DNA of 7,078 nt from assembly GCA_021801945.1 (NCBI GenBank), contig JAKABE010000171.1:1-7078 (forward strand), given 5' to 3'. The stretch comes from Acidobacteriota bacterium (lineage in GTDB: Bacteria; Acidobacteriota; Terriglobia; Terriglobales; Acidobacteriaceae). Shown here one piece after another: positions 1-7,078 of this stretch. How positions within the stretch are numbered: position 1 is the first letter of the stretch; each line of letters begins with the position of its first letter. The notes under the pieces are model-generated. The model ran no database searches. It was not told the DNA's origin and saw only the letters and a list, made by a program, of their open reading frames with translations. The translations under genes were made by a program, and so were the position numbers.

Positions 1-94
1 AACGTGTGCTCCAGATACGGCATGAGAGTATTGGCTCACGATCAGCCGGATCGCCGGACATTAGGCCGGTTGACTGCGGCCCGCCGAGATGGAT
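1..94. other. Left edge without a recognisable gene
   Basis: No gene is supported here. One + frame is closed by a TGA at 22-24, so this could be the last few codons of a gene entering from the left, which would fit the intrinsic terminator that follows about 70 bases later. The other two + frames stay open further but read through that terminator and give no protein-like sequence. The minus-strand reading frames across 61-490 overlap the terminator and promoter signals and have no recognisable content. Confidence 0.3.
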
Positions 95-127
95 GCAGGG
101 ATGGCTGTATGGCCATCCCTGCTTTTT
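95..127 (+). terminator. Intrinsic (Rho-independent) terminator
   Basis: A perfect 11-base-pair stem is formed by GCAGGGATGGC (95-105) and GCCATCCCTGC (112-122), with a six-base loop, followed directly by five T residues (123-127). This is the standard arrangement for + strand termination. On the other strand there is no comparable T run, so it is directional. It probably ends a gene or RNA entering from the left and insulates the following promoter and operon from upstream transcription. Confidence 0.85.
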
Positions 128-331
128 GTTAAAAGAGATGAGCAGCACTCCTTCGAGAGACCTGTTTCCACCTGCAGGCTAAGGCTGGTTTGATTCGAGC
201 GGTGCGGTGATGGATTATGTGCTAGAGGCGCTCGCGGGTATTGCGGGAGAACGGTTTGCGGTAATATGGAGTGTAGCTGGTGAAAGCTGAGAGGGGGTGC
301 GGGGCGGCCGCGCAGCCCGTGCAACAGTATC
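128..331. other. Gene-free spacer between terminator and promoter
   Basis: No coding region, RNA gene or clear regulatory site is supported. Very weak promoter-like pairs occur: TTGATT at 190-195 with GATTAT at 213-218, and TTGCGG at 241-246 with TAATAT at 262-267 but only 15 bases between. Neither is good enough to call. A small palindrome, AGCT-6 nt-AGCT, lies near 275-288. The frame that continues into the MoxR gene is open here from 280 but does not look like protein. Confidence 0.3.
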
Positions 332-361
332 TCGACAGATCCCTCTGTGATGTAGTATATA
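332..361 (+). promoter_or_regulatory. Candidate sigma70/sigmaA promoter
   Basis: TCGACA (332-337) matches the -35 consensus at five of six positions. An 18-base spacer separates it from TATATA (356-361), a four-of-six -10 match; GTATAT one base earlier would give a 17-base spacer. Transcription would begin near 368, just before a densely structured RNA. An inverted repeat ACAGA-TCCC-TCTGT (335-348) overlaps the end of the -35 box and the start of the spacer, where a repressor operator could sit. The assignment rests on sequence match and position only. Confidence 0.5.
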
Positions 362-367
362 TAGAGA

Positions 368-638
368 GGATACGCGCCCGGTTTTTACAGAAACCGGCCG
401 GTGCGGAACACAGACATCCGCACCACATTTTAGGTGGAGAATGCCGTTTATCCGCCTATTCTTCCCCAAGATGCCGACCTTGGGGGACAAGCCAAGCGCG
501 AGGCTTAGAGCGCGGGCCGTCTGAGTGGCGGCAATGGGCTCGCGACCGGGCCAGAGAGGCGGTCGCCCTGTTTCGACGGGAGCACCTGATGATCTTCGGG
601 AGTCCCAGGACAGCTATTGTGCTGTGCCTGGGTTTTTT
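368..638 (+). ncRNA. Structured RNA or attenuator leader, class unknown
   Basis: About 270 bases lie between the candidate promoter and an intrinsic terminator, with many local stems. They are: CCGGTTT 378-384 with AAACCGG 391-397; GTGCGG 401-406 with CCGCAC 418-423; TCCCCAAG 463-470 with CTTGGGGG 479-486; AAGCC 489-493 with GGCTT 502-506; GCGACCG 542-548 with CGGTCGC 560-566; and a small stem 566-580 closed by a UUCG tetraloop (572-575). CACC 421-424 with GGTG 433-436 is an alternative that competes with the second stem, and CGCG 497-500 could pair with CGCG 511-514 as a pseudoknot. The stretch does not code for a plausible protein. It could be a free small RNA or a leader controlling the MoxR-VWA operon by termination. 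I looked for SRP, RNase P, tmRNA, TPP and hammerhead signatures and found no complete match. A 6S-like RNA cannot be excluded because that class is defined by shape. The 5' end is approximate. Confidence 0.5.
604..638 (+). terminator. Intrinsic terminator upstream of the MoxR gene
   Basis: CCCAGG (604-609) pairs with CCTGGG (627-632), and ACAGC (610-614) pairs with GCTGT (621-625). One G (626) is bulged and the loop is TATTGT. Six T residues follow (633-638). The terminator lies about 120 bases before the start codon of the first operon gene and in the same direction, so it either ends a separate small RNA or works as an attenuator. I saw no obvious upstream sequence that would form a competing antiterminator. 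Confidence 0.8.
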
Positions 639-759
639 GTTGCCCAGAAGGGAGGCTAAAAAAGCAGCGGCACGCCCGTGCCGCAAAGCGCGCCGCCAAT
701 CGGCGAGAAACAGAAGGTCTTGTGCGCCGCTTAATTTGAGACACAAGGAGATGTTGTTG
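639..759 (+). promoter_or_regulatory. Untranslated leader with two hairpins and an RBS
   Basis: Two stems lie between the terminator and the first gene: GCGGCACG (667-674) with CGTGCCGC (677-684), and CGCCG (691-695) with CGGCG (701-705). AAGGAG (745-750) is nine bases from ATG 760 and directly abuts ATG 751, so ATG 760 is the better start. I saw no convincing promoter between the terminator and this RBS, so expression of the operon probably depends on readthrough, or on a non-consensus promoter I could not recognise. Confidence 0.5.
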
Positions 760-1917
760 ATGCCGACATTTCACGAATTCGAGTGCGCGCTGCAAAAGCG
801 ATTCTTTGAGCGGCGCAGCGTGATCCATGGGTTGGTGGTCTCCCTTGTGGCGAGGCAGCATGTGCTCTTGATCGGTCCTCCAGGGGCCGCCAAGAGCGAA
901 CTGGCGAAGGCGGTGTGTGGCGGTGTCGGTGGAAGGTTCTTCCGCACCACCCTAACCCCGACATCCACCCCGGATGAACTGTTCGGCCCGGTCAGCGCGA
1001 AGCGCATGATCGAGGATGATGTATACGCGAGGAACCTGGACGGGACTCTGGCCACCGCCGACATCGCGGCGGTGGACGAGATCTGGAAGTGCAACGCGGC
1101 CACGCTCAACGGGCTGCTAACCGCAGTCAACGAACGGGAAGTGGTCAACGCCGGGCAGACGGTGCGCATCCCGCTGCGAACCCTTGTCGGCACAAGCAAC
1201 GAGCTGCCGCAGGATGAGTCCCTGACGGCACTATGGGACCGCTTCGGCCTCAGATTCCGGGTGGACTACTTGAAGGACGCCGGCAACTTCCTCGATCTGC
1301 TCCGCATGTCCGAGGAGCAGGAGGGACCGACCGGGCCGACACTGACCGAGATCGACGCGGCCTCCCACCTCGTGCCGGACGTCCATTGGGACGGGGTGCG
1401 TGAGACCTTCACGAAACTGTGGGTCGCGGCGCGCCACGTGTGGCGGGTCGCCGTCTCAGACCGGAGGTGGAGGCTCTGCCTCCGTCTCTGTCAGGCGAAT
1501 GCCCTCCTCGACGGTCGGAATGAGGTCCTGCCGCAGGACCTGCTCATCCTGAGCGATGCGCTCTGGGAAGAGCCGGATCAGCGGGGGAAGATCCGCCGGG
1601 GCCTGTTCGACATCGTGGATCCGGCTCTTGGAGAAGCGGAGGACCTTCTCGACGCCGCCGAAGAGCAGTGGATTACCGTAATAGCGGCTGACGTTTCCGG
1701 CAGTGACGACCCGGACCAGAATCGCAAGACTATGGATGCGTTTGATGAGTCGGCCAAGAAGCTCAAGAAAATCGCCAGAAGGTTGCAGGAATTGCGCGAC
1801 GGAGCCATCGGGCGTGGACAGGACGCATCCGCGATTGAGGATGTGCTGGACCGCACGAATGGATATACAAAAGAAGCGTTCATGCGATTTAACACGATGC
1901 GGTACGGGAGGGCGTAG
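760..1917 (+). CDS. MoxR-family AAA+ ATPase (RavA-like)
   Basis: The 385-residue product carries a complete AAA+ core near its N-terminus. Walker A is GPPGAAKS (39-46). Walker B is AAVDE, with D106 and E107 as metal-binding and catalytic residues. A sensor 1 asparagine is N147 in GTSNELP, an arginine-finger candidate is R161 in ALWDRF, and a sensor 2-like SDRRW has R235/R236, followed by a lid containing ALLDGRNEVLPQDL. This is the RavA branch of the MoxR family: cytosolic hexameric ATPases that act as chaperones with a VWA partner. The C-terminal part (about 290-385) is charged and helical and may hold a short coiled coil. ATG 760 was chosen because AAGGAG lies nine bases upstream. The open frame extends back to 280 but crosses a terminator and is not protein-like. 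Its stop is one base from the start of the VWA gene, so the two are translated together. The partner protein it remodels is unknown. Confidence 0.93.
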   Translation: MPTFHEFECALQKRFFERRSVIHGLVVSLVARQHVLLIGPPGAAKSELAKAVCGGVGGRFFRTTLTPTSTPDELFGPVSAKRMIEDDVYARNLDGTLATADIAAVDEIWKCNAATLNGLLTAVNEREVVNAGQTVRIPLRTLVGTSNELPQDESLTALWDRFGLRFRVDYLKDAGNFLDLLRMSEEQEGPTGPTLTEIDAASHLVPDVHWDGVRETFTKLWVAARHVWRVAVSDRRWRLCLRLCQANALLDGRNEVLPQDLLILSDALWEEPDQRGKIRRGLFDIVDPALGEAEDLLDAAEEQWITVIAADVSGSDDPDQNRKTMDAFDESAKKLKKIARRLQELRDGAIGRGQDASAIEDVLDRTNGYTKEAFMRFNTMRYGRA

Positions 1918-1918
1918 T

Positions 1919-3259
1919 GTGCCTGAGGAACCGGAAGGGGAGCATCGGGTCGTTGACCACGACCACTTCGATGATCTGGTCTGGCGCGATACCCTGGGTG
2001 AGTGCCAGCCGCTGCGCGACCTGCGTGTTTCGGGCCGAAAGATACACCCGGGATTTGGGGGGCTGCTTGCGGACCTACATGCCGGACTCTACAAGCCAGA
2101 CCCCCACTTGGTGGACGACGTTCCCCCTCAGGCTGGGTGGCAGCGATCTGCTGTCGAGAAGTCTTGGGAGGGTGCGGAATGGGGACAGACGCGGGAGACA
2201 TCCGTCCTGGACGAGATGCTCTCCGCGATCGGCACCATGGCCGCCGGCGCGGCCGCCCTTGAGGAACTCAAGAAGGCGGCGCGGCCAGAGGGTGCTACCC
2301 CCGGATCCGCCGCACCCCCCGAGGTGACACCGCAACAGACCAGGATGATCGCCCGCGCGGCCGCCAAAGCCGCAAAGCAGGAGGTTGCCGACGCTGAGGC
2401 GGTGCTGGCGTCGTGGGGGCTGGACCCCGGGGCACTGCAGCATCTGCCGCTGGGGAAGCGCGTGGAACTGGCCCAGAAGCTGGCCAAGACCGCGAAACTG
2501 CGGCAGATGGCGGACATTGTAGGCGAAATGCGGTCCCTGGCCAGCGGCTTACATCAGCGCCGCGTCACGGCCAAGCCTTCCGAGGTGGTGGGCGTCGAGA
2601 CCGGCAGCGATCTCAGGCGTCTCCTGCCCTCCGAACTAGCAATGCTGGCCCACCCGCAACTGCGGTATGAGGCCGTGCGCCGGCTGGTGACCGGTCAGGC
2701 GCTGCAGTGGCAGAAGGCCACCCGGGAGAAGCAGGGCCGGGGGCCGCTGGTGGTGTGCTGTGATACGTCGAACAGCACCGCGGGCCAGGTGGAGATGATG
2801 ATCAAGGGGGTCGCGATGGGCCTGCTCGAGATCGCCAGGCGGCAGGGACGCAACTTTGCCGGCGTGGTGTTCAGCAGCAGGGCGCAGATCGAGACCTTCG
2901 AGTTCAGTGGCGGCAAGGTCGATCCGGAGGCCCTGCTTGAATTCGCCACCCTATTTTTCAACGGGGGAACGGACTGGGAGGCGCCGCTGACCGAAGCCCT
3001 GCGGCTGCAGCAGCAGTCGCCGTACCGGAATGGTGACATCGTGCTCATCACGGACGGCATCTGTGCCCTGAGCCCAGAATTCACCGCGGCTTTGGCAGAG
3101 GAGAAGGAGCGGCGCAAGGTGCACCTCGTCGGCGTCCTGGTGGGATCCGACCGCTCCGACACGATGCAGTTCTGTGATGCCGTGATCCAGACGTCGGACT
3201 TGGCTCGGGTGGCGGCTGACATCCTGGCGACGGTGGTCGAGGATCCCGGGGCGGCCTGA
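1919..3259 (+). CDS. VWA-domain protein, ViaA-like partner of the MoxR ATPase
   Basis: The product has 446 residues. The C-terminal third is a von Willebrand factor A domain with a full metal-ion-dependent adhesion site: DTSNS (D282, S284, S286), T351 in NGGTDW and D379 in ITDG. The stretch before it, with RLLPSEL and a helical run ending in ALQWQ, resembles the region preceding the VWA domain in ViaA, the partner of RavA. The N-terminal half is acidic, then rich in Ala/Glu/Lys helices that could be coiled. The GTG start at 1919 follows the MoxR stop codon TAG (1915-1917) by one base, with GGGAGGG (1905-1911) as RBS; a frame starting at GTG 1917 is a shadow. ViaA-type proteins bind the ATPase and direct it to substrates, so a cytosolic chaperone complex is likely. 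No signal peptide or membrane segment is seen. VWA identity is certain; the ViaA subgroup is likely. Confidence 0.92.
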   Translation: MPEEPEGEHRVVDHDHFDDLVWRDTLGECQPLRDLRVSGRKIHPGFGGLLADLHAGLYKPDPHLVDDVPPQAGWQRSAVEKSWEGAEWGQTRETSVLDEMLSAIGTMAAGAAALEELKKAARPEGATPGSAAPPEVTPQQTRMIARAAAKAAKQEVADAEAVLASWGLDPGALQHLPLGKRVELAQKLAKTAKLRQMADIVGEMRSLASGLHQRRVTAKPSEVVGVETGSDLRRLLPSELAMLAHPQLRYEAVRRLVTGQALQWQKATREKQGRGPLVVCCDTSNSTAGQVEMMIKGVAMGLLEIARRQGRNFAGVVFSSRAQIETFEFSGGKVDPEALLEFATLFFNGGTDWEAPLTEALRLQQQSPYRNGDIVLITDGICALSPEFTAALAEEKERRKVHLVGVLVGSDRSDTMQFCDAVIQTSDLARVAADILATVVEDPGAA

Positions 3260-3374
3260 GTGTTATTCTGAGTCTGGGTTCGTAGTAGGTTGATCTGGTA
3301 CGACGACCATCGTAGACGACCTGTCGGCCTTCGGCTTTAAGACAGCCACCGCGGGGCCAGAGAAGGGTGCTGAG
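3260..3374 (+). promoter_or_regulatory. Intergenic hairpins after the VWA gene
   Basis: This is the first part of the only large gap in the operon. It has TACGA (3299-3303) with TCGTA (3310-3314), and CTGTC (3321-3325) with GACAG (3341-3345), the latter enclosing a smaller GCC-TTC-GGC stem (3327-3335). Neither is followed by a T run, so they are not typical terminators. They could stabilise or process the mRNA, or belong to a leader for the next gene. A TTGATC (3290-3295) has only a poor -10 partner, so no promoter is called. Confidence 0.35.
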
Positions 3375-3470
3375 ATGTGGATTCCGTGCGCCCTTCTGGG
3401 GGCCTGGGCCGTGGACCCGGGGATATGGAGCGCGTACGGGCCACTGGCCGTCGTGCTGGCCCGAATGTGA
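3375..3470 (+). CDS. Possible 31-residue hydrophobic peptide
   Basis: ATG 3375 opens a 31-codon frame ending at TGA 3468-3470. GAAGG (3362-3366) sits eight bases upstream, which is good spacing. The peptide begins MWIPCALLGAW and ends LAVVLARM. It is dominated by Ala, Leu, Val, Trp and Gly, with one Arg near the end and one Asp near the middle, compatible with a single short membrane helix or a leader peptide. It lies alone in the gap between the VWA and DUF6744-like genes and stops 49 bases before the next start. No known family is recognised. In GC-rich DNA a frame of this length is common by chance, so the RBS and the hydrophobic pattern are the only support. Confidence 0.35.
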   Translation: MWIPCALLGAWAVDPGIWSAYGPLAVVLARM

Positions 3471-3489
3471 CCGGGGGAGGCGCCGATTG

Positions 3490-3512
3490 CCGGCGTCCCC
3501 GCCGGAAAGGGG
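3490..3512 (+). promoter_or_regulatory. Hairpin abutting the RBS of the DUF6744-like gene
   Basis: CCGGCG (3490-3495) pairs perfectly with CGCCGG (3500-3505) across a TCCC loop, and the RBS AAAGGGGG (3505-3512 region) starts directly after the stem. The C run at 3497-3500 could pair instead with the G run of the RBS, which would hide it. This gives a simple way to modulate translation of the gene starting at 3520. Whether it does so cannot be told from sequence. Confidence 0.4.
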
Positions 3513-3519
3513 GATTTGC

Positions 3520-4557
3520 GTGTCTACTGCCATTGAGATGAAGAACATCTTCGGAAAGACCTTTGGCCGCTCCAACGTCGCGGCCGTCGTGCTCCCGGAG
3601 ATCGAGGAAGGCGACAGCCCGGAGGTGCAGAGCGATGCTTTCGTTGGACAACTCTTCTTCTTCAGCATTCCGGCGACGCTGAAAATTGCCCCGCTGGCAT
3701 TAGCGGAAGGCTTCAAGACCGCTGGCATCGACTCGAAGTACCTGCCGCAGCCGATTCACCCGTCCAACGCGTTTCGCAGCGCCTCGTCGACGCTGAAGCG
3801 GGACGAGGAGATGCCGGTCAACGGGCACTCCGCACACGTTTCTCTGCTGGTGCGCGAGGTAGGGGACGACGCGACGAATATAGTGCGACACATCGTGGTG
3901 GAGATTGCGGACAAAGAGCATGTCCGCCTCCTGTACACGGAGGCGGCGCAACTCGAGCTTGTCGGTTCCGATGTCACCGTGTCCGAATTGCCAGGCATGG
4001 CGGAACTGCCAGACACCGTGGCGAATATCGTGCGGGAATCCATTGATGGGTTCCCTGCGCGGTTCAGCGAGTATCTGGAGAATCTCAACGACGGCTATAT
4101 CCGGCGGGCCATCACCGCCATGATGCGTGCCGAACACATCATCCGGCTGCGCCGCGACGGGGTAGTTTACTTCGCCCTGCAAGCGCACAAACACGTTGTC
4201 GATCAACTGGCCGACCTGTTCGAGTGGATGCAGCCGGGTTCAGCTGAGTTCCGCGACCTTCCCCTGATCGACGTGCGCAAACAGCGTCAGATGGTAGTCC
4301 AGGAAACCGCCAGGCATGTCCACGGCGAGGTGGATAATCTAGTGCGGGAGATTGATAAGCTGCTGCTTCGTAAGAAACAGAACGGCGCAAAGATTCGATC
4401 CAAGACAGTCAGCAAATATCTGGAGGAACTCGGGCGGCTCACACAGTTGGTGACCGAGTATCGGCAAGCGACCGGGGACAAGATCGCGGAGGCAGTGTCC
4501 GCACTTGATCTGCTCCGAATGCAGGCGACCGAACTGCAGATGGAGGCCGACGACTGA
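3520..4557 (+). CDS. DUF6744-like protein, putative MoxR-VWA partner
   Basis: The product has 345 residues and no recognised catalytic motif. The N-terminal half (about 1-165) alternates predicted strands and helices. The middle (about 185-245) is helical and includes an RRDGVVYFAL segment. The C-terminal third (about 260-345) is a charged helical stretch rich in Lys, Arg, Glu and Gln that probably forms a coiled coil. No signal peptide or membrane segment is seen. From memory the overall pattern resembles DUF6744 proteins, which have no assigned function; I could not verify this. GTG 3520 was chosen because a strong AAAGGGGG lies seven bases upstream. The open frame back to 3367 overlaps the RBS and hairpin and is not protein-like. 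Its place after a MoxR ATPase and VWA protein makes it a candidate client or adaptor of that chaperone pair. Confidence 0.85.
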   Translation: MSTAIEMKNIFGKTFGRSNVAAVVLPEIEEGDSPEVQSDAFVGQLFFFSIPATLKIAPLALAEGFKTAGIDSKYLPQPIHPSNAFRSASSTLKRDEEMPVNGHSAHVSLLVREVGDDATNIVRHIVVEIADKEHVRLLYTEAAQLELVGSDVTVSELPGMAELPDTVANIVRESIDGFPARFSEYLENLNDGYIRRAITAMMRAEHIIRLRRDGVVYFALQAHKHVVDQLADLFEWMQPGSAEFRDLPLIDVRKQRQMVVQETARHVHGEVDNLVREIDKLLLRKKQNGAKIRSKTVSKYLEELGRLTQLVTEYRQATGDKIAEAVSALDLLRMQATELQMEADD

Positions 4558-4577
4558 GAAGGACCAGATGGAGGCGA

Positions 4578-4820
4578 GTGGGCTATATGGAGATACGTCT
4601 GCTGCAACGAGCGAACGCCGAGGGCTGGCCTGGTTATGAAGAGGACGCCGACATCTCTGCCAATCTGGCGGCCGACAAACTTACGGAATTTGCCAAGGAG
4701 ATCGCGGAGGCCAGGAAGATTCCGTATGGTGTCGCTCTGGCGATGATCTACCAGATCGCGGTACAGCGGATCGACTGGGGCGAGATTGATGAGGAGACCG
4801 GCGAGGAACCGGGCGACTAG
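4578..4820 (+). CDS. Small acidic hypothetical protein
   Basis: This 80-residue acidic protein has a predicted helical centre (LAADKLTEFAKEIAEARK, then VALAMIYQIAVQRI) and an acidic tail EIDEETGEEPGD. I do not recognise a family. It follows the DUF6744-like gene by 20 bases. GTG 4578 is preceded by ATGGAGGCGA, the same ten bases that precede the start of the kinase-like gene at 4888, which supports this start despite the short RBS spacing. ATG 4587 in the same frame is the alternative and would give 77 residues. The size, acidity and amphipathic helices fit a small accessory or adaptor protein, but no function can be given. Confidence 0.75.
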   Translation: MGYMEIRLLQRANAEGWPGYEEDADISANLAADKLTEFAKEIAEARKIPYGVALAMIYQIAVQRIDWGEIDEETGEEPGD

Positions 4821-4843
4821 TCGCTCCGGGTAGGTTTGCGATG

Positions 4844-4877
4844 GCAGAGGGCCGGTGGGTAACCACCGGCCTTCTGC
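4844..4877 (+). promoter_or_regulatory. Long hairpin with a GNRA-type loop between two genes
   Basis: A 15-base-pair stem runs from 4844-4858 to 4863-4877 with one G-T wobble (4849/4872), closed by GTAA, which as RNA is a GNRA tetraloop. It lies 23 bases after the stop of the small acidic gene and ends only ten bases before the ATG of the next gene. There is no T run, so it is a poor intrinsic terminator on either strand. It may act in mRNA processing or stability, or separate expression of the genes on either side. Confidence 0.7.
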
Positions 4878-4887
4878 ATGGAGGCGA

Positions 4888-5787
4888 ATGCCGTGCGGTT
4901 GGCCCTCTGGCGTGGGCAGGACGAGATTAGAGATGCATTGGGGGCCGGGAGAAGGGATTCCGCTGGCTGCTGAGGCCCGGCCACTCTGCGATGCGCTCAA
5001 CCGGGCCGGCTTCACCCGTGATCTTGGACGGAGCCCGGTCCGGTGTCCGTGGATGTTCTTGGTCGCGGATGGTGGCGACGCGCTTCAGTCACTGGAGGTG
5101 CAGAAAACAACGCTCTGCGATCTGGTGGATTCCGGCCGGCTGCTGGTCCTGGGGCACGGATTTGCAGGATCCTCGACGGTGTACTTGATGCCGGACGGCC
5201 GGGCCGTCAAGGAGTACTTGCCGTTCGTCAACAAGGTGGAGCCCACGGTGCGGGGACTCCGGGAATATGAGGTACTTCACCAGGTGCGGGAGTTGCCAGG
5301 CGTGCCCCACCAGGTGGAATTGGTGATCGAAGGGGATCGGGTGTTCTTGCTCCGGGAGGCCGGAGAGGAACCAGCCTTTTGGAATGACCGGCACTTGGCC
5401 GAATTGCAGGTGGCCATGGCCGGGTTGGTGCGCCGGCGCATCACCCTGGGAGACCGGGCGCAGGCCATGGTCCGGGCTGATGGGTCGGCATTTTTCTCCG
5501 ATTTCGACCATGCCAGATCTAGCCTGGATTGGAAAGAAGCCGACCGCTGGCATGACGCGGATTCGAACTACCGATGCTTCCTGCGAGACCAGGGCCTTGC
5601 GGAGCGGCCCTTGCTCGGGATGCTTGAGTATTTCGATCGTGAGTATTCCGCTCAGATTGCTAAAGGCGGTGCCGTCGCGGAAATGTACGCGCGCTTGCGC
5701 GAACGGCAGCGGAACCAGTTAGAGAGGGCCAGGGCTTGTTATAGCGGGAGGGGAACAGAGATTGTTTCTGAATTTGCCGGAGGATAG
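4888..5787 (+). CDS. Divergent protein-kinase-fold protein, possibly a pseudokinase
   Basis: The 299-residue product shows kinase-like landmarks in order. They are a glycine-rich loop GHGFAGSSTVY (from G89), an ATP-lysine candidate K108 in AVKEY, a helix-C glutamate candidate E126 or E128, a hinge-like VFLLREAGEE, a catalytic-loop-like LGDRAQAMV with D189, and a metal-binding SDFD with D205. DFD replaces the usual DFG, and the asparagine expected five residues after the catalytic aspartate is a methionine (M194). It may therefore be inactive or use different chemistry. The first 80 or so residues match nothing I know, and the tail is helical and Arg/Gln-rich. ATG 4888 was chosen because the same ATGGAGGCGA precedes it as precedes the previous gene; an upstream GTG at 4855 lies inside the hairpin. 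Its last 26 bases overlap the next gene. Aminoglycoside-phosphotransferase-like folds are an alternative reading. Confidence 0.85.
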   Translation: MPCGWPSGVGRTRLEMHWGPGEGIPLAAEARPLCDALNRAGFTRDLGRSPVRCPWMFLVADGGDALQSLEVQKTTLCDLVDSGRLLVLGHGFAGSSTVYLMPDGRAVKEYLPFVNKVEPTVRGLREYEVLHQVRELPGVPHQVELVIEGDRVFLLREAGEEPAFWNDRHLAELQVAMAGLVRRRITLGDRAQAMVRADGSAFFSDFDHARSSLDWKEADRWHDADSNYRCFLRDQGLAERPLLGMLEYFDREYSAQIAKGGAVAEMYARLRERQRNQLERARACYSGRGTEIVSEFAGG

Positions 5788-5995
5788 CCAAGCAGGTATA
5801 GTGCCCACCGAAGCTTTCGGTGAAGAGATGCTGCCGGAAAAGCCTGCGGACACAAGTGGACTGATCCGTGGGATGCGCATGGTATGCGTTCTCTGGGGTG
5901 TTGTGCTGCTCGTTCTCTGCTTTGTGTTTCATTGGGAGATAGTGGGGATAGTGGTTGCGGGAATCATGTTTCTTCTAACCATAAGCGGAATGTAA
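5762..5995 (+). CDS. Small membrane protein with two helices
   Basis: The product has 77 residues. An acidic N-terminal part (1-33) is followed by two hydrophobic segments (about 40-56 and 60-76) joined by a tight HWE turn; the protein ends immediately after the second. R36 and R39 before the first helix suggest that both ends face the cytoplasm. There is no signal peptide or known family. TTG 5762 is preferred because GGGAGGGGA lies about seven bases upstream, which makes the gene overlap the kinase-like gene by 26 bases. GTG 5801 and ATG 5828 are weaker in-frame alternatives that leave both helices intact. Its stop TAA shares a base with an ATG (5995) of the next frame, so the following gene may be translationally coupled. 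It could anchor the kinase-like protein at the membrane, an inference from gene order only. Confidence 0.72.
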   Translation: MFLNLPEDSQAGIVPTEAFGEEMLPEKPADTSGLIRGMRMVCVLWGVVLLVLCFVFHWEIVGIVVAGIMFLLTISGM

Positions 5996-6030
5996 TGCGG
6001 GCCGGAGTGGTGGGAACGAGGATGATTGGG

Positions 6031-6336
6031 ATGCCTAAGTTCGTGTGTCGCTGCAGAAATGACACCTTTAGGTGCAAGGCATGCGTGGCTGGATATGTTG
6101 ACGCCGAGGTGCGTACGGCGGAGGACGGGGGCTTCGAAGAAATACTCGTCGAAACGGACGACGCAGAAGCCGAGAGCTTTGCAGGCCCATTCGTATGTAC
6201 TAAATGCGGCGCCGAGTACGATGTCATCCCTCCCGAGGGCTGGACGGGCTGGGAGCCGTCCGAGCTACGGCTTACGTCCGCGCAGCGCATTGCGCTTGGC
6301 GAGACGCCACTGATTCCGGATGTCGCGGCACGGTGA
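6031..6336 (+). CDS. Small cysteine-rich, zinc-ribbon-like protein
   Basis: The product has 101 residues. It has C6 and C8 (CRC), C15 and C18 (CKAC) and C56 and C59 (CTKC): three paired cysteine sites that could bind one or two zinc ions. The middle is acidic and the C-terminus has no recognised motif. Small proteins ending their core in a CTKCG knuckle are common in phages and mobile elements, usually without known function; nucleic-acid or protein binding is possible. ATG 6031 has GAGG nine bases upstream. ATG 6022 and ATG 5995 are in frame; the latter overlaps the stop of the membrane-protein gene (TAATG) and would add twelve residues that are not clearly conserved-looking. Whichever start is used, it is the last gene of the main operon. 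Confidence 0.75.
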   Translation: MPKFVCRCRNDTFRCKACVAGYVDAEVRTAEDGGFEEILVETDDAEAESFAGPFVCTKCGAEYDVIPPEGWTGWEPSELRLTSAQRIALGETPLIPDVAAR

Positions 6337-6409
6337 AGCGCTTCCCGCCGCCATTACAACGTGGCTCAAAAACTTAAATAGTCTGACATAAGAAGGGCGG
6401 AATGTCCCA
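6337..6409 (+). promoter_or_regulatory. A-rich gap with weak promoter-like sequence and RBS
   Basis: This gap has an A/T-rich patch (about 6366-6395) unlike the sequence on either side. TTACAA (6354-6359) and TAAATA (6375-6380) resemble -35 and -10 boxes but are only 15 bases apart, so a promoter is possible, not established. AAGGGCGG (6393-6400) is a ribosome binding site candidate for the following gene at a rather long 9 to 13 bases. No terminator follows the zinc-ribbon gene. Confidence 0.3.
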
Positions 6410-6706
6410 ATGTCGATGCACAAAGTGCAACTCGCGGTGTTGAATGAGGACGAAAATAGAATCATGCAAAAAATACTCCGGCGAGCAGAACAATTGGGAG
6501 TAAAAAACAACAAGGCAAGGTTCGACGCCATGAGCCTGGAAATGGACCTGCTGGCCGTGCACGCCCGCACCCCGCTGCGCCTGGCCGCTTTGGCCAACAG
6601 TGGCAGCTTCAATTTTTTGCATGATGTCCTGGGTATTGTCCGCCACTTGAACCGCCGTACCGGTCTGCTGGAAAATTGTTTCGTTCCCCGATCGGCTGCC
6701 CGATAA
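6410..6706 (+). CDS. DUF6874-like small protein
   Basis: The product has 98 residues with a helical N-terminus and a C-terminal part that from memory resembles DUF6874. The features recalled are the order MSLEMDLLAVHA, PLRLAAL, FNFLHDVLGI, HLNRRTG and a C-terminal CFVPR. The family has no known function and I could not check the match. ATG 6410 was chosen; ATG 6416 is two codons later. The first 35 codons are A-rich with runs of AAA and AAT, while the rest is GC-rich with GCC/CTG preference, an abrupt change within one short gene. It is separated from the main operon by 73 bases, so it may belong to another unit. Confidence 0.7.
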   Translation: MSMHKVQLAVLNEDENRIMQKILRRAEQLGVKNNKARFDAMSLEMDLLAVHARTPLRLAALANSGSFNFLHDVLGIVRHLNRRTGLLENCFVPRSAAR

Positions 6707-6752
6707 TCCACGGCATGCGATTTCGCAACGTGGTTAAGGAGGCAAAACGCCA

Positions 6753-7078
6753 ATGAGGGATCCACGCGCACAAATCTTCGCCGACCAGCATGGCCGCCTG
6801 GTCGCCGTCCACATCCTACTCGACAGCGACGAGCCTGGTCTGCCTATCATCCTGGATGCCGCGCCGGCGTCGGCCGTGGAACTGGCCAGAGCCGCCGTCG
6901 CCAGCATCGCTGCCGACCCCGCTTGGCTCGATTCCGCCTTCGCCGAACACATCGCCAGTTCTATTGAATCGGCAGCCGACCTTCTTGCCTTGCCAGGCAT
7001 CCCGGAACGCGTACGCGACCACGCCACGGCCACGCTGCACCGCGCGGCCATGGCTTTGCGGGTCCGCGCCGCCGAATT
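6753..7078 (+). CDS. Alanine-rich hypothetical protein, cut by the right edge
   Basis: ATG 6753 opens a frame that stays open through the last base, giving at least 108 residues. A strong TAAGGAGG (6735-6742) lies ten bases upstream, the best RBS of this part of the window. The sequence begins MRDPRAQIFADQHGRL and continues with Ala-, Leu- and Ser-rich helices. Codon use (GCC, CTG, ATC) agrees with the second half of the previous gene, 46 bases upstream, suggesting they are one unit. No family, signal peptide or membrane segment is recognised. Its stop lies outside the window, so length and C-terminal content are unknown. Confidence 0.72.
   Translation, partial: MRDPRAQIFADQHGRLVAVHILLDSDEPGLPIILDAAPASAVELARAAVASIAADPAWLDSAFAEHIASSIESAADLLALPGIPERVRDHATATLHRAAMALRVRAAE

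Follow-up and report, generated by a model that had tools for sequence, protein, structure and literature searches.

Of the systems described so far, the closest to the locus reported here is the RavA-ViaA pair of Escherichia coli and its kin, in which a MoxR AAA+ ATPase adjoins a VWA protein with a MIDAS. RavA has about 498 residues, and its C-terminal region binds LdcI. A second pair, p618/p892 of Acidianus two-tailed virus, reportedly acts as a chaperone of virion (tail) assembly. MoxR and VWA proteins are also joined by a third conserved protein in the MoxR-vWA ternary conflict systems, which include the VMAP, iSTAND, FtsH and beta-propeller kinds (described in parts of PMC7159879). Finally, AAA and VWA proteins occur together in tailed viruses as the CobST pairs of Druskaviridae, Saparoviridae and cyanophages (parts of PMC8651126).

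The window, which is the whole stretch of 7,078 nucleotides that was analysed, holds between 760 and 6336 seven open reading frames on one strand, at the positions first noted for them. Because the same-strand run goes on past 6336, the border of seven genes is arbitrary.

760..1917, + strand: P0001, MoxR-type AAA+ ATPase, RavA-like (PF20030, RavA model, phrog_19600, RavA structures)
1919..3259, + strand: P0002, VWA (MIDAS) putative adaptor, ViaA-like, beginning at the MoxR end (ViaA model, phrog_24053, MIDAS)
3520..4557, + strand: P0003, DUF6744, candidate third core subunit (PF20529, AF2 model, near MoxR-VWA in other replicons)
4578..4820, + strand: P0004, small acidic protein, outside the conserved module (no family over cut-off; no relative at other three-gene loci)
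4933..5787, + strand: P0005, "kinase-like", fold unproved, outside the conserved module (no family match; no relative at other three-gene loci)
5762..5995, + strand: P0006, small protein with two hydrophobic segments, outside the conserved module (no relative at other three-gene loci)
5995..6336, + strand: P0007, zinc-ribbon-like, outside the conserved module (relatives in stretches without MoxR, VWA and DUF6744)
6410-6706, same strand: DUF6874 gene (PF21779, E 2.3e-26)
6753 onwards, same strand: open reading frame left open, after the DUF6874 gene

An ATG at 751 is also a possible start for P0001, and the start of P0005 (ATG 4933) agrees with that of the database protein P0015. The mostly very short spacing given in the preliminary description applies to P0002, which starts where MoxR ends, and to P0005, P0006 and P0007, which overlap one another, but not to the VWA-DUF6744 gap (260 bases) or to that separating the acidic from the kinase-like protein (112 bases).

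The first two proteins were correctly recognised at the outset as RavA-like and ViaA-like with intact motifs. P0001 matched bpMoxR (PF20030) in Pfam with an E value of 5.8e-44, phrog_19600 in PHROG with 1.5e-64, and the NCBIfam RavA model with 3.3e-49, where its 168 bits are far below the equivalog cut-off of 681. In a PDB sequence search, RavA structures were matched over residues 8-279 (E 5.6e-46). This match stops at residue 279 of 385 (RavA 295). RavA-like AAA+ and lid domains are present, by similarity only, in a protein shorter than RavA. P0001 retains GPPGAAKS, VDE, N and DR, the first three of which we take to be Walker A, Walker B and the sensor; among 20 aligned ATPases, the Walker B Asp-Glu was found in 19, the Asp-Arg in all 20 and the sensor Asn in 18. 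P0002 matched VWA_2 exactly at the Pfam cut-off (27 bits, E 7.3e-06), phrog_24053 in PHROG (E 4.8e-51) and the NCBIfam ViaA model (E 1.3e-27), the last with 97 bits and thus below the equivalog cut-off of 500. It retains DTSNS...GGT...TDG, presumably the MIDAS, and DxSxS/GGT/DG was conserved in all 22 rows of the VWA alignment. RavA-ViaA supplies the nearest curated models and solved structures, but the block in the window has a third gene, and plasmids and phages are among its carriers.

That third gene, P0003, is a clear member of DUF6744, as had been proposed (PF20529, E 4.2e-31; 108.5 bits against a curated Pfam cut-off of 27), a family to which Pfam assigns no function. A beta-rich domain followed by a C-terminal helical hairpin makes up its predicted architecture (AF2 model, pLDDT 85.6), which gave no significant match among solved structures; DUF6744 does resemble four viral proteins. 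We found no mention of DUF6744 by name in the papers searched, and its connection with MoxR-VWA is new here.

An ATPase, a VWA protein and a third conserved protein, with P0001 inside a family (PF20030) that takes its name from the beta-propeller ternary systems, could also be read as a MoxR-vWA ternary system for conflict with phages or between elements. The GXXXTAKS P-loop, noted for two classes of these systems in a 2020 paper, was present in 11 of the 20 aligned ATPases, the one in the window not being among them. We consider this reading unlikely: the PADLOC matches of the ATPase were weak (IetA 0.002, mad8 0.019), P0002 matched at E≤1 in Pfam two VWA families and FIST (0.16) only, with no beta-propeller C-terminal to the VWA domain, and searches of Pfam, PHROG, NCBIfam and PADLOC gave no effector family in DUF6744, nor was one found in the VWA protein. 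Compared with the kinds set out in the parts of PMC7159879 cited above, P0001-P0003 showed no propeller, peptidase or effector family. The third protein in the 7-kb window is DUF6744, and, provided that the libraries hold VMAP and iSTAND models, the only matches to such third proteins were weak ones of the AAA domain of P0001 to nSTAND1 (0.022) and FtsH (0.0016).

In tblastn searches with P0003, all three genes were found in 9 of 9 plasmid records and in the single phage record, and 13 of the 28 DUF6744 places in genomes had them as well. Together with the window, this gives 24 three-gene loci, some of the plasmid records being near-copies. MoxR, VWA and DUF6744 share one strand in every one of the 24; the order is MoxR-VWA-DUF6744 in 12 and DUF6744-MoxR-VWA in the other 12, and the block spans less than 6.6 kb in all except L111 (12.9 kb). 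Among the carriers are Streptomyces plasmids, a Brevibacillus marinus plasmid, a Moorella phage and a MOBP plasmid of Nocardia, where the block adjoins a conjugative DNA-transfer gene. Neither MoxR nor VWA was found in the fetched stretch at 8 of the 28 genome places (L051-L054, L061, L062, L065 and L066); L061 has a strong DUF6744 match on a 3.1-Mb contig, in a genome with no MoxR match at 1e-10. Over 154 genomes, a close MoxR and DUF6744 were found together in 10, DUF6744 only in 4, MoxR only in 2 and neither in 138 (Fisher p 4e-11, kinship ignored), and two of the 4 among 14 DUF6744 genomes that have no close MoxR (G047 and G108) have VWA pieces.

The four genes that follow the block had been included in a single seven-gene system, in favour of which speak the shared strand and the overlaps of P0005, P0006 and P0007. 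We now regard that proposal as highly improbable, since P0004-P0007 were all missing from the matches at the remaining 23 loci with the three genes, every one of which was covered by the 38 loci and 18 further stretches searched; recurrence of at least four of the seven genes, proposed as a check, was thus not seen. In the 38 loci no match reached E<1e-3, a weak P0007 match lying off the block in the Moorella phage (0.005 by tblastn, 0.008 by phmmer), and in the 18 stretches the only matches were those of P0007 in L073 and L074. Its two genome relatives, examined over a whole 13-kb contig and over 18 kb of a 164-kb contig, lie in stretches where MoxR, VWA and DUF6744 are all absent. P0004 and P0005 gave no match in the 154 genomes, in searches where neither query had a positive control; P0005 gave none in phages or plasmids, and among 5.8 billion proteins only itself and one protein of a 2.9-kb contig. 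The kinase fold ascribed to it is unproved: DUF2509 (0.078) was its sole match at E≤1 in Pfam, PHROG, NCBIfam and PADLOC, PDB sequences gave no meaningful match, and its AF2 model, built from two sequences, has a pLDDT of 41. For P0004, P0006 and P0007, the acidity, the two hydrophobic segments and the Cys pairs already described are visible, while no family attained its cut-off in the same four libraries. These genes seem to be unrelated passengers, that is, local cargo. What had been proposed is supported for MoxR-VWA-DUF6744, in that they recur together over phyla and replicon types, and not for the other members: the set that recurs has three genes instead of seven.

DnaN was found within 6 kb of 5 of the 24 blocks, and within 450 bases of three (Pfam check on one), and was not found at the other 19; one phage without DUF6744 also carries MoxR-VWA-DnaN. 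A ribonucleotide reductase precedes DUF6744 by 0.2 kb in the Moorella phage and by 0.9 kb in the haloarchaeal virus HVTV-1. Other neighbours include SSB, a DnaG-type zinc ribbon, RadC, and helicase and topoisomerase clusters, the topoisomerase cluster being confined to loci that lack MoxR or have no more than broken VWA pieces. We put at roughly one half the probability that the three genes encode a machine of ATPase, adaptor and third subunit, mostly on large mobile replicons. The shared strand, the joint occurrence, the kept motifs and these neighbours speak for it; the DUF6744 places and genomes that lack MoxR, the 19 blocks with no DnaN found, the confinement of the topoisomerase cluster and the phage without DUF6744 speak against it. 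By analogy with RavA-ViaA, NorQD and related pairs, MoxR would form a hexameric ATP-driven ring on which the VWA protein would dock, its MIDAS metal site gripping a client or partner peptide, and DUF6744, as a scaffold or a third subunit specific to this machine, may recruit the ring to its client. Since the block often sits among genes for the element's own replication or nucleotide supply, a complex serving one of these is the probable client, which the machine would perhaps remodel.

Alternatively, the client could be the virion, the block being an assembly chaperone like that reported for Acidianus two-tailed virus and proposed for jumbo phages. Viral MoxR-VWA pairs exist, such a role is put forward for them in a jumbo-phage paper (parts of PMC7824862), and L007 and L006 may be phage-plasmids, with an amidase and a "putative holin-like toxin" near the block in the former and a "phage antirepressor" in the latter. 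No virion gene, however, is among the annotated neighbours shown on the Nocardia MOBP and Streptomyces plasmids, and in HVTV-1 both DUF6744 (9.8-11.0 kb) and the AAA-VWA genes (25.6-29.5 kb) lie well away from the genes for terminase, head and tail (~60-90 kb), which makes virion assembly quite unlikely.

A true DUF6744 gene is present in HVTV-1, and the AAA-VWA pair of this virus, 14.6 kb away, is called CobST in print, in the part of PMC8651126 where such archaeal-virus pairs are proposed to help in making cobalamin with the host CobN. The HVTV-1 AAA protein matches phrog_249, "porphyrin biosynthesis", with 4.5e-54 (P0001 weakly, 0.006), and the proximity of a ribonucleotide reductase to DUF6744 in the Moorella phage and HVTV-1 is also consistent with a cobaltochelatase-type pair. 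For the block in the window this role is very unlikely, as its pair is nearest to RavA-ViaA and chelatase models match the ATPase weakly (BchD-ChlD 3.9e-06, BchI-ChlI 0.1); the NCBIfam matches of the pair include no CobS or CobT model, provided that the library holds such models. The viral ATPase is itself different, the MoxR profile giving no match to it at E≤1, while the VWA profile matches the HVTV-1 VWA protein weakly (6e-4). DUF6744 was not found in HCTV-2 or P-SSM2. Returning to the three-gene machine, we suggest tentatively, as a doubtful extension, that large plasmids and tailed viruses, both bacterial and archaeal, may share an ancient remodelling machine made up of a MoxR/CobS-like ATPase, a VWA adaptor and DUF6744, its target being the element's own replication or deoxynucleotide supply, and that the Druskaviridae "CobST" pairs may be part of it rather than of cobalamin synthesis. 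DUF6744 and a CobST-type VWA gene are both present in the same eight haloarchaeal virus records.

All seven same-strand open reading frames that the preliminary description joined into one system (760–6336) are present in the window, and two further ones come after them. The closest known families of the MoxR ATPase and the VWA protein are RavA and ViaA, respectively, and the third gene product is a clear relative of DUF6744 (PF20529). The ATPase and MIDAS motifs, reported as intact, are so in the window and mostly also in the relatives. In the rows aligned at that stage, which are fewer than the 24 loci with all three genes, the MIDAS was retained in 22 of 22 VWA rows, and the ATPase rows kept the Walker-B Asp-Glu (19/20), the Asp-Arg of the finger region (20/20), and the sensor Asn (18/20). 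The motif letters were read from the sequence. The features are as follows:

95–122, terminator-like hairpin with a T run, ahead of a gene
about 604–640, hairpin ahead of a gene, seen by eye
760–1917 (+), MoxR ATPase
1919–3259 (+), VWA protein
3520–4557 (+), DUF6744 protein
4578–6336 (+), small acidic, kinase-like, two-hydrophobic-segment, and zinc-ribbon-like proteins
about 4849–4872, hairpin ahead of a gene, seen by eye
6410–6706, DUF6874 gene (PF21779, E 2.3e-26), directly after the proposed system

The sole relative of the DUF6874 gene among the fetched loci (52% over 65 amino acids) is on the module contig of L046/L111, about 2 kb from DUF6744.

The association of the first three genes is recurrent. 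Among named records, tblastn with the window DUF6744 matched one phage (Moorella phage MTATph1) and nine plasmids, and all 10 records, when read, had MoxR and VWA nearby; both Nocardia plasmids, and two of the three from Streptomyces, are near-copies. A PF20529 search covered 154 genomes from the class to which the nearest relative belongs, with 16 places in 14 of them, and 398 genomes from its phylum, where 14 gave matches and 12 of these passed the cut-off, at 13 places. One place turned up in both searches, leaving 28 distinct places over the cut-off. MoxR and VWA lay within the fetched stretch at 13 of the 28 (L042, L044, L047–L049, L055, L056, L058, L060, L063, L064, L070, and L111), with the VWA of L060 truncated by the contig end and the three genes of L111 dispersed across 12.9 kb. 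Three places had VWA without MoxR, all near the end of a contig (L040, L041, and L050), and four are on contigs of <4.4 kb, too short to judge (L043, L045, L057, and L059).

At the remaining eight places, neither partner was found in the fetched stretch. Seven of these DUF6744 copies are divergent or broken: against PF20529, L051–L054 score 42–49 bits, the near-identical L065 and L066 score 62, and L062 is broken. The eighth, L061, is a strong exception to the pattern: a strong DUF6744 gene on a 3.1-Mb contig, where the 20 kb retrieved contain neither MoxR nor VWA, in a genome that gives no MoxR match at 1e-10. In one genome (G114), two divergent copies (L051 and L052) and two MoxR-VWA pairs (L105 and L106) occupy four different contigs, and in another (G358) the pair (L107) is on another contig than DUF6744. 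Across the 154 genomes, 10 had both DUF6744 and MoxR, four DUF6744 only, two MoxR only, and 138 neither (Fisher p 4e-11, uncorrected for kinship). VWA adjoins MoxR in both MoxR-only genomes, and no DUF6744 was seen in the 10–12 kb fetched, the contig ending inside VWA in one of them.

At all 24 three-gene loci, the window counted, the genes share one strand, and the span is below 6.6 kb at 23. The order is MoxR-VWA-DUF6744 at 12 loci and DUF6744-MoxR-VWA at the other 12. Because the strand is kept while the order changes, a functional link is favored over common inheritance of a stretch of DNA. The three-gene module is real and conserved, and is carried by mobile replicons (nine plasmids and one phage where the replicon type is known).

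The extension of the system to the four downstream genes did not hold. In 38 loci, phmmer and tblastn gave no match to them below E 0.005, and tblastn in 18 further stretches found relatives of the zinc-ribbon-like protein only (L073 and L074); together, these sets include all 23 three-gene loci other than the window. The two genome relatives of this protein are in stretches without any core gene, and one has an internal stop, with a Zot-like gene (by eye) on the same contig. The kinase-like protein had two database matches, its own entry and P0016 (81% over 37% of the kinase-like protein), and none in phages, plasmids, or the 154 genomes. In the nearest relative of the window locus (L008; MoxR 66%, DUF6744 42%), DUF6744 is followed by a methyltransferase-like frame (by eye) and by none of the four. 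These genes seem to be unrelated to the module.

The AF2 model of DUF6744 is confident except for the first 39 residues (mean 85.6, pTM 0.76). It matched no solved structure at E 1e-3 and matched four viral predicted structures (E 3e-14 to 5e-12, 13–16% identity). One of them, L7TK87 of the haloarchaeal virus HVTV-1, is most likely gene 25 (383 amino acids), judging by equal protein length. Gene 25 matches PF20529 (E 3e-19), and hhalign gave 98%, compared with 0.3% for a control of similar length. It occurs together with the VWA gene of the virus in the same eight phage records, all of them duplicates or close relatives. In HVTV-1, 14.6 kb separates it from the AAA and VWA genes, and the AAA protein differs in being of the phrog_249 kind, with no match to the MoxR profile built here.

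DnaN was found near five of the 24 blocks (at 22, 156, and 442 bases, 1.3 kb, and 5.3 kb), and was not in view at 19. At L065/L066, where MoxR-VWA is missing, DnaN and DUF6744 are 6.1 kb apart. In the 41 loci clustered, with a single representative scanned per cluster, the recurring neighbors included SSB (five loci), a DnaG-type zinc ribbon (five), a helicase (four), RadC (four), and topoisomerase (four, all without MoxR-VWA). Ribonucleotide reductase shortly precedes DUF6744 in both DUF6744 viruses, which are very distant tailed viruses (Moorella phage, 9375–12849; HVTV-1, 5957–10966). On account of these neighbors, we lean toward the view that the module serves replication or the supply of nucleotides.

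DUF6744 was not mentioned in the literature searched, whose coverage excludes most subscription papers and preprints, and no description of the trio was recognized among the matches listed for MoxR/VWA, RavA/ViaA, CobS/CobT, and phage or plasmid literature. The literature consulted included PMC7159879, PMC8651126, PMC7911831, and PMC7824862. The module is a new form of the already known MoxR-VWA theme.

Aphanizomenon phage CL131 (1605–5785) has MoxR, VWA, and DnaN consecutively, without DUF6744, and the gene ahead of its MoxR is related to genes of Geobacillus virus E3, among others. A transposase-like cluster is common to five DUF6744 loci without MoxR-VWA (L051, L052, L054, L065, and L066), and its L052 copy matches IS605 OrfB/Cas12f1-like families. 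RavA/ViaA-like genes also appeared in several "phage" records (H3–H8, H32–H37, and L118); L118, the only one opened, is a contig from a Salmonella genome, and host DNA may likewise account for the others.
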